Origin: Candidatus Dadabacteria bacterium
GTDB lineage: Bacteria > Desulfobacterota_D > UBA1144 > Nemesobacterales > Nemesobacteraceae
Reading direction: 5' to 3'
Assembly: GCA_022822065.1 (NCBI GenBank)
Contig: JAJECI010000005.1
Span: 1 to 64,000, forward strand
DNA: 64,000 nt
The translations under genes and the position numbers were made by a program. Positions 1 through 64,000 of the stretch are shown here, piece by piece. The notes beneath the pieces are model-generated. The model was given only the letters and a program-made list of their open reading frames with translations, was not told the origin of the DNA and did no database searches. Positions within the stretch are counted from its first letter, which is position 1; the number at the start of each line of letters is the position of its first letter.

Positions 1-118
1 GAAAGGAGCTTTTATCGGGGATTCTGCCCTGTTCTGTTTCTCCCACCCCCGCGATAACCACTTTTTTCTTCTTGAGAAGTTCTCGGGTCTCCTCTATGCC
101 CGGAAAGTTCTTTGACAT
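1..118 (-). CDS. Thiolase / SCP2-type acetyl-CoA acetyltransferase-like protein, N-terminal fragment
   Basis: Partial gene entering from the left edge; only the first 39 codons are visible. The translation contains VVIAGVGETEQGRIPDKSS. This resembles the N-terminal strand and loop of the non-decarboxylating thiolase / lipid-transfer-protein family, which often reads IVGxGETxxGrxPgrS. ATG at 118 follows GGAGGAAG at 126-133 with about 7 nt spacing, so the start is well supported. The catalytic cysteine and the two histidine motifs lie outside the window, so the family call rests on a short stretch. It is divergent from the flavin oxidoreductase gene at 271. A lipid or CoA-thioester role is inference. 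Confidence 0.55.
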   Translation of the reverse strand, partial: MSKNFPGIEETRELLKKKKVVIAGVGETEQGRIPDKSSF

Positions 119-170
119 TGTGATGCTTCCTCCTTAACTCAGTGCTCTGTTAGTGTTCAAAATCCGTATC

Positions 171-200
171 ATATTACTACATACCTAAGGCTTTTGCCAA
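171..200 (-). promoter_or_regulatory. Candidate sigma70-type promoter for the thiolase-like gene
   Basis: On the minus strand TTGGCA (195-200) and TAATAT (171-176) are separated by 18 bp. They lie about 50 bp upstream of the ATG at 118, with a good Shine-Dalgarno between. Identified by eye only. Confidence 0.4.
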
Positions 201-270
201 ACTTTAGGGACCGAATACGCTCCGAAAATTACTCTCTTTTTACGTTCAAAGGAAGTATAATGTTTCGGAA

Positions 271-1356
271 ATGGAACTAGGATATTTCACGATGCCCCTT
301 CATCCGTTCGGTACTTCCCTTTCCGATACCCTCGAAGCGGATATGGAGCAGATGGTTTTTCTCGACGAAATCGGTTTCAGGGAAGCCTGGATAGGGGAAC
401 ACTTCACGGCGGGCTGGGAGAACATACCCGCCCCCGATCTTTTCATAGCCAAAGCAGCCGCTCTCACTAAGCGGATAATCTTCGGTACGGGAGTTTCATG
501 CTTGCCTCAGCATGACCCTTTTATGCTTGCGCACAGAATCGCTGTTCTCGATCACCTGCTTAAGGGAAGATTCTACTGGGGAGTGGGAGCCGGAAGCTTC
601 ATCGGAGATTTCGAAGCGTTCGACATAAACCCGAGAACGGGAGAGCAGAGACAGCTTATGAACGAGTCCCTTGAGATGATACTCAACCTCTGGAACGATC
701 CGAGCCCGGGCGTTTATTCCAACTCCCGGTGGAAATTTACCGTTCCCGATCCTGTGGAAAGGGTTGGTCTCGGAGTGCACACGAAACCCTACCAGGAACC
801 TCATCCTCCCATAGCTGTTGCGGGAATCTCGGAGAATTCCGCGAGTCTTAGGACGGCCGGGGAACGTGACTGGATACCTATGAGCATAAATTTCGTTATT
901 CCGGACGTGCTTAAATCTCACTGGGCAGGGTACGAGCAGGGCGCAGATGCCGCCGGCAGGACGCCGGAGAGGGCGAAATGGAGAATCGCAAGGGACGTCT
1001 ATGTTGCGGAGACGACCGAAGAGGCGAGAAAAGAGGTAATAGAGGGAACGCTCGCAAGAGATTTCCGGGATTATTTTTTCACTCTGGTTCCCATGATAAG
1101 AGACAACCTGAATCTGTTTAAGATTGACAAGTCAATGTCGGATCGGGAAGTGACCATAGATTACATGATTGAGAACATGTGGCTTGTCGGGAGTCCCGAG
1201 GATGTCGCCCGGAAAATAATAGAGCTTCATGAATTCGTCGGGGGATTCGGGGTGCTTCTGGCCATGGGGCACGAGTGGAACCCAAAGGAAAAATGGCAGA
1301 AATCTATGAGGCTGCTGAAAGAAGAAGTTCTTCCGATTGTGAAAAAGAGCCTGTGA
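271..1356 (+). CDS. LLM-class flavin-dependent oxidoreductase (luciferase-like monooxygenase)
   Basis: A 361-aa protein of the bacterial luciferase-like superfamily: an F420- or FMN-dependent TIM barrel that oxidises or reduces small organic substrates. Visible family features are the N-terminal LGYFTMPLHP strand, EAWIGEHF near residues 38-45, FGTGVSCLPQHDPF near 71-84, and GRFYWGVGAG near 99-108. The length fits the group that includes limonene monooxygenase-like enzymes, but the substrate cannot be read from sequence. The ATG at 271 has only a weak ribosome site (AAAGGAAG lies about 16 nt upstream). An out-of-frame 6-codon mini-ORF at 260-280 overlaps the start. The gene converges on cysH, with 28 bp between stop codons. 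Confidence 0.85.
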   Translation: MELGYFTMPLHPFGTSLSDTLEADMEQMVFLDEIGFREAWIGEHFTAGWENIPAPDLFIAKAAALTKRIIFGTGVSCLPQHDPFMLAHRIAVLDHLLKGRFYWGVGAGSFIGDFEAFDINPRTGEQRQLMNESLEMILNLWNDPSPGVYSNSRWKFTVPDPVERVGLGVHTKPYQEPHPPIAVAGISENSASLRTAGERDWIPMSINFVIPDVLKSHWAGYEQGADAAGRTPERAKWRIARDVYVAETTEEARKEVIEGTLARDFRDYFFTLVPMIRDNLNLFKIDKSMSDREVTIDYMIENMWLVGSPEDVARKIIELHEFVGGFGVLLAMGHEWNPKEKWQKSMRLLKEEVLPIVKKSL

Positions 1357-1386
1357 CGGGGAACCTGAGAGCGCCCGCGGCTCTTT
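1344..1386. terminator. Inverted repeat at the convergent LLM/cysH ends, possible bidirectional terminator
   Basis: AAAGAGCC (1344-1351) and GGCTCTTT (1379-1386) form a perfect 8-bp stem with a 27-nt loop. The arms overlap the last codons of both convergent genes, and each arm carries an A/T tract that gives a short U-run on the opposite transcript. The long loop makes it a weak intrinsic terminator. Confidence 0.35.
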
Positions 1387-2113
1387 AGGACTGCGGTTCG
1401 TGACCGAAGTGAATTCCGCATTCTTTGTCCGAGCCCTGCTCCCACCACCACCTGCCGGCCCTCGGATCTTCTCCCTCCTCGACGGCTCTCGTGCAGGGAG
1501 CGCATCCTATGCTCGGATATCCCATGTCGTGAAGCTTGTTGTAGGGAACGTCGTTTTTCCTTACGTAGTCCCATACCTGATCAATGGTCCAGTCGAGAAT
1601 GGGGTTTATCTTGAGCATCTTTCCGTGCAGGTAGTCGATCTCGAACTTGCTTGAGTCTGCCCGCTGCTCCGTCTGGTCCGCCCTTATGGAAGTAATCCAG
1701 GCGTCGAGGGTCTTTAAGTATCCGTTCAGCGGGTTGGTTTTTCTCACCTGGCAGCAGAGCCTTCTGTTCTCAACGCTTTTGTAAAAAAGGTTTACCCCGC
1801 GACTGGTCACCATTTCCTCCACCTCAGCCGCGTCGGGGAAAAGCACCTCGATGTTGATATTGTACTTCTCTCTTGTCCTGTCCATGACGTCGTATGTGTG
1901 CGAATGAAGTCTCCCGGTATCAAGGGTGAAGATTCTCGCTTGGGGGTCCGTTTTTGCGAACATGTCGACAACCACCATTCCTTGGACCTGAAAGCTGGTA
2001 GCAAGCGCCACCGAGCGGCCGAGGTTCGCAGAAGCCCAGGCGAGGATATCCTCGGGAGAACTTCGCTCAAACTCGCGATTGAGATTTTTTACGTCTTCTT
2101 CAGAGAATTTCAT
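1385..2113 (-). CDS. cysH: Adenylylsulfate (APS) reductase, CysH family
   Basis: A 242-aa cytoplasmic enzyme that reduces activated sulfate to sulfite during assimilation. The PP-loop-type fold is seen in VALATSFQVQGMVVVDM and the FTLDTGRLH motif. The C-terminal ECGIHFG carries the catalytic redox cysteine. Two cysteine pairs (RLCCQVRK and GCAPCTR) are the ligands of a [4Fe-4S] cluster, which marks the APS-using type rather than the E. coli PAPS type. ATG at 2113 immediately follows the stop of the PiT-family permease, so the two form an operon. Substrate assignment from cluster ligands is established family knowledge. Confidence 0.93.
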   Translation of the reverse strand: MKFSEEDVKNLNREFERSSPEDILAWASANLGRSVALATSFQVQGMVVVDMFAKTDPQARIFTLDTGRLHSHTYDVMDRTREKYNINIEVLFPDAAEVEEMVTSRGVNLFYKSVENRRLCCQVRKTNPLNGYLKTLDAWITSIRADQTEQRADSSKFEIDYLHGKMLKINPILDWTIDQVWDYVRKNDVPYNKLHDMGYPSIGCAPCTRAVEEGEDPRAGRWWWEQGSDKECGIHFGHEPQS

Positions 2114-3121
2114 TTAACCCAGAAAACTCAGATACGACGACAGGCCGTACTTTATGTATACGAGGGATACGTAATAGCTTACCCCTACGGTTATCACAGG
2201 AACAACAAACCAGAAAAATGCGATTTTTACAACATGGCTGTTTTTGGAAGTCCGGGCGAATCCGTGCTGCGCGCACGAAAAGCCCACAACCCCGGCCGTT
2301 ACTATCTCGGCGATCGAAACCGGAATTCCGTATAACGAAGCAAGCAGTATTATCACGGCGGCCGTGAACTCAACCGAGATGGCCCTTATGATGCATATCT
2401 CCGTTATTTTTTTCCCCAGGGTCTCAAGAACCCTGCCTCCCAGCAGAATTGCCCCCACCCCCATCGCGACGCCGGCAAGAATCGCGCCCGGATAGGAGTC
2501 TATCAGCCCCAGGCTTACTATGGGGCCTATGGCGTTTGCGGAATTGTTGGCGCCCCCTGAGAAGGCGATAAAAGTTCCGGATATGGTAATCAGCACGGTC
2601 AGGATAACGTTGACTCTTTTCTCAGAGAAATTGCTCGCGAGATAATGGACTATCTTGAAATAGAAAAACTTCGCCACGGCGAAATTTATTAACCAGGCGA
2701 CTATCGGCGCCAGGATCCACCATTTGAGCACCCGGATGAAGCTGTCGGAGTTAAGCGTCTGAGTATAAAGGCCGATTCCCACTATGGCGCACACTATGGC
2801 GTGGGTGGTGGCTATGGGCGTGCGGACCACGTTCGCCCAGGCGATGAAACCTATCCCGAGAAGCAGGATTATAAATATGAAGCCTATATCGGAGGAGAGG
2901 GTCTCGGCGGGCACTATTCCCTTGCCTACGGTTTCGACCACTGGAGCTCCGGCCGTGAGCGCCCCGAGGAGGGCGAAGATAGCTATGAGCCACACGGCCT
3001 GTCTTTTCGACCTCACCCCGGCGCCGTATGAAGTCGCCATGGACGCCGCGGAATTGTTGGCTCCTATGTTAAGGGCCAGGAATGCCGAAAGCACGAGTGT
3101 CACAACAAGTAAAACGCTCAA
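2114..3121 (-). CDS. PiT-family permease, probably sulfate (CysP-like)
   Basis: A 335-aa multi-pass inner-membrane protein of the inorganic phosphate transporter (PiT) family. The duplicated signature is visible as NIGANNSAASMATSYG near residue 18 and FSGGANNSANAIGPIVSLG near residue 187, one in each half. PiT proteins move phosphate or, in the CysP branch known from Bacillus, sulfate. The gene ends directly against cysH, which favours sulfate, but this is inferred from context. The start is TTG at 3121 behind GGGGAG at 8 nt spacing. The 100 bp towards pyrE contain only A/T-rich sequence and a weak hairpin. Confidence 0.82.
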   Translation of the reverse strand: MSVLLVVTLVLSAFLALNIGANNSAASMATSYGAGVRSKRQAVWLIAIFALLGALTAGAPVVETVGKGIVPAETLSSDIGFIFIILLLGIGFIAWANVVRTPIATTHAIVCAIVGIGLYTQTLNSDSFIRVLKWWILAPIVAWLINFAVAKFFYFKIVHYLASNFSEKRVNVILTVLITISGTFIAFSGGANNSANAIGPIVSLGLIDSYPGAILAGVAMGVGAILLGGRVLETLGKKITEICIIRAISVEFTAAVIILLASLYGIPVSIAEIVTAGVVGFSCAQHGFARTSKNSHVVKIAFFWFVVPVITVGVSYYVSLVYIKYGLSSYLSFLG

Positions 3122-3221
3122 TAAACTGTCTCCCCGCCTGAAATGTCAGCGGCAATAATTAAATAAAAACCAAATAGCATTCCGGTTTGTGCGAAAAACA
3201 AAAGGTTTTTCAGGGTGTTTT

Positions 3222-3764
3222 CTAGAGAAGTTCCGAAACCCTGAATATGGAAAAAAAGCTACAGCCCCGCTCAAGGAAAGCTTTTTCTGTTTCCTCTCCC
3301 CTGTCGACGACGCAGAGAACCCCGCGAACCTCGGCTCCGGCGGACTCGACGAGATCAATGGCTCTCAGCACGGAACCGCCGGTCGTAATAACGTCCTCGA
3401 CTATGGCTACCTTGTCTCCCTTGCGGAGCCCGCCCTCTATCATGTTTCCGGTACCGTGTTCCTTTTCCTTCTTTCTCACTATGAATCCGCGAAGCGGCAT
3501 CTCTTCCTCATGACTTCTGGAAATGATGGCTCCCACCATCGGGTCGGCGCCCGTGGACGGTCCTCCGACAGCCGTTATGCCCCCTTGAGCGGCGATTTCG
3601 CCCAGGAATATCTCCGATATCAGATTAGCGCCTTCGGGGTCCAGGGTCGTGAGCCTGGCGTCAATGTAATAGGAACTCTGCTTTCCCGACGCCAAAGTGA
3701 AATTTCCGAGCAGGATTGATTTGCTTTTAAGAATTAGTTTTAATTTCTCTCTGCTCTTGCTCAT
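3222..3764 (-). CDS. pyrE: Orotate phosphoribosyltransferase
   Basis: Converts orotate plus PRPP to OMP in de novo pyrimidine synthesis. The protein shows LLGNFTLASGKQSSYYIDAR at the N-terminus, the FIVRKKEKEHGTG flexible catalytic loop, and the PRPP-binding motif VAIVEDVITTGGS. The open frame extends to 3980, but the family N-terminus fits ATG at 3764 (MSKSREKLKLIL, 180 aa). The longer version would run across the divergent promoter region and into the start of the glycosyltransferase gene. The spacer between the two starts is about 50 bp. The protein is slightly shorter than typical PyrE but complete in its motifs. Confidence 0.9.
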   Translation of the reverse strand: MSKSREKLKLILKSKSILLGNFTLASGKQSSYYIDARLTTLDPEGANLISEIFLGEIAAQGGITAVGGPSTGADPMVGAIISRSHEEEMPLRGFIVRKKEKEHGTGNMIEGGLRKGDKVAIVEDVITTGGSVLRAIDLVESAGAEVRGVLCVVDRGEETEKAFLERGCSFFSIFRVSELL

Positions 3765-3816
3765 CTTCCGGAATTCCGAGTCTAATGAAACTCTGATCTT
3801 GTAATTGTACCTATTG

Positions 3817-5235
3817 ATGCGCAAAATCAATAAACCGAACGGGCTTCTTGTTCTTTGCGGAACAGCCGTTTTTCTCCTGCTAGGGGCTATCGCCAAAATC
3901 TCCCCGCAGCTCTCCTCCGCAGCTTTTGAAAAAGACCTGATACCGGTTTTCATATCGCTTCTGATAGCCGCCTCTGTCATTTATTTCGCGGCGGTGGGAA
4001 GTTTCAGAAAAAACCGCGCGTGCTCTCTTCTTCTCATAGTTCTTTTCGGTCTCGGGTTCCGCGTTCTGTTTCTTTTTTCAACTCCGATACTTGAAAACGA
4101 CTATCACCGCTACTTCTGGGACGGTGCCGTTGTCGCAAGCGGAATGAATCCCTACGAGTACTCCCCGGAGGAAGTGGTGGAAGGCGAGGGAACCGAAAAA
4201 CTTAAGGAACTCAAGCGCCTCTATGGCGATACGCTTGAGAAAGTGAACCACCCCCACGTAAAAACCATCTATCCGCCTATCGCGGAATTCTTCTTCGCCG
4301 TATCCTACAAGATATCTCCCATGGGCATCACGGCGTGGAGGATTCTGCTCATGGTGTTTGATCTGGTTACGCTAGGGCTTCTGCTTGTTAGTCTGAAGAA
4401 GCTCGACATCCCTCGTCAATATTCCGTTATTTACTGGTGGAACCCGCTTTTGGTAAAGGAGATATTCAACTCCCTGCACATGGATGTCCTGGCGTTTCCA
4501 TTCGTACTGGGAGCGATTCTGCTTTTTCTCTGCGAGAAGAAAAGACTCTGGGCGCTTGTCCTTTCGTTCGCGGTGGGGGTCAAGCTCTGGCCGGCGCTTC
4601 TTTTCGGGATGTTTTTAAAACCCCTTAAGGAGAAACGGCAGACGCTGCTGCAGATCTTTATTTTCGCCATCGCAGTCTTAGTCATATTCCTTCCCATGGT
4701 TGTATTTAAGCTGGATTCGACTTCCGGCATCATGGCGTACGGAAAAAGCTGGCAAAACAACAGCCCGTTTTTCACGGCGGTTCTTTCGGGATGGGAGTTT
4801 ATCCTGGAGGCCTTTGATATTCACCCCGGACACGCGCAGGCACATTCAAGAATCGGTCTCATCGCGATTTTTCTTCTCTGGAAGTTTTACGTGGCGTTAG
4901 TATGCGGGTCTTTAGGTTTTCACAGGAAAGCCCTTCTCATAATTGGAGGCGTTTTTCTGCTAGCTCCGGCACAGTTTCCTTGGTACTACACGTGGCTTCT
5001 TCCGTTTCTCTGCATAGCCCCGAGCCCGGGCTTCCTTGCTCTGACAGCGCTGCTCCCGCTTTATTACCTTCAGTACTATTTCCCCCTTCACCCCGAAGAA
5101 GGTGGAATATTTGGAAACGCGGTGATATGGATAGAATTTGCGCCCGTGTGGATCCTTCTTGCTTGGGAATGGTGGAGGTTTCGGGCTTCGAAAAAAGCCC
5201 CAGCCATCCGAACAGACGTTGCTGATAGCGGCTGA
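3817..5235 (+). CDS. GT-C type glycosyltransferase, GT87/DUF2029-like
   Basis: A polytopic membrane protein of about 472 aa with roughly ten hydrophobic segments. The first long loop carries ENDYHRYFWDG followed by GMNPYEYSP. This acidic-motif loop is typical of polyprenyl-phosphate-sugar dependent GT-C glycosyltransferases of the GT87/DUF2029 group. Such enzymes transfer a mannosyl or related residue on the outer face of the inner membrane. Acceptor and sugar cannot be told. ATG at 3817 is used as start; a TTG at 3805 is an alternative, and neither has a clear ribosome site. Divergent from pyrE and convergent with thrC. Confidence 0.65.
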   Translation: MRKINKPNGLLVLCGTAVFLLLGAIAKISPQLSSAAFEKDLIPVFISLLIAASVIYFAAVGSFRKNRACSLLLIVLFGLGFRVLFLFSTPILENDYHRYFWDGAVVASGMNPYEYSPEEVVEGEGTEKLKELKRLYGDTLEKVNHPHVKTIYPPIAEFFFAVSYKISPMGITAWRILLMVFDLVTLGLLLVSLKKLDIPRQYSVIYWWNPLLVKEIFNSLHMDVLAFPFVLGAILLFLCEKKRLWALVLSFAVGVKLWPALLFGMFLKPLKEKRQTLLQIFIFAIAVLVIFLPMVVFKLDSTSGIMAYGKSWQNNSPFFTAVLSGWEFILEAFDIHPGHAQAHSRIGLIAIFLLWKFYVALVCGSLGFHRKALLIIGGVFLLAPAQFPWYYTWLLPFLCIAPSPGFLALTALLPLYYLQYYFPLHPEEGGIFGNAVIWIEFAPVWILLAWEWWRFRASKKAPAIRTDVADSG

Positions 5236-5277
5236 GAGCAAGGAATCATTCAGGTTGCCGAACGGCTCTTATGATGA

Positions 5278-6660
<1,383 letters not shown>

Positions 6661-6691
6661 CTAACCCTTTTCTCATGCTCCGGAACTCCCC

Positions 6692-6757
6692 GAATCTCCG
6701 CGTTCATTGACACTGACTGGGCCTTTCGGTAGTCTGGAAGAACCCGATGGAACGAAG
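6692..6757 (+). repeat. Direct repeat copy 1 (duplicated acyP promoter and start codon)
   Basis: This 66-bp stretch matches 8572-8637 at 60 of 66 positions by eye, offset exactly 1880 bp. It contains TTGACA (6707-6712), a 17-bp spacer and TAGTCT (6730-6735), then ATGGAACGAAG equivalent to the first codons of acyP. Four of the six differences lie in the promoter spacer. Here the frame continues as MERRMSG and stops at 6768-6770. Confidence 0.9.
6707..6735 (+). promoter_or_regulatory. Promoter copy driving the sterol module
   Basis: TTGACA, 17-bp spacer, TAGTCT; the -35 is a perfect consensus and the -10 is a weak match. The same elements and spacing are retained in the second repeat copy before acyP, although the spacer has changed. 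That retention suggests both promoters are functional. Confidence 0.6.
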
Positions 6758-6770
6758 GATGTCCGGATGA
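6747..6770 (+). pseudogene. acyP 5' remnant acting as a 7-codon leader ORF (MERRMSG)
   Basis: ATG GAA CGA AG matches the first bases of acyP at 8627, then diverges and stops with TGA at 6768-6770. The stop overlaps the ATG of the desaturase (ATGA), an arrangement that normally couples translation. The remnant also supplies AAGGA at 6755-6759, a Shine-Dalgarno 7 nt from the desaturase ATG. Whether it is translated is unknown. Confidence 0.55.
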
Positions 6771-7402
6771 CCTATATAGCGAGTGCGATTCTGGTGATGA
6801 GCGGATTTATGGCCGGGGCCCAGCTGGCCTACTCTAAGCTCTATGACTGGAGAATAGCCGAGGGAGACGGCAGTCGTCTCAAGGACCGTTACACGAACGC
6901 CGCGATGAACGGAACCATCGCCGTGGCGCTTTACCTTGTCACGATCGTGATGTTCGGGGAACTCCTGATAGACTGGGATGTAGCTTCCACCTGGTACAAG
7001 CCCATCCTCGTCCTGCTGCTCTACGATTTCGGGTACTACTGGCTGCATCGTCTGCTACATGTGCGGAAAGTCATGCAGAAAGTGCACTGGGTTCATCATA
7101 TGAACCTGCATCCCACCGCCGTCGATTCCCTGTACCTGCACCCGGTGGAAATGATCGCGGGGCTGGCTTTCCTGCTAATCTCGATAGTGATAGTGGGCCC
7201 CTTGGGTATCGGAGCGTTTCTGGCGGTCGTTTTGCTCCATACCATCATCAACATACTGCATCATACGAATCTGCAGCTACCCTACCGCCTGGCATGGTTC
7301 GCGAACCACTGGGCCGCAAGTCACGACGCGCATCATAGCCAGGGAGGAAATTACGGAGTGATTACGCCTCTATGGGACTGGATATTCGGAACGCGCTCAT
7401 AG
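6767..7402 (+). CDS. Sterol desaturase / fatty acid hydroxylase superfamily protein
   Basis: A 211-aa integral-membrane di-iron oxygenase of the ERG3/ERG25-type superfamily. The iron-binding histidine boxes are present: H94-x3-H98 (HRLLH), H107-x2-HH (HWVHH), HH at 165-166, and H186-x2-HH (HDAHH), followed by NYG and the terminal LWDWIFGT. Hydrophobic segments lie near residues 1-20, 50-68, 78-92 and 130-162. ATG at 6767 is chosen because it has AAGGA 7 nt upstream; an in-frame TTG at 6707 lies inside the promoter -35. The adjacent NSDHL-like gene suggests C-4 demethylation or another sterol oxidation. At 211 aa it is shorter than eukaryotic C4-methyl oxidases, so C5-desaturase-like or other roles remain possible. 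Confidence 0.85.
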   Translation: MTYIASAILVMSGFMAGAQLAYSKLYDWRIAEGDGSRLKDRYTNAAMNGTIAVALYLVTIVMFGELLIDWDVASTWYKPILVLLLYDFGYYWLHRLLHVRKVMQKVHWVHHMNLHPTAVDSLYLHPVEMIAGLAFLLISIVIVGPLGIGAFLAVVLLHTIINILHHTNLQLPYRLAWFANHWAASHDAHHSQGGNYGVITPLWDWIFGTRS

Positions 7403-8436
7403 AGGAATCAAATTCCTCCCCCGAAGGTCCCGTACTGGTAACCGGCGGATGCGGATTCATCGGGGCGGCGATCGTCCGCGCACTGGCCGAAGAGGGACGT
7501 GATGTGCGGGTGGTCGATCCGGATTGCCATCCGTTTCGCTCCGACGTGCGATTCCTGAACGTGGATATAAGAGACGTATCGGCCCTCACCCGGGCTTGCC
7601 GCGGATGCGAGACGGTTATCCATTGTGCATCCGTCGTGCTTACCCGCAACACGGCACGGGATGAAATGTGGTCCGTGAACTACGGTGGGACGCTAAACGT
7701 GATAGAAGCATGCAGGGAGGTTGGCGTACGCAAACTCGTGCATATCAGTTCGGCCAGCGTGGTTTACGAGGGTAGGGATATTGAGGCCGGAGACGAAACC
7801 CTTCCCTATGCGGGAGTATCTATGAGCGCCTACGTGGACAGCAAGATAGCGGCGGAACGGCGTATCCTGGAGTTCGCTACCGAGGGCGTAACCCGGACAT
7901 GCGCGTTACGTCCTCATCTCGTCTTCGGTCCCGGAGACCAGCGTTTCATCCCGAACATCCTCAAACGGGCGGACGGGGCGGGTATCCGGGAAGTTGGCCG
8001 GAGGGAGAAGTTGTCCGATTTCGTCTATGTTGACAATGTAGTCGATGCTGTGCTGGCCGCGGAACGGGCCCTTGACTCGAACGGGTCGGTATCCGGTCAG
8101 GCATATTTCGTGACGAACGCGGAGCCGGTCCCGTTTTTCGAGTTCATAGAACGCCTGCTTGTGGCGTCAGGGTACGGTCCCATCCGACGACGTATTCCCT
8201 ACTGGGTGGCGTATGCGGGAGCGGGCATTGTGGAGGGCTTCCATGCCGTGGTGCGACGGGACGTGGTCCCGGAGGACGGCCTGTCCCGGTTCGCGGTCCG
8301 CTACCTGAATACGCACCACTACTTCCGTATTGACAAGGCGTCCCGCGACCTGCATTGGCGACCCCGCGTGTCCCTTGCCGAGGCGATAGCACGTACGGCC
8401 GATTCGTTGTGCGATTCGGCGCACGACAGGGAGTGA
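7372..8436 (+). CDS. NSDHL/Erg26-like sterol-4-carboxylate 3-dehydrogenase (3-beta-HSD family SDR)
   Basis: A 354-aa extended short-chain dehydrogenase. The NAD motif TGGCGFIG is at residues 24-31 and the catalytic pair Y154-x3-K158 lies in SAYVDSK. The stretches SSASVVYEGRDI, LPYAG, FVTNAEPVPFFEF and IPYWVAY closely resemble eukaryotic NSDHL as remembered. NSDHL/Erg26 oxidatively decarboxylates 4-carboxysterols after C4-methyl oxidation. The start at 7372 overlaps the desaturase by 31 nt, so the genes are co-translated. About 17 residues precede the usual fold start, and a later start is possible. Substrate is inferred from the family and the partner gene; no oxidosqualene cyclase is in the window. 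Confidence 0.85.
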   Translation: MGLDIRNALIEESNSSPEGPVLVTGGCGFIGAAIVRALAEEGRDVRVVDPDCHPFRSDVRFLNVDIRDVSALTRACRGCETVIHCASVVLTRNTARDEMWSVNYGGTLNVIEACREVGVRKLVHISSASVVYEGRDIEAGDETLPYAGVSMSAYVDSKIAAERRILEFATEGVTRTCALRPHLVFGPGDQRFIPNILKRADGAGIREVGRREKLSDFVYVDNVVDAVLAAERALDSNGSVSGQAYFVTNAEPVPFFEFIERLLVASGYGPIRRRIPYWVAYAGAGIVEGFHAVVRRDVVPEDGLSRFAVRYLNTHHYFRIDKASRDLHWRPRVSLAEAIARTADSLCDSAHDRE

Positions 8437-8571
8437 GAAAGGTGATGAAAGTGGTGCGGCGGTGCGTTTGCGATGTAGCGATTTTCAGGGTTCAGGCACA
8501 CTTCGTTGGGGTCGGGGTAATGGTGCATAAGTACGAGGACGGGAGTATCGTAGTTTAATTTGCTCCTTACG

Positions 8572-8637
8572 GAATCTCCGCGTTCATTGACACCGGCAGA
8601 GCCTTTCGGTAGTCTGGAAGAATCGGATGGAACGAAG
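8572..8637 (+). repeat. Direct repeat copy 2 (native acyP promoter and start)
   Basis: Matches 6692-6757 at 60 of 66 positions by eye. It ends 11 bases into the acyP coding sequence, where the two copies diverge. This copy is continuous with the intact acyP gene and is therefore taken as the original. Confidence 0.9.
8587..8615 (+). promoter_or_regulatory. acyP promoter
   Basis: TTGACA (8587-8592), 17-bp spacer, TAGTCT (8610-8615). A start about 7 nt downstream would fall near 8622, only about 5 nt before the ATG. The acyP transcript would then be nearly leaderless unless the upstream GGAAG (8617-8621) is included. Confidence 0.6.
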
Positions 8638-8920
8638 AGCCGTTATCCTGGTAAAGGGAAGGGTACAGGGGGTTTATTTCAGAGTCTCGGCGACCCAAAC
8701 AGCGACTGAGCTCGGCATCAGGGGACATGTCGAGAACCTCATGGACGGAACCGTCAGGATAGTAGCTGAAGGAACGACCGAGAACCTCGAAAAGCTGATT
8801 GAATGGTGCGGAGAAGGACCGCCCCACGCAAAGGTCGAATCGGTTGAATTCGAGTGGCTTCCACCTGAGGGCGGGTTCATCGATTTTCGTATAAGCAGGA
8901 CTCAAAGGAGATCAGATTGA
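8627..8920 (+). CDS. acyP: Acylphosphatase
   Basis: A 97-aa cytoplasmic enzyme hydrolysing the carboxyl-phosphate bond of acyl phosphates. The signature loop GRVQGVYFR carries the phosphate-binding arginine, and GHVENLMDGTV carries the catalytic asparagine. The fold ends with ESVEFEW and the F-x-I-R strand. Normal length for the family. The stop overlaps the TTG start of the next gene, so these form an operon. Its promoter and first codons are duplicated 1880 bp upstream. Confidence 0.95.
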   Translation: MERRAVILVKGRVQGVYFRVSATQTATELGIRGHVENLMDGTVRIVAEGTTENLEKLIEWCGEGPPHAKVESVEFEWLPPEGGFIDFRISRTQRRSD

Positions 8921-9558
8921 TAATAAAATGCATCCCGGGCGGGATATTCATCGAAAACTGTTACATCATAGGGGATGAAGATACGAACGAGGCTATGCTC
9001 GTTGATCCCGGAGAGCAGATAGAGGAGATATCTGCGGAAATCGAAAGGTCGGGGCTCGAGATAAAAAAGATAGTCAACACCCACGCGCACCTGGATCACG
9101 TGGCCGGTGTCGAGGCTTTCAAGAAAATGCTCGGCATACCCTTTTACATACATGAAAAAGAACAGCCCGTGCTTGATGCGCTTCCCGAGGCGAAGATGAG
9201 ATTCCCCGGATTTGACTCTGTCGAGGTTCCCGAGGCAGACGGTTACGTGAAAGAAGGAGAAACCCTTTCTGTGGGGAATCTCAGGGGAGAGATACTCCTT
9301 GTTCCGGGACACACCTGGGGGCATATATGCTTTGTTTTCGGAGAATCGATAATAGCTGGAGACACTGTTTTCGCCGGAAGCGTAGGAAGGGTGGATCTTA
9401 CCGGGGGAACGACCATGACGGAGCTTGTCGGGTCGATCCGCTCCGAGATTCTTAAATATCCCGACCATTACGAAGTCCACCCGGGCCACGGTCCTCAAAC
9501 GACAGTGGGAATTGAAAAAAGGACCAATCCTTTTCTTGTTGGGGATATCGCGCTGTAG
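8917..9558 (+). CDS. MBL-fold metallo-hydrolase (glyoxalase II-like)
   Basis: A 213-aa metallo-beta-lactamase fold protein. The metal motif THAHLDH is near residues 50-56, GHTWGHICF supplies the next histidine, AGDTVF the bridging aspartate, and HPGHGPQTT the last histidine. This set is typical of small hydroxyacylglutathione-hydrolase-like enzymes that hydrolyse thioesters, but no substrate can be assigned. The start is TTG at 8917 with AAGGAG about 7 nt upstream, overlapping the acyP stop. It is followed closely by the FtsB-like gene. Confidence 0.85.
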   Translation: MIIKCIPGGIFIENCYIIGDEDTNEAMLVDPGEQIEEISAEIERSGLEIKKIVNTHAHLDHVAGVEAFKKMLGIPFYIHEKEQPVLDALPEAKMRFPGFDSVEVPEADGYVKEGETLSVGNLRGEILLVPGHTWGHICFVFGESIIAGDTVFAGSVGRVDLTGGTTMTELVGSIRSEILKYPDHYEVHPGHGPQTTVGIEKRTNPFLVGDIAL

Positions 9559-9565
9559 AGGACAT

Positions 9566-9841
9566 ATGAGACCGGAAAGATTCATCAGGCTGGCTGTGTA
9601 CTCGGTGATTGCCGTGGCGGTGGCCTTGGTGTTTTTCAACGAGATCTCCAAGGTCTATTTTCTCAAGAACGAAAACAAGAGGATAGAGAAGAGAATAGAG
9701 AACTTAGAAGCGCAGAACAGGGCGTACAGAGAGGAAATAAAGGCCCTGAAGCAAGACGAAAGGTACATTGAGAAAATACTGAGAGAGGAGCTGGGGATGA
9801 TAAAAGACAAAGAAAAGATATTCAGGTTCAAAGAAGAATAA
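9566..9841 (+). CDS. ftsB: FtsB/DivIC-family septum formation initiator
   Basis: A 91-aa single-pass inner-membrane protein: short basic N-terminus, one membrane segment near residues 9-25, then a coiled coil (ENKRIEKRIENLEAQNRAY) and the family tail YIEKILREELGMIKD. FtsB bridges FtsL and FtsQ in the divisome. ATG at 9566 lies behind GAGG with 4 nt spacing, 7 nt after the MBL stop; the longer open frame back to 9425 overlaps the MBL gene and is rejected. It lies outside the dcw cluster, as is common. The call rests on architecture and the C-terminal motif. Confidence 0.75.
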   Translation: MRPERFIRLAVYSVIAVAVALVFFNEISKVYFLKNENKRIEKRIENLEAQNRAYREEIKALKQDERYIEKILREELGMIKDKEKIFRFKEE

Positions 9842-9907
9842 TTTTGCGCTTTCATTCTTTGCTTCCATACTCAAAAGTTGTTCTGAAACAGTATCCGCTT
9901 TAAACTG

Positions 9908-10726
9908 ATGGATGATATGAAGCGGGAGCAGGTATTCCGTCAGACTAAGAGGCTCGGACAGAATTTTCTGAACGACCCCAACATACTCCGTAAGATCTGC
10001 GCCACCGCGAAGCTCCGCGAAGAAGACCACGTGATTGAAATCGGACCCGGCAAGGGCAGCCTCACGGAGCATCTCGCGCACGGCGCCGGCAGAGTCACGG
10101 CAATTGAGAAAGACAAGAGGCTGAGAACCTTTCTTGACGAGAAATTCGGGGAATCTTCAAACGTCAGATTTGTTTACGAGGACATTCTTAAAATCGGTTT
10201 CAGCCGTTTTTCCGACGGGGAAAAAACGAAGCTCGTATCCAATCTTCCCTATAACATATCAACCCAGATTCTCCTCAAGCTCCTTGATGAAAGAGAACTT
10301 TTCTCAAGGATAGTGGTGATGCTGCAAAAGGAAGTGGCGCAGAGAATATCCTCTCCGAAGGGGCGGAAAAGCTACGGCTCCCTCTCGGTGCTTCTCCAGA
10401 GCTGTTTCAGCGTAGAACTTGCCTTCAAGGTTTCCCGGCGCGTGTTCTATCCGGTTCCCGAGGTGGATTCGGCGGTGGTGGTGCTCGATCCGCTTAAGGA
10501 GCCTGCGTTTTCCGTATCGGGCGAGAAGACCTTCAGGACCGTTACTAGGTACGCGTTCTCCTCGCGGAGAAAGACCATAAGGAATTCCCTCGGCAACTTT
10601 TTTGAGAGGGAGATAGTTGAACGGGCGCTTTCAGACTCGAGTATCGATCAGCGAAGAAGGGCGGAATCTCTTTCGGTTGAGGAATTCGCGAGATTGGCCG
10701 ACAGTTTCCATGCGATAAATCAGTAG
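9908..10726 (+). CDS. rsmA: 16S rRNA (adenine1518/1519-N6)-dimethyltransferase
   Basis: RsmA/KsgA dimethylates two adjacent adenines in the 3' terminal hairpin of 16S rRNA. The 272-aa protein has the N-terminal LGQNFLND motif, SAM-binding EIGPGKGSLT, the acidic AIEKD, and the catalytic NLPYNIS. The C-terminal basic helices SSRRKTIRNSL bind RNA. Length is normal. Two nearby starts (ATG 9908 and ATG 9917) are possible. The 3' end overlaps the convergent PBP4 gene by 7 nt. Confidence 0.95.
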   Translation: MDDMKREQVFRQTKRLGQNFLNDPNILRKICATAKLREEDHVIEIGPGKGSLTEHLAHGAGRVTAIEKDKRLRTFLDEKFGESSNVRFVYEDILKIGFSRFSDGEKTKLVSNLPYNISTQILLKLLDERELFSRIVVMLQKEVAQRISSPKGRKSYGSLSVLLQSCFSVELAFKVSRRVFYPVPEVDSAVVVLDPLKEPAFSVSGEKTFRTVTRYAFSSRRKTIRNSLGNFFEREIVERALSDSSIDQRRRAESLSVEEFARLADSFHAINQ

Positions 10727-12123
10727 ACAAGTTCCCGAAGAAGCAGGTTCTGAAGTTTCTTTACCCTTGTCCCCATGCCGTTTGATATGATGGAAAAAAC
10801 GTAAACCCGCCCGTTTTTTCCGAATGCGTAGCCGGACAGGGACCTGGCTCCTTCAAGATATCCGGTTTTCGCGTAGACTCTGCCCTTGAGGTTGCGGAAT
10901 CTTTTCTCAAGAGTTCCGTCAACTCCGGCGATCGGCAGGGATGCCACAAACTCCTCGGAAATATCCGGGTCTCCGTAAGCGTTGGCGAGCGCCTGCGTCA
11001 TATCTTCCGGAGAAACTCTGTTGAGCCTTGAAAGACCGGAACCGTCAGCAATGGAGAAGTTTCCGTTAAGACCGATTCGTCTGAGGTGGCCTTCGATCAC
11101 GCGCGTGCCGGATTCCCAAGAGCCTGGGCCGCCGAGAAGCTCAGCGCCGATCACCTTGACTATGCTTTCCCCGATTATGTTGACGCTTTCCTTATTGTAC
11201 TCATGAATAATCGCGCCCAGAGGTTCTGAGTAATGAGTGAATACCTTCCCGGCCCACCGGGGCACTCGCGCGCGATCTATGTTTCCGCTTACCTCGATTC
11301 CGTTTTCCTCGAAAACTCTCTTTAGCACTGCTCCGAGATAAAAAAACGGGTCGGGCACGGACAGTTCGAGGGTTTCGGCTTTTTTCCGGGAGGAAACGTA
11401 TCCGGAAATACTGAGCTCGTTTTGTTCGTTATATTTTGCCGTCACGCCGGACTTTCTAAATGACGTGGAAACCCTGTTTCTAATCCGGAAGGGAAACTCG
11501 GCGGGTTGCGTTCTCACTGTCGCGGGTCCCCCCTGCACTCTGGACGCGGAAATTTTTATCTTGACTGAGTTGTAATTAAACGAGATTGCCGTTACGGGAG
11601 GACAGAATCCCTTGTCGAACCATTCCGGGTCCCAGCCCTCTCCGTAGTGGACCTCGTCAAAATATGAACCGTCAAGATGTATCCCGCCGTCAATTCTGGT
11701 TATCCCGAGCGCTTTAAGCCGTCCGGCAATCTCCCGAAGTTTATCGATGTCTATCGTGGGGTCTCCGAACCCTTTTACGTAGAGGCCGCCGTGGCCGACT
11801 CCCGAGTGTATTCCTCCGCCCAGATAAAACTCGGTTTTGAACCGGAAATTCTTTCCGAGAAGGGAAAGGGCCGCTACTGAAGAAAGTATTTTGTTGTTGG
11901 AGGCGGGAATGAATGTCTTTTTACTGTTATAGCGGAAAACCGTTTTGCCGGTATCGGCCGAGCGGACCATGATCCCTATTTTCCTTTGCGACGGGGCGGT
12001 TTTGGAGAGAAAGGAGAGGATTTTCTTGTGGTTTACGTCAGCATGGGAGGGTGTCGCCGGCAGAAAGGCGAAAAATAAAACCAGAGCGCGCAGGATCAGT
12101 CTTCTTCTTCCGGAATTTGTCAT
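10720..12123 (-). CDS. dacB: D-alanyl-D-alanine carboxypeptidase/endopeptidase (PBP4, peptidase S13)
   Basis: A 467-aa periplasmic penicillin-binding protein that trims or cleaves peptidoglycan cross-links. An N-terminal signal peptide (RRRLILRALVLFFAFLPATPSHA) is followed by the SxxK motif ASNNK (S75, K78), SVN in KESVNI, and KTG in YAKTGYLEG near the C-terminus. The long insert between SxxK and SxN is typical of PBP4. It lies 17 bp downstream of polA on the same strand and may be co-transcribed with it. Confidence 0.92.
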   Translation of the reverse strand: MTNSGRRRLILRALVLFFAFLPATPSHADVNHKKILSFLSKTAPSQRKIGIMVRSADTGKTVFRYNSKKTFIPASNNKILSSVAALSLLGKNFRFKTEFYLGGGIHSGVGHGGLYVKGFGDPTIDIDKLREIAGRLKALGITRIDGGIHLDGSYFDEVHYGEGWDPEWFDKGFCPPVTAISFNYNSVKIKISASRVQGGPATVRTQPAEFPFRIRNRVSTSFRKSGVTAKYNEQNELSISGYVSSRKKAETLELSVPDPFFYLGAVLKRVFEENGIEVSGNIDRARVPRWAGKVFTHYSEPLGAIIHEYNKESVNIIGESIVKVIGAELLGGPGSWESGTRVIEGHLRRIGLNGNFSIADGSGLSRLNRVSPEDMTQALANAYGDPDISEEFVASLPIAGVDGTLEKRFRNLKGRVYAKTGYLEGARSLSGYAFGKNGRVYVFSIISNGMGTRVKKLQNLLLRELVY

Positions 12124-12140
12124 TACTGTATTTTTTGAGG

Positions 12141-14831
12141 TTAGTGGGCTTCGGCCCAGTTCTTCGCGGCGCGCATTTCCACTCTAAGGGGTACGCTGAG
12201 CTCCCAGGCGGTTTCCATGTCGTTTTTTATGTGAGTTCGCAGTTCTTCAAGTTCTGTTTCATGCACCTCGAAAAGGAGCTCGTCGTGAACCTGAAGAATC
12301 ATCTTGGAGGAGAATTCCCCTTCATCAAGCTTTTTGAATATGCGGATCATGGCTAGGTTTATTATATCCGCCGCTGATCCCTGTATCGGAGTGTTTATGG
12401 CTTCCCGCTCCCCTCTGTTCCTCTCCACCCTGTTTCTCGACGCAAGCTCCGGTATCGGTCTTCTTCTTCCGACAAGCGTCTCGGTATATCCCCTGCTTCG
12501 TGCCTCTTCAACCGATGATTGCATATAGCTTTTCACTTCCGAATATCTGTCAAAATACCTGTCTATGTAATTTCTTGAGACCGAGACCGTGGTACCAAGC
12601 TGTTTTGAGAGCCCGAAGGCGCTTATTCCATATATTATCCCGAAGTTTATGGTCTTGGCGAGATTACGCATCTCGGAGGTGATCCGGTCTTCGCTTGCGT
12701 TGAAGATCTCGCAGGCCGTGGCGACATGCACGTCCTTGTCGGCTCGAAGTGCCTCAAGCAGGGTAGGGTCCCCCGAGAAGTGGGCGAGCAGGCGGAGTTC
12801 TATCTGGGAATAATCGGCCGACAGTATGACGCAGTTATCTCTCGCCACAAAAGATTTTCTTATTCTCTTGCTGTCCTCGGTTTTTATCGGGATGTTCTGA
12901 AGATTGGGATCGCTCGAGCTCAGCCTTCCGGTCGAGGTGCCGGCGGGATTAAAGGAGGTGTGGATCCTTCCCGTGGCCGGATTGATAAGCCTTGGGAGCT
13001 GATCGATGTAAGTGGATTTCAGTTTGGAAAGAACCCTGTGTTTGAGTATGAGACTGGGCACCTCGTGGATCGCCGAGAGATCCCTCAGCACTTCCGAGTC
13101 GGTGGAAAAGGCGCCTTTTGCGGTTTTCTTTCTGGCGGGAAGACGGAGCTTCTCGAAAAGCACTTCGGAAAGCTGCTTCGTTGAATTTATATTGAACTTT
13201 CCTTCGGTTTTTTCGTATATTTCGGCCTCGATGGAAGCGAGATCCTTTTCAAATTCCTCCGACATCTCCTCGAGAATCGTGGTGTCGATCCTCACCCCTG
13301 TAAACTCCATGTCACAGAGAACCGGAAGAAGACCCAGAACGTTTTCCCTGTAAAGATCCCAGAGCTCCTCCTGTTTTAGAGTCTCGAGAAATTTTCTCGA
13401 GAGAATGAATGCCACGTCGGAATCTTCGCAGGAATATCTTGTCGCCGTCTCGATATCAACTTCGGCGAAACTCTTTCTGCCTTTTCCCTTTCCCGTAACG
13501 TCGTCGTAGGAAATCATCCTGTGACCCAGTTCCGTTCTTGAGAGTTCATCAAGCTTGTAGCTTTTCCGGGAAGCGTCCAGCAGGTGCGCCGCAAGCATCG
13601 TGTCGAAGTAAATTCCCCTGAGCTTGACTCCGTGGTTTCTAAGCACGAGTATCTCGTATTTTATGTTCTGACCTATCTTTTTTACGTCCTCGGATTCCAA
13701 AACGGGTTTGAGCATCGAAAGAGCCGTATCAATATTCATCTGTTTTTCGGCTTCGATAATGTCCGTATGTCCCACTGGGACGTAAAAAGCCCGTCCCGGG
13801 GCTGTGCAGAGCGAAAAACCCACTATGCGGGCGTTCATCGGCAGTTTTGAGTCCGTTTCTAGGTCTATTGAGAGTTCTCCTGCTTCCTCTATCATGCTTA
13901 TGACCCGGCCGAGGGAGTTCTCCTCGAAAACGGTTTCGTAGGAATCGTATCCTACCGCTTCGCCCTTGCTTGGAGGGGGGGAAGAGGCTCCGATCTCATC
14001 AAGGAGCTTTCCAAACTCAAGTTCTCTGAATATTTCCCCAAGATCTTCAGCTACGTATCCTTCGTATCTGAAATCCTCGATTCCGGTTCCTACCTCAACG
14101 TCCGTTTTTATGGTGACGAGTTCTCGGCTCAAGTACGCTTTATCTTTATCTTCTTTGAGCTTCCGGGCGACGCTGGGGCGAAGTTCGTCGAGATTGCTGT
14201 ATACTCCCTCGAGATCCCCGTAATTGGATATGAGAGCCGAGGCGGTTTTCTCCCCGACGCCCGCGACTCCCGGAACGTTATCGACCTTGTCTCCCACAAG
14301 AGCGAAGAAATCAATCATCTGTCCGGGCTCGATCCCGTACTTCTGGCGTACTTCCTGCACCCCGGTCACGCGTTCCCTCATTGTGTCAATCAAGGTCACG
14401 TTCTCAGACACCAGCTGGCAGAAATCCTTGTCTCCGGTGACCAGAATGACCTCTGATTTTCCCTGCGCCCCGGCTATGGTCCCCATGATGTCGTCGGCCT
14501 CGTATCCCTCCATTGCGAGCATCGGTATTGAGAATGCCCGTACCAGTTCGAAAATCTTCGGAAACTGCAGCTGGAGGTCCTCCGGAGCCTCGTCCCTGTT
14601 GGCCTTGTACTCGGGGTATATTTCGTTTCTGAACACTTCTCCCTTGGAGTCAAACACTATTCCCAGGTATCTCGGTTCGTATTCCCTGAGAAACTTAAGA
14701 AGCATGTTCGCAAATCCGTAGACGGCGTTCGTGGGAAAGCCCTTGGAGGTTGAGAGATCGGCCCTTACGCCGTAATACGCCCTGAATATGTATGAACTGC
14801 CGTCGATCAGATAAAGCGGATGCTGGGACAT
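12141..14831 (-). CDS. polA: DNA polymerase I
   Basis: Three-domain enzyme for repair and Okazaki-fragment processing, 896 aa from ATG 14831. The frame stays open to 14981, but the family N-terminus is MSQHPLYLIDGSS. The 5'-3' nuclease spans about 1-285. The 3'-5' exonuclease has Exo I D323/E325 in SIDLETDS and Exo III in RYSCEDSD; Exo II reads GQNIKYE with Glu393 where E. coli has Asp424. The polymerase domain has motif A DYSQIELRLLAH, motif B NLAKTINFGIIYG and motif C QVHDELLFEV. Proofreading is probably retained but may be weakened by the Asp-to-Glu change. Confidence 0.95.
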   Translation of the reverse strand: MSQHPLYLIDGSSYIFRAYYGVRADLSTSKGFPTNAVYGFANMLLKFLREYEPRYLGIVFDSKGEVFRNEIYPEYKANRDEAPEDLQLQFPKIFELVRAFSIPMLAMEGYEADDIMGTIAGAQGKSEVILVTGDKDFCQLVSENVTLIDTMRERVTGVQEVRQKYGIEPGQMIDFFALVGDKVDNVPGVAGVGEKTASALISNYGDLEGVYSNLDELRPSVARKLKEDKDKAYLSRELVTIKTDVEVGTGIEDFRYEGYVAEDLGEIFRELEFGKLLDEIGASSPPPSKGEAVGYDSYETVFEENSLGRVISMIEEAGELSIDLETDSKLPMNARIVGFSLCTAPGRAFYVPVGHTDIIEAEKQMNIDTALSMLKPVLESEDVKKIGQNIKYEILVLRNHGVKLRGIYFDTMLAAHLLDASRKSYKLDELSRTELGHRMISYDDVTGKGKGRKSFAEVDIETATRYSCEDSDVAFILSRKFLETLKQEELWDLYRENVLGLLPVLCDMEFTGVRIDTTILEEMSEEFEKDLASIEAEIYEKTEGKFNINSTKQLSEVLFEKLRLPARKKTAKGAFSTDSEVLRDLSAIHEVPSLILKHRVLSKLKSTYIDQLPRLINPATGRIHTSFNPAGTSTGRLSSSDPNLQNIPIKTEDSKRIRKSFVARDNCVILSADYSQIELRLLAHFSGDPTLLEALRADKDVHVATACEIFNASEDRITSEMRNLAKTINFGIIYGISAFGLSKQLGTTVSVSRNYIDRYFDRYSEVKSYMQSSVEEARSRGYTETLVGRRRPIPELASRNRVERNRGEREAINTPIQGSAADIINLAMIRIFKKLDEGEFSSKMILQVHDELLFEVHETELEELRTHIKNDMETAWELSVPLRVEMRAAKNWAEAH

Positions 14832-14867
14832 GAAGGAAACCGCTTGCGCGTTATTTGTTAAGTATAC

Positions 14868-14887
14868 CCAACCGCCCTTGCGGTGGG
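14868..14887. other. Short GC hairpin between the PmtA-like gene and polA
   Basis: ACCGC-CCTT-GCGGT (14871-14884) is a perfect 5-bp stem, extended by 2-3 further pairs after one mismatch. It lies in the spacer upstream of the polA ATG and has no U-run. It could be a leader structure; function unknown. Confidence 0.3.
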
Positions 14888-14935
14888 GAATCCGGTTCGC
14901 CGATGCGGTCTTGCCTGCGGCGCACGGAGGAAAAG

Positions 14936-15517
14936 CTACTTCTCCGCGCTGTACACGAACGCGGGAGGGAAGTTGGACCACACGGTTTTCGACTTGACGA
15001 CGCTTGTGAACTTGTTTCGCAGGACCGAGCGGAATCTTCTGGCGTTTGGAACCATCATGCTGATTGAATAGCTGAATGTGATCATCCTGCCCCCGGGTCT
15101 CAGCACATCCCAGATGACGTTAAGCAGCCTGTCCTGGGTTCCGTGGTCAAACACCGCCCACGGAAGACTCGAGATGATGCAGTCGCAGGAGTCTTTTCCG
15201 TGTCGCTCGAGGTATTTCTTCATGTTCTCCGCGGAATCCATGTAGACTGTCGCGGAAGGACATCGGGATTTGGTCGCTTCGCAGAACTCCGGGTTGATCT
15301 CCATTGCGAAAAACAGTGCTTCCGGACTTTTCTTCTCAAGGATCTTCTCGGTAAAAACCCCGGTTCCGGAGCCAAGTTCCACCACGGTCCCCATTTCATC
15401 GAGCCGGGCGGTTTCGGTGACAAGCTCCGACAGCTCCTCGTTTGAGGGCGTTAGGGAGCCGGTGCTCTTCGGATATCTGAGAAATTGCTTTATGTAGCCG
15501 TATGCTCCGAGTTTCAA
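14936..15517 (-). CDS. Class I SAM methyltransferase, PmtA-like (phospholipid N-methyltransferase family)
   Basis: A 193-aa Rossmann-fold methyltransferase. The N-terminal KQFLRYPKSTGSLTPSN resembles the membrane-contacting FLR-P-G--PSS motif of PmtA-type phosphatidylethanolamine N-methyltransferases and the related rRNA-adenine group. VVELGSGTGVFT is the SAM-binding loop, FAMEINPEF the acidic strand, and ISSLPWA takes the place of the NLPY-type motif. Substrate could be phosphatidylethanolamine or another lipid; this is inference. The start is TTG at 15517 behind GGAGG with 6 nt spacing. It is transcribed towards polA from a strong-looking promoter. Confidence 0.75.
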   Translation of the reverse strand: MKLGAYGYIKQFLRYPKSTGSLTPSNEELSELVTETARLDEMGTVVELGSGTGVFTEKILEKKSPEALFFAMEINPEFCEATKSRCPSATVYMDSAENMKKYLERHGKDSCDCIISSLPWAVFDHGTQDRLLNVIWDVLRPGGRMITFSYSISMMVPNARRFRSVLRNKFTSVVKSKTVWSNFPPAFVYSAEK

Positions 15518-15548
15518 CGGTGCCTCCGATAAGATACAAATCGGTGTA

Positions 15549-15576
15549 ATTATAATAGCTTACGGTGTTTTGTCCA
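15549..15576 (-). promoter_or_regulatory. Promoter for the PmtA-like gene (and possibly polA)
   Basis: On the minus strand TGGACA (15571-15576), a 16-bp spacer and a perfect TATAAT (15549-15554). The spacing to the TTG start at 15517 is short and includes GGAGG. Confidence 0.6.
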
Positions 15577-15585
15577 TGTTCCTCT

Positions 15586-15618
15586 GTTAAGGCGTGTGCC
15601 TTGACGCTTCTGTGCGTC
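15586..15618 (+). other. Pair of adjoining hairpins upstream of ffh
   Basis: GTTAAGGC-gtgt-GCCTTGAC (15586-15605, 8 bp with one G-T pair) shares bases with GACGC-ttctgt-GCGTC (15603-15618). The two hairpins cannot both be complete at once because they share GAC. They lie upstream of the ffh promoter, between two divergent promoters. Confidence 0.45.
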
Positions 15619-15631
15619 GGGCGGGGAAGGA

Positions 15632-15660
15632 TTGTATTTTCGTAATTCCGGTATTATATA
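15632..15660 (+). promoter_or_regulatory. ffh promoter
   Basis: TTGTAT (15632-15637), 17-bp spacer, TATATA (15655-15660). Transcription would begin near 15667, giving a leader of about 40 nt dominated by the next hairpin. Confidence 0.5.
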
Positions 15661-15670
15661 GATCGTGACA

Positions 15671-15693
15671 CCGCCCCGGATGGCTTGGGGCGG
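15671..15693 (+). promoter_or_regulatory. GC-rich hairpin in the ffh leader
   Basis: CCGCCCC (15671-15677) and GGGGCGG (15687-15693) form a perfect 7-bp G/C stem with a 9-nt loop. It ends 14 nt before the ffh ATG. There is no good Shine-Dalgarno between hairpin and start. An upstream GGGCGG near 15620 could pair with the same left arm if transcription starts further up. Confidence 0.5.
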
Positions 15694-15707
15694 CGGGAAA
15701 TGCAACG

Positions 15708-17042
15708 ATGTTTGAAGGAATCTCGAAAAAACTCGGCACCACCCTCAAAAGGATAGGGGGCTATGGAAAGCTGAGCGAAAAGAACATAGAGGACGCGCTT
15801 CGCGAAGTGCGTCTCAGCCTTCTTGAAGCGGATGTTAATTTCAGGGTGGTCCGCCAGTTCACCGAACTTGTCAAGGAAAGAGCCCTGGGTCGTGAAGTCG
15901 AAAAGAGTCTCAATCCGGGACAGCAGTTCGTAAAAATAGTCAAGGAAGAACTTACCGGCATTCTGGGACTGGAAAACGAACCCCTGAATCTAAGCGTTTC
16001 GCCTCCCGTGATAATAATGCTGGTCGGGCTTCAGGGCTCGGGAAAAACCACCACGGCGTCGAAGCTTGCCAAGTTTCTAAAGGACCGCCACGGCAAGACC
16101 CCGCTGCTGGTTCCCGCCGACATCTACCGTCCCGCCGCGATAGAGCAGCTGAAGGTGCTCGGAGAGAAAATAGACGTAAGCGTCTACGATACCGTGGCCG
16201 GTTCGGATCCGGTGGATGTGTGTGCGGATGCGGTCTCTGACTCCGCGAAACAGGGGGCGGACGCGGTGATCATAGACACGGCGGGACGCCTTCATCTTGA
16301 CCGTGAGCTAATGGATGAACTGGGGAGCATAAAGAGGAAGGTGAATCCCCATGAAATTCTCCTTGTTGCCGACTCGATGACGGGACAGGATGCCGTGAAC
16401 GTTTCGCAGGGCTTTGATGAAGCTATTGACCTCGACGGCGTGATTCTCACGAAGATGGATGCGGACGCGAGGGGAGGGGCGGCCCTTTCGATAAAGGCTA
16501 CGACCGGCAAGCCTATAAAGTTTTTCGGAACGGGAGAGAAAGCCGACGCGCTTGAGGTCTTTCACCCCGAGAGAATAGCCTCGAGAATCCTGGGAATGGG
16601 AGACGTTCTCAGTCTCATAGAAAAAGCGGAAGACGCTTTTGAAGAGGAAAAAACCAAAAAACTCGCGGAGAGAATATCGAAAAAGCAGTTTTCCCTTGAA
16701 GACTACAGGGAGTCGATACTGGCCATGAGCAAACTCGGCTCGATAGAAAGCATAGCCCACATGGTCCCGGGGATGAAAAAGGTCGCCGATAACCCCGAAG
16801 CGATGGCGAAGGCGGAGGATGAGATAAAAAAGAGCCTTGCGATAATCAACTCCATGACGATGCCCGAAAGAAGGAATCATGCTATCCTAAACGGCAGCCG
16901 CAGAAAGAGAATCGCCAGGGGAAGCGGAACTACGGTGCCTGACGTGAACCGTATGATAAAAAACTACATACAGATGCGAAACATGATGAAAAACATGGGG
17001 AAAATGGGTAAACTAGCAAAAAGAATGACGAAATTCAGATGA
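15708..17042 (+). CDS. ffh: Signal recognition particle protein Ffh
   Basis: SRP GTPase that binds 4.5S RNA and signal peptides and docks on FtsY. The 444-aa protein has an N helical bundle (about 1-95), and a G domain with GLQGSGKTT near 105, ADIYRPAAIEQL, DTAGR and TKMDADARGG. The methionine-rich M domain from about 300 ends in MRNMMKNMGKMGKLAKRM. It begins a cluster with rpsP, the KH protein, rimM, trmD and rplS. No 4.5S RNA gene was recognised anywhere in the window. Confidence 0.97.
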   Translation: MFEGISKKLGTTLKRIGGYGKLSEKNIEDALREVRLSLLEADVNFRVVRQFTELVKERALGREVEKSLNPGQQFVKIVKEELTGILGLENEPLNLSVSPPVIIMLVGLQGSGKTTTASKLAKFLKDRHGKTPLLVPADIYRPAAIEQLKVLGEKIDVSVYDTVAGSDPVDVCADAVSDSAKQGADAVIIDTAGRLHLDRELMDELGSIKRKVNPHEILLVADSMTGQDAVNVSQGFDEAIDLDGVILTKMDADARGGAALSIKATTGKPIKFFGTGEKADALEVFHPERIASRILGMGDVLSLIEKAEDAFEEEKTKKLAERISKKQFSLEDYRESILAMSKLGSIESIAHMVPGMKKVADNPEAMAKAEDEIKKSLAIINSMTMPERRNHAILNGSRRKRIARGSGTTVPDVNRMIKNYIQMRNMMKNMGKMGKLAKRMTKFR

Positions 17043-17085
17043 CGGGAGCATATCTTTAACCCCGAATTCAGGAGGTAACAGCAGT

Positions 17086-17319
17086 TTGGTCAAGATAAGA
17101 TTGAGCAGGATTGGATCTAAGAAGAGGCCGTTTTACAGGATAGTCGCCGCGGATGTCCGTTCCCCGCGCGACGGAAAGTTTCTTGAAATACTGGGACATT
17201 ACGACCCGCGGAAAAAACCTCACGAACTCAAGGTAGACATGGAAAGAGTGAAGGCATGGATGGATAACGGCGCCAAGGCAACCAACAGGGTGAGCAAGCT
17301 CATATCGCAGGTTGCGTAG
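17086..17319 (+). CDS. rpsP: 30S ribosomal protein S16
   Basis: A 77-aa S16 with the usual N-terminus [20 protein letters not shown], then [16 protein letters not shown]. The start is TTG at 17086 with AGGAGG about 10 nt upstream. It lies in the conserved rpsP-KH-rimM-trmD-rplS order and is 43 nt after ffh. Confidence 0.97.
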
Positions 17320-17390
17320 CACATTTTCTTCCACGCGTTCCACGCGAAAATTCATACACAAAGATTATAGTTTCAGGAGGGATGCTCCTT

Positions 17391-17630
17391 ATGAGTCAGC
17401 TCAAAGAGTTTGTCGAATTCATGGCTAAATCCATTGTCGACAACCCCGAGGAGGTTAAGGTGACAGAGGTGGCGGGCGAGAAAACTACGGTTATTGAACT
17501 TAGAGTAGCCTCCGAAGACTTGGGGAAGGTAATAGGAAAACAGGGAAGAACCGCAAAGGCGATTCGCAGCATATTGAGCGCCGCGGCCGCAAAAATGAAA
17601 AAACGCGCCGTCTTGGAGATCCTTGAATAG
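17391..17630 (+). CDS. khpA: KH-domain RNA-binding protein (KhpA/YlqC family)
   Basis: A 79-aa single KH domain protein; [20 protein letters not shown] contains the GxxG RNA-binding loop. KhpA homologues lie between rpsP and rimM in many bacteria and bind RNA, often with KhpB. The frame is open from ATG 17382, but that codon touches its own Shine-Dalgarno. ATG 17391 ([10 protein letters not shown]) has AGGAGG at a normal distance and is preferred. AGGAG and CTCCT around it could form a 5-bp stem hiding the ribosome site. Confidence 0.88.
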
Positions 17631-17632
17631 CA

Positions 17633-18166
17633 TTGCCGGAAAGCGCGAAACAAAACCTTGTCCTCTACGGGAAGATAACAAAAAGACACGGTCTTGACGG
17701 TGAAGTGAAAGTGTTCCCCTTCGGCGGGCATCCCCAAACCCTCTCCGGGATAAGAGAAGTATATGTGGAAGTTCCCGGCCGGAGGGAACCCCGAAGATTC
17801 AGTCTGTCCCGGATAAGAATCCAGAAAAACGTCGCGATTGTTAAGCTTGAGGACGTCGATACCCCCGAGGCCGCCGACGCACTTAAAAATCTCCATGTGC
17901 TGGTAGAAAAAAACGATTTGCAGCCCCCGGAAGAAGATGAATATTACTGGAATGACCTCATCGGACTTCGGGTTCGCACCTCCCACGGAGATAATATCGG
18001 GGAGGTAAAGGATCTTATCAATTCGGGCGGACACGACATTCTCGTGATAAAGAGTCCGGGACGGGGGCGGGAATTTCTGGTTCCGTTTGTCAGAAAGTTC
18101 GTGACCGCGGTGGATCTTGACGATTCAATGATCACCGTGGAACCGGTAGAGGGACTCCTCGAGTAA
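17633..18166 (+). CDS. rimM: Ribosome maturation factor RimM
   Basis: Binds S19 and assists 30S head maturation, 177 aa. The N-terminal RimM domain shows YGKITKRHGLDGEVKVFPF. The C-terminal PRC-barrel begins at YYWNDLIGLRV, with INSGGHDILVI and FVPF-type strands. The start appears to be TTG at 17633, two nt after the KH gene, with GGAG some 15 nt upstream. Position before trmD confirms the call. Confidence 0.93.
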   Translation: MPESAKQNLVLYGKITKRHGLDGEVKVFPFGGHPQTLSGIREVYVEVPGRREPRRFSLSRIRIQKNVAIVKLEDVDTPEAADALKNLHVLVEKNDLQPPEEDEYYWNDLIGLRVRTSHGDNIGEVKDLINSGGHDILVIKSPGRGREFLVPFVRKFVTAVDLDDSMITVEPVEGLLE

Positions 18167-18181
18167 TCCAGTGATACTCCG

Positions 18182-19480
18182 ATGAAGTTTGACATAGTGA
18201 CAATCTTTCCCGGTTTTTTTGATTCCGTTTTTTCGTTCGGAGTGATAAGCAGGGCCGTTGAGAGCAAGGCGGTGGAGGTAAACGTCCACGACCTGAGGAC
18301 TTATTCAGCGGAGAAGCATGGAAAAACGGATGATACTCCGTACGGAGGGGGAAGCGGAATGCTTATGACCCCGGGACCGATAGGGAATGCCATCGATCGT
18401 ATAAGGGAAAAAGGTCTTCGCTCCGCCGTAATTCTCACGACCCCCAAGGGGGAGGAATTTGATGATCGCAAGGCGCAGGAGCTTTGCGGTTTTGAGCAGC
18501 TGATAATCCTATGCGGTCGGTACGAAGGGGTAGACGACAGGGTAAGCGAACTTTACGTCGACATGAAGATATCAACAGGGAAGTACATAAATTCCGGGGG
18601 AGAATACGCATGTTCCCTGATAGTGGATGCCGTATCAAGATACCTTCCAGGGGTTCTTGGAAACACCGAGTCTCTTGCCTCTGAGTCTCTTACAAACGGG
18701 CTTCTTGAGTATCCTCAGTATACGAAGCCGCGAACATACAAGGGGAAAAAGGTTCCCGAGTTGCTTCTTTCAGGAGATCACGAAAAAATAAGGAAATGGA
18801 GAAGGCGGGAGAGCATAAAAAGTACTTTCGCCCACAATCCCGCTTTCCTTGACGACGCGCAGCTCTCCGAAGAAGAAGACGCTTTCCTAAAGGAACTTAA
18901 GGCCGAGGATCCCCCCGATTTCAGGGTTTACATAGCCCTTGTGCATTATCCGGCGTATAACAGCCGTCTCGAAGTTGTCCCGACTGCCTTTAAGAGCATA
19001 GATGCGCACGACATATCGAGGGATGCCACTACATACGGAGTCAAGAAATTCTATCTGATAAACCCTGTCGAAGAGCAGCGCCGTCTTGCGGGCAGACTCG
19101 TTGATCACTGGATCGAGGGAGAGGGAAGGAATTTTAACGAGACCAAAAGCAAGGCCTTCGGCATCATAAGCATAATGAGCACTATTGAGGAGGCTGTCGG
19201 GCAGATAGAGGAAATTGAAGGGAAAAAACCGAAAATAGTGGTTACCGACGGCCGCTTTTCAGACGACATGACTGGCTACCGGGCGCTTCGGGAGAAAATA
19301 TTCGAAAACACGGAGCCTTTTCTGATTCTTTTCGGTACGGGGTGGGGACTCACACTTGAGACGATGAAAGCGGCCGACTATGTGCTGAAACCCATAAGCG
19401 GCTACAGTGAATTCAACCATCTTTCGGTGAGAGGTGCGGCAGCCATAGTGCTTGACAGGCTGCTTTCCTGCGGAGCCTGA
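18182..19480 (+). CDS. trmD: TrmD tRNA (guanine37-N1)-methyltransferase fused to a C-terminal COG4752-type RNA methyltransferase
   Basis: A 432-aa two-domain SPOUT protein. Residues 1-245 are TrmD, which methylates G37 of tRNAs: TPYGGGSGM near 52-60, GRYEGVD near 112-118, and INSGGEYACSLIVDA in the knot. At the position of the catalytic Asp of the E. coli/Haemophilus enzyme (D169) this protein has Glu (LASESL), by eye alignment. Residues 249-432 resemble the stand-alone RNA methyltransferase usually encoded next to trmD in deltaproteobacteria (COG4752/PF09936): YGVKKFYLINP, VVTDGR, ILFGTGWGL and LSVRGAAAIVLDRLL. Substrate of the second domain is not known to me. Confidence 0.9.
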   Translation: MKFDIVTIFPGFFDSVFSFGVISRAVESKAVEVNVHDLRTYSAEKHGKTDDTPYGGGSGMLMTPGPIGNAIDRIREKGLRSAVILTTPKGEEFDDRKAQELCGFEQLIILCGRYEGVDDRVSELYVDMKISTGKYINSGGEYACSLIVDAVSRYLPGVLGNTESLASESLTNGLLEYPQYTKPRTYKGKKVPELLLSGDHEKIRKWRRRESIKSTFAHNPAFLDDAQLSEEEDAFLKELKAEDPPDFRVYIALVHYPAYNSRLEVVPTAFKSIDAHDISRDATTYGVKKFYLINPVEEQRRLAGRLVDHWIEGEGRNFNETKSKAFGIISIMSTIEEAVGQIEEIEGKKPKIVVTDGRFSDDMTGYRALREKIFENTEPFLILFGTGWGLTLETMKAADYVLKPISGYSEFNHLSVRGAAAIVLDRLLSCGA

Positions 19481-19552
19481 TTCGCTGAAACCGGCTGGGA
19501 CGGACGTTTCGGGGAGCCTCCTCGGGCGACCGAAAAAAGCCCTTTTAATATT

Positions 19553-19581
19553 TTGACAATCCCCATGAGGTTCTGTATATT
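19553..19581 (+). promoter_or_regulatory. rplS promoter
   Basis: TTGACA (19553-19558), 17-bp spacer, TATATT (19576-19581). It lies in the 131-bp spacer after trmD and implies that L19 has its own transcript. Just upstream GGGC and GCCCTTTT could make a weak terminator for trmD. Confidence 0.7.
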
Positions 19582-19611
19582 CAACATCCCGCAAAAAGGA
19601 AGATCGAGAAG

Positions 19612-19956
19612 ATGGGAATCATAGCAGACATTGAAAAAAAGCACCTGAGAACGGACCTGCCGGAGTTTCGAGCCGGGGACACGGTATCGGTCCACTACAA
19701 CATCAAGGAAGGTGAAAGGAGAAGGATTCAGGTCTTTGAAGGCACCGTGATAGCCAGAAAAGGTTCGGGCTTCAGGGAAACTTTCACGGTAAGAAAGGTT
19801 TCCTACGGCATAGGCGTCGAGAGAATCTTTCCCCTGCATTCCCCCCTTATAGGGAAAATAGAAGTAAAAAGAAAGGGCCGCGTTAGAAGAGCCAAGCTTT
19901 ACTACCTGAGAGGCCTTTCAAAGAAAGCCAGCAGAATAAGGGAGAGAACCTCCTAG
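19612..19956 (+). CDS. rplS: 50S ribosomal protein L19
   Basis: A 114-aa L19 with the expected [46 protein letters not shown] and the basic tail [11 protein letters not shown]. It is preceded by its own promoter and a GGAAG-type ribosome site. It overlaps the convergent CDP-alcohol phosphatidyltransferase gene by 4 nt. Confidence 0.97.
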
Positions 19957-20696
19957 TCCGCGGCTTTTGCAGTTCCGTCAGTCCCGCCGTTTCCGGTTTC
20001 CTCTATCTTGTTCATTACGTGAACCATTCTCTGTATTGAGGTGTAGAAGGAAAAGACGAAGAGGATGATGACTGAAAGCTTCAGAAGGTAATCCCTGTTT
20101 CCAAGCCCCATAAGAAAGGTAACTATGTTGCCAAGGAAGTTAAACGCCGAGAGAACGCCCAAGTACACTATCCTCTCGGCTCTCTGCATTATTCCCACCT
20201 CGCAGTCGATTCCAAGCCCCTCGGCTCTGGCTTTTGTGTAGCTGACCATCATGGAACAGCTGACTATGAGGAAGATGATATAAACGAAAAAAGTGTCTCT
20301 GAAAAAGCTCAGAAGACCCAGGTAGATAAGAACCTCTGAATACCTGTCCACGCAAGAGTCAAAAAAAGCTCCCCTAGGTGAATTAAGACCCTGGGCTCGC
20401 GCCACCCTTCCATCGAAAATGTCAAAAGTCGAGCCGGCCAGCAGCAGAACTCCTGCTATGAAGATCATGCCCAGATGGAAAAACCACCCCGCAAGCGCGG
20501 AAACCACCAGGGTGGTAATGGTGAGTACATTGGGGCGAAACTTCCTTTCTATAAGAAAGTCCTCTATGGGTCTCATGAGAAAAACCCACCAGGACTTGAT
20601 CCCGCCTGAGAGAAGCTTGGTAGAGTCCGGTTTTCTCCCGGTTTTAGACCTCTCGTCAGCTTCCTCGGAGTTAGTTTTTGACCATTCGTTTTCCAT
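19953..20696 (-). CDS. CDP-alcohol phosphatidyltransferase family protein
   Basis: A 247-aa membrane enzyme that joins a CDP-linked lipid to an alcohol such as glycerol phosphate, serine or inositol phosphate. The family motif is complete: D92, D95-G96, A99-R100, G109, D113 and D117 in [14 protein letters not shown] and GAFFDSCVD. Six or so hydrophobic segments follow a 35-residue charged N-terminus. The product cannot be assigned between PgsA-like and other types. It lies downstream of the SPOR protein and argS on the same strand. Confidence 0.82.
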
Positions 20697-20770
20697 AAAA
20701 AAATAATACCCTGTAACTTCCTCTGTAGTCTATTGCGGATAGGCGACATACAGTTGTCCTATGTCCTTCA

Positions 20771-21298
20771 GTCGTTAACGGTTACGTAGAACTTGAAATC
20801 CCTTTCTTTTTCCTTCATTTCGTTTCCGTATTCGCGCGCCTGCTCCTTGGATTCAAAGGTTCCTATCCTCACTCTGTAGAAAGTGGTGATCTCAGAAGGC
20901 GAGTACTCCCTTATAAAGGCGGGATATCCCCTGTCCTTGTAGAATCTCACGGTTCTGTTGGCGACTTTCTTGCTCAGAAAAGAGCTGACCTGAATGGTGT
21001 ATTTATGGTCTGGATTGATCATCGCCGACAGGTACTTGTCACGGGCGGATGGGTCTTTTCCATCCGGAGTGAGGGCCGGTTCTTCCGCTTCACCGCCTGG
21101 GGTTTTCTCTAGTGAGACAAAAGAAAACAGTTTTTCCAGCAGTCCGGGGGATTTCTCCGCCACGACAGGCTCGTCCACGGGGATGAATTTTTTCCCCACC
21201 ACGACTCCCAGGGAAAACACCATTGTGAAAACCACGAGAAAAACCAGAGAAAGCCGCAGCGGCCGGGGATTTTTTTCTTTTTTTTCTTCTTCAGCCAT
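20771..21298 (-). CDS. SPOR-domain membrane protein
   Basis: About 176 aa: a charged N-terminus (MAEEEKKEKNPRP), one membrane segment near residues 15-34, a variable linker, and a C-terminal SPOR domain from about residue 98 (YTIQVSSFLSKKVANRTV through FYRVRIGTFESKEQAREYG). SPOR domains bind denuded peptidoglycan at division sites. The gene follows argS with a 2-bp gap, an arrangement common in deltaproteobacterial genomes. Confidence 0.88.
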
Positions 21299-21300
21299 TT

Positions 21301-22974
21301 CTACATGCTTCTGGGGGCGTTTATTCCGAGGAGACCGAGGCCGTTTTCTATCACCACCTGTACGCAGCGTGCCAGGTAGAGCCTTGCGGAGGCCATGCCG
21401 GCGTTCTCCGAGTCCAGAATTCTGGTCTTATTGTAATAGAAATGGAACTCGGCCGCCAATTCCTGAAGATAATAAACCACTTTGTGCGGGGAAAGCGACT
21501 CGGCAGCCGAACTGACTATCTCGGGAAACCTGAGAAGTGTTTTCATTATGCTTCGTTCTTCATCATCTGAAAGGAGATTGAGATGCTCCTCCGAGGCGCT
21601 CACTCCCGCTTCCTCGGAGTTCCTTATCAGACTTGAAATTCTGGCGTTTGCGTACTGAACGTAGTAAACGGGATTTTCGCTGGATTCCTTTTTCGCCAGT
21701 GAGAGGTCGAAATCAAGGTGGCTGTCGGAACTTCTCATCAGCAGAAAGAATCTCGTGGCGTCACACCCGACTTCGCGAAGCACTTCGCGGAGCGTGACGA
21801 AATCTCCCGTTCTTTTCGACATCGGGACTTCCACGCCGTCTCTTACGAGCCTCACGAACTGCATAAGGAGCACGCGCAGGGAAGATTCATCCAGGCCGAG
21901 AGCCTTGATGGAGGACTTAAGACGCGATACGTGGCTGTGGTGATCGGCTCCCCAGACGTTTATTAGCCTGGAGAATCCTCTTGAATATTTATCCACGTGG
22001 TAAGCTATGTCGGATAGAAAGTAAGTCGGAGCACCGTCTTTTTTTATTATTACCCAGTCCTTGTCGTCCCCGTGCAGGGAAGCTTTGAACCAGAGCGCCT
22101 GCTCCTTTCTCTCAACTGCCCCGAGATCCTCGAGTTTGGCAAGAGTCTTGCCCAGTTTTCCCTCTTCAGAACCGCGGCCGTGTATTTCGATTCTTTCGCT
22201 GTACCAGTTGTCAAAATTCACCCTCAGGTCCAGAAGATCAGTTTTTATTTCCTCGAGAAGCCTTGAGTAGGCAAACTCCCTGCAGAACTCGATAGCTGAC
22301 GGTTCGTCCCCGGGCACTTGAGGACATTCTTCCGATTTTTTTATTTCCCCGGCGAGTTCTGAGATGTACTTGCCGCGATAGCCGTCTTCCGGAAGTTCTC
22401 TTGTGACTCCGTAGGACTGTGCGAGAGCCGAGTATACAGACTCGCCGAGCATATCCATCTGCCTGCCCGCGTCATTTATGTAGAATTCTCTGGTCACCTC
22501 GTATCCGCAAAAGGAAAGTATTCTGCACACCGAGTCTCCGACAACGGCGTTTCTTGCGTGGCCGAAATGAAGGTAGCCCGTAGGATTGGCGCTTACGAAT
22601 TCGACTATGATCTTCTGTCCGGAACCCTCGCGGGAAGCTCCGTATTTTTCGCCGAGACGGATAATTTCCCGAAGCTCCGATTCGAACAGGGTTTCGTTGA
22701 CGAAGAAATTTATGAATCCCGGTCCCGCGATATCGAGCCTTTCTATGAAACCGTGCCGGCGCTGCTCTATGCCCCCGACTATTTTTTGCGCGACTTCACG
22801 GGGATTTTCGCCCGTCATGCTTCCTATAACGAGCGCCGCATTCGTGGAGAAATCTCCGAATTCCTTTTTTTTAGGTACCGATACCTCGAACTCTGTCTCG
22901 TTTCCCGTCGGGCTTCCGGGTAACGCGAGCGAATCCACGGACTCTTTTATGATTTTCAGTATTTCGTCTTTCAT
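21301..22974 (-). CDS. argS: Arginyl-tRNA synthetase
   Basis: Class I synthetase of 557 aa. The N-terminal additional domain includes EFGDFSTNAAL. The HIGH-type motif is LHFGHARNAVVGD near residues 136-148 and follows FVSANPTGY. The KMSKS-like loop is degenerate (MSKRTGDFVTL), as is usual in ArgRS. The C-terminal helical anticodon domain contains YVQYANARISS. Preceded by a histidine-phosphatase gene on the same strand. Confidence 0.97.
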   Translation of the reverse strand: MKDEILKIIKESVDSLALPGSPTGNETEFEVSVPKKKEFGDFSTNAALVIGSMTGENPREVAQKIVGGIEQRRHGFIERLDIAGPGFINFFVNETLFESELREIIRLGEKYGASREGSGQKIIVEFVSANPTGYLHFGHARNAVVGDSVCRILSFCGYEVTREFYINDAGRQMDMLGESVYSALAQSYGVTRELPEDGYRGKYISELAGEIKKSEECPQVPGDEPSAIEFCREFAYSRLLEEIKTDLLDLRVNFDNWYSERIEIHGRGSEEGKLGKTLAKLEDLGAVERKEQALWFKASLHGDDKDWVIIKKDGAPTYFLSDIAYHVDKYSRGFSRLINVWGADHHSHVSRLKSSIKALGLDESSLRVLLMQFVRLVRDGVEVPMSKRTGDFVTLREVLREVGCDATRFFLLMRSSDSHLDFDLSLAKKESSENPVYYVQYANARISSLIRNSEEAGVSASEEHLNLLSDDEERSIMKTLLRFPEIVSSAAESLSPHKVVYYLQELAAEFHFYYNKTRILDSENAGMASARLYLARCVQVVIENGLGLLGINAPRSM

Positions 22975-22992
22975 GAGTTTTTTCGTCCTGAC

Positions 22993-23616
22993 TTACTCGA
23001 CGGGAGGGCTCAGGTGATCGATATCGTTAAAGGATATTATAACGAACCTGTCGTCATATATTTCAACGACGCTTTTTGAGGCTTCGTCCACTATGTAATC
23101 ACGCAGCTTCTTAAGGGAACTTCCGGTGAAACTGCAAAACAGTGTGCCTATAACCATATTATGGCTTACGACCACTATGCTTTGCGACCCGAAACGGCTT
23201 CTGATATCCGCTATGGCGTCAAGAGCCCTCTGCTGAACCCCTTTTAATGATTCTCCGCCTGGTAGCTGCAGGGTTTCCGGGTCTTTGCGCCAGTGCTCAA
23301 GCACGTCAGAATATTTCTCCTGTATGTAGGAGAAATCAAGCCCTTCGAAAATTCCCTGATCCATTTCCCGGAGATCATCCCTGATATTAACCTCAATGGA
23401 GTGGTACGCGGCGATTTTCTCAGCCGTCGTCTTCGCCCTTACAAGGTCACTTGAGTATATGCGGTCGATACTCTCGTTCTTAAGGGAAAAAGCCACTTTC
23501 TCCGCCTGCTCCTCTCCGGCGTGATTAAGCGGAACGTCGCTTATTCCCTGGCATCTTCCGGTTTCGTTCCAGTCCGTTTTTCCGTGTCTTACGAGTATCA
23601 GCCGCATGCGAATCAC
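22993..23616 (-). CDS. Histidine phosphatase family protein (phosphoglycerate mutase/CobC-like)
   Basis: A 207-aa protein with the RHG motif LVRHGKTDWNETGRCQG, where the histidine is phosphorylated, then IYSSDLVRAKTTAEKIA, REMDQGIFEGL and VVVSHNMVIG. This branch includes alpha-ribazole phosphatases and unassigned phosphatases. GTG at 23616 overlaps the stop of the upstream TolA-like gene (GTGA). An internal ATG at 23607 is an alternative start. Substrate unknown. Confidence 0.85.
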   Translation of the reverse strand: MIRMRLILVRHGKTDWNETGRCQGISDVPLNHAGEEQAEKVAFSLKNESIDRIYSSDLVRAKTTAEKIAAYHSIEVNIRDDLREMDQGIFEGLDFSYIQEKYSDVLEHWRKDPETLQLPGGESLKGVQQRALDAIADIRSRFGSQSIVVVSHNMVIGTLFCSFTGSSLKKLRDYIVDEASKSVVEIYDDRFVIISFNDIDHLSPPVE

Positions 23617-24476
23617 TTTTTGCTTTCACAGGAGATGACAAAGAATTCCGACTTTATCCTGCCTCTCAGCTCATTTGGCGGAGGGGGAAGCGGCGAAGCG
23701 TCGTTTACGGCCTTTATGCAGTAAGAATCGAACTTCAGGTTTCCGGAGCTTCTTTCTATTCCCACATCGTACACCTCGCCGGTTTCTTTCATGTAAAAAT
23801 TTACCTGAGCCGCGAGAAGGATACCGGAATCTATGTTAAGTGGCAGTACCAGGCTTCTCTGTATCCGTTTTGATATCGTTTTGTAATAGACGTCAAGCAC
23901 AAGCGAGATGACCCCCGAGCCGGATTCTTTGGGAGCCGGTTCGACAGACGCCTGCGCGGCGCTTTTCTTGATGCTGCTTAAAACGGACTCTTTTTTGATG
24001 TTCCTGATCACTTCTTTTTTCCCCGATTCCAGAGAGTCTTCCTCCTTTCGTGTTTTAGCTTCTGTTTTCTGCGGGGTTTTTTCGGCAGTTGTCTCCTTTC
24101 GAGGCGCTTTTGGTTTTTCTGGCTTCTTGGGGGGTTTCGTTTTCGTTTGGGGAGCTTTGGGCGGCTTCTGCTTTTTCGCCACGGGTGCGGCCGGAGGTTC
24201 TTTTTTCTTTTCGGGGGTTTTTACCTGCTTCGGGGGAGTTTTCTTGACCTTCTTCTTTACGCTTTTTTTCGGCTTTTGCGGGCGGGCGGGGGTTTTTACG
24301 GCTGATTTTTTCTTGTCGATGCGGGGAGAGTGGGTCGAAAGGGATACCTCTATTGAACTCTCCGGGGAAATTTCCCCGTGCCCTCCCACTCCCAGAGCAA
24401 GCAGACAAACTATGAACAGATGAAGACCCAGAGAAATAAAAAGCCCTTTGCGAAACTGATTCTTTTCTCCCTCCAT
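23613..24476 (-). CDS. tolA: TonB/TolA-like energy transducer
   Basis: A 287-aa protein with a short cytoplasmic N-terminus, one membrane anchor (residues 11-29), a long Lys/Pro/Glu-rich spacer (about 50-150), and a C-terminal domain (about 185-287) with ISKRIQRSLVLPL, QVNFYMKETGEVYDVGI and FDSYCIKAVNDASPLPPPP. That domain fits the TolA/TonB C-terminal fold. Its place directly after tolQ and tolR favours TolA, which links the inner-membrane motor to the outer-membrane Pal/TolB system. TolB and Pal are not in the window. Confidence 0.8.
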   Translation of the reverse strand: MEGEKNQFRKGLFISLGLHLFIVCLLALGVGGHGEISPESSIEVSLSTHSPRIDKKKSAVKTPARPQKPKKSVKKKVKKTPPKQVKTPEKKKEPPAAPVAKKQKPPKAPQTKTKPPKKPEKPKAPRKETTAEKTPQKTEAKTRKEEDSLESGKKEVIRNIKKESVLSSIKKSAAQASVEPAPKESGSGVISLVLDVYYKTISKRIQRSLVLPLNIDSGILLAAQVNFYMKETGEVYDVGIERSSGNLKFDSYCIKAVNDASPLPPPPNELRGRIKSEFFVISCESKK

Positions 24477-24492
24477 CTTTTTACATGTCCGC

Positions 24493-24936
24493 TTATTTGT
24501 CCCTTATGTTTTTCGACTCCGTGATCAGGCTCAGCTTCTCAACGCCGGTTTTCTTTATCTCGTCTATGACCTTTACCACGAATCCGTATTTGACCGATTT
24601 ATCGGCTCTGAGAAAAACCCGTCCGCTCTCGGGCGTGGTTCCCTCCGCTTTCATCAGTTTGCCAAGAGCAGTGGCGACTTGGGAGAGTCGATAGCTTCTA
24701 TCTTCGAGAAATATGTTTCCGGACCCGGTCACAGTCACGGTTATCTGCTTCTGGTTTTTGACCGGGATTTTGGAAGATGCCGTCTGCGGAAGGTTTACCC
24801 TGATCCCCTGGTAAAGTATTGGAGTGGTGACCATGAAAATAACCAGAAGAACCAGCATTACGTCGACAAAGGGAGTGACGTTTATCTCTGAGAGGACTGA
24901 CCTGCGCCATCCGGTATTGAATTTTCCCGTTGCCAT
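24493..24936 (-). CDS. tolR: Biopolymer transporter TolR/ExbD
   Basis: A 147-aa single-pass inner-membrane protein. INVTPFVDVMLVLLVIFMV has the membrane segment and the conserved proton-binding aspartate. The periplasmic domain contains VFLRADKSVKYG, typical of TolR/ExbD. It couples proton flow through the TolQ channel to the TolA-like protein encoded next to it. Confidence 0.9.
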   Translation of the reverse strand: MATGKFNTGWRRSVLSEINVTPFVDVMLVLLVIFMVTTPILYQGIRVNLPQTASSKIPVKNQKQITVTVTGSGNIFLEDRSYRLSQVATALGKLMKAEGTTPESGRVFLRADKSVKYGFVVKVIDEIKKTGVEKLSLITESKNIRDK

Positions 24937-24952
24937 GAGGCGAAATTCCCCG

Positions 24953-25666
24953 CTACCTGTTTAGATACCTTTCCGCCGTGTTGAGAAATCCGGCACAGAA
25001 ATGCTCCATTTCCACCTCCATGGCCCTTACCCGGTTGACAAAGTAGTTGTAGGCTATTGTGGCGGGAATGGCGGCCGCAAGACCGATGGCGGTCGCTATG
25101 AGGGCCTCCGCGATCCCTGGAGCCACGACCTCAAGCGAGGGAACCCCTTTGCTTCCCGCGAGTCCTATGAAGGAGTTCATAATGCCCCACACGGTTCCGA
25201 ACAGCCCTATGAACGGAGATGAGCTTCCGGTGGTTGCGAGGAAAACCAGGGACCTCTCAAGCTTTGAAGCCTCTTTGGTCATCGCCTTGTTAAGCGCCCT
25301 TTCCACCAAATCCACGGACTCGGAACGGGAAGAAATGTCTCCCGATCCCTTAGGATCGAGTTCGCCCCGGCTTTTCTTCTCCGTTCTCACCACTTCCGCG
25401 TAGCCCGCTCTGAACAGTTCGGCAACCGGGCCGCCGACTTTCTCCGAGAAGGAAAGAAGCGCCCTCATGTCTTCGTTCGAATGGTAAAGGTTGAGAAACG
25501 CGGCTGATTTCTTGGAAGAACTTCTTAGGAGACGGAATTTCGTGTAGATGATCGCCCAGGAGACAACCGACATGAAGACTAAAAGCAGAAGCACAGCCTT
25601 TACCACAGGCCCGGTGCTTACAAGCAGCATTAATATGTTGTTTGTTCCTTCCGTGAACAGATTCAT
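24953..25666 (-). CDS. tolQ: Proton channel subunit TolQ/ExbB
   Basis: A 237-aa three-span MotA/TolQ/ExbB protein. An N-terminal membrane segment (VVKAVLLLLVFMSVVSWAIIY) is followed by a cytoplasmic loop. Two further helices contain the family signatures FIGLFGTVWGIMNSFIGLA and EALIATAIGLAAAIPATIAYNY. First gene of the tolQ-tolR-tolA group. A spacer of about 250 bp separates it from the divergent secreted-protein gene. Confidence 0.92.
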   Translation of the reverse strand: MNLFTEGTNNILMLLVSTGPVVKAVLLLLVFMSVVSWAIIYTKFRLLRSSSKKSAAFLNLYHSNEDMRALLSFSEKVGGPVAELFRAGYAEVVRTEKKSRGELDPKGSGDISSRSESVDLVERALNKAMTKEASKLERSLVFLATTGSSSPFIGLFGTVWGIMNSFIGLAGSKGVPSLEVVAPGIAEALIATAIGLAAAIPATIAYNYFVNRVRAMEVEMEHFCAGFLNTAERYLNR

Positions 25667-25921
25667 AAAGGGCGCTTAGGCGAAATTCGAAAATTCCGGT
25701 TCCATCGGTAAATTTTTCAAGCCATGTCGCGGGTGGCACGCGACCGGATAACCCAATGCCGAACGAAAAGATAACCGCTGATAGAAATCAGATGGGAAAC
25801 CCTATTTATAATATTTTACCCGTTTTGCGGAATTAAACATAACTTTGCCGTCAGGTAAAATTGAAAGACCGGGCGGGGTTTATGAACATCCGTGAATAAC
25901 GCACTCAATGGAGGGATCAAG

Positions 25922-26368
25922 GTGTCAAGAAAGTATTGTTTTTCAGCTATTTTTATCCTGATTTTTTTCCTCGTGACTGCCGCGGCGGTTCGCGCGGAGG
26001 AGAACAGATACACGATCGTGGTGGAAGAAAGTTTCTATACCGTGGCTCCCGAGAACCGCGAGGAGTTTCTCAGGGTATACAGAACTCGTCTTTTTCCTTT
26101 CTGGCAGGAGATGAAAAAGAGGGGTATCACCGTTGATGATTACAGGATGTATTCACAGAGAATACATACCATAAAGCCGCTTTGGACCTACAAGACCGTG
26201 GTAAAATTCAAAAACTACGCGGCGATAGACAAGTGGCTTGAGGTGAGGGACGAGGTATACGGGAAACTGTTTCCAGGCGAGAAGGGTTACAAGGAACCGA
26301 GGAAAATAATAGATTCCATTTCCGGGAACCACTGGGATGAATTCATAAGGGAAATCCCCCTTGACTGA
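25922..26368 (+). CDS. Secreted protein of unknown function
   Basis: A 148-aa protein not recognised as a known family. A clear signal peptide (KYCFSAIFILIFFLVTAAAVRA) is followed by about 120 residues with alternating strands and amphipathic helices (YTIVVEESFYTV, EFLRVYRTRLFPFWQEM, TYKTVVKFKNYAAIDKWL). This pattern is compatible with a ferredoxin-like, dimeric alpha-beta-barrel type fold, but that is inference. GTG at 25922 is preferred over GTG at 25892 because GGAGGG lies 6 nt upstream and the signal peptide then starts properly. It stands alone between the divergent tol genes and convergent ruvB. Confidence 0.7.
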   Translation: MSRKYCFSAIFILIFFLVTAAAVRAEENRYTIVVEESFYTVAPENREEFLRVYRTRLFPFWQEMKKRGITVDDYRMYSQRIHTIKPLWTYKTVVKFKNYAAIDKWLEVRDEVYGKLFPGEKGYKEPRKIIDSISGNHWDEFIREIPLD

Positions 26369-26391
26369 ATGTTTTCAGATCCTCGCGCGGA

Positions 26392-27417
26392 TCAGAGAAG
26401 TTTTGGCTGACCCTCGCTCGGGCTGAGTCCCAGATGCCTGTAGGCGAGCTTCGTAGCCTTTCTTCCCCTGGGGGTCTTTTCCACCAGCCCCTCTCTTATC
26501 AGGAAGGGTTCGTAGACGTTCTCTATCGTGTCCTTTTCCTCGCTCACCGCAGCTGAGATGGTGTCTATTCCTACGGGACCCCCTCCGAATTTTTCGATTA
26601 TGGCGGTGAGTATCGCCCTGTCAAGGTTGTCAAGGCCCATTGAATCTATCTCAAGCATCGAGAGCGCGTCCCTGACCACGGTCTCGGTTATGCGTCCGTC
26701 CGATTTCATCTGGGAGTAGTCCCTCACCCTCTTAAGAAGCCTGTTGGCTATCCTGGGAGTTCCCCTCGCCCTCGAGGTCATCTCGCGGGCCCCTTCGTCC
26801 GTTATCTCGACTCCAAGAATCCCGGAGGACCTTTTCACTATGCTTGAGAGCTCTTCCGTGCTGTAGTAGTCAAGCCTGAGTTCGACCCCGAAGCGGGAAC
26901 GGAACGGGGAGGTGAGAAGTCCCGTTCTGGTCGTCGCTCCTATTAGGGTGAACCTGTTGAGGTTTATTTTCACCGATCTTGCCGTCGGGCCTTCTCCTAT
27001 CATGAGGTCAATTTCGAAATCCTCCATGGCGGAGTAGAGATATTCCTCGACGACCCTGTTTATCCTGTGTATCTCATCAACGAAAAGCACGTCCTTTTCG
27101 TCGAGGTTGGTAAGCATGGAAGCGAGATCTCCGGTTCTTTCGAGGACAGGCCCCGAGGTGAGGTGCAGACCCACGCCGAGTTCATTCGCGAATATGTGGG
27201 CGAGGGTGGTTTTTCCAAGTCCCGGGGGACCGGAGAGAAGGACGTGATCGAGGGCCTCGCCTCTTGCCTTGGTGGCGCCGATGAATATGGCGACCTGCTC
27301 CTTAACGCTCGGCTGCCCGATAAAGTCCCGAAGAAAAGCGGGACGGAGATTTAAGTCCGTAAGCTCGTCTGTTTCCGTGTATTCGGGCGAAACGGTTTTT
27401 CTCGTGTCCTGTGTCAT
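26392..27417 (-). CDS. ruvB: Holliday junction branch-migration ATPase RuvB
   Basis: A 341-aa AAA+ motor that drives branch migration with RuvA. Walker A is [11 protein letters not shown] near residues 64-74, Walker B VDEIHR, and the sensor region [19 protein letters not shown]. The C-terminal winged-helix carries [12 protein letters not shown] and the RTPRGR-type tail ([10 protein letters not shown]). Start codon directly follows the ruvA stop. Confidence 0.97.
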
Positions 27418-28002
27418 CTACTTCCTAATCACCTTGAGAGAATCCCGAAGCACATCCTCTATGGAACCTGAGGCCTCGATGATCTTTTTGATCTCGGGGG
27501 TTTTCTTTTCCACCTCGGCCTTCGTGTAGCCCAGGTTAAGCAGCGCGGAAATCGTGTCGTTAAGCATGGTGTTCGATGCCGAGGGCTCTTCGTCCGCCGC
27601 GAGGTCGTCAAGCTTGTCCTTTAGTTCGTTTACTATCTTGGTAGCGGTCCTGGCGCCGACCCCACGGATTTTTTTCTGCGCCAAGTCCCCGTTTATTACG
27701 GACCTTACGAGCTCCGAAACGGAAATGTTCGAAAGCACGTTCGTGGCCGCTTTCGGCCCTATTCCGGAAACGCCGATGAGTTTTTCAAAGAGTTTTTTTT
27801 CCGCTTCAGTGAGAAACCCGAACAACTCAATGCTGTTCTCCCTCTGGCTTGTATGTATTTTGAGTTCGACTTTCTCCCCCACGGCTCCGAGATCATAGTA
27901 AGTCGAAAGCGGAACGGTAACGCCGTAACCGACCCCGTTTACGTCAATGACGACGGTTCCGATTTCCTTACAAGCGATTTCGCCTCTAAGCAGATAGATC
28001 AT
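27418..28002 (-). CDS. ruvA: Holliday junction DNA-binding protein RuvA
   Basis: A 194-aa tetrameric junction-binding protein. The N-terminal OB fold has DVNGVGYGVTVPLSTY, the helix-hairpin-helix motifs are GVSGIGPKAATNVLS and GVGARTATKIVNELKDK, and the C-terminal domain III (LLNLGYTKAEVEK) contacts RuvB. It overlaps ruvC by 17 nt and abuts ruvB, so all three form one operon. Confidence 0.96.
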   Translation of the reverse strand: MIYLLRGEIACKEIGTVVIDVNGVGYGVTVPLSTYYDLGAVGEKVELKIHTSQRENSIELFGFLTEAEKKLFEKLIGVSGIGPKAATNVLSNISVSELVRSVINGDLAQKKIRGVGARTATKIVNELKDKLDDLAADEEPSASNTMLNDTISALLNLGYTKAEVEKKTPEIKKIIEASGSIEDVLRDSLKVIRK

Positions 28003-28552
28003 TTACGGTGAATCTCTTTTTCCTGCGTCGGCTTCCTGCACTGCCAACAGTGCCGTCCGGCAGTCCGTATTTTGAAAGACTTAAGTGGCAGATCGCGATC
28101 GCGAGTGCGTCCGACTCGTCCGTGCTTTGAAATTCGCTGACTCCGAGCATGTAGGAAAGCATTTTCTGCATCTCCTCCTTTCCCGCTCTTCCTCTGCCGG
28201 TCAGGGCGAGCTTTACCCTAGTGGGCGCGTACTCGCTTACCGGGATTCCTCTCTGCGCCGCCGCCAGGATCGCTATTCCCCTCGACTGGCCGAGTTTTAT
28301 GGCGCTTCTCGCGTTTTTGGCGAAAAACATCTCCTCGACCGATACGACCGAGGGAGAGTAATCGTCGATTACACTCAGGATCCCGACATAGATATCGTTC
28401 AGTCTTTCGGAAGCGGAATTTCCCGGTCTGGGAGTGATTGTTCCACTGGTTACGTAGCTTAACCGGTTTCCCGCGCCGTCCACGATTCCGTAGCCGCAGG
28501 ACCTTGATCCGGGGTCGATTCCCATGACCCTGGTGTCGGAGTTTTTATCCAA
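27986..28552 (-). CDS. ruvC: Crossover junction endodeoxyribonuclease RuvC
   Basis: A 188-aa Holliday junction resolvase with RNase H fold. The first catalytic aspartate is in [14 protein letters not shown], glutamate in [11 protein letters not shown], and the final acidic pair in [13 protein letters not shown]. Overlaps yebC by 8 nt upstream and ruvA by 17 nt downstream. Confidence 0.96.
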
Positions 28553-29291
28553 TTGCCTCGAGTAACTGCTCGTCTATATCGAAGTTGGCGTACACGTTCT
28601 GAACGTCGTCGCTGTCTTCAAGCGCTTCCATCAGCCTTATCATGTGCTCGGCTTCCCGGCCCTCGATTCTAACGTTTGTCTGCGGTATCATGGTGACTTC
28701 GGCCGACTCGTACTGAATTCCGGCGTCGGAGACCGCCCTCTTTACAACTTCATAGCTGTCCGTCGGGGTTATCACCACTATCTCGCTGTCCTCGGTACGC
28801 ACGTCGTCGGCTCCCGCGTCTATCACCAGGTCGAAAAGCGCATCCTCATCGACCGAGTCTCCGGCAAACGCGATTCTTCCCTTAAGATCGAACATCCACG
28901 CGACGCAGCCGTTCTCCCCGAGCCCTCCGCCGTGTTTGGTGAATATCCTTCTTATTTCGGATACGGTCCTGTTTCTGTTGTCAGTAAGGGTTTTTACGTA
29001 TACGGCGCTTCCGCCGGGTCCGTATCCTTCGTAAAATATTTCGTTGTAGACTACTCCCTCAATGTCCCCGGTGCCCCGTTTTATGGCCCTCTCGATCGTG
29101 TCGTTTGGCATGTTGGCACCCTTCGCGGTCGCTACAGCGGTGCGAAGACGCGGGTTGGATTCCGTATCGCTTCCCCCTTCCTTGGCGGCGACCGTAAGCT
29201 CCCTGATAAGCTTGGTGAATATCTTTCCCCTCTTGGCGTCAACCGCGGCTTTTCTGTGTTTTATGTTCGCCCATTTGGAATGGCCTGCCAT
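28545..29291 (-). CDS. yebC: YebC/PmpR/TACO1-family protein
   Basis: A 248-aa protein beginning [21 protein letters not shown], then [36 protein letters not shown] and [13 protein letters not shown]. The family includes transcriptional regulators and translation factors that help ribosomes through difficult stretches. Linkage to ruvC is widespread in bacteria. It heads the yebC-ruvC-ruvA-ruvB operon. Confidence 0.95.
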
Positions 29292-29381
29292 CTTAGCTCA
29301 CCCCCGTTGTTTCTCTGTTTCCGTGCATTTCTGCATAAAGTATAACCGAAAATCCCCTAAAATTGCCACAGCGCTTCGAAG

Positions 29382-29404
29382 ACTCCCCGCTGCGGGCGGG
29401 GAGT
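29382..29404. repeat. Perfect 9-bp inverted repeat
   Basis: ACTCCCCGC, 5-nt loop TGCGG, GCGGGGAGT. There is no U-run on either side and it lies upstream of both divergent genes, so it is not a terminator of any visible gene. Confidence 0.6.
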
Positions 29405-29424
29405 GCCACTGAGACCGAAACCTC

Positions 29425-29452
29425 TTGACATTTTTTCTCATTCGTGTATTTA
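29425..29452 (+). promoter_or_regulatory. Upstream promoter P1 before rho
   Basis: TTGACA (29425-29430), 16-bp spacer, TATTTA (29447-29452). It could give a long rho leader of about 290 nt or a separate short transcript ending at the hairpin near 29570. Confidence 0.5.
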
Positions 29453-29547
29453 CTAAAAGCAGTTCCAGCCGCAGGATCCTAGGTGTTAATACGCTTGTCA
29501 GGCGGGAGCGGGATTCTCATGGAAAAGCGGTGGGGTTTTCTGCGGAG

Positions 29548-29577
29548 CAAACTTTTCTCCTGGCAAGTTTGATTTTA
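29548..29577 (+). terminator. Weak terminator-like hairpin upstream of rho
   Basis: CAAACTT (29548-29554), 10-nt loop, AAGTTTG (29565-29571), then ATTTTAG. The stem is perfect but A/T-rich. It falls just before promoter P2. Confidence 0.35.
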
Positions 29578-29581
29578 GATA

Positions 29582-29610
29582 TTGACAAGCCCGTTACGCG
29601 GCAATACTAT
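29582..29610 (+). promoter_or_regulatory. Promoter P2 for rho
   Basis: TTGACA (29582-29587), 17-bp spacer, TACTAT (29605-29610). Transcription would start near 29617, leaving a 134-nt leader before the rho ATG. Confidence 0.65.
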
Positions 29611-29750
29611 TAACTGTATCGATTATACTGATTTTTCACTTTGAACTCTTAACGCGCGAGATTGTCGCATTCCTGACACTTCAAAAGATTTCGATTATTT
29701 TTTGAACCAAAAAACTTAACAATACCTTTTAGTTCAAGGAGTTTTACCGT

Positions 29751-31076
29751 ATGGCAAAAGTCTCTAAAGCGGAAGCTGCCGACGCTGTCCAGAAAAAAGG
29801 GGAGCAGAAAAACGGAAACGGCAAGCTGCTTTACCTGAACGATCTCAGGGCTAAAAAGCCCTCGGACCTGATAAAACTCAGCAGGCAGGCAGGCATTGAA
29901 GATACCGCCAGAATGGCGAAGCAGGACCTTATCTATTCCCTGCTCAAGGCACAGAGTGAAAGCCATGGTTCCATAATAGCCGAAGGGGTGCTTGAAATCC
30001 TGGCCGAAGGTTATGGTTTCCTGAGGTCTCCCAAATACAGCTATCTGCCTAGCCCGGACGACATATACGTTTCGAAATCACAGATAAGATCTTTCAGCCT
30101 CAAAACCGGGGATACGATAACAGGCCTTGTGAGGCTCCCGAGAGAGGGGGAGAAGAACCTGGCCCTTCTCAAAATAGAGGAGGCAAACTACGACTCTCCC
30201 GAGATATGCAGGCAGAGAACGCCTTTTGAGGGACTCATTCCCCTTCACCCGGAAGAGAAAATAGACCTTGAATATGAAAAAGACGAGTTCTGCTCGAGGG
30301 TGATGAATCTTTTCGTGCCAGTGGGGAAGGGGCAGAGAGCAGTGATAGTGGCTCCTCCCCGCACCGGTAAGACCATAATAATCCAGAGAATAGCCAATGC
30401 GATAACCGCAAGTCACCCAGAAATCGAGCTTTTCGTTCTGCTCATAGACGAGCGCCCGGAGGAGGTCACCGACATGCAGAGGTCGGTCAAGGGAGAAGTC
30501 GTGAGTTCGACTTTCGACGAACCGGCGCAAAGGCACATACAGGTCGCCGACATGGTGATCGAGAAGGCTAAAAGATATGTCGAGCACGGAAAGGACGTCG
30601 TTATCTTGCTGGACAGCCTTACCAGACTTGCAAGGGCGAGCAACACGGTGACTCCCGCAAGCGGGAAAGTGCTCTCCGGAGGAATAGAGGCAAACGCTCT
30701 TCAGCGTCCCAAGAGATTCTTCGGAGCGGCGAGAAACACCGAGGAGGGAGGAAGCCTTACCATAATAGCTACCGCCCTTATAGATACCGGAAGCCGCATG
30801 GACGAGGTTATCTTCGAGGAGTTCAAGGGAACGGGAAACATGGAAGTGTACCTTGACCGCCGCCTTGCGGAGAGAAGGGTGTTCCCCGCCATAGATCTCC
30901 AGAGGTCGGGAACCAGGAAGGAAGAGCTTCTTATCGCGGAGTCCGAGCTTAACCGCATATGGCTTCTTCGGAAAATACTCAACCCGATGAACACCACCGA
31001 AGCGATGGAATTTCTGCTTGACAAGCTCCGGGACACTAAAAGCAACACGGACTTTCTTAACATGATGCACCAGTAA
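29751..31076 (+). CDS. rho: Transcription termination factor Rho
   Basis: A 441-aa hexameric RNA helicase that terminates transcription. The N-terminal helix bundle has LKKPSDL-type [14 protein letters not shown] near residues 30-45. The primary RNA site includes [23 protein letters not shown], Walker A is APPRTGKT near 205, [14 protein letters not shown] follows, and the Q/R loop region precedes RKEELL near 387. A short Lys/Glu-rich extension precedes the usual start. ATG at 29751 lies behind AAGGAG. The long leader is consistent with the autoregulation by attenuation known for rho in E. coli, though no leader peptide is evident. Confidence 0.97.
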
Positions 31077-31089
31077 GACCATCTGGTGC
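31067..31089 (+). other. Hairpin enclosing the rho stop codon
   Basis: GCACCAG (31067-31073), loop TAAGACCAT, CTGGTGC (31083-31089): a perfect 7-bp stem whose loop begins exactly with the rho TAA. No U-run follows. It may protect the mRNA 3' end or affect release. Confidence 0.55.
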
Positions 31090-31265
31090 CTGTACCGGTC
31101 AAGAGAAACCGCGACACTTCCACATAAACTTCCTTTGCTTTTACTTGGGCATCTTTTCCTGAAGATAATCCTCGGATATTAAGAAGTGGAATTTCTGGAA
31201 GTAAAAGCTTGTGTCTCGCTTTACAATCGGCTTGTTGATTTCGAGATGTATCTGCTTGGAAGGGG

Positions 31266-31288
31266 AAGGGCGGAGATCTGCCCTTTTT
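31266..31288 (+). terminator. Intrinsic terminator, probably for rho
   Basis: AAGGGC (31266-31271), 8-nt loop containing AGATCT, GCCCTT and a five-T run to 31288. Nearest upstream plus-strand gene is rho. It abuts the end of the truncated transposase frame. Confidence 0.65.
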
Positions 31289-31771
31289 CTATCGTCGCGT
31301 ACTCTTGCCCGCGCCGGTTTTTTGCTTGACTCTGCGTACTCTGGGTTCGGCAATCCTGCCTTTGCTCACCGTTAAACCGCGTTCTGATAAGCACTCCCCG
31401 GTGAGACGGAGCAGTTCTTCGGCCATTTGATGTCTCAGCAAAAAGTGGCGGAACTTGCAGATAGTGGTTTCGTCCGGAATCCTCTGGATTGACACGCCGG
31501 CAAAACGGCGCATGGACTCAATATCATAAAGGCTTTCTTCCATTGCCGGGTCCGACAGGCCGTACCATTGCTGCATCAGATAAATTCGCAGCATAACCCT
31601 GGCCGGAATAGGTCGGCGTCCCTTGCGCGACTTCGGATATTTGCTTAGTATAGGTTCAAGCAGTGGTTCCCACGGCAAGATCTCGTCCATTTTTTCAAGG
31701 AACCGCTGTTTACGGGTTACTTTCTTTTTGTTTTTGTAGGCTAAATCAGAAAAACTGGGTTTATTCGGCAT
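31289..31771 (-). pseudogene. Truncated IS5-family transposase
   Basis: Encodes 160 aa. The first 130 or so match the N-terminal half of IS5-type transposases: RFLEKMDEILPWEPLLE, KGRRPIPARVMLRIYLMQQWYGLSDPAMEE and RIPDETTICKFRHFL. After LTVSKG the expected IVDATII catalytic region is missing; the frame runs through an unrelated basic stretch and stops. Thus the DDE catalytic domain is absent. ATG at 31771 has GAGAGGA upstream. No matching terminal inverted repeats were recognised. A relic of an insertion between rho and the HemQ-like gene. Confidence 0.85.
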
Positions 31772-31886
31772 TACCCCCGTCCTCTCTTCTCTGTAATACT
31801 ATACCACAGCGGCTTGATAGAGATTTATCGCATTGAGTTAGGCCTTTAAATCATAGATAATTAACCCCTGAGTCTGGTGATGAAAC

Positions 31887-32606
31887 ATGAGCAAACCCGA
31901 AGACAACCCGCTTGACTTAAGCGAGAAAGGAAGAGGAGGCGAGTCTCTTGACAGGAGGCTTTTCGTGCAGTTTCTGGGTTTCGGGGGTATCGATCCGGCG
32001 GGTGAATCCCTTTTGGTTCGCGATCTTGAGAACTCCTCTTTAACGGCCGTTCTTTATTCGGACATAAATGATTACAAAGGCGCGGGCCTTTTGACCATGA
32101 GCGAGGACCCCGAATTTTTCGTTACGGAACTCAGGCAATTTCTCTCCGACTCCTCTTTTGCCGTACTTGAGCCGAAGCCTGAGCACACGATGCTCGGAAG
32201 GACTTACGCGCTCGGTTATGAGAAAGATCTTGAGAGAACGCTGATTTCGGGCCCGAAGCAGAAAATCTTTGACCCGAAGCTTGTCTGGGCCATATGGTAC
32301 CCGCTCAGGAGGGCGAAGGCCTTTGAAACCCTCACTCACGAGGAGCAAAGAGCTGTTCTTGGGGAACACGGCAAGGTGGGGTTTCAGTTCGGGGACGCGG
32401 GATACGCAAAGGACATCCGTCTTGCGAGTCACGGTTTTGACAAGAACGACAATGATTTCGTGATAGGGATTCTGGGCGGAGATCTCTATCCGCTCTCCGC
32501 GCTTGTGGAGAGGATGAGAAAGACGCAGCAGACTTCAAGGTACCTTGAAAGCCTGGGACCGTTTTTTATCGGCAAAAAACTGTTTTCAACCGCACAGGCC
32601 ACATGA
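31887..32606 (+). CDS. hemQ: Chlorite dismutase-family haem protein, HemQ-like
   Basis: A 239-aa protein of the chlorite dismutase superfamily. In HemQ this fold decarboxylates coproheme to haem in the last step of the coproporphyrin-dependent pathway. Visible: WAIWYPLRR near residues 134-141 (the YP tyrosine used in HemQ), EHGKVGFQF near 160-168, ASHGFDKNDNDFVIGI with a histidine at 182 in the proximal haem-ligand position, and the closing TSRYLESLGPFFIGKKL. The N-terminal LDRRLFVQFLGF supports a full-length protein. A chlorite-degrading enzyme or an unassigned family member remains possible. Its TGA overlaps the ftsY ATG. Confidence 0.75.
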   Translation: MSKPEDNPLDLSEKGRGGESLDRRLFVQFLGFGGIDPAGESLLVRDLENSSLTAVLYSDINDYKGAGLLTMSEDPEFFVTELRQFLSDSSFAVLEPKPEHTMLGRTYALGYEKDLERTLISGPKQKIFDPKLVWAIWYPLRRAKAFETLTHEEQRAVLGEHGKVGFQFGDAGYAKDIRLASHGFDKNDNDFVIGILGGDLYPLSALVERMRKTQQTSRYLESLGPFFIGKKLFSTAQAT

Positions 32607-33934
32607 AAGAGATTACTGAGCTTTTATCGGCACTTGAAACCCATATCGATCCGGAGATCGCTATCCCGATCGTGGTGGCAGTCATCGTATTTGCCGCGGT
32701 TTATTTTCTCTTCAGGAAAAAAGAAGTTCCGCCGGAGACCGTGGCGAAGGAGCAGCCCGAGGCCGTTTCCGCTGAGCCTGAAGGGGTGGAGCCGCCGCCC
32801 GAACCCTCCGCCCCGGAAGTCGCGCCCGTCCAGGTTGCCGAACCTGCGCCTGAACCGATAGAGGTTCCCGAAGAGCCCGCTCTCCCTGAAGAAACGGAAG
32901 CTGAACCTGAAGAACTGAGAACCGAAGAGGAGCCGGAAGAAGAAAAGGTTGCCCAAGAGCCGGAGGAGGAAATCACTGCGGAAGAGGAAGAAGATGATAC
33001 GGAGGGGGATTTCTTCTCGAGACTGAGCCTCGGACTTTCAAAGACCCGCAGGGGGATTCTGCAGAATCTTGAGTACGTTTTCTCATCCGGGAGGATTGAT
33101 GATGCGGCTTGGGATGAGTTCGAGGAGATACTCATAATGTCGGATATGGGAGTTGCGACCACCGCGAAACTGCGAGAGAAAGTCTCGTCCGCGGTTGGGG
33201 CTGGGGGAAGCGGAGACATGGAGAAAATAAAAACCCTTCTTGAAAAGGAGATTCTCGATATCCTGAGGGAAGTCGAGAGCCCGGTGACTGATCTTTCCGC
33301 CAAGCCGACGGTTTTCATGGTGGCGGGAGTTAACGGCGTCGGAAAAACTACTTCAATAGGAAAAATCGCCAACAGGTTCACACGGGAAGGAAAGAAGGTA
33401 ATGGTGGCCGCCGCCGATACGTTCAGGGCGGCCGCGGTTGAGCAGCTCGGGGTGTGGGCCGAACGGGTGGGAAGCGATTTTCTTCGCGGCCAGACCGGGG
33501 CGGACCCATCCGCAGTGGCTTACGACGCGGTAAAGGCGTCGGTCTCAAGAGACATTGACCTGCTCGTGATAGATACCGCCGGGCGGGTTCACACGAAAAC
33601 AGGACTTATGGACGAACTCAAGAAGCTGAGGAAAGTGGTCGCCCGTGAACTCGAGGGAGCCCCCCATGAAACTCTCCTTGTCGTTGACGCCACTACCGGG
33701 CAGAATGCCGTGGAGCAGGCCAGGGTTTTTGGCGAAGCCATCGGGGTGACCGGTATAGTGCTTACCAAGCTCGACGGGACCGCCAAGGGGGGGATAATAG
33801 TGGCGATAGCGGAACAGCTTGGTCTCCCGGTGAAGTACATAGGCGTTGGGGAAGGTCTAGGGGACCTGCGCGAATTTGACGCCGAACAGTTCACAAAAGC
33901 GCTTTTCACATCGGACAAGGAGGCCTTGCACTAG
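32603..33934 (+). CDS. ftsY: Signal recognition particle receptor FtsY
   Basis: A 443-aa SRP receptor. A membrane anchor near residues 16-35 (IAIPIVVAVIVFAAVYFLF) is followed by a long Glu/Pro-rich acidic linker (about 40-135) and the NG domain. G motifs are AGVNGVGKTTSIGK, ADTFRAAAVEQL, IDTAGRVHTK and TKLDGTAKGG. ATG overlaps the HemQ-like stop (ATGA). The anchored N-terminus is a membrane-bound FtsY type. Confidence 0.96.
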   Translation: MKEITELLSALETHIDPEIAIPIVVAVIVFAAVYFLFRKKEVPPETVAKEQPEAVSAEPEGVEPPPEPSAPEVAPVQVAEPAPEPIEVPEEPALPEETEAEPEELRTEEEPEEEKVAQEPEEEITAEEEEDDTEGDFFSRLSLGLSKTRRGILQNLEYVFSSGRIDDAAWDEFEEILIMSDMGVATTAKLREKVSSAVGAGGSGDMEKIKTLLEKEILDILREVESPVTDLSAKPTVFMVAGVNGVGKTTSIGKIANRFTREGKKVMVAAADTFRAAAVEQLGVWAERVGSDFLRGQTGADPSAVAYDAVKASVSRDIDLLVIDTAGRVHTKTGLMDELKKLRKVVARELEGAPHETLLVVDATTGQNAVEQARVFGEAIGVTGIVLTKLDGTAKGGIIVAIAEQLGLPVKYIGVGEGLGDLREFDAEQFTKALFTSDKEALH

Positions 33935-33942
33935 GTTTTTTT

Positions 33943-35049
33943 ATGCCCGCTCGAGATGACAGGGAGTTTATGAAAGAAGCCCTGAGGCTTGCCCTCAGAG
34001 GAGAAGGGTGCACCAGCCCCAATCCCATGGTTGGTGCCGTCTGCGTACTCGGGGGACAGATTGTGGGCCGCGGCTACCATAAAAAAGCCGGGTCTCCACA
34101 TGCGGAAATAGAAGCGTTCTTAGATGCCGCCAAAAAAGGAATTTCTCTTAAGGGCGCCACGCTTTACGTGACGCTTGAACCCTGCTGCCATACGGGAAAG
34201 CGCACTCCTCCGTGTACCGACGCCATAGCAGCCTCGGGCATATCCGATGTTGTCGTGGGAGCTATTGACCCTAATCCCAAAGTAAGCGGAAAAGGGGTGG
34301 CCAAGCTTCGCGAAAACGGGATAGCGGTGAGAACGGGGGTCCTTGAGAGGGAATGCACGGAAATAAACGAGTTTTTCAACAAGCACATCATCTCGGGGCT
34401 TCCTTTCGTCATCTTAAAATGTGCTTCCACCGTTGATGGCAAGATAGCTTCCGCGACAGGCGATTCCAAGTGGATAGGAAGCGTAAGGCAAAGGAAAATG
34501 GCCCATCGTCTGAGAAAAAAAGCGGATGCAGTGATTGTCGGGATAAACACGGTGCTTGAGGACGACCCGGGACTTGACGTTCGCCTGGTCGGGGGAACTG
34601 TCCGGCAGCCGGTTCCGGTGATTATGGATTCAAAACTTCGTATTCCACCCGAAGCGAAGGTCCTAAGAACTCATTCCCGCTCGATAATAGCTACCACGAA
34701 GAGACCGGGGAAGCTTGAGGAAAAAAGGTTCCGCGAACTCGGCGCCGAGATACTGAGGTTGGAATCCGACGCCACGGGGCGAGTACCCGCCGCAGACCTT
34801 CTTCGTGAACTTGGTGCCGAGGGAATGTGCGGAGTTTTGGTTGAAGGGGGAAGCAGGGTAGGGGCCTGTTTTCTCCGCGAAGGCTTGGTTGACAAGGTGG
34901 TCTTCTTTTACGCGCCCAAGATTATCGGAGGCGATGGGGTGAGCATGGTCGGCAATCTTGGAAAGCAATCGATTGAAGATGCTATCAATATCAAGAATAT
35001 TAAGGTCAGAAGGTTCGGCGATGAAGTGATGATAGAGGGTTATATATGA
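33943..35049 (+). CDS. ribD: Bifunctional riboflavin biosynthesis deaminase/reductase
   Basis: A 368-aa RibD. The N-terminal deaminase (about 1-150) has SPNPMVGAV, the zinc motif SPHAEIEAF and PCCHTGKRTPPCTDA. The C-terminal reductase (about 150-368) has LKCASTVDGKIA, DAVIVGINTVLEDDP, and VLVEGGSRVGACFL. It catalyses two successive steps of riboflavin synthesis. The following nadD ATG overlaps its stop by 4 nt. ribF lies far downstream at 62426. Confidence 0.96.
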   Translation: MPARDDREFMKEALRLALRGEGCTSPNPMVGAVCVLGGQIVGRGYHKKAGSPHAEIEAFLDAAKKGISLKGATLYVTLEPCCHTGKRTPPCTDAIAASGISDVVVGAIDPNPKVSGKGVAKLRENGIAVRTGVLERECTEINEFFNKHIISGLPFVILKCASTVDGKIASATGDSKWIGSVRQRKMAHRLRKKADAVIVGINTVLEDDPGLDVRLVGGTVRQPVPVIMDSKLRIPPEAKVLRTHSRSIIATTKRPGKLEEKRFRELGAEILRLESDATGRVPAADLLRELGAEGMCGVLVEGGSRVGACFLREGLVDKVVFFYAPKIIGGDGVSMVGNLGKQSIEDAINIKNIKVRRFGDEVMIEGYI

Positions 35050-35711
35050 AGATAGGTCTGATGGGCGGCTCGTTCGATCCCGTGCACGCAGGTCACCTGA
35101 GGGCTGCCGAGGAGATAAGTGAGAGGCTGTCCCTAGACGAGGTGGTTTTCATTCCGGCTCTTGTCTCTCCCCATAAGAACTCAGAAACCATGGCTGCCCC
35201 CTCTCACAGGCTCAATATGCTTAACCTTTCGGCAAAACGCAATCCCCGATTCAAGGTTTCCGACATGGAACTCCACAGGGAACCTCCTTCCTACACTATC
35301 GATACGCTCAAGGCGCTCAAGCAAAGCGATCCGGAAAACGGATATTACTTCATAATGGGTTGCGAACTTTTTGCGGAAATAGAGATGTGGAAAGATTTTG
35401 CGGAGCTTTTTAACTACTCAAACTTCGTTGTTCTTCGCCGCCCCGGTTACGATTTTACTGATTCCGCCAGCCCGATTCCTCTTGCCCTGGAAAATGACTT
35501 TCGATATTCTTATAGTGACAGGGGTATGGAAGTTTTTGCTCATAAAAGCTCAAATGAGTTGTTTTTCGTAGATATAGCCGGTGTAAGAGTTTCTTCCACG
35601 GAGGTCAGGGAGCTTGCAAGCCGTGGAAATTCGCTCAGGTATCTGGTTCCGCGTGAGGTGGAGGGATATATAGCGGAAAACGGCCTTTACCAGCTGGAGG
35701 AAAAACCATAG
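35046..35711 (+). CDS. nadD: Nicotinate-nucleotide adenylyltransferase
   Basis: A 221-aa enzyme forming deamido-NAD from nicotinate mononucleotide and ATP. The nucleotide-binding GGSFDPVHAGHLRAAE is at residues 7-22, with FIPALVSPHK, DMELHREPPSYTIDTL and the C-terminal ISSTEVR-like VRVSSTEVREL. Overlaps ribD by 4 nt and is followed by rsfS, the common nadD-rsfS pairing. Confidence 0.96.
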   Translation: MKIGLMGGSFDPVHAGHLRAAEEISERLSLDEVVFIPALVSPHKNSETMAAPSHRLNMLNLSAKRNPRFKVSDMELHREPPSYTIDTLKALKQSDPENGYYFIMGCELFAEIEMWKDFAELFNYSNFVVLRRPGYDFTDSASPIPLALENDFRYSYSDRGMEVFAHKSSNELFFVDIAGVRVSSTEVRELASRGNSLRYLVPREVEGYIAENGLYQLEEKP

Positions 35712-35728
35712 AGCCCAGGGAGAAAGCC

Positions 35729-36079
35729 TTGTTTGTCGCCCGTGCCGCTTGGGAGAAGAAGGCGGAGGATCCCGTGATTCTGGAAATTACGGAAAAAAGC
35801 GACGTGGCGGATTATTTCGTTGTGTGCAGCGCGAACTCCGACAGGGGAGTGCGGACTATAGTGGAGAGCGTTGAGCGGGAACTTAAGAAACACGGAGTAA
35901 AGATATTCGGTACTGAAGGTGTCTCCGAAGGCCGATGGGTGCTGCTTGACCTCGTGGACGTGGTTCTCCACGTATTCCACCGGCCCGTCCGGGAATTCTA
36001 CGACATTGAGGGGCTCTGGATCGATACCCCGAGGGTGGATCTGCCATTCCTTAAAGAAGGCAGATCCGAGGTTGTCTGA
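35729..36079 (+). CDS. rsfS: Ribosomal silencing factor RsfS
   Basis: A 116-aa protein that binds L14 and blocks subunit joining. The motifs AAWEKKAEDPVILEI, DVADYFVVCSANSDRGVRTI, GRWVLLDLVDVVLHVF and REFYDIEGLW are all present. TTG at 35729 has AGGGAGA 7 nt upstream and is preferred. The conserved frame continues in-frame back to the nadD stop without an ATG. Convergent with ftsZ, 17 bp between stops. Confidence 0.94.
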   Translation: MFVARAAWEKKAEDPVILEITEKSDVADYFVVCSANSDRGVRTIVESVERELKKHGVKIFGTEGVSEGRWVLLDLVDVVLHVFHRPVREFYDIEGLWIDTPRVDLPFLKEGRSEVV

Positions 36080-36096
36080 AACCGTCCGGCGTTTTC

Positions 36097-37173
36097 TTAG
36101 CGGGCGATTCTTTCTTTTCTTCTGACGAAAGTTGGTATGTCGAGGTCTTCCTCTATGTCGGGGCTGTACGGCTGTTCCGAAATTATATCGGTCACCCTTT
36201 TATCGATGTAATTTTCTATCCCGGTTGCAACCACGGTGATTTTTACGAAATCCTTGGCCTTTTCATCGAAGACCAGACCGAAAATCAGGTTGATATCACC
36301 GTTTGCCCTTTCCCTCACGTGATTGCACGCTTCGTTCAGTTCCTCAATTCCGAAGTCCTCCGAAGCCGTCACGTTCATCAATATTCCCTTGGCTCCGGCA
36401 ATGGACACATCCTCGAGAAGAGGGCTTGTTATGGCCATCTGCGCTGCCTGAGTCGCGCGGTTCGGACCCTGTGCGAACCCGGAACTCATAAGGGCTTTGC
36501 CTCCGTGGTTTGCCATTACGCTTTTCACATCGGCAAAATCGACATTGATGTATCCAGTTCCCGTAACTATGTCGGAAATTCCCTTTACCGCCTGGTAAAG
36601 AACTTCGTCCGCCTGACGAAAAGCGTCAAGGATGCTGACCTTGTGTATGGCCGCAAGTTTGTCGTTAGGAATCACAATCAGCGTGTCGACATGCTTATCT
36701 AGCTCTTCGATTCCGTAATCGGCGGTTTCCTTTCTTGCAATCCCCTCGAATTCAAAGGGTCTTGTGACTATAGCCACGGTGAGAATATCCTTCTCCTTGC
36801 ATACTTGGGCGATTACGGGAGAAACGCCGGTACCGGTTCCGCCTCCCATTCCTGCGGTTATGAAAACCATGTCGGCCTCACCGAGAGCCTCTGCTATCTT
36901 CTCTTGGTCTTCAAGAGCGGCTTCCTTTGCAATCTGGGGATTCCCCCCGGAACCGAGACCCCTCGATATACTCTCTCCTATCTGGAGTTGCGTCGGCGCC
37001 AGCGATTTTCCTAGATCCTGGAAATCCGTGTTTACGGCGACGAACTCCACTTCTTTAAGTCCTCTGCTTATCATGGTGTTGACGGCGTTTCCGCCAGCCC
37101 CACCTGTTCCTACAACCTTGATTCTGGCTCTTCCGAAGCCATCATCAACATTTTCAATCCTAAAACTTGCCAT
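36097..37173 (-). CDS. ftsZ: Cell division protein FtsZ
   Basis: Tubulin-like GTPase that forms the Z ring, 358 aa. The G-box is AGMGGGTGTG near residues 107-116; GGAGGNAVN opens the N-terminal nucleotide site. The synergy region lies around residues 190-240. The variable C-terminal linker is very short, leading straight to the conserved tail DIPTFVRRKERIAR that binds FtsA. ATG at 37173 follows GGAGGG. Last gene of the dcw cluster. Confidence 0.97.
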   Translation of the reverse strand: MASFRIENVDDGFGRARIKVVGTGGAGGNAVNTMISRGLKEVEFVAVNTDFQDLGKSLAPTQLQIGESISRGLGSGGNPQIAKEAALEDQEKIAEALGEADMVFITAGMGGGTGTGVSPVIAQVCKEKDILTVAIVTRPFEFEGIARKETADYGIEELDKHVDTLIVIPNDKLAAIHKVSILDAFRQADEVLYQAVKGISDIVTGTGYINVDFADVKSVMANHGGKALMSSGFAQGPNRATQAAQMAITSPLLEDVSIAGAKGILMNVTASEDFGIEELNEACNHVRERANGDINLIFGLVFDEKAKDFVKITVVATGIENYIDKRVTDIISEQPYSPDIEEDLDIPTFVRRKERIAR

Positions 37174-37200
37174 ATGTTTACCCTCCGGTTGGATTTTTCC

Positions 37201-38439
37201 TTAAAAAAATTCGTTAAACCATCCTTTCATTCTCGTAATAACATTTTTCTGCGTCAGCACCCCTGTCGGAACGCCGGGTTCTTTATTCAGACTTGCGTAT
37301 TTGACCAGCCCCACTCCGGTTGAGTATATGGGGTCGGTGATAACGTCTGTGAGACCGTTTACGTCGCGGGGTATGCCGATGCGAACCGGCATGTCGAGTA
37401 CCCGCTCGGCAAGAGTCGCCATCTCCTGCATTTTGCTGCTTCCTCCCGTGAGCACAACCCCGGCCGGAAGCATGCCGATGAATCCCTGCTTTAAGAACTC
37501 TTCTTTTATCAGAGTAAAGATTTCCTCCATTCTCAATTGGATTATCGTTGTGAGGTCTTTTTTCAGAATACGCTTGGGCTCGTGTCCCGAAGCGCTTTCT
37601 ACCTCTATCCTGTCGTCGCCTATCATTTCATTCGACTTGGGGGTGGCCACGCCGTGATTTTCCTTGAGCCTTCTTGCCTCAGGGAGCGGTACGGAGAGTC
37701 CAAAAGCGATATCCCTGTCGAGATGATCTCCCCCGAGGGTGATGCTTTCGGTATATTTAATGCTTCCGTTCATAAACACCGCTATATCGCAGGTGCCTCC
37801 TCCGAAATCTATCATCGCTACCCCGATTTCCCTCTCGTCATGCGTAAGGACTGCCTCACTTGAAGCTATCTGCTCAATTACCATGTCAACCGAAGTCATC
37901 CCCGACATCTCTATGCATTTTACGATGTTCCGAGCCGCGGTCACGTCCCCAGTGACTATGTGGACGTCTGCCTCAAGTTTTAAACCGTGGATTCCGACCG
38001 GATCGTTTATGCCGCTTTCCCTGTCAACTGTGTAATCCTGGGGAATGGCATGAATAATTTCCCTTTCCGCCGGAATCAGGAGGGCGTTTGCCGATTCTAT
38101 AACTCTCTCGATATCCTTGGCAGTTACTTCCTTTTCCCGCAGGGTGACCATTCCGTGTCCGTTCATTCCCTTTATATGCCCGCCGGCTATTCCTGCTGTG
38201 ACCTCTTTTATCACATGTCCGGACATGCGTTCGGCTTTCTCGACCGCGTTCTGTATGGAGTCCACGGTTTTTTCTATGTTGACCACTACCCCTCTTTTAA
38301 GTCCGTGGGAAGGATGGTTGCCAACGCCGATTATCTCGATCTCGCCATTTAGGTCGGACTCCCCAACCACTACGGAAACTTTCGTCGTTCCTATGTCGAT
38401 ACCAACTACCGGTAGCGAATTGTTTTTTCTCTGTGCCAT
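37201..38439 (-). CDS. ftsA: Cell division protein FtsA
   Basis: Actin-like protein of 412 aa that tethers FtsZ to the membrane. VVGIDIGTTKVSVVVGE is the phosphate-1 loop, VAMIDFGGGTCDIAVF phosphate-2, and GVVLTGGSSKMQEM the adenosine motif. The C-terminal MKGWFNEFF is the amphipathic membrane-targeting helix. Between ftsQ and ftsZ in the canonical order. Confidence 0.96.
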   Translation of the reverse strand: MAQRKNNSLPVVGIDIGTTKVSVVVGESDLNGEIEIIGVGNHPSHGLKRGVVVNIEKTVDSIQNAVEKAERMSGHVIKEVTAGIAGGHIKGMNGHGMVTLREKEVTAKDIERVIESANALLIPAEREIIHAIPQDYTVDRESGINDPVGIHGLKLEADVHIVTGDVTAARNIVKCIEMSGMTSVDMVIEQIASSEAVLTHDEREIGVAMIDFGGGTCDIAVFMNGSIKYTESITLGGDHLDRDIAFGLSVPLPEARRLKENHGVATPKSNEMIGDDRIEVESASGHEPKRILKKDLTTIIQLRMEEIFTLIKEEFLKQGFIGMLPAGVVLTGGSSKMQEMATLAERVLDMPVRIGIPRDVNGLTDVITDPIYSTGVGLVKYASLNKEPGVPTGVLTQKNVITRMKGWFNEFF

Positions 38440-38448
38440 TTCGTGATG

Positions 38449-39150
38449 TTAGGAGTCGTAGCCTATTACGCCTACGTCGCCTGAACTTATGTCTATGTCT
38501 TTTTCCACCAGATTGTTCTTGCGCGAGTGAACTATTATCCTCTCAACCTTGCGCCACTTGTTTTTCATGTTGTTTTTCCCGAAGGTTACAAATCTGCGGT
38601 CAAGGGTTAGGAGCTTGATGCCGAAGCTCTCCTCCACGACTATCTCAGAAACTTCCGACCATCCAAGGGTCGAACTGGATTTGGAGAGGTTGAGAATCTC
38701 GATTGCCTGGAGCATGAGACCCGGACTGACTTCCTGCTTGCTCGAGATCACCGGGAAATCAAGACCTTGCGACGGTTCCGCTGCGCCCAGCTTCCTTGCC
38801 TTTACGTCTATGTAGTATGGTTCAGCCCCCTCTTGAGCCACTATGCAGAAGGGTTCGTTTTCGTGGATCTCAATTTTTATTTTTCCGTGAAGAAACTTCT
38901 TCACCAGCACTTCATTTACCCATGGATTCTCAAGGATTTCCTGCTTTGCTTTCGAAGCTGTAAACAGCATGGATGTTGAACCGGCTCTTATTCCGGAGCG
39001 TTTTATGATTTCCGAGGAACTTACTTTGTTGTTTCCCGTGATAACAACCTCTTTCACGGTTAGATGCTTCGACGGCTCGATCGCGAAAAGAGCAATTCCG
39101 CAGATCGAGAGGAAAAAGACCGCCGATATTCCCTTTGTCAGCACGTTCAT
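38449..39150 (-). CDS. ftsQ: Cell division protein FtsQ
   Basis: A 233-aa single-pass protein. A membrane segment at about residues 6-24 is followed by a POTRA domain (LTVKEVVITGNNKVSSSEIIKRSGI) and the FtsQ beta domain. Sequence conservation is low, as usual in the family; the call rests on architecture and position between murB and ftsA. Overlaps murB by 4 nt. Confidence 0.88.
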   Translation of the reverse strand: MNVLTKGISAVFFLSICGIALFAIEPSKHLTVKEVVITGNNKVSSSEIIKRSGIRAGSTSMLFTASKAKQEILENPWVNEVLVKKFLHGKIKIEIHENEPFCIVAQEGAEPYYIDVKARKLGAAEPSQGLDFPVISSKQEVSPGLMLQAIEILNLSKSSSTLGWSEVSEIVVEESFGIKLLTLDRRFVTFGKNNMKNKWRKVERIIVHSRKNNLVEKDIDISSGDVGVIGYDS

Positions 39151-40043
39151 GTGGATTTCGCTTCCTTGCCCATTATTTCGACTTCGGGCTCAAGAGTTAT
39201 GTTCCGTTTTTTCAAGGCGGCTTCCCTCGCTTCTTCGATGAGCGCGATGATATCGTCGGCTTTTGCCCTGTTGAAGTTCACGATGAAATTCGCGTGGATT
39301 TCCGAGAACTTGGCTCCGCCGACGCAAAGCCCCTTGAATCCCAGCCCCTCGAGCAGTTCTCCAGCACTGACCGTGGGAGGGTTCTTGAAGACCGAACCCG
39401 TGTTGGCCATTTTTACGGGCTGGGTTCTGTTTCTGTAAGCGAGGTACTGTCTCACGTTCTCCTCGCTTTTCTTCCTGTCTCCTTCGCGCAGTTCGAACAC
39501 GGCTTTCGTGACTATGGCGCCCTCGGGCAGGTTGCTTTTCCTGTACTCGAAGTTTATCTCTTCTCTTGAGAGCTCCTTTTCCTCGCCCTCGTGCCATACG
39601 TAAACTTTTTTCACCGCGTCCTTTATCTCTCCCCCGTTTGCGCCGGCGTTCATGTATATGCTTCCTCCCACCGTTCCAGGTATGCCGGCGGCGAACTCAA
39701 ACCCCGTGAGTCCGAGGCGGATCGATCTGTTCATTATGGATGAGAGCATTGCGCCGCATTCGGCTTCAACGCGCGTTCCGTCTATGCGTACTTCCTTTAG
39801 CTTCCTGGTGCTTATGACTACGCCGTCTATTCCCTGTTCGGTTATTATGGTGTTGGAACCGGCTCCGAGCACGGTGACTTTTTCCCCTGACTCGTGGCAG
39901 TGCCTGAGCAGTTCAAGGAAACTTCTCATGTTCTGTGGATACACGAGGCGCTTTGCCTCCCCCCCGACTTTTATGTACAGGTATTTCCTCATCGGGTAGT
40001 TGTCCAGTATTTCAAGGTTGCTGTCTTGAGTTGAGCTGTTCAT
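39147..40043 (-). CDS. murB: UDP-N-acetylenolpyruvoylglucosamine reductase
   Basis: FAD enzyme of 298 aa making UDP-MurNAc. Shows KVGGEAKRLVYP, VLGAGSNTIITEQGIDGVVI, the FAD-binding GIPGTVGGSIYMNAGANG, the catalytic serine region TGSVFKNP, and LKGLCVGGAKFSEIHANF near the C-terminus. Length and motifs match the type with the GGA-FS-HANF ending. Overlaps murC and ftsQ by 4 nt each. Confidence 0.95.
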   Translation of the reverse strand: MNSSTQDSNLEILDNYPMRKYLYIKVGGEAKRLVYPQNMRSFLELLRHCHESGEKVTVLGAGSNTIITEQGIDGVVISTRKLKEVRIDGTRVEAECGAMLSSIMNRSIRLGLTGFEFAAGIPGTVGGSIYMNAGANGGEIKDAVKKVYVWHEGEEKELSREEINFEYRKSNLPEGAIVTKAVFELREGDRKKSEENVRQYLAYRNRTQPVKMANTGSVFKNPPTVSAGELLEGLGFKGLCVGGAKFSEIHANFIVNFNRAKADDIIALIEEAREAALKKRNITLEPEVEIMGKEAKST

Positions 40044-41407
40044 ACGATCCGCTCCGCGATCCTGTCCCCGTACTTCCAGACGTTTCCGGCGCCCGAGGTA
40101 AGCAGGATATCCCCTTTTTTGAGTTCATTTGCCATGCGGTCCACGAAAGCGTCGGGGTCATCCACGTGATGTGCGTCCGCGTTGCCCGCCTTCTTTATGT
40201 CTTCGACCAGTTTTTCTGAAGTTATTCCCTTTACCGGTTTTTCCCCGGCGGGATATATGTCAAGAACGTATAGGCGTTTTATTTTTCCTAAAACCCTGAC
40301 GAAATCGTTGTAAAGAAGCTTTGTCCTAGAAAATCTGTGGGGCTGGAAGAGAAGAATCGGTTCTTGGGAAAACGCTGCCTTAAGAGCTTCTATAGTGACT
40401 TCCAGCTCGCTCGGGTGATGCCCGTAATCATCTATAATTCTTACGCCTTTTTTCTCACTTTTCAACTGCAGTCTTCTTTCCGTGCCCTCAAAGGCCGCAA
40501 GACCCTCCTTTATCTTCTCGAAACTGAATCCGAACTCCATCCCCACGGCTATCGCGGCCAGGGAATTCAGGGCGTTATGGGCTCCCAGGGTGCTGAGATC
40601 CACCTCTCCGAGTAGGTAGCCTCCGTATATCACTTCAAACGACGTCCGCAGCTTGGAAAAGCGTATGTTCTCGGCCATTAGGTCTGCGGGGCTGTTTATT
40701 CCGTAAGTCAGTATTTTTTTGTTGAATTTCCTGCTTATCTCTGCGGTCCTCGGACAGTCGGCGCATGTTACCGCGAGTCCGTAGAAGGGAATTTTGTGCA
40801 GGAAGTTGGAGAAGGCAAGCTCGAGGGCCTTCATATCTCCGTAGTAATCAAGGTGCTCCTTGTCGATATTTGTGAGCACCGTGACGACGGGAGAGAGTTT
40901 TTCGAATGATCCGTCGCTCTCGTCGGCTTCCACTACCATGAACCGGCCGGTTCCAAGGTGGGCGTTTGAGTCTATGGTCCGCAGTTTTCCTCCTACCACT
41001 ATGGTTGGATCGGCACCACAACTGGAAAGCACCGACGCTATCATGGAGGACGTGGTGGTTTTTCCGTGGCTTCCGGCGACTGCGATGCCGAACTTGAGTC
41101 TCATCAGTTCTGCGAGCATTTCCGCTCTGGGTATGAGGGGGACCCTGGCCGCGGTGGCGGCGATCATCTCGGGGTTGTCGTTCCTGATGGCCGATGAGTA
41201 TACGACCACCTCGCTTCCCTTGATGTTCTCCGAGCTGTGACCCGTGTGAACGACGGCTCCCAGAGAGGCCAGACATCGGGTTATCTGGGTTTCCGCGAGG
41301 TCGGAACCGCTTACCTCAAGACCCATGTTGATCAGCACTTCGGCTATGCCGCTCATTCCTATGCCGCCTATGCCGATGAAATGGACTTTCTTTATCTTCC
41401 CGTACAT
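40040..41407 (-). CDS. murC: UDP-N-acetylmuramate-L-alanine ligase
   Basis: Mur ligase of 455 aa that adds the first amino acid of the peptide stem. FIGIGGIGMSGIAEVL is the N-terminal UDP-binding loop, AGSHGKTTTSSMIA the ATP P-loop, and DDYGHHPSELEVTI and FQPHRFSRT are typical MurC motifs. Positioned between murG and murB. Confidence 0.96.
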   Translation of the reverse strand: MYGKIKKVHFIGIGGIGMSGIAEVLINMGLEVSGSDLAETQITRCLASLGAVVHTGHSSENIKGSEVVVYSSAIRNDNPEMIAATAARVPLIPRAEMLAELMRLKFGIAVAGSHGKTTTSSMIASVLSSCGADPTIVVGGKLRTIDSNAHLGTGRFMVVEADESDGSFEKLSPVVTVLTNIDKEHLDYYGDMKALELAFSNFLHKIPFYGLAVTCADCPRTAEISRKFNKKILTYGINSPADLMAENIRFSKLRTSFEVIYGGYLLGEVDLSTLGAHNALNSLAAIAVGMEFGFSFEKIKEGLAAFEGTERRLQLKSEKKGVRIIDDYGHHPSELEVTIEALKAAFSQEPILLFQPHRFSRTKLLYNDFVRVLGKIKRLYVLDIYPAGEKPVKGITSEKLVEDIKKAGNADAHHVDDPDAFVDRMANELKKGDILLTSGAGNVWKYGDRIAERIV

Positions 41408-41411
41408 TCGA

Positions 41412-42479
41412 TTACCCGATTATATGCTCGATTTCGTTTACAATCTCCCGGGCGGCGTGTGGCCGCGCGAATTTTTTCGAGTTTTCCGCCATGCGGGCGA
41501 GGGTGCCCTGCTCAAGGGTTTCCTCGATAACCGCGCAAAGACCTTCGACCGAAAGTTCCTTTTCCTCGATCACCGTTGCCGCCTCGTTTGACTCCAGAAT
41601 CCTGGCGTTTTTCAGTTGATGGCCGTGCGTGGAGGAGGCGAGCGGAATCAGTATTGACGGTATGCCGAACGCCGTTATCTCGGACAGCGTTCCTGAGCCG
41701 GCCCTGCAGATCACGAGATTCGTTTTTTCATATATCCCCGACATGTCGTCTGTAAACCCGAACACTTCGGCCGAAATGCCGAGCTGACTGTAAGTTTCCC
41801 TCACGCTTTCTATGTGGGCTTCCCCGGTCTGATGGGTCACGTCTACCCGGGTGCCGAGTTTTGCCAGCGACTGGGGAACGATTTCGTTCAGTTTCCGCGC
41901 TCCCTGGCTTCCTCCGAGTACGAATACGTTTTGCCGAGTGCTTTGGCGGGGTTTTTTCTCCGCGGCCCCGCGTGCGAGGTCGCGTCTTATGGGATTTCCG
42001 GTGAGCACGGTTTTTTCCGCCGGAAGATGTTCTTTGCTTTCTTCAAAAGTTATGAATATCTTGCCGACGAACCTCGAGAGGATTCTGTTGGCAAGCCCCG
42101 GAATGGAGTTCTGCTCGCAAACGGCGGTCGGTATGGATCTCATGGAGGCGCACAGCAGTGTAGGTCCGGATGCGTATCCGCCGACCCCTATAACTACATC
42201 GGGCCTGAAATCTCTGAGTATCCTGAGGGAACTCAGCATCGCTCCTAGTATTGAAACCACCGCTATCACCTTCTGGAAGAAATTTTTCCCTACAACTCCC
42301 CTTGATTTTATGAATTCGACTCTGTATCCCTTCTCCGGAAGGATCTTTTTTTCGATTCCCTGTTCGGTGCCCACGAACATAACCTCGTTTCCGCTGTTTC
42401 TTTCAAGTATTTCCTCCGCGATTGATATCGCGGGAAAAACATGTCCTCCTGTTCCTCCTCCGGCTATTATCACTCTCAT
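41412..42479 (-). CDS. murG: UDP-GlcNAc:lipid I N-acetylglucosaminyltransferase MurG
   Basis: GT28 enzyme of 355 aa forming lipid II on the inner membrane face. AGGGTGGHVFPA is the lipid/UDP glycine loop, FVGTEQGIEKKILP follows, GVGGYASGPTLL the second G-loop, VLGGSQGARKLNE the third, and CRAGSGTLSEITAFGIPSILIPL the donor site. Overlaps ftsW by 4 nt. Confidence 0.96.
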   Translation of the reverse strand: MRVIIAGGGTGGHVFPAISIAEEILERNSGNEVMFVGTEQGIEKKILPEKGYRVEFIKSRGVVGKNFFQKVIAVVSILGAMLSSLRILRDFRPDVVIGVGGYASGPTLLCASMRSIPTAVCEQNSIPGLANRILSRFVGKIFITFEESKEHLPAEKTVLTGNPIRRDLARGAAEKKPRQSTRQNVFVLGGSQGARKLNEIVPQSLAKLGTRVDVTHQTGEAHIESVRETYSQLGISAEVFGFTDDMSGIYEKTNLVICRAGSGTLSEITAFGIPSILIPLASSTHGHQLKNARILESNEAATVIEEKELSVEGLCAVIEETLEQGTLARMAENSKKFARPHAAREIVNEIEHIIG

Positions 42480-43585
42480 CTTTCCTTAGCACTGAATCTA
42501 GAGACGCTCAGGATGATTCCGAACGCCGCAAGCGTCGATACAAGAGAGCTTCCTCCGTAGCTTACAAGGGGCAGCGTCAGCCCCGTGGTGGGGAAGAGGC
42601 CGACCGCAACTCCCATGTTAAGCGCCGCCTGGAGCGTTATGAGCGCCGTGAAACCGAATACCATGTATTTTGAGAAAGAATCTTCCGCCCGCATGGATAT
42701 CCTTACGCACCTTGCAAGAATCATGAGGAAAAGCACGATTAATGTTATTACCCCTATGAATCCGAATTCCTCGCCTATTATCGAAAAGATGAAATCCGTG
42801 TGGGCCTGGGGAAGGAAAAACAGCTTCTGGGAACTGTTTCCGAGCCCGCTTCCGTATATTCCGCCGAGACCAAAAGCCATAAACGACTGAACGGCCTGGT
42901 ATCCCGAGCCGAGAGGATCTTTCCATGGGTCAAGAAACGACATTATCCTCTCCATTCTGTAACCCTCGTTGATGATAGCCAATACGAGCAGCCCCACAGA
43001 CCCGATCCCGATGCTGAGCAGGTACCGGAGTTTTGCCCCTCCGACAAAGAGCATTATGAAAAGAATCGCCAGAACGAGGAAAGAGGTTCCGAGGTCCGGT
43101 CCGGCCAGTATAAGTCCCACGTAGGCGCCGCCGGCAAGCAGGGGAGAAAAAATGCCGACCCAGAAGCTGTCCATCTTGTCCTCTTTCTTGAACAGGAAGT
43201 GCGCCATGTAGATGACCAGCATGTACTTGCAGAACTCAGACGGCTGAAACGAGAATCCCCAGACCGAGATCCACCTTCGTCCCCCGCTGACTTCCTTTCC
43301 TATCTCTGGCAAAAGCACGACTACGAGCAAGGCGAGTCCGAGCAGATAACCCGGGTAAACCAGTTTTCTTACAAAAGACGGCTTCACGTGCATCAATGTC
43401 ACCATGGCCGTTATCCCGATGAGAAGGTATATGACGTGGAATTTGAGAAACCGCATCGAGTTGTTGTAGGTTTCAAGCGAGTATATAGAGCTTGAGTTGT
43501 ATACGGCCACCACCCCGACTCCCGCCACTATAAGCACGAGTCCGAGGAGCAGCATGTCAAAATCCCTGTTTTTGAAATCAAACAT
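42476..43585 (-). CDS. ftsW: SEDS peptidoglycan polymerase FtsW
   Basis: A 369-aa polytopic membrane protein that polymerises lipid II at the septum with FtsI. It has roughly ten membrane segments, GRRWISVWGFSFQPSEFCKY (the W-W-P-SE signature), the catalytic-loop aspartate in LDPWKDPLGSGYQAVQS, and the QAHTDFIFSIIGEEFGF motif. The call as FtsW rather than RodA rests on location in the dcw cluster. Confidence 0.95.
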   Translation of the reverse strand: MFDFKNRDFDMLLLGLVLIVAGVGVVAVYNSSSIYSLETYNNSMRFLKFHVIYLLIGITAMVTLMHVKPSFVRKLVYPGYLLGLALLVVVLLPEIGKEVSGGRRWISVWGFSFQPSEFCKYMLVIYMAHFLFKKEDKMDSFWVGIFSPLLAGGAYVGLILAGPDLGTSFLVLAILFIMLFVGGAKLRYLLSIGIGSVGLLVLAIINEGYRMERIMSFLDPWKDPLGSGYQAVQSFMAFGLGGIYGSGLGNSSQKLFFLPQAHTDFIFSIIGEEFGFIGVITLIVLFLMILARCVRISMRAEDSFSKYMVFGFTALITLQAALNMGVAVGLFPTTGLTLPLVSYGGSSLVSTLAAFGIILSVSRFSAKER

Positions 43586-44906
43586 CTCTCACGATCTCCT
43601 TGAACAGATTTCCCCTTTCTTCGTATGAGTTGAACATGTCAAAGCTTGAACATCCGGGCGAAAACAGGAGCGTGTCTCCGGCCTCCGACAGTTCAAAAGC
43701 GCTTTGCGTCGCCTCTTCCAGAGAACCCGCGCACGTTGCCTGTGCCATGTCGCCCAGCTGAGTGCGCATTTTCTCTCTTGTCTCTCCTATCAGGACCAGG
43801 GCTTTTACCTTGCTTGCCACTGCGTCCTTAAGGCAGTCGTAGTCGATTCCCTTGTCCTTTCCTCCGGCAACCAGTATTATCGGGGAGGGCAGGCTCTCAA
43901 TTGCTCTCAGGGTGGCGAAGGGGGTTGTGGATTTTGAGTCGTTGTACACATCCACCCCTTTTATCGTCAGCACGAATTCCATTCTGTGCGGAAGCGGGCG
44001 GAATTCGTTTATGCTTTTCTGCACCGGATCCCGCTCGCAGCCCAGTACTCCCGCGACGGCCACCGCGGCCATTATGTTTTCCTTGTTGTGTTCTCCGACA
44101 AGCGCCGAGTCCCGAAGACAGAAGGAAAGCTTCCCGAACACTATATCATCTTCTCTGCAGTAGATGTCGGTTTTCTCCTCGCCGGTTCCGAAAGATATTT
44201 TTTTCGCCCTGAAACTGTCCGAGCCCTTAAGCACCGCCGGATCATCCGCGTTGAACACGGCCCAGTCATTTTCTTTCTGGTTTGCAAAAAGCCCGAGCTT
44301 GGCCGCTTCGTACTCTTGCATGCTCGAATGGTGGTCCAGATGGTTCGGCGATATGTTGAGGATCACTGCGACATGGGGCGAGAAATCCCTTATTCCCTGG
44401 AGCTGGAAACTGCTGAGTTCAAGCAGCAGAAAGTCGTATTCGTCGTCTTTCTCGGCTACTGATATAAGCGGTGTTCCTATGTTTCCTCCCGTAAAGATTT
44501 TCAGGCCGTTTCGTCTGAGCATTTCCGACACAAGGGACGTGGTCGTCGTCTTTCCGTTTGTTCCCGTTATGCCTATTACCGGTTTTGATATGAAGTTCCA
44601 CGCAAGCTCGATTTCGCTTATTACCGTTTTTCCTGCTGTCTGGGCATCCCTGATCTCGGGAAGATCGAACCTTACCCCGGGACTCAGCACTATCGTATCG
44701 GCCCATTCAAAGAAGTCGGGTGCATGAGTCCCGCAGCGGATTTCCATGCCTTCTGCCGCGAGTTTTTCCACCACGGGTCCGAGCTCCCCGGCCTCCCTCG
44801 AGTCTGTCGCCTTCATCGGGGCTCCTTTGGAGCGGAGGAATTTTGAAGTCTCTACTCCGGTTATCCCGAGCCCTACGACCAAGAATCTGTTTTCCTCGAG
44901 TTCCAT
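43578..44906 (-). CDS. murD: UDP-N-acetylmuramoyl-L-alanine:D-glutamate ligase
   Basis: A 442-aa Mur ligase. LVVGLGITGVETSKFL is the N-terminal nucleotide loop, GTNGKTTTTSLVSEM the ATP loop, NISPNHLDHHSSMQEYEAAK the carbamylated-region motif, and YNDSKSTTPFATLRAI typical for MurD. Overlaps ftsW by 8 nt and lies 4 nt after mraY. Confidence 0.95.
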   Translation of the reverse strand: MELEENRFLVVGLGITGVETSKFLRSKGAPMKATDSREAGELGPVVEKLAAEGMEIRCGTHAPDFFEWADTIVLSPGVRFDLPEIRDAQTAGKTVISEIELAWNFISKPVIGITGTNGKTTTTSLVSEMLRRNGLKIFTGGNIGTPLISVAEKDDEYDFLLLELSSFQLQGIRDFSPHVAVILNISPNHLDHHSSMQEYEAAKLGLFANQKENDWAVFNADDPAVLKGSDSFRAKKISFGTGEEKTDIYCREDDIVFGKLSFCLRDSALVGEHNKENIMAAVAVAGVLGCERDPVQKSINEFRPLPHRMEFVLTIKGVDVYNDSKSTTPFATLRAIESLPSPIILVAGGKDKGIDYDCLKDAVASKVKALVLIGETREKMRTQLGDMAQATCAGSLEEATQSAFELSEAGDTLLFSPGCSSFDMFNSYEERGNLFKEIVRDV

Positions 44907-44910
44907 TTGA

Positions 44911-46023
44911 TCACCTTATCTTCAGACTTGAAAGAGCGAGAATAGAGAGAACCACGCATATTATCCAGAAACGCACAACCACCTTCGATTCCGCCCATCC
45001 GGCAAGCTCGAAATGGTGATGAAGAGGCGTCATCCTGAAAACCCTCTTGCCCGTGGAGCGAAACGAGATCACCTGGATTATCACCGAAAGGGTTTCCACG
45101 AAAAATATCCCCCCTGCCACTATCAGGAGTATTTCCTGCTTTATCATCAGGGCGCTGAACCCTATAGCCGCCCCCAGCGAAAGGGAACCCACGTCTCCCA
45201 TGAACACCTCGGCCGGGTAAGAGTTGTACCAGAGAAACCCCAGGCATGCTCCTCCGACCGCTGCGAGAAAAATGGCCAATTCCCCGGCTCCCTGTACGTG
45301 CGGGATCTGCAGGTAGCTTGCGAACTGCAGGTTTCCGGCGAGATAGGCGAAGACTATGTAGGTAGTGGTTACGATAGCGATCGAACCTATGGCCAGACCG
45401 TCAAGGCCGTCGGTGAGATTCACTGCGTTTGAAGAACCCACGGTGACCAGAAGGGCGAAAAGTATGTAGAGATACCCGAGATCCATGACCGCCTGCTTTA
45501 TGAACGGAAACACCACCGAGGTCGAGGAATACACTGCGCTTTCTCCGGCTCTCATGGACATTGAAAAACTTCCGCTTTCGTTCATGCAGAGAATTACCAC
45601 GAAAGTTGCGGCTATGAGCGTCTGGCAGAGAAACTTTACCCTTGCCCTTATTCCCCTTCCTCTCTTTATCTTCATGAAGTCGTCGAAAAATCCCAGGATG
45701 GCAAAGCTTGCCGTGAAGAGAAGCACGAGCATGACCTTGTCTATGAGGAAGTTTGTCCAGAGAAGGGATGAGATCATTATGGCCATTACGATGAATATTC
45801 CCCCCATCGTCGGAGTGCCGGCTTTTACGCCGTGACTGCTGGGTCCGTCTTTGCGTATGGTCTCTTGGAGTTGCGCGGCTTTTAGCAGGTCGATCAGCTT
45901 TTTCCCGAGGAAAACGCAGAGGATAAATGAAGTCAGTCCGGCCCCGAAAGAGCGGAAAGTTATATACTTGAAAACATTTAGGAAAATAAAATCGTCTTTT
46001 AGAAGATGCAGAAAGTAGAGCAT
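44911..46023 (-). CDS. mraY: Phospho-MurNAc-pentapeptide transferase MraY
   Basis: A 370-aa ten-span membrane enzyme making lipid I from UDP-MurNAc-pentapeptide and undecaprenyl phosphate. GTPTMGGIFIVMA, FFDDFMKIKRGRGIRAR with the catalytic aspartates, VNLTDGLDGLAIG, and the C-terminal MTPLHHHFELAGWAESKVVVRFW are all present. Confidence 0.97.
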   Translation of the reverse strand: MLYFLHLLKDDFIFLNVFKYITFRSFGAGLTSFILCVFLGKKLIDLLKAAQLQETIRKDGPSSHGVKAGTPTMGGIFIVMAIMISSLLWTNFLIDKVMLVLLFTASFAILGFFDDFMKIKRGRGIRARVKFLCQTLIAATFVVILCMNESGSFSMSMRAGESAVYSSTSVVFPFIKQAVMDLGYLYILFALLVTVGSSNAVNLTDGLDGLAIGSIAIVTTTYIVFAYLAGNLQFASYLQIPHVQGAGELAIFLAAVGGACLGFLWYNSYPAEVFMGDVGSLSLGAAIGFSALMIKQEILLIVAGGIFFVETLSVIIQVISFRSTGKRVFRMTPLHHHFELAGWAESKVVVRFWIICVVLSILALSSLKIR

Positions 46024-46026
46024 GGC

Positions 46027-47412
46027 CTATTGTTCGTAAAGCATCTGTATTACCGTTTCCATCTTCATTCCGCGCGACCCTTTTACAAGCACTAAATCGT
46101 CCTCTCGGCACGCGTCGAGAAGCAGTGCTGCCGCCTCCTGCGGGCTCTCTGCCACATGGCACGCCGTCTGTCCCCGTACGGATGATACGAGTGACCGGGA
46201 GAATTCTCCCATGGCTACCACCATGTCGAGACCGAGATGCGATACATGTTCCCCGATCATCTGGTGTTCCTTTTCGCTGCTTTCTCCCAGCTCCAGCATG
46301 TCCCCGAGAACCGCTACCGCCTTTGCCTTGCCGTGTCGGTGAGCGGCGAGTTCATCAAGCGCCGCGCGCATCGAGTCGGGATTTGCGTTATATGAGTCGT
46401 TTATGATTCTGAAGCCCAAAGGGGTGCGGATAACCTCAAGGCGCATGGCGGAGGGAACGTATTCCTCAAGACCTGCCAGTATCTCGTTCATTCCGCATCC
46501 AAGCGAGTAAGCAAGAGCGGAGGCGGAAAGGGCGTTTGAAACATTATGAGCTCCTATTCCCTTTATTCTCGCTCTGGCGGACTGTTTGCCGATGTGTATC
46601 GTGAATTCGACAAACTCCATTTCCTTATGGCTGATGTCGTCTGCCCTTATGAAAGCCTCTGGAGAGGCAACCCCGTACGTGATCTTCCGGCAGCGCACTC
46701 GGTCTGCTATCTTCTCCACCCAGGGATCGTCAATGTTTACGCAGAAAGTGTTTCCCTCTCCGAAGTTTTCAACCAGTTCTCCTTTAGCCTTCGCGACCCC
46801 TTCAAGGTCCTTCATTCCCTCTAGGTGAGCTTTGCCTACCGTGGTGATCGTCCCCACCTCGGGCGAGGCGATATCCGCAAGGGTTCTTATCTCCCCGAAA
46901 GAGTTCATTCCCATCTCAAGTACGCAGAAATCGTGGCTTTCCTCCAGTTTCAGGAGGCTGAGCGGAAGACCTATCTGATTGTTCAGGTTGCCGTGGGTGC
47001 TGAGCACGCTGCCTGATACGGACAGTATGCTGTGGGTCATGTTCTTGGTTGTAGTTTTTCCGTTTGAACCCGTAATGGCGGCGACTTTTAGGTCGGGAAA
47101 GGAGTCTCTCCAGTGTCTTGACATCTCGAGGAGGGCTTTTTGCGTGGATTCGACCTTTATTATCGCGCCGCAGTTGCGCTTTGAGTCCTGTATTTGGGGC
47201 TGTTTTTCCACTATTGCTCCTGCGGAACCTTTTTCAAAGGCCTCGGTGACGTAATCGTGCCCGTCGAAGTTGGGGCCCTCTATGGCGACGAATATCTGGT
47301 TTTTCTCTATACTTCTGGAATCGATGGAAATCCCCGAAGCTCCGATCGGCATCTTGCCGACGACGAGGCTTCCCTCCGTGGAATTTAGCAGAAAGTCAAG
47401 GCTGAATCTCAA
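46027..47412 (-). CDS. murF: UDP-MurNAc-tripeptide:D-alanyl-D-alanine ligase
   Basis: A 461-aa Mur ligase adding D-Ala-D-Ala. It has SIDSRSIEKNQIFVAIEG, ATP loop AITGSNGKTTTKNMTHSIL, LEMGMNSFGEI, INDSYNANPDSMRAAL and LGDMLELGESS, all characteristic of MurF. D-Ala-D-Ala ligase (ddl) is not encoded in this cluster. Overlaps murE by 4 nt. Confidence 0.96.
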   Translation of the reverse strand: MRFSLDFLLNSTEGSLVVGKMPIGASGISIDSRSIEKNQIFVAIEGPNFDGHDYVTEAFEKGSAGAIVEKQPQIQDSKRNCGAIIKVESTQKALLEMSRHWRDSFPDLKVAAITGSNGKTTTKNMTHSILSVSGSVLSTHGNLNNQIGLPLSLLKLEESHDFCVLEMGMNSFGEIRTLADIASPEVGTITTVGKAHLEGMKDLEGVAKAKGELVENFGEGNTFCVNIDDPWVEKIADRVRCRKITYGVASPEAFIRADDISHKEMEFVEFTIHIGKQSARARIKGIGAHNVSNALSASALAYSLGCGMNEILAGLEEYVPSAMRLEVIRTPLGFRIINDSYNANPDSMRAALDELAAHRHGKAKAVAVLGDMLELGESSEKEHQMIGEHVSHLGLDMVVAMGEFSRSLVSSVRGQTACHVAESPQEAAALLLDACREDDLVLVKGSRGMKMETVIQMLYEQ

Positions 47413-48911
47413 AGTCCTCTCCTGTCCCTCGCGTCAAGGTATTTTTCCGCGACCTCTCTGTCGTCAAAATGAATTTTCTCAGTGCCGATTATCTGGTAGT
47501 TCTCATGACCTTTTCCCGCTATAAGGACCGTGTCTTCAGGCCCGGCCTTATCCACGGCGTATTTTATTGCTTCTTCCCTGTCGGTTATTACCACTACCCC
47601 CGGATCCCGGGGTTCTATCCCCTCGGTCATATCCTCTATTATCCTCTCCGGATCCTCCGTTCTGGGGTTATCAGAAGTCACTATCAGCATGTCCGAATAC
47701 CTGCGTCCTACCGCGGCCATAAGGGGACGTTTCCCCCTGTCTCTGTCTCCTCCGCAACCCACGACAGTGATGAGTCTCTGCGCGCAGAGAGGTTTCAGAC
47801 ACGCAAGCACGTTCTCAAGCGCGTCGGGAGTGTGAGCGTAGTCCACAAAGACATCTATTCCCAAGGCGGTTTCAATTTTCTCGAGTCTTCCCGGGATGCG
47901 CCTGATCTCACTCAGGGCTCTCCCGGTTGTCCCTAGGGACGAACCGAGAGAGAGGAGCGTTCCGGCTGCCGCCATCATGTTATAGAGGTTGTGTTTCCCC
48001 ATGAGTTTTGAATCAAGTTCCACCTTGCCCCACGGGGTGGCCAGCGTGGCCTTTATGCCTCCAGAATCAAGTGTGAAATTCTCTGCGAATACGACTGAGT
48101 CCTTTCTTTTCGTGGAAAAAGTTATTTTCTGACCTTTTTTCGAGGCGGATATCCTGTTTGCGAAAGGATCATCCGCGTTTATTATCGAGAACACCTCTTT
48201 TTTCGCGCTTTTCTCGAGAATTTCCGAGAAAAGCCTTTCTTTAGCCCTGAAGTAACTTTCAAGTGTCTTGTGATAGTCCAGGTGATCCTGGGTGAGGTTC
48301 GTGAATATCGCCGCGTCGAAATGACATCCGTCGACCCTTTTTAGATCAAGGGCGTGCGAGGACACCTCGAGAGTGACGTTCGTCACTCCGGCGTCTTTCA
48401 TTTCACTCAGCATGCTCATAAGAGCTATCGGGTCGGGCGTTGTAAGGGAGGCGGGCTCGGTCTTCCCCATGTATCTGTTCTCTATGGTTCCCAGAAGCCC
48501 CGCGTTTATCCCATCGGCTTTCCAGCCGGCTTCTATCATGTGGGACACCGTGGTTTTCCCGTTTGTCCCAGTCACGCCGACGACCTTCATCGCAAGGGAG
48601 GGATGGTCGTGGAAATTGGAGGCGACAATGGATGCTGCGGCCCTGGAGTCACTCGTTTTTGCAAAGGGAATTCCGAGGTCCGGGATTTCCGCTGAAACCT
48701 CCTCAAGCAGAAGCGCAGCCGCTCCCTTTTTTACCGCGGAGGCGACGTAATTGTGCCCGTCGGTGACTTTGCCGCTGATGGCAATAAAAAGGGATCCCGG
48801 TTCCACGTTCTGCGAGTTGAGAGTTATTCCCGTAATTTCCGTATCTCCTGGATTCTTGGATCCAGCTAGAGCTTCAATTCCCGCGTTTCTCAGAACATCT
48901 GCTAATTTCAT
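47409..48911 (-). CDS. murE: UDP-MurNAc-L-Ala-D-Glu:meso-diaminopimelate ligase
   Basis: A 500-aa Mur ligase for the third stem residue. ATP loop VTGTNGKTTVSHMIEAG, LEVSSHALDLKRVDG, FTNLTQDHLDYHKTLESYF with the carbamylated lysine region, and DYAHTPDALENVL. The substrate motif reads DNPR (VTSDNPRTEDP), the form that selects meso-diaminopimelate, consistent with a Gram-negative wall. Overlaps ftsI and murF by 4 nt each. Confidence 0.96.
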   Translation of the reverse strand: MKLADVLRNAGIEALAGSKNPGDTEITGITLNSQNVEPGSLFIAISGKVTDGHNYVASAVKKGAAALLLEEVSAEIPDLGIPFAKTSDSRAAASIVASNFHDHPSLAMKVVGVTGTNGKTTVSHMIEAGWKADGINAGLLGTIENRYMGKTEPASLTTPDPIALMSMLSEMKDAGVTNVTLEVSSHALDLKRVDGCHFDAAIFTNLTQDHLDYHKTLESYFRAKERLFSEILEKSAKKEVFSIINADDPFANRISASKKGQKITFSTKRKDSVVFAENFTLDSGGIKATLATPWGKVELDSKLMGKHNLYNMMAAAGTLLSLGSSLGTTGRALSEIRRIPGRLEKIETALGIDVFVDYAHTPDALENVLACLKPLCAQRLITVVGCGGDRDRGKRPLMAAVGRRYSDMLIVTSDNPRTEDPERIIEDMTEGIEPRDPGVVVITDREEAIKYAVDKAGPEDTVLIAGKGHENYQIIGTEKIHFDDREVAEKYLDARDRRGL

Positions 48912-50791
48912 ATGTTCTGCTTAAGGGTAAAAGTACAGTCCGTTCCCCTCCTTATCTTTTTTCCTGAAGGTGGATGCTGGCTGACCACGTAGCCGCTTCC
49001 TATGAACTTGACCGACACTTTCTCTTTCTCCGCCCACTTCATGACGGCTCTTGCGCTTTTGTTCACCATGTCCGGCATGACCGTTTCTTCAAATTCTTCC
49101 TTGCGAGGAGGTATTTGCATGTAAAACAGGACTTTTTCGGTTATGGACTTGAAAATGGGCGCCGCGACTACCCCTCCGTAGGTATGTTTTCTTGGGTTCT
49201 CGACGATTACGACGAGGGCAAGACGCGGGTCATTGGCGGGGGCGAAACCGATAAACGACGAAAGATATCTGTTTTTGTAGTAAGTTCGGGTCTTCGGATT
49301 GGGCATCTGCGCCGTGCCTGTTTTTCCGGCGACTCTGTAGCCGAGGATACTGGCGTTTTTGCCCGTACCGCTTTCCACTACTTGTTCAAGGATTCTTGTG
49401 ATCTTCGAAGCTGTATCGTAAGAAATGACTTTTTTAACCGGCTCCGGGTTTCTTTCCATGAGAACCTTGCCCTCAGGCGAGACTATTTTCTTCACTATAT
49501 AGGGCTTTATCAGATATCCGCCATTTGCGATGCTCGAAAGGGCGGTTGCCAGCTGGATTGCCGTTACCGATATTCCCTGCCCGAACGATATCGTCGCCAG
49601 TTCTATATCTTTCCAGTTCCTCAGATTCTGTATTTTTCCGCTGGCTTCCCCAGGAAGGTCCACTCCTACCGTCTCCCCGAAACCGAAATTCCTGAGCGAG
49701 TCGTGAAGTTTTTTCTTCCCCAGGGTTTCACCTATTTTCCAGGCGCATATGTTGCTTGAATACGTTATGGTCTCGGAAACCGTCAGGATTCCGTGGCCAC
49801 CATGCAAGTCTTTTATTACTTTCGGGCCGATTCTCCGCTTTCCGTTTTCACAGTCATACTCGGTATTCTGATCCCCCATTTTTTCTTCAAGCAGCGTCGC
49901 CGCCAAAAATACCTTCAGCGTGGAACCGGGCTCAAATGACATCCACACGGGAAGATTCCTTCTCGTTTTCTGCGGAAACTCGCCGAAGCGGTTGGGATCG
50001 AAAAACGGATAGGAGGCCATGGAGAGTATCTCACCAGTTTGAGGATTCATCAGGAGGGCGGCTCCCCTATCCGCTTTCATTTCTCTTATGCCTTTCTCGA
50101 GCGCAGCTTCCGTTATGTGCTGTATATTGGAATCCACGGTAAGCAGCACGTCGTTTCCCTTCGTAGACTGTTCTTTCGCATTTAGCAGGACGTCAGATAT
50201 ACGATTCCCCCTGCCGTCGGTTCTGATCCTTGCCGTGGCGGGTTTGCCGGCAAGCATCTTTTCGAAGCCGTATTCAAGACCCTCCACTCCCTTAAGATCT
50301 ATGTTGGTGAATCCAATTGCCTGCCCGAGCAGGGAACCGTTGGGGTAAATTCTTTTCGGTTCTTCGGCGAAACCGACCCCCGAAAGACCCAGAGCCTTTA
50401 TCTTTTTTCCTGTCCGGGAATCTTCTCCTCTTTTGATCCACACAAAGGGTTTCTCGGAACGTGTGAGACTGATCAGTTTCTTGCGGGACAAACCCAGCGG
50501 TTTCGATATTGCCCGTGCAAGTTTGTCCGGGTCTTTTACTTCCTTGGGGTTCAGATAGATCGAAGTTGCCCAGACGCTTGTGGCCAGAGGCTTTTTGTTC
50601 CGGTCAAACAAGGTTCCCCGTATCGGAGGCATCTTGTAAACCCTGCTGTGCTGTTTTTTAGCCCCGGCGGAAAACTTCTCGCTTTGGAGCACCTGGAGTT
50701 CAAAAGACCTGTATCCCAGAACCAAAAAGAGGCCGGTGATAAAAATCGTGGTAAGATAGAATTTCCATCTTTCTTTTTCTGACTTCTTCAT
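48908..50791 (-). CDS. ftsI: Septal peptidoglycan transpeptidase FtsI (class B PBP) with C-terminal PASTA domain
   Basis: A 627-aa protein: membrane anchor near residues 11-27, dimerisation/pedestal region, then the transpeptidase domain with SxxK in EPGSTLKVF, SxN in TYSSNIC, and KTG in VAGKTGTAQMPNP. After about residue 565 a single PASTA-like domain (MPDMVNKSARAVMKWAEKE through the QHPPSG motif) ends the protein. PASTA is more familiar on Gram-positive or Spo-type PBPs but is known in some diderm FtsI proteins. Cross-links septal peptidoglycan with FtsW. Confidence 0.94.
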   Translation of the reverse strand: MKKSEKERWKFYLTTIFITGLFLVLGYRSFELQVLQSEKFSAGAKKQHSRVYKMPPIRGTLFDRNKKPLATSVWATSIYLNPKEVKDPDKLARAISKPLGLSRKKLISLTRSEKPFVWIKRGEDSRTGKKIKALGLSGVGFAEEPKRIYPNGSLLGQAIGFTNIDLKGVEGLEYGFEKMLAGKPATARIRTDGRGNRISDVLLNAKEQSTKGNDVLLTVDSNIQHITEAALEKGIREMKADRGAALLMNPQTGEILSMASYPFFDPNRFGEFPQKTRRNLPVWMSFEPGSTLKVFLAATLLEEKMGDQNTEYDCENGKRRIGPKVIKDLHGGHGILTVSETITYSSNICAWKIGETLGKKKLHDSLRNFGFGETVGVDLPGEASGKIQNLRNWKDIELATISFGQGISVTAIQLATALSSIANGGYLIKPYIVKKIVSPEGKVLMERNPEPVKKVISYDTASKITRILEQVVESGTGKNASILGYRVAGKTGTAQMPNPKTRTYYKNRYLSSFIGFAPANDPRLALVVIVENPRKHTYGGVVAAPIFKSITEKVLFYMQIPPRKEEFEETVMPDMVNKSARAVMKWAEKEKVSVKFIGSGYVVSQHPPSGKKIRRGTDCTFTLKQNI

Positions 50792-51111
50792 TCTGCCCTT
50801 CCAGCAAGCACTACCTCTTCAACGAAAACGACATCTTTATAGGTTGCGAATCTGAAACCCATCTTCTTCGCTACTGGTTCCAGAAATTCGGGAGACTTTA
50901 GCCTTGAGAGTTCGTAGCTAAGAATCTGGCCCTCCTTTATGAGTTCCACTTCCTTTTCTCTGCTCTCCGAGATCTGGTAACCGGTTCTCGTGTGCTCAAT
51001 CTTGACGCGCAGAAAGCAAAGGGCCGTTACGACTAGGATCCCGAGAATGATCACGGTGCGCAGGGGAAATCCTCTTTCTCTTTTTTTCCTTACGGCAAGC
51101 TTTTTTCTCAT
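50788..51111 (-). CDS. ftsL: Cell division protein FtsL-like
   Basis: A 107-aa small membrane protein with a basic N-terminus (RKKLAVRKKRERG), one membrane segment (about 19-36), and a short coiled-coil region (SREKEVELIKEGQILSYELSRL) ending in LEPVAKKMGFRFA. Sequence identity in FtsL is always low; architecture and position between rsmH and ftsI make the call. Confidence 0.82.
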   Translation of the reverse strand: MRKKLAVRKKRERGFPLRTVIILGILVVTALCFLRVKIEHTRTGYQISESREKEVELIKEGQILSYELSRLKSPEFLEPVAKKMGFRFATYKDVVFVEEVVLAGRAE

Positions 51112-51117
51112 TTGCGG

Positions 51118-52098
51118 CTATACCCCCTCTGCCACTCTCATTTTTGAACTTCTCGCCCTGGGATTCTCCGCCACTTCTTTTCTTCCGGGCCTTACGACCG
51201 AGCGGGTCACCCTTCTTACCTGCTGAACTCTTCCGCATGCGCATACGGGAAGGTCCGGAGGACAGGCACACGGGGAGTCGAGTTTTCTGAACATGTTCTT
51301 AACTATTCTGTCTTCAAGCGAGTGAAAGGAGATGATCACCAGCCTCGCTCCTGTATTGAGGATCTTTACGGCCTCTTCAATGAAGATCGCCAGATTGTCG
51401 AGCTCGTTGTTAATCGAGATTCGAAGCGCCTGAAAAGTCTTGGTTGCAGGGTGCGTTTTTTTCGGATGAAACTTTTTGGGAATCGAGTTCGATATTATCG
51501 AGGCCAGTTCGAAGGAAGTCTGTATGGGTTTTTTCACCCTGCTTTTCACTACCGAGTTAGCGATTCTCCGCGCGAACTTCTCTTCGCCGTATTTTTTCAG
51601 TATGTATTCAAGTTCTTCGCCTTTCATTTCGTTTACAAGATCGTAGGCGGAGAACTGAAGAACCCCGTCCATCCTCATGTCGAGGAACTCGTTTCTGTTG
51701 AAGCTGAATCCCTTACCACTGCGCTCGAGCTGGAAGGAGGAAATCCCCAGGTCGGCGACGATGCCGTCCACGTATTCTATTCCCATGGAATTGACCGTGT
51801 TTTTAATGTGTATGAAGTTTCTGTTCACTACCTCCACTTTTTCCGCGTTGGCCGAAAGCCTGCCTTTTGCAAGAGAGATCGTGGCCTGATCGACATCCAT
51901 GCCTATCAGCTTCGATATCGAAGAGTATTCGTTAAGAATGTGTTCGGAGTGTCCGCCGAGACCCACAGTCGCGTCGACCACGACTGCGCCCTCCGGCAGG
52001 TCGAGGTATTCAACCACCTCCCTTGCCATGACCGGGGAGTGAAGCTGTTCCTGCGGCTCAGAACTTGCGTCCGCGGCTCCTATTCTTTTAGAGACCAT
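51118..52098 (-). CDS. rsmH: 16S rRNA (cytosine1402-N4)-methyltransferase
   Basis: A 326-aa RsmH (MraW). LHSPVMAREVVEYL, the SAM site VVDATVGLGGHSEHIL, IVADLGISSFQLE, GFSFNRNEFLDMRMD, and the C-terminal ISFHSLEDRIVKNMF with CACPPDLPVCACG are typical. The open frame reaches 52137, but ATG at 52098 begins MVSKRIGAADAS and follows AGGGAGGT. It overlaps the mraZ stop by 11 nt. Confidence 0.96.
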   Translation of the reverse strand: MVSKRIGAADASSEPQEQLHSPVMAREVVEYLDLPEGAVVVDATVGLGGHSEHILNEYSSISKLIGMDVDQATISLAKGRLSANAEKVEVVNRNFIHIKNTVNSMGIEYVDGIVADLGISSFQLERSGKGFSFNRNEFLDMRMDGVLQFSAYDLVNEMKGEELEYILKKYGEEKFARRIANSVVKSRVKKPIQTSFELASIISNSIPKKFHPKKTHPATKTFQALRISINNELDNLAIFIEEAVKILNTGARLVIISFHSLEDRIVKNMFRKLDSPCACPPDLPVCACGRVQQVRRVTRSVVRPGRKEVAENPRARSSKMRVAEGV

Positions 52099-52534
52099 AT
52101 CCGGCGAGCACCTCCCTGCTTTGTATGAAAGTCTCAAATGCCCCTGAGCCGTTTTCCTTCTCCCATATCTCCTTTGACCATATTTCTATTTTTTTCAGCA
52201 TGCCGACCAGAACGACTTCAGTTTCAATGGCGGCGTATGAGCGTAGCGACTGAGGAATCAAAACTCTTCCCTGGTTGTCTACGGGGCAGTCAACCGCATT
52301 TCCCATGAGATAGCGTATTGAAGACGTCACCTCGCCGTCGGTTATGGATATCTTGGAGAGCTTTTTTTCGAGTTCGTTCCATTCCCTCATGGGATAGGCG
52401 ATGAGGTAGCGGTCAAAGTTGGTGATTACGAAAGTCTCGTCGGAATATTTCTTCCTGCAGACCTCCCTGAACTTTGAAGGAATACTGACCCTTCCGGTCT
52501 TGGTCATGGTGTGTTCGTATCTTCCTCTGAACAT
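52088..52534 (-). CDS. mraZ: Transcriptional regulator MraZ
   Basis: A 148-aa protein with two SpoVT/AbrB-like swapped-hairpin halves: MFRGRYEHTMTKTGRVSIPSKFRE and VDCPVDNQGRVLIPQSLR. MraZ forms ring oligomers and binds short direct repeats upstream of its own gene to control the dcw cluster. First gene of the cluster. Three TGGCA repeats lie within 51 bp upstream of its ATG. Confidence 0.96.
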   Translation of the reverse strand: MFRGRYEHTMTKTGRVSIPSKFREVCRKKYSDETFVITNFDRYLIAYPMREWNELEKKLSKISITDGEVTSSIRYLMGNAVDCPVDNQGRVLIPQSLRSYAAIETEVVLVGMLKKIEIWSKEIWEKENGSGAFETFIQSREVLAGYGL

Positions 52535-52548
52535 TTTATGCTACCTTT

Positions 52549-52584
52549 TGCCATTATATGCCATAATATATTCCTGTCATGCCA
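52549..52584 (-). promoter_or_regulatory. Putative MraZ operator: three TGGCA direct repeats
   Basis: On the minus strand TGGCA occurs at 52549-52553, 52559-52563 and 52580-52584, with start-to-start distances of 10 and 21 bp, one and about two helical turns. E. coli MraZ recognises TGGGN direct repeats with 5-nt spacers, so a 5-mer repeated every 10 bp upstream of mraZ fits the known architecture with a changed core. The boxes lie between the predicted transcription start and the ATG. Confidence 0.6.
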
Positions 52585-52592
52585 ATTCATAA

Positions 52593-52619
52593 ATTATAAA
52601 AAAACATGCAAAAAGTCAA
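52593..52619 (-). promoter_or_regulatory. dcw cluster promoter (mraZ)
   Basis: On the minus strand TTGACT (52614-52619), 15-bp A/T-rich spacer, perfect TATAAT (52593-52598). The spacer is short for sigma70 but both elements are strong. Transcription would start near 52586, immediately before the first TGGCA box. Confidence 0.55.
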
Positions 52620-52835
52620 GTAACATTTTGAAATAGTTAATCTTTTCAGCGTCCAAGCGGTAAAAACATAAGGCTAGATATTACTTTAATAATGGATGCT
52701 ACTGTGAGGGGACATAAGAAAAAGTACTATACGTTGGGGCCGTAATTCTACTTGTTGGCTTATTTTGTATATACTCTCATCCGAGGGCATGATGGTTTGG
52801 AAGGTGAGATTCGATATGGGGTTGCTTCAGAAAAA

Positions 52836-53075
52836 ATGTCTGTTTTTTTTATAAAGCTTGCGGACAGGAGTTCCAATGTTCTTTTGCAGGCGATACTCGG
52901 CACCTACGGGCACTTGATGTGGGTGAGAACCGAGGTTCCAAAAGAGATGATAGTAAAGGTGATTACCACTACTGAACTCATCTCGGAAACGCGCGGGGTG
53001 CTCGAAGCGCTCAGAGGGGAAATAGAATTTGAGTTTGTCGACCCTCCCGAGAGCGGCGATCTGCCGGAGGACTAG
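52836..53075 (+). CDS. Small DUF4911-like protein
   Basis: A 79-aa protein (MSVFFIKLADRSSNVLL to the C-terminal PESGDLPED). Strands and the central AILGTYGHLMWVRTEV resemble DUF4911 proteins of deltaproteobacteria, which are of unknown function. ATG at 52836 is the only ATG in frame; TTG codons at 52752 or 52797 could give longer forms, and none has a clear ribosome site. It precedes murJ by 6 nt and is probably co-transcribed with it. Confidence 0.55.
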   Translation: MSVFFIKLADRSSNVLLQAILGTYGHLMWVRTEVPKEMIVKVITTTELISETRGVLEALRGEIEFEFVDPPESGDLPED

Positions 53076-53081
53076 GATTTC

Positions 53082-54635
53082 ATGGAAACAAGGGAAGACC
53101 ATAAGCGCAAGTGGGGGTTAGTAAGTTTTCTTACCCTGTTGAGCAGGATCGTAGGGTACCTGCGGGATGTTGTGGTGGCGGCGCTTTTCGGAGCGGGTTT
53201 CCAGACCGACGCCTTTTACGTCGCGTTCCGTATCCCCAATCTGCTGCGACGCCTCTTCGCCGAAGGCTCTCTGGCGGCGATTTTCGTACCCGTATTCTCG
53301 AAGTACCTTGAGTCGGGGGACAGGCGTGGGGCAAAGGATGCCCTGCGTTCCGCGTTCACCGTGCTTTTCATCATTCTCGTTTTAGTCGTGGCGCTGGGGG
53401 TAATTTTTTCCCCCTGGCTGGTGAAGCTCTTCGCCTATGGATTTGATCAGAAGACTTTCGATCTGGCGGTCTATCTTAACAGGCTTATTTTCCCTTACGT
53501 GCTTTTCATATCTCTTACGGCTCTTGCGATGGGGGTTCTTAACTCCGTACGGCATTTCTTCGCTCCGGCTTTCTCCCCGGTTCTTTTCAACCTGTGCATA
53601 ATAGCAAGCGCCCTGTTTCTCTACAGGGAATTTGAAGTTCCTATAGTTTCTCTCTGCTTCGGGATCCTTGGCGGGGGGGTGCTGCAGCTGCTCCTCCACC
53701 TGTTTTATCTTCGCAAAGAAAAGTTCATGTTCGGCTTTGCGAAAACCTTCAACCACCCCGCGGTCAGGAAGCTCGGGTTTCTCATGTTCCCTCAGCTTTT
53801 CGGAATAGCGGTCTACAACCTCAACATACTCGTAAACACCCAGTACGCGTCCTTTATGTCCGAGGGAACCGTTTCCTACCTTTATTTCGCGGAGAGGATA
53901 ATAGAGTTTCCCCTCGGGGTAGTAGCCGTCTCCCTGGCGACCGTTACGCTTCCCGCGCTCTCAGGCTACGCGGCGAGGGAGGATTACGGGGGCTTCGGCA
54001 CAGAATATCAGCGTTCCCTCAGGCGCATGCTGTTTATAATGGTGCCCGCAATGGTCGGAATAGTAGCCCTGCGGGTGCCCCTCTGCAACTTTCTTTACCA
54101 GCATGGCCAGTTTGATTACGTGGCGGTTGTAAATACTTCCCAAGCCATCCTGGGCTACGGACTCGGACTTTTCGCAGTGGGAGGAATTCGAATCACCGTG
54201 CCCGCCTTTTTCGCCCTTCAGGACACGAGGACGCCGGTCAAGGTGGCGTTTTTCTGTTTTCTGCTGAACGCGGTCTGCGGGTTCGTTCTGGGGTTCGTGT
54301 TCTCGCTTGACCACCTGGGTCTTGCGCTTGCGAGCTCAATTTCCTCGGTGGCGAATTTCATTCTGCTGGTCGTTTTGCTGAATGGCCGTCTGGGACATTT
54401 TCTCTCCCGCGACATACTCTTCTTTTCGCTCAGGATCCTTGCGATTGCGGTAATTATGGGCTTTGCGGTAAGCGCCGTCGCCGGTTTTTCTACTTGGAGC
54501 GAAACCGGTTTTTCTCTTGACAAGGCGCTGGTTATGGCCGCCTCGGTGGGTTTGGGCGTCATACTTTATTTCCTGCTTGCCAGACTCGTCGGCATAAAGG
54601 AAGTGGAGATGTTTTCTTTTCTGAAAAGAGGGTAA
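53082..54635 (+). CDS. murJ: Lipid II flippase MurJ (MviN)
   Basis: A 517-aa polytopic MOP-superfamily protein that moves lipid II to the periplasmic face. The N-terminus shows LLSRIVGYLRDVVVAALFGAGFQTDAFYVAFRIPNLLRRLFAEGSL-type family sequence, with further signatures FFAPAFSPVLFN and the charged-cavity arginines. Fourteen or so membrane helices are spread along its length. Together with the dcw cluster divergently encoded nearby, it completes the lipid II pathway in this window. Confidence 0.95.
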   Translation: METREDHKRKWGLVSFLTLLSRIVGYLRDVVVAALFGAGFQTDAFYVAFRIPNLLRRLFAEGSLAAIFVPVFSKYLESGDRRGAKDALRSAFTVLFIILVLVVALGVIFSPWLVKLFAYGFDQKTFDLAVYLNRLIFPYVLFISLTALAMGVLNSVRHFFAPAFSPVLFNLCIIASALFLYREFEVPIVSLCFGILGGGVLQLLLHLFYLRKEKFMFGFAKTFNHPAVRKLGFLMFPQLFGIAVYNLNILVNTQYASFMSEGTVSYLYFAERIIEFPLGVVAVSLATVTLPALSGYAAREDYGGFGTEYQRSLRRMLFIMVPAMVGIVALRVPLCNFLYQHGQFDYVAVVNTSQAILGYGLGLFAVGGIRITVPAFFALQDTRTPVKVAFFCFLLNAVCGFVLGFVFSLDHLGLALASSISSVANFILLVVLLNGRLGHFLSRDILFFSLRILAIAVIMGFAVSAVAGFSTWSETGFSLDKALVMAASVGLGVILYFLLARLVGIKEVEMFSFLKRG

Positions 54636-54724
54636 CGCCAGGTCGCGACGGTATCTCGGTTGGTGTTGTTCGCTACACTTCATTGCGGTATTCTTGGTAA
54701 AGCGGTGCCGATTCGATTTCTGCG

Positions 54725-54730
54725 TATACT
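54725..54730 (+). promoter_or_regulatory. Possible -10 element for the TPR gene
   Basis: TATACT preceded by TGCG lies 65 bp upstream of the ATG at 54795, in the 159-bp spacer after murJ. No clear -35 is present at standard distance, so this is tentative. Confidence 0.3.
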
Positions 54731-54794
54731 ATTGCTCAGAGTGGATTGAGAAGAGGCGTGGCGATTACCGAGATTTGTAAAAACAGCAAGGCTT

Positions 54795-55406
54795 ATGGAC
54801 GAGCTTAAGACTCTGAGTCAGCATGAGCTTGAAGCGCTCAGGGAAAAGTACGAGTATACCTTGAGGATGTTTCCCGATTCCGATTCGCTTCTTGCGCTGG
54901 CGGAAGTTCATCTTGCGCTTGGAGAGGTGACCAAGGCGAGACACACGGTTTCCGATTTTACGGAGAAAAAAGGTGATAGCAGCAGGGCGAGACTCGTTCT
55001 GGCCAAGGCGCATCTTATGTGCTGGAATGCCGCCGCGGCGGAAGAGGAACTCAAAAAAGCGCTTTCTCTTGACCACCGTAACACTCAGGCGTCAGACCTG
55101 TTGATACATATATATAAAAGCGCGGGTAGAAAAGCCGAAGCCTTCAAGGTCGCACTGTCGCCCGTTCCGGACCCATGGCGTCGGGAGGAGGATACCAGGG
55201 AACCTGAAGTGCCTTCTCCAGAGCCGGAGGAGAAAAGCAAACCGCGGGCCGGAGTTTTCGAGACGGACACGATGCTCAACCTCTATGTCTCCCAGGGACT
55301 TTACGAAGACGCTCTGGGGATAGTCGAAGTTCTATGCGAGATGGAACCCGATAACCCGGTTTACAGAAACAAACGGGAAGAGATAATGGTTCTTCTTGGC
55401 AAATAG
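54795..55406 (+). CDS. Tetratricopeptide-repeat protein
   Basis: A 203-aa soluble protein built of TPR-like helix pairs: residues 28-60 (SLLALAEVHLALGEVTKARHT), 64-100 (ARLVLAKAHLMCWNAAAAEEELKKAL) and 160-200 (TMLNLYVSQGLYEDALGIVEVL). A Pro/Glu-rich linker (about 120-150) separates the last repeat. No signal peptide. Probably a scaffold protein; partner unknown. It sits between murJ and aroQ. Confidence 0.75.
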   Translation: MDELKTLSQHELEALREKYEYTLRMFPDSDSLLALAEVHLALGEVTKARHTVSDFTEKKGDSSRARLVLAKAHLMCWNAAAAEEELKKALSLDHRNTQASDLLIHIYKSAGRKAEAFKVALSPVPDPWRREEDTREPEVPSPEPEEKSKPRAGVFETDTMLNLYVSQGLYEDALGIVEVLCEMEPDNPVYRNKREEIMVLLGK

Positions 55407-55464
55407 AAGCCCCGTTTGGTTTTTCTCAGCCTTTTAATTATCATTACTCCCGGTATTTTGTCCC

Positions 55465-55920
55465 ATGGAAATACTTGTCATCAACGGTCCGAATCTCAAT
55501 ATGCTGGGGAAGAGGGAACCTGAGATTTACGGAAGTCTTACCCTCTCTGAGATTGAATCTTTTCTTTCTTCGAATGTCGATTCCCTAGGCGGAGGTGTCG
55601 GGCTTTCCTTCTTTCAGTCGAATTCGGAAGGAGAGATAGTCACCGCCATACAGGATGCCTACGGGAAGTTCGACGGAATAATCATAAATCCCGGCGCCTA
55701 TACTCATACAAGCGTAGCCATAAGGGACGCCATACTCTCAACCGGAATGCCTGTTGTGGAAGTTCATATTTCCAACATATACAAAAGGGAGGACTTCAGG
55801 CAGAAATCGTTTGTCTCGGGAGTATCGTTCGGCGTGGTATCGGGCTTCGGGGCGCACAGTTATTACCTCGGGCTTCTGGGACTCGTTGAACACCTGAGGA
55901 AAGAAAGCGCCTCCTCCTGA
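55465..55920 (+). CDS. aroQ: 3-dehydroquinate dehydratase, type II
   Basis: A 151-aa dodecameric enzyme of the shikimate pathway. The N-terminal [19 protein letters not shown] includes the catalytic tyrosine loop. [35 protein letters not shown] and [15 protein letters not shown] supply the active-site His and Asn. Partner gene aroE begins at the end of the window. Confidence 0.96.
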
Positions 55921-55941
55921 ATTCTTCCCCGCGGAATTCTT

Positions 55942-57648
55942 ATGAAGAAAAGGAAATGGGTGGTAGCAAAACCTGCCAAAGGGCCGGTTGAGAAGATTTC
56001 GGCAAAGCTCGGCATTCTGCCGATAACCGCGGGACTTCTGGTAAACAGGGGAATAAGTTCCGCTCAGGACGCCGAGGCGTTTCTCTCCGCATCCCTATCG
56101 GACCTGCCTTCTCCCTTCCTGATGAAGGGCATGGAGGAGGCGGTGACGCGCCTTTGCAGGTGCGTTTACGAAAAGGAAAAAATCGCCGTTTACGGAGACT
56201 ACGATGTTGACGGCGTCACGGCGACATCTCTTCTGACGGGTTTTCTTAGAGCCCTCGGCTGCGACGTTATCTACTATATTCCCGACAGGTTCAAAGAAGG
56301 TTACGGAGTGAACTCCGAGGCGCTTCGCGATCTTAAGCAAAAGCAGGTAAACCTCGTAATCTCGGTTGACTGCGGAACCACGGCCGTGGATGAAGTAGCG
56401 CAGGCGCGTACGCTGGGAATGGATTTTATAGTTACAGATCATCACAGCTTCTGTGGCCAGTTGCCCGAGGCTGTCGCCGTTCTCAATCCCCGTCAGGCGG
56501 ACTGCAGGTACCCGGGAAAAGAAGTTTCGGGCGTCGGCGTAGCGTTTAACCTAGCTCTCGCCCTTAGAAGAACCCTGAGGGAAGAGGGATTCTTCGAAAC
56601 TGTCGAGGAACCCAACATGGGAGATTTTCTTGATCTTGTTTCGCTTGGGACAGTTTCTGACCGCGTGCCGGTGGGGAATGTGAACAGGATCATGCTGAAA
56701 GAAGGTCTTAAAAGGATGCGGAGTCCCAAGCGCCTGGGACTGTGGGCACTTAAGGAGGTAAGCGGCATAGGCGATGGCATAGAGGTATTCGATCTCGGTT
56801 TTCGTCTCGGCCCCAGAATAAATGCGGCGGGGAGGCTTGATTCCGCGGAAAAGGCGGTTGAGCTTCTTTTAGCCGACAGCGAAGAGGACGCTTTCCTGCT
56901 CGCGGAATTTCTTGACAAACGCAATCTCGAGCGCCGCGGTATTGAAGAGAGAATGCTGCGCGACGCGACCCGGGTGGTTGAGTCGGTGCCCGAGTACTCA
57001 AACAGCAATTCCCTTGTTCTCTCGTCTCGTGAATGGCACAGGGGAGTCGTGGGCATCGTGGCTTCCTCCTTGGCCGGGTCTTACGGAAAACCCGCTTTTC
57101 TCATCTCGGTAGACGAAAACGGCGTGGGCAGGGGAAGCGGGAGATCCTTCGGAGGAATCAACATATTTTCCGTTCTCTCAAAGTGCGGGGATCTTCTCGT
57201 TGAGTTCGGCGGACACGCCTACGCGGCAGGGGTGACGGTTCTTGAAGAAAAGATCGGTCTTTTCAGGGAGCGGTTCTCAGAGGAACTTCGAAAAAGCGGT
57301 CAGAAACCCGAAACCAGACTTGATATAGACTCGGAGATCAGTCTTGCTTCCATAAGCGATATCCTTGTTTCTGAGATTGAAAGCCTCTCGCCTTTCGGAG
57401 AGGGAAATCCCGAGCCCCTTTTTCTCTTGAAGGCCGTTCATGTAGTGGGTCAGAACCTGCTTAAGAACCAGCATCTGATGTTTAGGGTCAGAGAGAACGA
57501 CTCTGAGTTCAACTGCATCTGGTTTTACGCTTCCCGAAAACGTCTTCCCAAAAAGGTAGACCTGGTTTTCGCTCTGCGCTTTAATGTCCGAAGAGGGGAG
57601 AGGGAGCTACGCCTTTTCATAAAGGATGCGAGGGAGACCCTCCAGTGA
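55942..57648 (+). CDS. recJ: Single-stranded-DNA-specific 5'-3' exonuclease RecJ
   Basis: A 568-aa DHH-family nuclease of repair and recombination. Motif I is YGDYDVDGVTATSLL near residues 84-98, motif III TDHHSF (DHH proper), with RINAAGRLDSA later. The DHHA1 region contains GGHAYAAGVTV, and the OB-type C-terminal domain ends with VRRGERELRLFIKDA. ATG at 55942 is 21 nt after aroQ. Confidence 0.95.
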   Translation: MKKRKWVVAKPAKGPVEKISAKLGILPITAGLLVNRGISSAQDAEAFLSASLSDLPSPFLMKGMEEAVTRLCRCVYEKEKIAVYGDYDVDGVTATSLLTGFLRALGCDVIYYIPDRFKEGYGVNSEALRDLKQKQVNLVISVDCGTTAVDEVAQARTLGMDFIVTDHHSFCGQLPEAVAVLNPRQADCRYPGKEVSGVGVAFNLALALRRTLREEGFFETVEEPNMGDFLDLVSLGTVSDRVPVGNVNRIMLKEGLKRMRSPKRLGLWALKEVSGIGDGIEVFDLGFRLGPRINAAGRLDSAEKAVELLLADSEEDAFLLAEFLDKRNLERRGIEERMLRDATRVVESVPEYSNSNSLVLSSREWHRGVVGIVASSLAGSYGKPAFLISVDENGVGRGSGRSFGGINIFSVLSKCGDLLVEFGGHAYAAGVTVLEEKIGLFRERFSEELRKSGQKPETRLDIDSEISLASISDILVSEIESLSPFGEGNPEPLFLLKAVHVVGQNLLKNQHLMFRVRENDSEFNCIWFYASRKRLPKKVDLVFALRFNVRRGERELRLFIKDARETLQ

Positions 57649-57740
57649 ATCTCTGGATCTGGACTTTTTTATGGGTCTATGTTTTCGGATAACTGTTATT
57701 ATAATGTTATGAGCACGTAGTATATAACGGAGGTATGTTT

Positions 57741-58628
57741 ATGAGAGTTAGGCGGCAGTTGCCCAAACTTAATATTTTTTATCCGATAATCTTTATCCTG
57801 CTGTTTTTTCTGGTGACGGGGGTTTTCGTGATAGTGGAAAGCGGACATGTTGGCGTTGTGCGGACACTCGGCGCCGTGCAGCCCAAGGCGCTTCCCGAGG
57901 GGTTCCATATGAAAAAACCTTTCATGGATAAGGTTGAACAGATCGATATTCGTCTTACTGCGGCGAGTGCCAAGGCTGTTTCCGCTTCCAAGGACCTCCA
58001 GACGGTACAGACTCAAGTTACTCTACAGTATTCCATTACGGGAGAACTTGCTCCCGTTATATTCCAGAAGATAGGGAAGAGAAACACCGTGTCGCTGACT
58101 CTTATAGAGCCTGCGATACAGGAATCTGTAAAGGCCATTACTGCCAAGTACACCGCCGAGCAGTTGGTTACCAAGAGGGCTGAGGTAAAGGTCGAGATAC
58201 AGGAAGCCATAAACAATTTCATATCAATTACTCTGGATGAGAAGGGGATTTCTCCCAATGCTCTTAGAATAGCCAACATCGCCATAACGGACTTTGATTT
58301 CTCGGATGAGTTCAACAAGGCGATTGAACTCAAGGTAAAGGCGGAGCAGGAGGCGCTTCAGGCCAAAAACGAAAAAATAAGGAGAGTGACTCAGGCTGAA
58401 GCCGCTGCGGAGGAGAAAAAACTCGCCGCAAGCGCCCACGCTTTCGAGATAGAGGTGGCGTCCAGGGCAAGAGCCGATGCGATTGAGAGAGAAGCGAAGG
58501 CGCTTAAGAACAATCCGCAGATCATTCAATTGCGCCTAGCGGAGAAGTGGGACGGCACCCTTCCCAAATTCTCGGGTAGCGGCACGGTGCCCCTGTTAAA
58601 CGTGGATTCTCTTCTAAAAGAAGAGTAG
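57741..58628 (+). CDS. Prohibitin-like SPFH-domain membrane protein
   Basis: A 295-aa protein with one membrane segment (about 9-32: LNIFYPIIFILLFFLVTGVFVIV) followed by a SPFH/Band-7 domain from VESGHVGVVRTLGAVQPKALPEGFH to roughly residue 200. An alanine-rich coiled coil (EALQAKNEKIRRVTQAEAAAEEKK) leads to the C-terminus. These ring-forming proteins organise membrane domains and regulate proteases such as FtsH. ATG 57741 is chosen over ATG 57735 because GGAGG lies 7 nt upstream of it. Confidence 0.88.
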   Translation: MRVRRQLPKLNIFYPIIFILLFFLVTGVFVIVESGHVGVVRTLGAVQPKALPEGFHMKKPFMDKVEQIDIRLTAASAKAVSASKDLQTVQTQVTLQYSITGELAPVIFQKIGKRNTVSLTLIEPAIQESVKAITAKYTAEQLVTKRAEVKVEIQEAINNFISITLDEKGISPNALRIANIAITDFDFSDEFNKAIELKVKAEQEALQAKNEKIRRVTQAEAAAEEKKLAASAHAFEIEVASRARADAIEREAKALKNNPQIIQLRLAEKWDGTLPKFSGSGTVPLLNVDSLLKEE

Positions 58629-58644
58629 CCTAGGGAGATGCCCT

Positions 58645-59400
58645 ATGTACCCGGTACTTCTTGACCTCGGCAGAGGTCTGGTCATCTACTCGTATTCGGT
58701 ATTCCTCGCGCTCGGATACTTGGTTGCCTACTGGGTGGTGTCCGCAGAGGTAAGCCGCAGGAAAATGGACCCGACGCTTCCCTCTACCCTTCTGCTTGCG
58801 TGTTTTATCGCCGGGCTTGTGGGGGCCAAGATCCTTTTTCTTTACCAGAACGCCACTTTGACCGAGTTTCTCGCTAACCCGGTGCGCTACTTCGTATCGG
58901 GGTACGCGTCGGTAGGGGGCCTGATCGGGATATTCTGTGCCATATGGATCGTCTCGAGGCTTAAAAAAACGGATTTCCAGGCGCTTCTGGATATAGTATG
59001 TCCCGCACTCATCCTTGGTTACGGAATCGGAAGGATAGGATGTTTTCTAAACGGCTGCGATTACGGAACCGTATGTTCCCTGCCTTGGGCGGTTTCTTTT
59101 TCCGAGAGAGTCGTCAATGTCCATCCCACGCAGATCTACGACACTTTGCTTATGGCCCTGCTTTTTGTCTTTCTCTGGAAAATCAGAACCCAAAGCCGTC
59201 CCGCGGGTTTTGTCTCTGCGGTGGGGTTCGTGATTCTCGGTACCCAGAGGTTTCTGATTGAGTTTATAAGGGAGACTACCCCGAGCTTTGTGGAGGGCCT
59301 TTCCCAGGCGCAGCTTGCGGCCTTGCTGCTCGTGGCCGTCTTCGGGATAAGACTGTTTCAGCTTTCAAGCGGCGTCTTGGGAGAACGGGTGCGGGTTTAG
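58645..59400 (+). CDS. lgt: Lgt-family prolipoprotein diacylglyceryl transferase, atypical
   Basis: A 251-aa seven-span membrane protein of the Lgt family, which attaches diacylglycerol to the lipobox cysteine of prolipoproteins. GYGIGRIGCFLNGCDYG (residues 125-141) is the Lgt signature with Arg130; HPTQIYD and RFLIEFIRE follow. At positions equivalent to E. coli His103, Asn146 and Glu151 it has Val90, Cys133 and Cys138, by eye alignment. The GRIGCFLNGC form occurs in a divergent branch of the family, so activity as a true Lgt is likely but not certain. ATG at 58645 is 16 nt after the SPFH gene. Confidence 0.78.
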   Translation: MYPVLLDLGRGLVIYSYSVFLALGYLVAYWVVSAEVSRRKMDPTLPSTLLLACFIAGLVGAKILFLYQNATLTEFLANPVRYFVSGYASVGGLIGIFCAIWIVSRLKKTDFQALLDIVCPALILGYGIGRIGCFLNGCDYGTVCSLPWAVSFSERVVNVHPTQIYDTLLMALLFVFLWKIRTQSRPAGFVSAVGFVILGTQRFLIEFIRETTPSFVEGLSQAQLAALLLVAVFGIRLFQLSSGVLGERVRV

Positions 59401-59409
59401 TTTGCTGCC

Positions 59410-60741
59410 ATGCGGAGAATTCTGATAATAGGTCTGGGGCAGGTTGGAAATTTCCTCTCGAAGGAGCTTTCCAAGAGCCAGGAAGTTGTGGTTATTGAGA
59501 AAGACGCCGAACTCATAGCCAAGGCCAAGGAGACCCAGGATGTCTTGGCAATTGAGGGAAACGCTGACGATCCCTCTGTCCTGAGACAGGCGGAGATAGA
59601 AAAGGCCGACATAGTTCTTGCGGTTACCGGGGATGACAGAACGAATATACTCGCCTCGTTTATCGCCCATGCATCGGGAGTCGAAAAAATCGTCGCCGCG
59701 GTGAAAGATGCGAAGTATGCCGAATACGAGGGAGTCATAGAAAACTCGAACATCTCGGTAATAAGTTCAAGCAGCATAATCTCGGAAAAGATAAGCGCGC
59801 TTATAAGCGCTCCTTTCGCGGGGAGGGTGGAGTTTTTCGCAAGCGGACAGATAGAGCTTCTCAAGCTCCGGGTGGATGAAGGGGTGCCCATAATAAACGA
59901 GAAGCTGAGAAATTTCGTCAGCAGCACGAGGAACTGGACTTTCGTCGGACTGCAGAGGGATCACAGGATAACTATTCCGCGGGGAGATACGGAACTTCGC
60001 CCGGGGGATTTTGTATTCGCTCTTGGGGTTCCTTCGGCACTTGAGAAGCTTAAGAAGCTTTTTAACCTGAAAATCCAGAAGGTCCATTCCGTTATCATAG
60101 TCGGCGCGGGCAGGGTGGGGTGCGAAGTGGCTTCCGCACTTCACGCTAACGGGCTTTCCGTAAGACTTATCGAAAGCGATCATGAAAGGGCTAGGGCTGC
60201 GGCCGAGGAACTTGTCGGCGTGATGGTGTTTGAAGGTGACGGAACCGATCTCGAGATACTTAAGGAAGCCGGAGTTGAAAAAAGCGATTATCTGCTTGCG
60301 CTTACCGGCGACGATGAAAACAACGTTCTCAGCGCGCTTCTCGCGAAGAATCTCGGCATTGATCGATGCACCGTGCTTTATTCGAATCCCGATTACGTGG
60401 AAGTGCTCGAAGCGATCGGTATCGACAGGGCAATAAGCGTGAACATGGCCGTGGCGAATGGGATCCTGAACTCGCTTCATCTCGGCGGAGAGGCTAACAT
60501 ATCGCTTCTTTACGAGGGAGCGGGAGAGATTCTCGAGTTTGACGTAACCGAACATACTAAGATTCTGGGGGTCCCTCTTTCTGAGTGCAAAATGCCACAC
60601 GATTCAGTCATAGGAGTCTGTATAAGGGACGGGAAACCGATATTCCCCACCGGGGATTTCGCCGCGCAGGTCGGAGACCGTCTGGTGGTGTTTTCCCTGC
60701 CGACTGCCGTGCAAAAGGTTGAAGAGATACTGGTTTCGTGA
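59410..60741 (+). CDS. trkA: Trk potassium uptake regulatory subunit TrkA
   Basis: A 443-aa cytoplasmic NAD(H)-binding gating subunit with two RCK_N/RCK_C repeats. First Rossmann loop IIGLGQVGNFLSKEL near residues 5-19, second IVGAGRVGCEVASAL near 230. RCK_C domains are at about 140-215 and 360-440 (VGDRLVVFSLPTAVQKVEEI). Its TGA overlaps the trkH GTG start, so the two are co-translated. Confidence 0.95.
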   Translation: MRRILIIGLGQVGNFLSKELSKSQEVVVIEKDAELIAKAKETQDVLAIEGNADDPSVLRQAEIEKADIVLAVTGDDRTNILASFIAHASGVEKIVAAVKDAKYAEYEGVIENSNISVISSSSIISEKISALISAPFAGRVEFFASGQIELLKLRVDEGVPIINEKLRNFVSSTRNWTFVGLQRDHRITIPRGDTELRPGDFVFALGVPSALEKLKKLFNLKIQKVHSVIIVGAGRVGCEVASALHANGLSVRLIESDHERARAAAEELVGVMVFEGDGTDLEILKEAGVEKSDYLLALTGDDENNVLSALLAKNLGIDRCTVLYSNPDYVEVLEAIGIDRAISVNMAVANGILNSLHLGGEANISLLYEGAGEILEFDVTEHTKILGVPLSECKMPHDSVIGVCIRDGKPIFPTGDFAAQVGDRLVVFSLPTAVQKVEEILVS

Positions 60742-62195
60742 ACGTTAAGTTCTGTTTTCAGGTCACGGGAAAGTTCGTGATGTATCTCGGGCTGCTGATG
60801 CTCGTGCCGGCTATCTGCACGCTGTTTTACCCGGAGGACGATCTCTTCGCCTTCCTGATCTCAGCGCTTATAACATCAGTTGCGGGTCTTGCGCTTATGG
60901 TCGTTTGCCGCACTCCCGAAACTCCGACTGAAATACGAAGAAGAGAAGGTTTTCTGATCGCGGCGCTTTGCTGGGTGCTTGCAAGCGTTTTCGGCGCCAT
61001 TCCTTATTATGTTTACGGGGTGTTCGCCAGCCCGATTGACGCGCTTTTCGAATCGACCGCGGGTTTCACCACCACCGGAGCCACCGCGCTTGCGTCCATT
61101 GAGTGGCTTCCCAAGGGAATTCTTTTCTGGAGGAACTTTACTCAGTGGCTCGGCGGCATGGGAATAATAGTTCTGGGAATCGCGATTTTCCCCAAGCTTT
61201 TTGTCGGCGGGGCACAACTGATGGGGCTTGAGACCACGGGACCGACGACGGAGAAGTTCGCTCCGAAAATAGCCGAGACGGCCAAGAAACTCTGGATTGT
61301 ATACATTGCCCTTACGGGTGTGTTGACCGTACTTCTCCTTTTCGGTGGGATGAGCTTTTTTGACGCCCTGACGCATTCTTTCAGCACCCTCTCAACAGGG
61401 GGTTTTTCCTGCAGGGATGCAAGCATAGGGGCTTATGACAGTGTCTACATACAGGGGCTGATCACGCTTTTCATGTTCTTAGGCGGAACGAGTTTCGTAC
61501 TTCATTTTTACTTTTTTACCGGGAGGCCCGGGAAGCTTCTGAGGAACTCCGAGTTTCGGTTCTATCTCTTTTTCGTCATTGCCGCGACAATGTTTATTAC
61601 TCTGGAACTCATCCAGACCGGTGTTTACGGAACCTTCTCCGAATCCCTGCGCTACGCCTCTTTTCAGGTGGTTTCAATTATCACCACAACCGGATTTACC
61701 ACCACGGATTTTGACGCGTGGCCGGCTTTTGTAAAATGGGTGATTTTCATGCTGATGTTTTTCGGCGCGTGCGCAGGGTCGACTTCCGGGTCGATGAAGG
61801 GGCTGAGAATCATGGTGCTTTTCAAAAAAGCTCACAGAGAGATACGAAGACTCGTTTATCCGAACGTGGTTTCTCCCATAACCATAGAGGGAAAGAGCAT
61901 AAGCGAGAAGGCGGTCTCAAGCATAACGAGCTTTTTTATCCTTTACATTCTCCTTTGCGGTTTTGTTGCTCTTGTGGTTCTTATGCTTGAGGACATATCC
62001 TTGGAATCCGCCGTCTCGGCCGCGGCCGCGTCCATAACCAATGTCGGACCCGCTTTTGACGAGGTCGGTCCGACAAGCCACTATTCCCACCTTGGGGGCC
62101 TTACGAAAATAATACTTTCACTGGCCATGATCATAGGGAGGCTTGAGCTCTACACGGTTCTGGTGCTTTTGATACCATCTTTTTGGAGGAGGTAG
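60738..62195 (+). CDS. trkH: Trk potassium uptake channel subunit TrkH
   Basis: A 485-aa membrane channel with four M1-P-M2 repeats. Selectivity-filter segments are ESTAGFTTTGATAL, STLSTGGFSCRDASIG, VSIITTTGFTTTDFDAWP and ASITNVGPAFDEVGPT. Start is GTG at 60738 overlapping the trkA stop. Followed by a hairpin and an intrinsic terminator. Confidence 0.95.
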   Translation: MNVKFCFQVTGKFVMYLGLLMLVPAICTLFYPEDDLFAFLISALITSVAGLALMVVCRTPETPTEIRRREGFLIAALCWVLASVFGAIPYYVYGVFASPIDALFESTAGFTTTGATALASIEWLPKGILFWRNFTQWLGGMGIIVLGIAIFPKLFVGGAQLMGLETTGPTTEKFAPKIAETAKKLWIVYIALTGVLTVLLLFGGMSFFDALTHSFSTLSTGGFSCRDASIGAYDSVYIQGLITLFMFLGGTSFVLHFYFFTGRPGKLLRNSEFRFYLFFVIAATMFITLELIQTGVYGTFSESLRYASFQVVSIITTTGFTTTDFDAWPAFVKWVIFMLMFFGACAGSTSGSMKGLRIMVLFKKAHREIRRLVYPNVVSPITIEGKSISEKAVSSITSFFILYILLCGFVALVVLMLEDISLESAVSAAAASITNVGPAFDEVGPTSHYSHLGGLTKIILSLAMIIGRLELYTVLVLLIPSFWRR

Positions 62196-62250
62196 GAAGG
62201 GTTTCCGGCTAACTCTGCGCAGATACCTTAGCTGACTCATCAATATTTCC

Positions 62251-62274
62251 ATCTTCTCCTTGTATGGAGAAGAT
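62251..62274 (+). other. Perfect 9-bp hairpin downstream of trkH
   Basis: ATCTTCTCC (62251-62259), 6-nt loop TTGTAT, GGAGAAGAT (62266-62274). No U-run follows, so it is not a canonical terminator. It may stabilise the trk mRNA 3' end or be a binding site. Confidence 0.5.
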
Positions 62275-62379
62275 AAATCCAGACAGATAAAGTACCATTA
62301 GCGAGTTCCTTTTGAAAATTGGCAAAACTGAATGTAACCTAGTAGAGGTATTATATGGTAGTATTTCATTCTTTCCTCT

Positions 62380-62403
62380 CCCGCTTCCAGCGGGTGTTTT
62401 TTT
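62380..62403 (+). terminator. Intrinsic terminator between trkH and ribF
   Basis: CCCGC (62380-62384), 5-nt loop TTCCA, GCGGG (62390-62394), then TG and seven T residues. It would end the trkA-trkH transcript. It also lies downstream of a TATTAT element near 62349-62354, so it could act as an attenuator for ribF if that is a promoter. Confidence 0.75.
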
Positions 62404-62425
62404 ACGATTTCGGTTTTAGGAAAAC

Positions 62426-63367
62426 ATGAAGATTATCATTAACCCCAAACAGCCCCTGGATTTTCAGACCTCGGCGGGCATCGGAAATTTTGACGGCCTT
62501 CATCTCGGACACAAAAAGATAATAGACGTCGTAAAGCGCCGCTCAGAGGAAAATTCCACGCGTTCCTGCGTAATTACTTTCGATCCTCACCCGCAGAAAG
62601 TTCTGGGCAGAAAGGAAGTTTCCCTTATCTTCCCGCTGGGACGGAGGTTCAAGATGCTTGAGTCCGCCGGGATTGACGCGGTCATCTGCCTTAACTTCAC
62701 CCGTGAACTCTCGAAGGTGAGCGCAGAGAACTTCATAAAAGACATCCTCCTTGAGCGCCTCAGGATAAGGGACATAGTTGTGGGTCCGGGATTTTCTTTC
62801 GGACACAAAAGAAAGGGAAACGTCGATCTTCTGCGGTCCATGGGAGAAACCCACGGCTTTAATACGGTGGTTGCCGAAGCGGCGCGGGTGGATGATCGGG
62901 TGGTAAGCAGCAGCGCTATAAGGAACCTTGTGAGAGACGGAGAAATCGGGGAGGCGAACCGGTTTTTCGGTTACGATTGCTACATAGAGGGCGTTGTGGT
63001 GGAAGGGGAGAAAAGAGGCAGGAAACTGGGCTTTCCGACGGTTAATCTCGATACGGAATGGGAAATTCTTCCCAGACCGGGAGTCTACGCTACATACGTA
63101 AAGCTTTCCGACGGCTTCCACGAAAGCATTACCAACATAGGGGTCCGCCCGACGTTCGAGGAGAGCAAGCTTACTGTCGAGACCCATATCTTCGATTTCA
63201 ATGACGACCTTTACGGAAAGGAGGTCAGAATTAATTTCGTCGAGAGACTGAGAGACGAGAAGCGTTTTGCGAGCGTGGGTGAGCTTGTAGCGCAGATTGA
63301 ACACGATGTCGTGGCGGTGCGAGGAATTCTTCGCGACCACCCGAAGGACGAGCGGATTTGGAGATAA
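62426..63367 (+). CDS. ribF: Bifunctional riboflavin kinase/FAD synthetase
   Basis: A 313-aa enzyme making FMN and FAD. The N-terminal adenylyltransferase has GIGNFDGLHLGHKKI near residues 18-32, TFDPHPQKVLG, and VGPGFSFGHKRKGNVDLL. The C-terminal kinase has KRGRKLGFPTVNLD, PGVYATYVK and GVRPTFEESKLTVETHIFDF. Preceded by the intrinsic terminator, with AGGAAAAC as a modest ribosome site. Confidence 0.96.
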   Translation: MKIIINPKQPLDFQTSAGIGNFDGLHLGHKKIIDVVKRRSEENSTRSCVITFDPHPQKVLGRKEVSLIFPLGRRFKMLESAGIDAVICLNFTRELSKVSAENFIKDILLERLRIRDIVVGPGFSFGHKRKGNVDLLRSMGETHGFNTVVAEAARVDDRVVSSSAIRNLVRDGEIGEANRFFGYDCYIEGVVVEGEKRGRKLGFPTVNLDTEWEILPRPGVYATYVKLSDGFHESITNIGVRPTFEESKLTVETHIFDFNDDLYGKEVRINFVERLRDEKRFASVGELVAQIEHDVVAVRGILRDHPKDERIWR

Positions 63368-64000
63368 AAACCACAACACAGATATACGGCATTTTCGGTC
63401 ACCCGGTATTCCAGAGCCTGTCTCCCGCCATGCATAACGCGGCGTTTAGGCATCTGGGACTTGACTGCGTTTACCTGGCCTTCGACGTGGATCCCGGGAG
63501 TGTAACTCGGGCCGTAGAATCAATAAGGACCCTCGGTCTTAGCGGAATTAACGTCACCATTCCGCACAAGCAATCCATTATGGCAGGTCTGGACGAGATT
63601 GTTCCCGAGGCGTCCATGGTTGGAGCGGTAAACACCATAGTTAACGAGGACGGAACGCTCAAGGGTTACAACACGGACGTCTCTGGAGTGCTGAGAGCTC
63701 TTCACTCCGAGCTTGGGTTTGCCCCGAAGGGCAAAAATGTCTTTATCGTGGGGGCCGGCGGAGCCTCGAGGGCTGTAATAGTGGCGATGTGTACGGGCGG
63801 GGCCCGTAGTGTAGCGATTGTGAACAGAACCTACTTAAAAGCGCAGAAGCTTTCAGAAGAATTTTCCCCGCAGTTTTACGGCGTCGGGTTCTCTGCGGCA
63901 CCGCTTGACGACGCGGATCTGCTCTCGGAACTGATGACGCAGGCGGATATTGTTATTAACTGCTCGTCTGCCGGAATGGGCGATATTGAACCGCTTTGCC
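63358..64000 (+). CDS. aroE: Shikimate dehydrogenase, 5' part
   Basis: Reads through the right edge; 214 codons are visible. NADPH-dependent reduction of 3-dehydroshikimate. The substrate-binding domain shows IFGHPVFQSLSPAMHNAAF, GINVTIPHKQSI with the catalytic lysine, and VGAVNTIVNEDGTLKGYNTD. The nucleotide domain begins VFIVGAGGASRAVIVAM with NRT after it, then VINCSSAGM. The start is TTG at 63358, overlapping ribF by 10 nt, with AAGGACGAG just upstream. Confidence 0.93.
   Translation, partial: MEIKTTTQIYGIFGHPVFQSLSPAMHNAAFRHLGLDCVYLAFDVDPGSVTRAVESIRTLGLSGINVTIPHKQSIMAGLDEIVPEASMVGAVNTIVNEDGTLKGYNTDVSGVLRALHSELGFAPKGKNVFIVGAGGASRAVIVAMCTGGARSVAIVNRTYLKAQKLSEEFSPQFYGVGFSAAPLDDADLLSELMTQADIVINCSSAGMGDIEPLC

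Follow-up and report, generated by a model that had tools for sequence, protein, structure and literature searches.

A probable sterol gene pair behind a duplicated acyP promoter and its proposed arrival on an IS1202-family element in Candidatus Dadabacteria

A duplicated acyP promoter bracketing two genes and an IS remnant

The window analysed here, i.e. a stretch of 64,000 nucleotides from the genome of a Candidatus Dadabacteria bacterium (G000 in the comparisons below), contains a 66-bp segment twice on the + strand, at positions 6692..6757 and 8572..8637, with a spacing of 1880 bp and 60 of 66 positions identical. This duplication had been described in a first-pass annotation, and we could validate its extent and spacing as well as the presence of TTGACA-17-TAGTCT in both copies, which are the only matches to TTGACA-N15..19-TARTCT in the window. 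The next-best ungapped match of the 66-mer within the window reaches 35/66. Elsewhere in the 1.63-Mb window genome only a single 15-bp word of it was found, i.e. there is no third copy. The right copy represents the native promoter of acyP (acylphosphatase; 8627..8920, + strand), with the -35 element at 8587-8592 and the -10 element at 8610-8615. The left copy (-35 TTGACA at 6707-6712, -10 TAGTCT at 6730-6735, acyP-derived ATG at 6747) is now located 5' of a two-gene module, and the gene of a thrC-like PLP enzyme (5278..6633, - strand) forms the left flank of the site that is empty in relatives. Judging from their sequences, we infer that both promoter copies are active.

The first gene of the module (6767..7402, + strand) belongs to the FA_hydroxylase/sterol desaturase superfamily (PF04116, E 3.5e-26), starts at 6767 with AAGGA about 7 nt ahead and encodes the histidine boxes HRLLH, HWVHH and HDAHH. 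A PDB sequence search with the hydroxylase gave no match, and its AlphaFold model (mean pLDDT 65) was set aside as evidence. The second gene (7372..8436, + strand), which overlaps the first by 31 bp, encodes an SDR of the 3beta-HSD family (PF01073, E 4.4e-58), whose best solved relative in the PDB search was human NSDHL, sterol-4-alpha-carboxylate 3-dehydrogenase (6jkg, E 1.4e-39). Against the curated SdmB sterol demethylase model the SDR scored 76 bits and thus remained below the cut-off of 600; its best NCBIfam score, for an OleD-type reductase, was likewise below cut-off. The pair of an FA_hydroxylase with histidine boxes and an NSDHL-like SDR corresponds to the ERG25/ERG26 type. Because of the protein families, the NSDHL match and the sterol genes next to the module at other loci, the two genes are predicted to act probably in sterol C-4 processing. 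The earlier assignment of a desaturase-superfamily and an NSDHL-like gene agrees with the Pfam and PDB matches, and the "sterol" label is well supported at the level of protein families and of the gene neighbourhoods elsewhere. With omega values of 0.09-0.33, the module genes look selected. G000 additionally harbors two ERG4/ERG24-type and two sterol-methyltransferase genes, all located away from the module.

At the left junction, the promoter copy ends in an 8-bp stretch of microhomology, GAACGAAG (6750..6757, + strand), which occurs both in acyP (ATGGAACGAAGAGCC) and in the module leader (..CTGAACGAAGGATG). The leader with CTGAACGAAGGATG is seen at other loci, in G001, G005, G011 and G013. 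The acyP-derived ATG opens a mini-ORF of 7 codons, ATGGAACGAAGGATGTCCGGATGA (MERRMSG*; 6747..6770, + strand), whose stop overlaps the hydroxylase start (ATGA) and whose frame is kept in 3/3 promoter-module fusions, i.e. in G000, at acyP in G004 and on contig C32 of G004.

Downstream of the SDR gene, a module tail common to both G004 copies (8437..8489, + strand) ends in ..GGGTTCA and is followed, from about 8490 on, by the remnant of a transposase C-terminus (8490..8558, + strand; ..AHFVGVGVMVHKYEDGSIVV*, compared with ..YHFVRAKVIVHEYGDGRMAVV in the transposase). A right terminal inverted repeat of the IS1202/ISNCY type (TTTAATTTGCTCCTTACG; 8553..8571, + strand) ends at 8571, where the right promoter copy begins, and the distance from this IS end to the -35 element is 15 bp. 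The previous reading had stated that no transposase or inverted repeats were present and that the mechanism was not a familiar one; both statements have to be revised, since a truncated transposase end and a terminal inverted repeat occupy about 8490-8571, and what meets the right promoter copy is the end of an IS1202-family element.

Empty sites and further module copies in related genomes

We compared the locus with MAG-type assemblies, 13 of which contain acyP; the named relatives are Dadabacteria MAG records, and some of their isolate names may point to sponge samples. In 11 of these 13 genomes the thrC-acyP interval carries one promoter copy and no module, which occurs at acyP only in G000 and G004. 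Because these 11 congeners keep a single promoter copy and lack both genes, an insertion accompanied by promoter duplication, with acyP keeping a full promoter, is supported; this part of the promoter-capture reading of the first-pass annotation stands. The composition of the module differs from its surroundings as well (GC 54-62% vs about 50%, GC3 0.68-0.70 vs 0.61). In G001, the thrC-acyP interval contains an unrelated insert of about 390 bp upstream of the single promoter (L035 about 6637-7066), and this insert includes a small ORF, MVPNKEGVILAVCGERGEMEG...

Beyond acyP, the module is located at three further loci, patchily and beside sterol or other genes, and each of these sites is empty in other species. 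In G005, G011 and G013 the pair lies between a GST and an outer-membrane-protein gene, with a sterol methyltransferase, a KshA-type Rieske oxygenase and an MMPL transporter as neighbours, and in G001 it lies between sir2 and nuoA. In G004, contigs C32/C6, whose join was deduced from synteny, harbor a hydroxylase and a decayed SDR behind an acyP-type promoter, between recO and ERG24/P450 genes; the recO-ERG24 site is empty in G000. The CYP51-like P450 adjoining ERG24 in G004 (L088 2134-3390) is reduced to a stub in the window genome (L125 5494-5503), and an IS1634-family transposase gene (L087:4120-5841) is found about 3 kb from this second G004 module copy. Left of the C32 promoter (L087 8935-8960) the sequence reads TAACGGATCTC, resembling the IS end plus target of the window, TTACGGAATCTC. 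This resemblance hints that the C32 copy may derive from a circle that arose between the two repeats. In both G001 and C32 the common SDR is joined to a second type of hydroxylase (91.5% DNA identity between the two), which indicates that module copies recombine. A 63% homologue is present in an Acidobacteria MAG.

For the copies at the acyP and GST sites, module dS amounts to 0.09-0.21 as compared with 0.43-0.69 for core genes, the close G011-G013 pair excepted; for G000 paired with G004, G011, G005 and G013 the values are 0.09-0.21 for the module and 0.43-0.62 for core genes. From the patchy distribution and a module dS far below that of the core we conclude, at the level of sequence, that the module has recently moved and is laterally mobile. 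Vertical inheritance of the module from an ancestor is disfavoured by the same dS values. A more elaborate version, in which the module entered acyP in an ancestor of the genus, was repeatedly and precisely lost via the direct repeats and was afterwards made uniform by gene conversion, appears quite improbable to us: the direct repeats would allow precise loss, and one gain plus two losses cost about the same as two gains on the tree, but between G000 and G004 the module dS is only 0.09-0.13 vs 0.46 for the core, and a scar is kept in no species.

G000 and G004 are not sisters in a 7.4-kb core tree, and their acyP flanks are mostly 85-93% identical, which is ordinary, whereas the module is about 95% identical. 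In G004 the repeat at acyP measures 56 bp instead of 66 bp, and at the right edge the module tail is joined directly to the promoter at GTTCATTG. Because the right IS end is absent there, the module at acyP in G004 may have integrated differently. The left copies in G000, G004 and C32 carry GAACC, while native copies carry GAATC; a variant shared in this way suggests that the promoter was captured once and then spread. The left copy of G004 is a hybrid with a native 5' half and a capture-type 3' half. This hybrid, the promoter-hydroxylase unit on C32 away from acyP and the shared acyP site of two non-sister genomes with normally diverged flanks would also fit a promoter capture that happened first elsewhere (e.g. 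at the recO-ERG24 copy), after which the unit entered acyP by single-crossover homologous recombination. Such a crossover by itself leaves the promoter duplicated, and the IS remnant would be incidental. We regard this order as rather unlikely, since the right copy in G000 starts exactly at the IS end, 15 bp before the -35 element, which is the normal geometry of the IS (see below), and since the initial fusion of promoter and module would still require an insertion at acyP.

The insertion element and its landing sites

G000 and G001 have the same 16-mer at the right end, unique in each of the two genomes, and in the window it lies directly against the duplicated target; this uniqueness per genome led to the search for an IS. 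A fixed right-end sequence as the sole explanation was rejected on the same grounds. An intact copy in G006 encodes an ISNCY transposase (NF033594, 338.8 bits vs a cut-off of 250), of which the window contains a C-terminal fragment only. Across the genus, the sets of left and right ends show imperfect terminal inverted repeats, TGT..ACA, and a second internal site; the inverted repeat of the window has TTACG in place of TTACA.

A complete sister element with passengers is located at the nuoA locus of G001 (L086:2422-4489), where left inverted repeat (TGTAGAGAGTAAGC..), leader, hydroxylase, SDR, transposase C-terminus and right inverted repeat (..TTGCTTCTTACG) follow one another. The right tail of this module-bearing insert corresponds to a multicopy repeat that occurs at many contig ends across the genus. 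A 17-bp duplication (16/17) lies upstream of the nuoA -35 element and is single-copy in six relatives; it falls into the 16-28 bp range of target-site duplications (TSDs) of the long group and is the single case shown directly. Outside the genus, no right end could be recognised in the closest plasmid relative (Mesorhizobium, 51%), and three IMG/VR loci are partial. In Vibrio cyclitrophicus phage records, relatives of the ISNCY transposase (about 32%) are annotated as hypothetical and are located at the ends of small Vibrio elements or close to them.

If the element had simply inserted with a TSD of about 16 bp, the left flank would end at about TTGACA. The left copy runs on to GAACGAAG, which points to a join at microhomology. 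With the left edge set by the insertion of the IS and the right edge by microhomology, 66 bp can be repeated without a 66-bp TSD; as read from the junctions, the repeat differs from a single ordinary target duplication in that its two edges are of different origin. IS1634-like elements produce variable, long target duplications, and an IS1634 transposase is encoded near the recO copy in G004; the 66 bp could alternatively represent a single very long TSD of such an element. We consider this highly improbable, because the end abutting the promoter is of the ISNCY/IS1202 type, with known duplications of 3-28 bp (PMC10132070), and because the junction at the left copy is a microhomology, with no IS left end behind it. 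An IS1634-type element at the module itself was rejected, given the ISNCY-type ends and the distance of about 3 kb to the IS1634 copy on C32 of G004.

An alignment of right ends of the IS revealed a -35-like hexamer at a distance of 15-17 bp. At 9 of 15 near-intact ends, a hexamer matching TTGACA in at least five of six positions (6 exact) is located 15-17 bp beyond the end, as compared with 0/15 in adjacent offset windows (P about 1e-13 vs random positions). Among a further 7 right ends, which were collected after the -35 idea had been framed, 5 have such a hexamer at this offset (3 exact; P 4.7e-8 vs regions upstream of ORFs), and the two misses read TTGTTA and TTGCTA. A -10-like hexamer is common 16-18 bp past the -35 element. 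For another IS subtype (TTGCTATTAACA ends), 0/8 ends face a -35 element, the subtypes having been separated after the ends were seen. Besides acyP and nuoA, the ORFs downstream of right ends appear to comprise trpA, sucD, rpsB, rpsF, rho and thiL (named by eye). At loci L193-L198, L202, L168, L163 and L165, right ends lie 15-17 bp upstream of apparent housekeeping-gene promoters.

Based on this analysis, which covers this genus, it seems fairly probable that long-TSD IS1202-family elements are promoter-homing transposons, which would recognise the -35 box (or RNA polymerase on it) and integrate upstream at a distance of one TSD, their right end turned towards the box, so that the promoter is spared. 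If so, passenger genes land beside active promoters and may gain one by a short microhomology join.

Proposed order of events and comparison with known systems

We consider it likely that a passenger-carrying IS inserted upstream of acyP and that promoter capture by microhomology followed. According to this model, the module would ride as a passenger on an IS1202-family (ISNCY) element that places its right end 15-17 bp in front of -35 boxes of the sigma70 type. On insertion upstream of acyP, this right end would have come to lie 15 bp ahead of TTGACA, so that the acyP promoter stayed whole. An illegitimate join at the 8-bp GAACGAAG, linking an intact start of acyP with the leader of the module, would then have replaced the IS left end and the old leader by the acyP promoter and the first 11 coding bases, creating the 66-bp repeat. 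Later, the IS interior and the greater part of the transposase would have disappeared. Once captured, the promoter would have travelled with the module, as the additional copy at the recO-ERG24 site of G004 shows, and in relatives it may serve as a homology landing pad at acyP. We infer the order of these steps, as well as the enzyme substrate. Several points speak against the model: the window keeps the right IS end only, the left one being assumed lost; G004 lacks the right IS end at acyP; and a target duplication is directly shown in a single case.

The locus illustrates step by step, at the level of sequence, how a metabolic module acquired by transfer may gain a host promoter in nature. 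It also suggests a carrier by which sterol genes could move laterally, in the scattered manner observed, between probable sponge symbionts; this is relevant to the discussion of whether sponge sterols have bacterial sources. In addition, a highly specific insertion site would be assigned to a mobile-element family for which no target is known.

The long-TSD group of the IS1202 family (ISTde1, ISCARN53/62/63, ISVisp7) has TSDs of 16-17 bp, and no target was found for it in the published family analysis (PMC10132070); within the open-access literature, the -35 box is proposed here as this missing target. The elements described here share with that group the ISNCY transposase, the TGT..ACA ends with an internal repeat and a 17-bp TSD (nuoA). 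They differ from it as published in that their right ends lie about one TSD length from a -35 box and in that one copy carries metabolic passengers. The ISAjo2 group of the same family, the "dif hunters", targets the XerC site of dif/pdif with a 5-bp TSD (PMC10132070). Both types of element insert in a constant orientation and at a constant spacing of one TSD from a site bound by a protein, whereas the target here is the -35 box at about 15-17 bp. Promoter homing would thereby resemble ISAjo2 at XerC-bound dif as well as yeast Ty3 at Pol III promoters. Like transporter IS or mobile insertion cassettes (ISKpn21, ISRel10), the element has passenger ORFs between IS ends; in contrast to these, its passengers are a probable sterol gene pair and its transposase is cut to the C-terminus. 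Sponge bacteria are known to harbor scattered, laterally transferred sterol genes, namely SMT, ERG24 and CYP51 (PMC9531527; SMT clusters in PMC10070321), and a word search of both texts did not find Dadabacteria named. The module shares this scattered, laterally moved character with the steroid clusters of sponge symbionts but comprises an ERG25/ERG26-like pair, which replaces or accompanies SdmA/SdmB, and, unlike for those clusters, a vehicle and a promoter source could be identified here.
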